Positions 1-8,650 of a DNA stretch of 8,650 bases are shown one piece after another. The stretch's first letter is position 1; every line of letters begins with the position of its first letter. The position numbers were made by a program, and so were the translations under genes. The DNA is taken from the NCBI GenBank assembly GCA_003554345.1, contig PWGE01000199.1, forward strand, positions 1-8,650. Direction: 5' to 3'. Origin of the DNA: T1SED10-198M sp003554345 [NCBI: Candidatus Sumerlaeota bacterium]. GTDB lineage: Bacteria; Sumerlaeota; T1SED10-198M. The notes beneath the pieces are model-generated. The model was not told the origin of the DNA, did not search any database, and saw nothing but the letters and a program-made list of their open reading frames with translations.

Positions 1-105
1 AGAGAGGAGATACTGGATGTAAAGATCCGGCAAAATACTTTCCCCAATAATGCCTCGTAAGCCGGATACGCTTGCCATTATTCTGGAAGAGGCTCCCCGT
101 TTCAT
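1..105 (-). CDS. Phosphohexose mutase (phosphomannomutase/phosphoglucomutase family), N-terminal fragment
   Basis: Only the first 35 codons lie in the window; the reading frame runs off the left edge. Residues 11-26 read ASVSGLRGIIGESILP. This is the opening signature of alpha-D-phosphohexomutases of the PMM/PGM type (usually SVSGIRGIVGESLTPE), which interconvert hexose 1- and 6-phosphates for sugar-nucleotide and cell-envelope synthesis in the cytoplasm. The catalytic phosphoserine loop and the metal- and sugar-binding motifs lie beyond the edge, so substrate (glucose, mannose or glucosamine phosphate) cannot be assigned. The start at 105 is chosen because a GGGGGA Shine-Dalgarno-like stretch (plus-strand 114-119) lies 8-9 nt upstream; the ATG at codon 10 has a poorer, more distant purine stretch. 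It lies 62 nt after the STAS-TPR gene on the same strand with no clear terminator between them, so co-transcription is plausible. The fragment is short, so the family call rests on one motif. Confidence 0.72.
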   Translation of the reverse strand, partial: MKRGASSRIMASVSGLRGIIGESILPDLYIQYLLS

Positions 106-167
106 GATTGTTTTCCCCCATTATAACTTGTAGTGATTTGAGTTATCGGTCTTAAAAAACAAAGCAA

Positions 168-950
168 TTACTTCTTCAGCATTTTATGAAGTTTCTCTAT
201 ATGTTTTTGTGCTCGTTGCTGGTATTTATCTTCGCCCATTTCTTTAGCAACAGTGAGGAGCGTCTCCCATTCTTCAAGTGCTTGTTCGTACCACTGCTGT
301 TTTTTTTCATATAATAAAGCCAGATTGTTTCGAGCCGGCAAATAGGTGGGATCTTCACGGAGGGCGTTTTTGAAGTTTTGTATTGCTTTATACAATTTCC
401 CTTCATTAAGATAATTGAGAGCTTCCCGACAATAGGAACATATCATTTCTTTTTTACGTTTTTTTCTTTCCTCAATGGATAGATCCTGTACGGATGAAGT
501 GCTCTTCTTCTGAGATGCTCTTTTATTATTGTCGGTGGTTTGTTCAGTGATAGCGGCTGATTTTTTAGTATCAAAAGTGGCTGTTTCATCTTCTAATTTG
601 GCGTGTGCTTTTTTTAAAAGGCTCTTATCAGGCATTTCATCTTCTGTTTTGAGAATCTTGAAAATCATATCCAGTTTAGCAACCGAGAAAAGGGTTTTTA
701 CTTCATTTTTAGGAGCGACGAGGTAAGTCTGGGCATTGTACTTGTTGGCAGACATTTTGATTCCTACCAGAAGACCCAGTCCAGCACTGTCGATAAAATC
801 CACTTCCTTCAAATGTATGAAAATATTTTTGAGAGAAGGGTTCAGTCTGCCAATTACCGTATCTTTTAACTGTCGGCATTGATTTAACATGAGCCGACCT
901 CTCAAAAATATTATGAGATTTCTTTCTACCTGTATAATTCGAGCATTCAT
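168..950 (-). CDS. STAS-domain protein with C-terminal TPRs (anti-sigma-factor-antagonist-like)
   Basis: This 260-residue cytoplasmic protein has a STAS domain at about residues 3-105. The motif FIDSAGLGLLVG (52-63) places Ser55 where SpoIIAA Ser58 and RsbV Ser56 are phosphorylated by their partner kinases, and LDMIFKI (93-99) is the typical closing helix. A Lys/Ser/Thr-rich linker (106-166) follows, then a C-S-Y-C pair (171-174), then two TPR-like helical hairpins (about 173-206 and 207-240) ending in a basic helix. No signal peptide or membrane segment is seen. Such proteins act by phosphorylation-controlled binding; the TPRs would add a protein-docking surface. It is a paralogue of the preceding STAS gene, 50 nt upstream: the DSxG serine has the same residue number and both share LLVGxKMSAxK. 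The start is set by the STAS domain beginning at once; no strong Shine-Dalgarno is visible, only a distant GAG in an AT-rich leader. The partner is unknown. Confidence 0.85.
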   Translation of the reverse strand: MNARIIQVERNLIIFLRGRLMLNQCRQLKDTVIGRLNPSLKNIFIHLKEVDFIDSAGLGLLVGIKMSANKYNAQTYLVAPKNEVKTLFSVAKLDMIFKILKTEDEMPDKSLLKKAHAKLEDETATFDTKKSAAITEQTTDNNKRASQKKSTSSVQDLSIEERKKRKKEMICSYCREALNYLNEGKLYKAIQNFKNALREDPTYLPARNNLALLYEKKQQWYEQALEEWETLLTVAKEMGEDKYQQRAQKHIEKLHKMLKK

Positions 951-1000
951 CTATATATATCTCGGTTAATAATACAACACTATCTGCCGGGTATCATACC

Positions 1001-1798
1001 TTATCTTTTTTCAGGAGAATCATCATCCTGTGTGCTTTTTTCAGAGGAGTAAGAAGAAGTACCTGGCTTACCGGGATTGCTATTCAGACATTCTATAATA
1101 TTTTGCAACTGGTTTATTTTCTGGCTTGTTTTATTGAGATTGGTGGCCAACTTGTTGATATATACAGCAGAATAGGTCTTTCCTCCTTCCTTAAGGACGT
1201 TTTGCAGGTTGCTTATTGTCTCCTGTAATCTGATACTCGATATCCCTTCTTTCAACATTTCAAAACATGCTTCGTTAGAAAGTGGCTTGCCGGGATTGCT
1301 TTTATTTTCAGAGAAGGGGGGAGAATCGATCTCCTTATTTTCTGCCGCTTTAGGGGGGTCGCTTGCTGTGATGGTAAAGGGTTGGGTCTCAGGGAGAAAA
1401 CCGATAGATTTATGAGAATTAAAAATCTCGCGGTATAATATGTCCTGATTCTTAACTTTCTGCTGAATTTTCTTTACGGGAATATCATCAAGAGAAGAAT
1501 ATACGGAAAAAATATGATCAAGCCTGGTTTGAGCCAGGAGTTCAATTATATTTTTGCCGGGTGATATCAGATAAAAACGAGAATTAATTTTGCCGGCCGA
1601 CATCTTTAATCCTACTAACAGGCCCATTCCTGAACTGTCAATAAATTTTACATCACGCAGGTCCAGTACAATTTCTTCTACACGAGGCAGATAGTAGGCC
1701 AGAATAAGCTTTCTCAATTCAGGGATGACTTTTGAGAGCAATTTTCCCTGGAAACGAAAAAATAAGATAGAGTTGGAATCATCCACATATAATTGCAT
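1001..1798 (-). CDS. STAS-domain protein with C-terminal helical region (anti-sigma-factor-antagonist-like)
   Basis: This 265-residue soluble protein carries an N-terminal STAS domain (about 1-108). FIDSSGMGLLVG (52-63) is the SpoIIAA/RsbV signature with Ser55 at the phosphorylatable position, and LDHIFSV (93-99) is the final helix. Residues 110-170 are a polar, Pro/Ser-rich linker. Residues about 175-240 look helical and heptad-like (possible coiled coil), and the tail (241-265) is polar and disordered in character. The hexapeptide SNPGKP occurs twice (167-172 and 240-245), bracketing the helical segment. The gene starts only 14 nt after the acidic coiled-coil gene stops; an AGGA sits 9 nt before the ATG, so the two are probably co-transcribed. 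In partner-switching systems the unphosphorylated antagonist sequesters an anti-sigma kinase; none is encoded here, so the partner is unknown. A paralogue follows 50 nt downstream. Confidence 0.86.
   Translation of the reverse strand: MQLYVDDSNSILFFRFQGKLLSKVIPELRKLILAYYLPRVEEIVLDLRDVKFIDSSGMGLLVGLKMSAGKINSRFYLISPGKNIIELLAQTRLDHIFSVYSSLDDIPVKKIQQKVKNQDILYREIFNSHKSIGFLPETQPFTITASDPPKAAENKEIDSPPFSENKSNPGKPLSNEACFEMLKEGISSIRLQETISNLQNVLKEGGKTYSAVYINKLATNLNKTSQKINQLQNIIECLNSNPGKPGTSSYSSEKSTQDDDSPEKR
1064..1300. repeat. Pair of 18-nt direct repeats inside the 265-aa STAS gene
   Basis: The 18-nt sequence at 1064-1081 recurs at 1283-1300 with one mismatch (tggctt-a/g-ccgggattgct). On the coding strand it encodes SNPGKP both times, once before and once after the helical segment at residues 175-240. 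The near identity at DNA level suggests a fairly recent internal duplication or conversion of the motif rather than chance. Confidence 0.6.
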
Positions 1799-1812
1799 AA
1801 AGTGAGGTCCTG

Positions 1813-2154
1813 TTACTCATCAAGAAAACTGGTATCAAGCTCTTCATCTTCTTCTTCTAGAATATTTTCATCCTCTGCCTCTTCATTGTCTCCGGATGCT
1901 TTTTCCTTTTCATTGCCTTCTTCTTCCTCCTGGTTTTCTTCTTTGTCTTCGGAGTCCGAAGAGGATGAGTCTTCAGCAATACCAAGTGCTTTCAGGGCAT
2001 CCTGGCGAAGATTTTCCACTCCGTCACGTCGGGACTGCAATTCTTCAATCTGGTTTTTTAAGCCTTCCAGTTCTTTGTCTAATTCCTGGAGCATCTCTTC
2101 AGCCGTAATAAGAATTTCGTTCATTTTCTTTTCCATTAATTCTGAGAAAGCCAT
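1813..2154 (-). CDS. Small coiled-coil protein with strongly acidic tail, unknown function
   Basis: I do not recognise a family for this 113-residue protein. Residues about 5-50 form a charged amphipathic helix with leucine/isoleucine heptad spacing (for example MLQELDKELEGLKNQIEELQ), so a coiled-coil dimer is likely. Residues 61-113 are a disordered-looking tail in which 28 of 53 residues are Asp or Glu and only three are Lys, with a serine cluster SSSSDSED at 63-70 that would suit phosphorylation. No signal peptide or membrane segment is present. The ATG at 2154 is supported by AAAGGAG (plus-strand 2161-2167) six nt upstream, the best ribosome binding site in the minus-strand block. It is the first gene after the promoter at 2234-2261 and lies 14 nt before the first STAS gene. 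A role as adaptor, scaffold or kinase substrate is inferred from composition and position only. It lacks the GrpE fold signature and is shorter than GrpE. Confidence 0.78.
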   Translation of the reverse strand: MAFSELMEKKMNEILITAEEMLQELDKELEGLKNQIEELQSRRDGVENLRQDALKALGIAEDSSSSDSEDKEENQEEEEGNEKEKASGDNEEAEDENILEEEDEELDTSFLDE

Positions 2155-2233
2155 GACAGTCTCCTTTTATTTTTATTGATAAAAATGTCCAATAGAGGGT
2201 AAATATCACCTATTTATATATTGCACATTTTTG

Positions 2234-2261
2234 ATTATACCGCACGATATTGTTTATTCAA
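2234..2261 (-). promoter_or_regulatory. Sigma70-type promoter for the acidic protein-STAS-STAS genes
   Basis: Read on the minus strand, TTGAAT (2261-2256) and a perfect TATAAT (2239-2234) are separated by 16 bp. Transcription would start near 2227 and give a leader of about 70 nt before the ATG at 2154. It sits just past the HSP70-kinase stop codon, so the three downstream genes can be expressed on their own as well as by read-through. Confidence 0.6.
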
Positions 2262-2264
2262 TAT
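2247..2264. promoter_or_regulatory. Palindrome overlapping the -35 box (possible operator)
   Basis: ATATTG (2247-2252) and CAATAT (2259-2264) form perfect 6-bp inverted arms around a 6-bp centre. The palindrome covers the whole -35 element and part of the spacer of the promoter at 2234-2261. A dimeric repressor bound here would block that promoter. The arms are AT-rich, so chance, or a weak hairpin at the end of the HSP70-kinase transcript, remains possible. Confidence 0.3.
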
Positions 2265-2274
2265 TCCCTGCATT

Positions 2275-5200
2275 CTAAAACTGTGTATCAGAACTGATAC
2301 TGATTAAATCCTTTAGCACTTCGCTGACTGCCTGGTAGCGGAGTGAGAGTTTCTTCTGAAGACATTTCATAATAACAGTTTCCATTTGTGGGGAGCAGTA
2401 TTTTGGAGGAGAAGGGGTGGTATTTAAATGATGAAAAGTAATATCACCCTGGAGAAAGGGCGGTTTTCCGGAAATCATTTCATACAGCAGGACGCCCAGG
2501 GAATACACATCGGCTCGAAAATCAATCTCATGACTGGTTATCTGTTCGGGCGACATGTAGAGAGGAGTCCCCACAATTTCCCCTATTTTGGTAACTTCTG
2601 TACCACCGCGGGTGGATTTGGCAATACCGAAATCACTCACTTTAATGACCTGTTCTTTGGTGATAAGGATGTTTGCCGGTTTGATGTCCCGGTGGATAAT
2701 CCCTTTTTCATGGGCATATTGCAGGGCCATGCAGATTTGTTTGGCATAAAACAGAACTTTCTTCTCCGGCAAAGGGCCGTGACTGCGCAAAATGCTTTTC
2801 ATATCTTTCCCATTAATATATTCCATTGAAATATACTTTATACGATTAATTTCGCCGAAATCATAAATCCTGACGATATTGGGATGAGTGAGTTTTCTGG
2901 TAGCCTTAGCCTCTCTTTTAAATCGTTTAAGGGCTTCTGCATCCTGGGCCAGCGTATTTGCCAGGATTTTCAATACCACCTTTTCTTCCAGTGCAGTATC
3001 GTAAGCTTCATATACTACCCCCATGCTTCCCCGGTTGATTTCTTTAAGCTGAACAAATCGATTTCCCAGAAAATTGCTGTTGGCGGAAGAATAATTATTC
3101 AGTTCGGATGAGAAGGGAGTAGGAGTTTCATCTATTTGGGTTCTTTCATAATGAGCGGCTTTCTTTAAGCGGTGGTGTTCCTGCAACGCATCCCGGTAGT
3201 TAATATCTTCTGCCAGAATGTTTTCCAGGGCATTTACAGCGTTCATATATTGACCTTCATCTTCGAAAGCCCTGTTAAGTTGATAGAGGCTTTCTTTGAT
3301 CTCCTCATCGACCCGACATTTTTTAAATTGCTGTAAAGCAATGTAATACAGCTTTTTTTCAAAAAAAGCCCTTCCCAGGTACTTGCATGCTTCATGCTGG
3401 AGATCTGAAGAAAAGGAGGCCCTTTGGAGATAGGTGATGGCAGAGTTGATATTTTTAGTCTCAAAGTATAATTTCCCGAGCTTGAGTTTTATCTCGTGTG
3501 CCTGGGGGTTTTCCTCAATAATCTGGTGATAGACTGTAAGCAGCTGTTCTAACACTGCCGAATTATTTTTATCCAACTGCCGGGCTTTTTCCAGACAAAT
3601 TGCACATTCATAAAGGTCCCCCTGCAACTTATGAAAGAAGGCTTTTTTCTGATAAAATTCAGCCGGTTTTTCTTCCCATTTTTCCGCGATTTGCTGATAC
3701 TTTTCCAAAACATAAGGAAGAGCTTCTTTATTTTCTTCATGGATCATATTCAGCAAAGTACATGCTTTTGGGTATTTTTCCTGCGATAGATACACATCCA
3801 CTAATTTCTTGCTGTTGGTCTCCCCCTCAAAAGGAACAACGTCGGAGCTTTCCACACTCTCTTTTTCTTCTTCGGAAGAGGTTTCTTTCGGTTCTTCTTT
3901 TGGTGCAGGTGAAACTTCACTTTCTTCAGGTGCAGAATCAGGGTTGGGGACCTTCCCGGAAGAGAGAGAAGAGGAGAGGGTGGGGTTTGTATCTTCATTT
4001 ACCATGGTTGTTTTAGTTTCCATGGTGTCCTCAGCCTGGTCAAGGGTGGGTGAAAGGTGTACCTTTAAGGAGGCGCCGGATTTTTGTTCTTCTGCCATAA
4101 CCTCCAGTATCCCATCAGCATCGATGGCAAAACTCACTTCAATGCGGGGTTCTCCTTTTTTGAGAGGCGGTATCTCGCTCAGGGTGTAATAGCCAAGCGA
4201 AATATTTTCAGAGGCAACCCGGCTTTTCCCCTGTAAAATATGAATGGGCACCAGGGCCTGGTTATCATGGGTGGTGGTGAATATTTTACTTTTGCGGGTA
4301 GGGACAGTAGAATTTTTTTCTATGATAATGGAAAATTGGTCATTAACCGTTTCCACTCCCAGGTTAACAGGTGTCACATCAAGGAGAAGTATTTCCGCCA
4401 GTGAACCGGTTAAAATTCCACCCTGGATAACGGCTCCCCTGGCAACAATTTCATCAGGATTCAAACCGCGAAAGGTCTTTTTATTAAAGAAGTTCTCGCC
4501 CTCTTTTACTACCAGGGGATTTCTGGTAGTACCTCCGGCCAGGATTACTCTGTCAATATTTTCCATCCTCATATTAGCAGAAGAAAGGACTTCCTCGGTA
4601 ATGGCGAGACTCTTTTTGATGATAGGGGTAAGAAGTTCCTTAAGGGATTCTGATTTCAGATTATAATGCAGGTGCAGTGGCGAGTTATCCTTTGAAGCAA
4701 TAAAAGGCAGCGTAATATCTGTTTCCGAAAGCTGGGAGAGTTCACATTTGGCCTGTTCACAGGCTTCTTTTAATCTTATCAGGGCACTATGGTTTTGCCT
4801 GAGATCATATCCTGTTTCCTGGAGAAATTCTTTGCTGATGAGTTGTAAGATAGCTTCATCAATATCATCGCCGCCCAGAAAGGTATCACCCCCCGTGGCA
4901 ACCACTTCAAAGGTGGTCCTGGAGAGATTCAGAAGGGTGAGGTCAAAGGTTCCGCCTCCAAAATCATAAACTGCCACCACTTCCGCATCACTCTTTGAAT
5001 AACTGTATGCCAGAGAAGCGGCGGTAGGTTCATTGATAAGACGAAGCACTTCTAATCCCGCCATTTCGGCAGCGAGTTTTGTTTTTTCTCTCTGCAGATT
5101 GTTGAAGTAGGCAGGAACGGTGAGGATGGTTTTTTTTACCTTTTGTCCCAGGTAGGTTTCCGCGTCATTTTTTATTTTCAATAAAATGTTTGAAGATATT

Positions 5201-5538
5201 TCTTCCGGGGTGTAGGTGGCAAACTCGGTTTCAATGAGAATTTCATCCTCGTCCCCTCCTCTTATTTTGAAAGGAAAGGAGGAGGTATACTCTTCCACTT
5301 CAGAAAACTTCTTACCAATAAAGCGCTTTATAGAAAAAATGGTGTTTTGGGGATTTATGGTGCTCTGGCGTTTCGCCAATTCACCTACCAGAATTTCATC
5401 TTTTGACTTGAATGCCACGATAGATGGGGTTTTATTCTTCCCTTCCTGGTTGGGAATAATGACGGGTTCTTTTCCATCAAGAATGGCACATACAGAATAG
5501 GTGGTGCCTAAATCAATACCGAGAACAATTTCACTCAT
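2275..5538 (-). CDS. HSP70-TPR-Ser/Thr protein kinase fusion protein
   Basis: This is a single uninterrupted 1087-residue protein. Residues 1-382 are a complete DnaK-type ATPase: phosphate-1 GIDLGTTYS (7-15), Lys71 and Thr197 at the DnaK Lys70 and Thr199 positions, NEPTAASLAY (169-178), phosphate-2 DFGGGTFDL (192-200) and adenosine motif ILAGGTTRNP (332-341). The interdomain linker ILLLD (383-387) and the beta substrate-binding domain (about 388-497) are kept. The helical lid is missing; an acidic Ser/Glu/Pro-rich linker (about 500-570) stands in its place. TPR units follow at about 577-610, 626-659, 681-714, 715-748 and 749-782, the last three exactly 34 residues apart. Residues about 825-1083 are a Hanks-type kinase: glycine loop 834-842, Lys857, Glu876, HRDIKPAN (949-956), DFG (969-971), SPE (996-998). 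No membrane segment is seen, so it should be cytosolic. The start is fixed by the HSP70 N-terminus; the Shine-Dalgarno is weak (AGGT, 4 nt away). Likely ATP-driven client or stress sensing coupled to phosphorylation; targets are unknown. Confidence 0.95.
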   Translation of the reverse strand: MSEIVLGIDLGTTYSVCAILDGKEPVIIPNQEGKNKTPSIVAFKSKDEILVGELAKRQSTINPQNTIFSIKRFIGKKFSEVEEYTSSFPFKIRGGDEDEILIETEFATYTPEEISSNILLKIKNDAETYLGQKVKKTILTVPAYFNNLQREKTKLAAEMAGLEVLRLINEPTAASLAYSYSKSDAEVVAVYDFGGGTFDLTLLNLSRTTFEVVATGGDTFLGGDDIDEAILQLISKEFLQETGYDLRQNHSALIRLKEACEQAKCELSQLSETDITLPFIASKDNSPLHLHYNLKSESLKELLTPIIKKSLAITEEVLSSANMRMENIDRVILAGGTTRNPLVVKEGENFFNKKTFRGLNPDEIVARGAVIQGGILTGSLAEILLLDVTPVNLGVETVNDQFSIIIEKNSTVPTRKSKIFTTTHDNQALVPIHILQGKSRVASENISLGYYTLSEIPPLKKGEPRIEVSFAIDADGILEVMAEEQKSGASLKVHLSPTLDQAEDTMETKTTMVNEDTNPTLSSSLSSGKVPNPDSAPEESEVSPAPKEEPKETSSEEEKESVESSDVVPFEGETNSKKLVDVYLSQEKYPKACTLLNMIHEENKEALPYVLEKYQQIAEKWEEKPAEFYQKKAFFHKLQGDLYECAICLEKARQLDKNNSAVLEQLLTVYHQIIEENPQAHEIKLKLGKLYFETKNINSAITYLQRASFSSDLQHEACKYLGRAFFEKKLYYIALQQFKKCRVDEEIKESLYQLNRAFEDEGQYMNAVNALENILAEDINYRDALQEHHRLKKAAHYERTQIDETPTPFSSELNNYSSANSNFLGNRFVQLKEINRGSMGVVYEAYDTALEEKVVLKILANTLAQDAEALKRFKREAKATRKLTHPNIVRIYDFGEINRIKYISMEYINGKDMKSILRSHGPLPEKKVLFYAKQICMALQYAHEKGIIHRDIKPANILITKEQVIKVSDFGIAKSTRGGTEVTKIGEIVGTPLYMSPEQITSHEIDFRADVYSLGVLLYEMISGKPPFLQGDITFHHLNTTPSPPKYCSPQMETVIMKCLQKKLSLRYQAVSEVLKDLISISSDTQF

Positions 5539-5573
5539 AATGACCTGTTTTATTAGGTTTTTCTATCCAGACT

Positions 5574-5607
5574 ATTATAATACATTTCTTAATGAATACA
5601 GTGTAAA
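5574..5607 (-). promoter_or_regulatory. Probable promoter of the HSP70-TPR-kinase gene
   Basis: On the minus strand, TTTACA (5607-5602) precedes two overlapping -10 candidates: TATTAT (5582-5577, 19-bp spacer) and a perfect TATAAT (5579-5574, 22-bp spacer, too long for a usual pairing). Either would start transcription about 30 nt before the ATG at 5538. I see no CIRCE-type inverted repeat or sigma32-type signature, so classical heat-shock control is not supported by the sequence. Confidence 0.42.
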
Positions 5608-6050
5608 ACAAATAATTTATTTTTAAACAAAGGGGTTTTTTCTTTTTCTTTCGCGATGAAAGGCTTGTTGAAAAGGGATATAAATTCTGTAACCAGCAAT
5701 TTATCACCTGTATAAAAAAATGGTATTTTGGAAGTCTTTTTTAAACGGCAGCCTGGTTTTTATGAAAGGAAAGGGTGAACGGTTTTCTAGCCACCATCAA
5801 GAGGAGCATAAAAAAGAGCGTGAACAAACATTGTCCCCGCAGTTAGATCCCTGGAAGTCAGGAATCTCCTGAAAAATCACATTTCCCTGCAAAAAAAGAT
5901 ATGACTGATTTGTCCGTTTGATCTTATTGTCGTTCTGTCCATATTGTCCAAGTCAGTCCACTTGCTTTGTTTTCCTCCCATATGACGTCCGAGCCAGCGT
6001 CTGCCCATGAAAATAAAACCTGAGTAAATAAAAAAGACATCCAGAAAAGA
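5608..6050. other. Non-coding spacer, left part
   Basis: No supported gene lies in this AT-rich stretch. The longest plus-strand reading frame I followed by hand (5720-5872, 50 codons) has no ribosome binding site and no recognisable motif. A perfect 6-bp inverted repeat with a 3-nt centre (TCAGGA-atc-TCCTGA, 5858-5872) is present but has no T-tract on its 3' side in the plus direction. From about 5905 to 5955 GTCC-containing words recur (TTTGTCC, CTGTCC, TTGTCC, CAGTCC), the first sign of the degenerate repeats that fill the next segment. Confidence 0.5.
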
Positions 6051-6055
6051 GAAGA

Positions 6056-6418
6056 TTTGACAGGGTTTATAAGGATAACACAGGAAAAAACAAAAAGATT
6101 AAGAATACAGAAAATTAGCATCGATTTACAGGATGTACAGAGGATGGAGAGGATATAGAATCAGGAAAAACCGCCAGAGTGAACTTTCAGAAAGACTGAA
6201 AATCAGCCCCGGAAAACAGATTGCACAAGATGAAGAGGATGCCAGAAAAAGAAGAGAGATCCATGCCTCAAAAAACAGAAATTTGCATCGATGCACAGGA
6301 TAATCAGGATATCAGAAGAAAGATAATCTCATCAGATCCGGAAAAAGAAATTTAACAGGGATTGACAGGATAACACAGAGGATGCCAGAGAAAAGATAAT
6401 GTTATCAGATCCTGGAAA
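6056..6418. repeat. Degenerate ACAGGAT-type direct-repeat cluster
   Basis: Several paired near-copies lie in the same orientation. 6056-6085 matches 6351-6382 (core ACAGGG...GGATAACACAG). 6108-6145 matches 6276-6310 (core GCATCGAT..ACAGGAT). 6235-6246 matches 6378-6389 exactly (GAGGATGCCAGA). 6318-6345 matches 6390-6418 (core AGATAAT..ATCAGATCC.GGAAA). The plus strand is strongly purine-rich throughout. Similar ACAGGAT-rich intergenic repeats occur in many environmental bacterial genomes; their function is not known to me. No gene runs through the cluster. Confidence 0.65.
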
Positions 6419-6608
6419 CAAAATAGTATCTTTTTTTCGTGTTCTTTCGTGCTTTATTCTTCTATGAAAATAGACTCTTCAAAATATAGTATACGTTGCT
6501 ATAAAAGCTTTCACTTCATTGGGGTATTTCTGCTTTCCCGGGAGCGCCGATCTCCGACTTACAGTTCACTCTGGCGGTATCGGCATCTTATTCTGAAAGT
6601 TCACTCTG
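6171..6608. repeat. Inverted repeat pair (CAGAGTGAAC element), one left copy and two right copies
   Basis: The 18-nt CAGAGTGAACTTTCAGAA at 6175-6192 is present as a perfect reverse complement at 6591-6608. The overlapping 14-nt CCGCCAGAGTGAAC at 6171-6184 is also present as a perfect reverse complement at 6564-6577. The left copy therefore contains both halves that are found separately on the right. The arms are about 370-400 bp apart and flank the purine-to-pyrimidine switch near 6425. Confidence 0.7.
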
Positions 6609-6760
6609 TTGGATTTGCGGTCTTTTTTATCTTTTGTGTACTTGACTGATTCTTTGTCTTAATTTGCGACTTTGCGTGATACTTTTCTTATTCTTTTCTT
6701 TTGTTTCCCGTGCTGACTCCTGTCTTCTGTCTCCTGACTCCTATTTTCCTTTGCGTGATG
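6428..6760. repeat. Pyrimidine-rich repeat patchwork with heptanucleotide tandem
   Basis: The plus strand is pyrimidine-rich here. TTTCGTG occurs at the left end (around 6435 and 6445). TTTGCGTGAT occurs exactly twice (6671-6680 and 6750-6759). Between those two copies lie four consecutive heptanucleotides of consensus G(A/T)CT(C/T)CT at 6715-6742, the first and last being GACTCCT. Short tandem heptamers of this kind are known from intergenic regions of cyanobacteria and other repeat-rich genomes. The open frames that cross this stretch are Phe/Ser/Leu-rich by-products of its composition and I do not call them genes. Confidence 0.55.
6546..6584. repeat. Small stem-loop-forming inverted repeat
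   Basis: GCCGAT (6546-6551) and ATCGGC (6579-6584) are perfect inverted arms around a 27-nt interval that contains one of the right-hand CAGAGTGAAC copies. There is no T-tract after it, so it does not look like an intrinsic terminator. It is probably part of the repeat patchwork. Confidence 0.3.
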
Positions 6761-6848
6761 CATTCTTTTCTGGATTTGTTCTTATTTTCATCATTGGCGC
6801 CTTGTGCTGGCATGAGGAACTTCCATATTCGCGAGGTAAAAGTTCTAT

Positions 6849-6877
6849 TTCAGATATTGGTCATTTTATTGTATAAT
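6849..6877 (+). promoter_or_regulatory. Promoter of the xanthine dehydrogenase-type gene
   Basis: TTCAGA (6849-6854, four of six matches to the consensus -35) and a perfect TATAAT (6872-6877) are separated by 17 bp. Transcription would begin near 6884, leaving a short leader that still contains AAAGGAG at 6891-6897. The position just upstream of the ribosome binding site fits well. Confidence 0.55.
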
Positions 6878-6905
6878 TACCAGTAAATCAAAAGGAGCCC
6901 TTACG

Positions 6906-8650
6906 ATGACGGTCGGCAAAAGTATTTATCGCAAGGATGTGCTGGAAAAAGTGACAGGGGAATCCCGTTATGTGGATGATTATTCCTTGCCGGGCATGCT
7001 CTATGGCAAGATTGTCATGGGCGGGGTTCCGCATGCTGTCATAAAAGATATAAAAGTGCCGCCTGTTGGCGAAGATGAAGCGGTGCTAACCGCCCGGGAT
7101 ATACCTGGCGAAAACCAGATAGGGGTGATGAAAAAAGATCATCCCCTGCTTGCAGAAAAAGTGCTTCGTTATCGTTATGAAGCGGTGGCTCTGATTGCGG
7201 CTTCATCTTCTTCCCGCCTGGAGAAACTTGCTTCCTGCATCGAACTGCAATGGGAAAAGAAAACCGCTGCCCATCATTATGAAGATTCTTTGAAAAAGAA
7301 TGCTCCTCTTATTCATGAAGAGGGAAATGTGCCCATTCATAATCGTTTGCGCAGGGGAAATGTAGAAGAGGCGTTTTCTGAATGTGCGTTTACCGTGGAG
7401 CGCCGTTTCAGTACTCCCTACCAGGAACAGCTTTATCTGGAGACCCAGGGAGTAGTGGCGGTAATGCAAGAACAGAAGATGCACATATACGGTTCGATTC
7501 AGTGTCCCTTCTATGTACGTAAGGCGGTATCTGCGGTGCTGGGAATGCCTCTTGCCTCGGTGCGGGTCATACAAACTGCCATAGGGGGCGCTTTCGGCGG
7601 AAAAGAAGATGTGCCCAATGAACACTGCAGTGCTGCTGCTCTGCTGGCTTTGAAAACCGGACGACCGGTCAAGATAGTCTACGACCGTACGGAGGATATC
7701 CAGCGGTCCAGTAAACGGCACCGCATGTTCATGACGTACCGTTATGGATGTGACCGGGAAGGACGTCTAAAAGCGGCAAAAGCAGAAATATATGCCGATA
7801 TTGGCGCCTATGCCACTCTTTCTCCCGCCGTCATCTTTCGTTCTTTTGCGCATGCCCTGGGTCCGTATGTGATTCCCAATGCGCATGTTGATATTTATGG
7901 AGTCTACACCAATAACCAGCCGGTCGGCGCCTTTCGGGGGTTTGGCACTCCTCAGGTTGTCTCTGGGCATGAAGCCATCATTGATGAGCTTGCGCAGAAA
8001 GCGGGCATTGATCCCCTGGATTTTCGAAAGAAGAATATCCTGAGGTACGGAGAAAAGACCGTACACGGGCAGAAATTGACTGATAGTGTGGGGCTGGAGA
8101 AAACCCTTAATGCTGTTGAACCTTATTACCGGGAAATGAAAAAAGAGGCTGAAGAAAACAATCGAAAAAAGAGCGATACCCGCCTGGGAGTGGGTCTGAG
8201 CAGCATATATTACGGCAACGGCCTGGGAGTAGCCGGAAAAGCGCTGGATGCAGCGGGTTCATTTGTCCAGGTGAATCATGATGGTTCTGTGTACATCTCA
8301 AATGGTTGTGTGGATATGGGACAGGGAGCTATAACCGTCCTCAGCCAGATTGCCGCCGAAGGATTGGGTTTTCCGGTAGAAGCGGTTTACCCCAATTTTA
8401 ATGTTGATACCACTGTTGTTCAGGATAGCGGTCCCACAGTTGCTTCACGAACCACCGTTATGTGCGGCAATGCCCTTTTAGATGCTGGTAAGAAGATCAA
8501 GAAGCGGTTAATAGCGGTGGCGGGCGAGATACTGCGGGAAAATAACATTTCCTGCCGGGATGAAGACCTCACATTGACCGAGGGTATACTGTATCATCGT
8601 GGCGAAGAAGTGCCGGCTCTTAACTATCAGGATATCACGGCAGCCTGCCT
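6906..8650 (+). CDS. xdhA: Xanthine dehydrogenase-type molybdopterin-binding subunit, N-terminal 581 residues
   Basis: The frame is open from the ATG at 6906 to the right edge (581 full codons); the family usually has about 750-780 residues, so the C-terminus with the catalytic glutamate is outside. AAAGGAG lies 8 nt upstream. Residues 1-130 match the hammerhead domain of molybdenum hydroxylases (opening DVLEKVTGESRYVDD). Cofactor-domain motifs follow: QEQLYLET (173-180), SIQCPF (197-202), GGAFGGKED (227-235), GAFRGFGTPQ (341-350) and DMGQG (470-474). Gln199, Glu234 and Arg312 keep the mutual spacing (35 and 78 residues) of bovine Gln767/Glu802/Arg880 and Rhodobacter Gln197/Glu232/Arg310. These bind purine in xanthine dehydrogenase, while aldehyde oxidases differ at the Glu and Arg positions. 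Hydroxylation of hypoxanthine/xanthine is therefore likely. The FAD and iron-sulfur subunits are not in view and may follow downstream. It is divergent from, and functionally unrelated to, the kinase block. The symbol follows E. coli usage. Confidence 0.92.
   Translation, partial: MTVGKSIYRKDVLEKVTGESRYVDDYSLPGMLYGKIVMGGVPHAVIKDIKVPPVGEDEAVLTARDIPGENQIGVMKKDHPLLAEKVLRYRYEAVALIAASSSSRLEKLASCIELQWEKKTAAHHYEDSLKKNAPLIHEEGNVPIHNRLRRGNVEEAFSECAFTVERRFSTPYQEQLYLETQGVVAVMQEQKMHIYGSIQCPFYVRKAVSAVLGMPLASVRVIQTAIGGAFGGKEDVPNEHCSAAALLALKTGRPVKIVYDRTEDIQRSSKRHRMFMTYRYGCDREGRLKAAKAEIYADIGAYATLSPAVIFRSFAHALGPYVIPNAHVDIYGVYTNNQPVGAFRGFGTPQVVSGHEAIIDELAQKAGIDPLDFRKKNILRYGEKTVHGQKLTDSVGLEKTLNAVEPYYREMKKEAEENNRKKSDTRLGVGLSSIYYGNGLGVAGKALDAAGSFVQVNHDGSVYISNGCVDMGQGAITVLSQIAAEGLGFPVEAVYPNFNVDTTVVQDSGPTVASRTTVMCGNALLDAGKKIKKRLIAVAGEILRENNISCRDEDLTLTEGILYHRGEEVPALNYQDITAAC

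Follow-up and report, generated by a model that had tools for sequence, protein, structure and literature searches.

An Hsp70 module without its lid is fused to TPR-like repeats and a Ser/Thr kinase in a protein family of Sumerlaeota

Genes of the locus

The window, i.e. the whole 8,650-nucleotide stretch of DNA that was analysed, has a GC content of 0.42, close to the values of ten stretches elsewhere in this genome (0.38-0.44). Its minus strand, on which all features described here are located, carries a gene (2275..5538) joining an HSP70, TPR-like repeats and a Ser/Thr kinase in a product of 1087 amino acids, as defined by a single ORF, by Pfam matches and by a full-length alignment of 24 members. 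Downstream of the fusion gene are a gene for a 113-residue acidic protein (1813..2154), which scored above the cut-off of no family and which we read from its sequence as coiled-coil-like, a gene for a STAS protein of the anti-sigma-factor-antagonist type with an IDSSG motif (1001..1798; Pfam STAS 58.4 bits), and a gene for a STAS-TPR protein with an IDSAG motif (168..950; Pfam STAS 53 bits). Both STAS proteins score above the TIGR00377 cut-off. In the window no RNA family reached its gathering score, and neither a tRNA nor a tandem repeat was found.

The fusion is a single polypeptide found across the phylum

The frame starts with ATG and runs through 1087 codons with zero internal stops, in agreement with the original prediction of a continuous frame. 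GC content is even along the gene (0.40-0.46 over the HSP70, linker, TPR and kinase parts), and GC3 of the same parts is 0.43-0.44. When fusions were called by stop-to-stop frame reading, the same domain order was found in one stop-free frame in 24 of 40 Sumerlaeota genomes, that is, in 23 relatives besides the window, which leaves no place for a missed stop or frameshift or for homologues that are always two genes. Nine further genomes have fragmentary versions, eight of them cut at contig edges (two with the HSP70 half only) and one split, and in the remaining seven no fusion was found. The window is one contig of a 454-contig draft assembly, a circumstance that could favour the view that two genes were joined by an assembly or binning artefact. 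The identical order in 24 genomes, among them the single-contig genome G001, and the even GC content speak against this view, whose probability we consider negligible. The fusion is a genuine single polypeptide and represents a phylum-wide family, not a single oddity. Chimera or frameshift was rejected on the stop-free frames of the relatives, the full-length alignment and the even GC content, and an assembly or binning artefact on the occurrence of same-order fusions across Sumerlaeota genomes.

All 24 full-length fusions have Pfam HSP70 and Pkinase matches. In a tree from which L052 (truncated at the N-terminus), L055 (split) and L107 (most of the NBD cut off) were omitted, 30 fused HSP70 parts form one clade (SH-aLRT 98), and in a kinase tree from which L053 and L054 (both truncated in the kinase) and L008 (for which no row was obtained) were omitted, 29 fused kinase parts fall on one side of a branch (SH-aLRT 88). 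Four sequences of the full-length alignment (L034, L039, L042 and L048) were manually trimmed at the N-terminus back to where HSP70 begins. The dN/dS values of four measurable pairs, 0.045-0.27 in the nucleotide-binding domain (NBD), the substrate-binding beta subdomain (SBD-beta) and the kinase, are rough, being derived from five hand-chosen pairs of which one was saturated and the rest had large synonymous differences; values were higher in the linker region of the relatives. Judged from these ratios, the HSP70 and kinase domains are under purifying selection.

The Hsp70 module

The Pfam HSP70 match of the window protein covers residues 5-564 (E 3.4e-174, profile positions 1-562 of 599), and residues 5-507 align throughout to residues 4-513 of E. 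coli DnaK (2KHO). The NBD (residues 5-380, 4399..5526), delimited by the latter alignment, contains the phosphate and adenosine motifs of a DnaK-type protein. Residues D9, K71, E170, T197 and D199 of the ATPase and R166 and N169 of the J-protein site are identical in all 24 fusions, and T172 is kept in 23. The NBD is followed by the interdomain linker LLLDVTP (residues 384-390, 4369..4389), whose position D387, the counterpart of E. coli DnaK D393, is D in 21 and E in three members, and by SBD-beta (residues 391-500, 4039..4368), recognized by Pfam and by the DnaK alignment. Both are as expected of a DnaK-type protein. The fusion shares NBD, linker and SBD-beta with DnaK/Hsp70 and retains the residues of the ATPase and the J-protein site; it differs in having an altered arch, no SBD-alpha lid and a C-terminal TPR-kinase part, and it remains below the curated NCBIfam DnaK cut-offs (NF001413, 626.9 vs 648; TIGR02350, 611.5 vs 822.55).

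Within SBD-beta the positions F420, V430, T423 and Q427 are invariant in the 24 fusions. At the arch position of DnaK M404, 20 of 24 fusions have K or E, and the invariant T423 is the equivalent of DnaK A429; with these two changes the cleft may no longer accommodate ordinary clients. The same changes and the loss of the lid would suit an Hsp70 part that senses, instead of unfolded clients, a single dedicated partner or a small peptide in the altered cleft, or else the adenine-nucleotide level, and that serves as a specialised actin-fold ATPase sensor. The invariance of F420, V430 and Q427 and the alignment to DnaK, unbroken up to residue 507, argue against such a sensor, and we regard it as unlikely.

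Loss of the lid

The place of the SBD-alpha lid is occupied by a low-complexity linker (residues 501-575, 3814..4038), which has no lid similarity and a low pLDDT (<50 at residues 497-579 in a structure model of the window protein). In blastp searches for the lid none of the 24 fusion tails matched at E<=1e-3 (best 0.031), whereas with 15 DnaK lids as control 105 of 105 pairs matched. With a lid profile none of the 24 fusions reached E 1e-3 (best 0.011, 7.7 bits), whereas 14 of 14 held-out HSP70s did match (E<=1.1e-6; of 15 intended controls one was left out). The Pfam HSP70 match does extend into the lid part, but we take this extension to be a chance match of low-complexity residues: the DnaK models and three structure alignments end at residues 499-513, and the lid tests fail. 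By these comparisons the lid is gone from all 24 fusions, a disordered linker and TPRs standing in its stead; its absence and the changed arch over the peptide cleft are new here. The client-binding beta domain of the original prediction was recovered as SBD-beta, but without the lid and with the altered arch residue classical high-affinity client trapping is unlikely. DnaK deprived of its lid is reported to alter its substrate affinity with ATP all the same, with faster exchange (PMC6017645).

TPR-like region and kinase domain

TPR-like helical repeats (residues 576-797, 3148..3813) are indicated by TPR_19, by alternating helices and by a conserved C-terminal block (approximately 681-770 in the fusion alignment). 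TPR_19 (residues 669-708, 28.9 vs 25 bits) is the sole TPR family above its cut-off in the window protein, the remaining TPR matches being under theirs, and it is found at E<=1e-3 in 18 of the 24 members. Profile support for TPRs between the two domains is modest in the window protein itself. The full-length structure model, which was of low quality (mean pLDDT 54.8, with most of the kinase region <50), served for the helix pattern and disorder only; in the TPR region it has a block of pLDDT 70-90 at residues 621-730 and lower values at both ends. The predicted disorder of the tether makes it harder to see how a signal would pass from Hsp70 to kinase.

The kinase domain (residues 826-1075, 2314..3063) was delimited by Pfam Pkinase (residues 829-1070, E 3.3e-59, 200.9 vs 31.7 bits). 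Residues G837, K857, E876, H949, R950, D951, K953, N956, D969, G971, P997 and E998 are invariant in the 24 fusions, and the DFG Phe is kept in 23. With Gly loop, K, E, HRD, DFG and APE all present, the domain has the signature of a Hanks-type Ser/Thr kinase. The claim that both the DnaK ATPase motifs and the kinase motifs are intact can be extended to the 24 full-length fusions, apart from the two positions kept in 23. PknB is a membrane-bound kinase with PASTA repeats. The fusion has in common with the PknB/Stk1 type a complete kinase domain with catalytic motifs, but it has no PASTA match, scores 315 against a cut-off of 450 bits, and carries an N-terminal HSP70.

Conservation of the kinase motifs, the long flexible tether and a lidless, fast-exchanging binding site that would suit substrate recruitment are all compatible with an Hsp70 part acting as an address label, which directs the kinase towards misfolded proteins or particular client complexes that it then phosphorylates; kinase activity itself would be constitutive or governed by autophosphorylation. 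A simple tag would need less than the ATPase and J-protein-site residues that 24 members retain, and this explanation, too, seems improbable to us.

Relation to the STAS genes

The two STAS proteins of the window have a DSSG and a DSAG motif, respectively, as seen directly in their sequences. These motifs include the Ser that can be phosphorylated in STAS proteins (PMC13373217). It is possible that the two proteins are substrates of the kinase in this genome. M. tuberculosis PknD, which has a beta-propeller sensor, is reported to modify Thr2 of the anti-anti-sigma protein Rv0516c (PMC4601284). The likeness lies in a Hanks kinase with an anti-anti-sigma protein as target; the beta-propeller and Thr2 set PknD apart, and kinase and STAS are linked in the window by position only. 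The neighbourhood is local: STAS genes lie near the fusion at 2 of 28 loci, among which L049, L053 and L054 lack downstream sequence and L039 has about 500 bases of it, and a conserved STAS operon, such as a partner-switching module of kinase and STAS would show, was rejected as a family trait. A promoter-like site (2261-2234, minus strand) lies between the fusion and the STAS genes, so their co-transcription cannot be assumed; such sites are near chance frequency in the window (18 found, 13.7 expected).

Hsp70-kinase fusions outside Sumerlaeota

A whole-genome search of 115 genomes of other phyla, with at most six candidates scored in each, yielded no fusion among the matches listed, and in 58 genomes of one further phylum none of ten long-frame HSP70 matches had a kinase in the same stop-free frame. 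Long frames reported by the search there can contain stops, and the fusions were for this reason called from stop to stop. None of 72,556 records of a plasmid collection and none of 50,697 phages covered 80% of the query. The HSP70-TPR-kinase fusion was not found in the titles and abstract beginnings of the open-licence PMC literature searched or in passages of a Sumerlaeota paper.

Two other Hsp70-kinase fusions surfaced in the plasmid collection search. Halomicrobium WP_012807418.1 has the order HSP70-GrpE-kinase in one CDS, with a GrpE match, and Streptomyces WP_228183974.1 the order kinase-HSP70, also in one CDS; their HSP70 parts are approximately 34% identical to that of the window. They share with the window protein HSP70 and Pkinase in one CDS and the lack of a lid-profile match (E<=0.1), but differ from it in domain order and in having no TPR match. 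That no convincing lid occurs in any of the three fusion types found provides a testable rule.

Possible function

The architecture, as foreseen, is unusual; it is also conserved in relatives, and it fits a chaperone-type sensor ahead of a kinase. We propose that the fusion protein, which we take to be soluble, is a sensor kinase whose lidless Hsp70 module would set kinase output through a client- or J-protein-driven ATP/ADP state, a proposal derived from sequence features to which we attach about even confidence. Unfolded segments or clients delivered by J-proteins would bind to SBD-beta and change the ATP/ADP state and the docking of NBD and SBD; this change would move the TPR-kinase part, connected to the Hsp70 module by the disordered tether and the TPR helices, so that kinase output would follow the folding state of proteins. 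A lidless site should bind rapidly and reversibly, a property better suited to sensing than to holding clients. Against the proposal count the altered cleft, the disordered tether, the finding of STAS neighbours at 2 of 28 loci, the poor structure model, the seven genomes in which no fusion was found and the reach of the Pfam match into the lid part.

Bacteria sense misfolding through free DnaK, which titrates other factors. A covalent Hsp70-kinase occurring across a phylum would connect chaperone state with phosphorylation directly and in a way open to assay, and it may let the cell convert the state of its proteins straight into a phosphorylation signal. In IRE1 and PERK, kinases that report the protein-folding state, the coupled Hsp70 is BiP, a separate protein across the membrane; the proposed role of the fusion is similar, but here both parts are in one chain, read as soluble. 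More tentatively, and with the balance somewhat unfavourable, the built-in Hsp70 of Sumerlaeota might be regarded as the half of a receptor kinase that binds the ligand, which would make the protein a bacterial counterpart, in one chain, of an unfolded-protein sensor. On this view a holding chaperone became a fast-exchanging sensor by losing its lid, and haloarchaea and Streptomyces arrived separately at a similar solution, again with no lid that could be recognized. As natural lidless Hsp70s, the fusions are also handy for asking what the lid does.

The direction of control could be the reverse of that in a sensor kinase: the target of the kinase could be the Hsp70 part of the same chain or else the housekeeping DnaK, the output being chaperone activity. 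Such an arrangement would agree with the close tethering of the two domains and with the mention of DnaK in bacterial phosphoproteome papers. A lidless Hsp70, however, would offer such control only a weak foldase activity, and the related TPR-kinases scanned (L092, L056 and L064) have no HSP70 match; we think this reversal highly improbable. The kinases of L092 and L064 are 47% and 38% identical, respectively, to that of the window. The Sumerlaeota protein L092 (FG-GAP-TPR-Pkinase, 1611 aa) and a 791-aa TPR-kinase of G040, from another phylum, resemble the fusion in combining TPRs with a kinase, but have no HSP70, the former carrying FG-GAP repeats at its N-terminus and the latter only TPRs. 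The FG-GAP repeats of L092 suggest that the N-terminal slot of the TPR-kinase is swappable.

The fusion gene and its distribution

The original prediction that an HSP70, TPRs and a Hanks-type kinase are joined in one polypeptide was borne out by an unbroken ORF on the minus strand (window 2275-5538), which starts with ATG and encodes 1087 residues without internal stops, and by Pfam matches to HSP70 (residues 5-564, E 3.4e-174), to Pkinase (residues 829-1070, E 3.3e-59) and, narrowly above the cut-off, to TPR_19. GC and third-position GC were uniform over the whole gene, and the GC of the window agreed with that of 10 other stretches of the same genome, a draft assembly of 2.55 Mb in 454 contigs with a completeness of 87.66%.

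Forty Sumerlaeota genomes, including the window's own, were queried with a profile built from 24 full-length fusions (17 candidates scored in most genomes), and the status of each was assigned by stop-to-stop frame reading and profile search. The same domain order was found, with HSP70 and kinase in one stop-free frame, in 24 of the 40, the window's own included (1087 to 1336 aa). The frame holding both domains was truncated by a contig edge in four genomes (G019, G025, G027, G037), and the HSP70 half ran off the contig in another four: a kinase half starts another contig in G018 and G026, and none was identified for G031 and G035, where the HSP70 half lies at the contig edge. In G008 the fusion is present as two ORFs (L055:5462-9057); the split falls around the beta domain, and a sequencing error and a true split are both possible. 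The same search revealed no fusion in 7/40 genomes (G009, G010, G020, G023, G030, G034, G039). The phylum includes a single-contig genome of 3,289,105 bp (G001). In 115 genomes of other phyla the fusion was not seen among the matches listed (at most six candidates scored per genome).

In a quick HSP70 tree, which carried long-branch warnings, also for the window HSP70, 30 fused parts were set apart by one branch (SH-aLRT 98); if the root lies among the 30 unfused sequences, the window HSP70 branches off first among the fused ones. The weaker kinase tree, with long-branch warnings too, placed 29 fused parts on one side of a branch (support 88), adjoined by kinases that belong to large TPR proteins from this phylum. 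In the four pairs with measurable dS (a fifth was saturated), dN/dS was 0.10-0.19 for the NBD, 0.05-0.27 for SBD-beta, 0.14-0.33 for the TPRs, 0.045-0.26 for the kinase and 0.28-0.88 for the linker. These groupings and low ratios would be explained by a single fusion event early in the phylum, followed by inheritance, with both enzymes kept for function. Large TPR-kinases are also retained in the phylum (L092:1427-6262, with kin in L099-L102); L092 (1611 aa), the one scanned of that group, carries N-terminal FG-GAP repeats.

Domain anatomy and active sites

Across the alignment, the other 23 full-length members shared 37-42% identity with the window protein, and HSP70 and Pkinase were matched in 24/24. 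E. coli DnaK was alignable with the HSP70 part of the window protein from residue 4 to 513, which we take to be about the start of the lid, and the matches of four NCBIfam DnaK models ended at profile positions 499-505. Fifteen DnaK lids, which recognized each other in 105/105 pairs, did not match the 24 fusion tails at E<=1e-3 (best 0.031). A profile made from these lids detected 14/14 held-out HSP70s (E<=1.5e-35 for 13 of them and 1.1e-6 for the other), whereas its top score against the 24 fusions was 7.7 bits (E 0.011; the locus L036, first half of the profile). As a counter-sign, the Pfam HSP70 match in the window protein extends to profile position 562/599, but across proline- and acid-rich sequence. 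These comparisons indicate that in the fusions a linker stands in place of the lid. Linker conservation in the 24 members was low (0.32 versus 0.70-0.73 in NBD, SBD-beta and kinase). A structure model of the window protein, in which the kinase failed (mostly under 50) and which was used solely for disorder and helix pattern, predicted disorder at residues 497-579 and then alternating helices (576-797); the best-conserved stretch of this arm is the TPR block at about 681-770 (0.62).

The ATPase residues D9, T12, K71, E170, T197, D199 and R339 were invariant in the 24 members, as were R166 and N169 of the J-protein site (T172 in 23/24), F420, V430 and Q427 of the beta domain, and G837, K857, E876, H949, R950, D951, K953, N956, D969, G971, P997 and E998 of the kinase (F970 in 23/24); their functional roles are presumed from DnaK and protein kinases. 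The equivalent of DnaK M404 was K in 12 members, E in 8, A in 2, V in 1 and F in 1, and that of A429 was T in all 24. The unchanged beta-domain residues, together with the changes at these two positions, argue for a retained peptide cleft with an atypical arch.

According to the relevant passages of PMC6017645, DnaK without its lid retains the ATP response and exchanges substrate faster. Sensing would require quick, reversible binding such as a lidless HSP70 module would provide, and lid loss therefore suits sensing or recruiting more than refolding. That the HSP70 part recruits the kinase to clients fits lid loss as well, and we regard this as rather improbable; a similarly low probability is given to the HSP70 part sensing a specialised ligand, be it one dedicated partner or peptide, or adenine nucleotide. 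That the fusion would be a sensor kinase with the HSP70 module as its sensor has, in our estimate, an even chance of being correct. Hanks kinases with sensor modules are known; here the putative sensor module would be a chaperone in its own right. No description of such a fusion was found in the open-licence PMC literature at the level of titles and abstracts, nor is such a protein mentioned in the passages on kinase, chaperone and genome of the Sumerlaeota paper PMC8092238.

STAS proteins and genomic surroundings

The fusion is followed on its 3' side by a protein of 113 aa and then by two STAS proteins that both have the usual Ser motif. The window's genome holds five STAS matches, three SpoIIE-type phosphatases above the cut-off and one HATPase_c_2 gene above the cut-off, the last grouped with its own STAS and phosphatase in a SpoIIE-STAS-HATPase partner-switching cassette on contig C27 (G000:C27:1385-2777). 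No RsbW-like gene was found on the window contig, which belongs to an incomplete genome and ends 167 bases beyond the last STAS gene. Rv0516c receives phosphate from PknD (PMC4601284), and in a similar way the fusion kinase could be a phosphate donor to the window STAS proteins. CapK-CapS is likewise a kinase-STAS pair, but its kinase is GHKL (PMC13373217). The check whether the STAS neighbours are kept with the fusion found them at only 2/28 loci (the window and L050), and kinase-STAS phosphorylation is therefore a local hypothesis.

Upstream of the fusion a conserved gene run is shared by three genomes of one family (L036, L041, L054); the protein that ends the run was scanned for L036 and is a double response regulator. 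The genome G040, which belongs to another phylum, has a STAS-like gene 5' of a kinase gene (L067:793-1134). The large divergent ORF at window 6906-8650 (+) resembles, in our reading by eye, a molybdopterin-binding xanthine-dehydrogenase-type subunit.

Other HSP70-kinase pairings

Halomicrobium plasmids (three records, two from H. mukohataei) encode HSP70, GrpE and Pkinase in one CDS, which in H. mukohataei is 1158 aa long. The copy on pHmuk01 (L144:3593-7069), annotated only as GrpE, consists of an SBD-beta-like second copy, HSP70, a GrpE-like part and kinase; in our reading of the alignment the additional SBD-beta lies at the N-terminal start and the phosphate-2 residues of the ATPase are altered. 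On a Streptomyces anulatus plasmid (one record) an 807-aa CDS annotated as Hsp70 family protein (L145:3740-6163) has the order Pkinase-HSP70 and ends shortly beyond SBD-beta. The differing domain orders suggest separate origins. The lid profile did not match the Streptomyces fusion and scored 3.8 bits (E 0.18) with that of Halomicrobium; the best Pfam HSP70 stretch ended at 492/599 and 575/599, respectively. Because of this longer match and a weak alignment of one DnaK lid (E 0.011), a lid remnant may be present in the Halomicrobium fusion, and Streptomyces appears the clearer lidless case.

In one family of a further phylum (10 such genomes in the search), 8 of the 9 genomes examined (L119, L120, L124, L129-L133) have a DnaK paralogue with a Ser/Thr kinase encoded by a gene of its own behind it, a two-gene version of the pairing. 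The paralogue in L120, the sole one Pfam-scanned, was covered to 598/599 of the HSP70 profile, lid included. An operon-like run in Empedobacter (L009:5995-11829) starts with an HSP70-like protein that matches profile positions 3-403 out of 599; it continues with a protein of 225 aa, then a fusion of Pkinase and AAA, and a TerB-like protein whose match is slightly below the cut-off.
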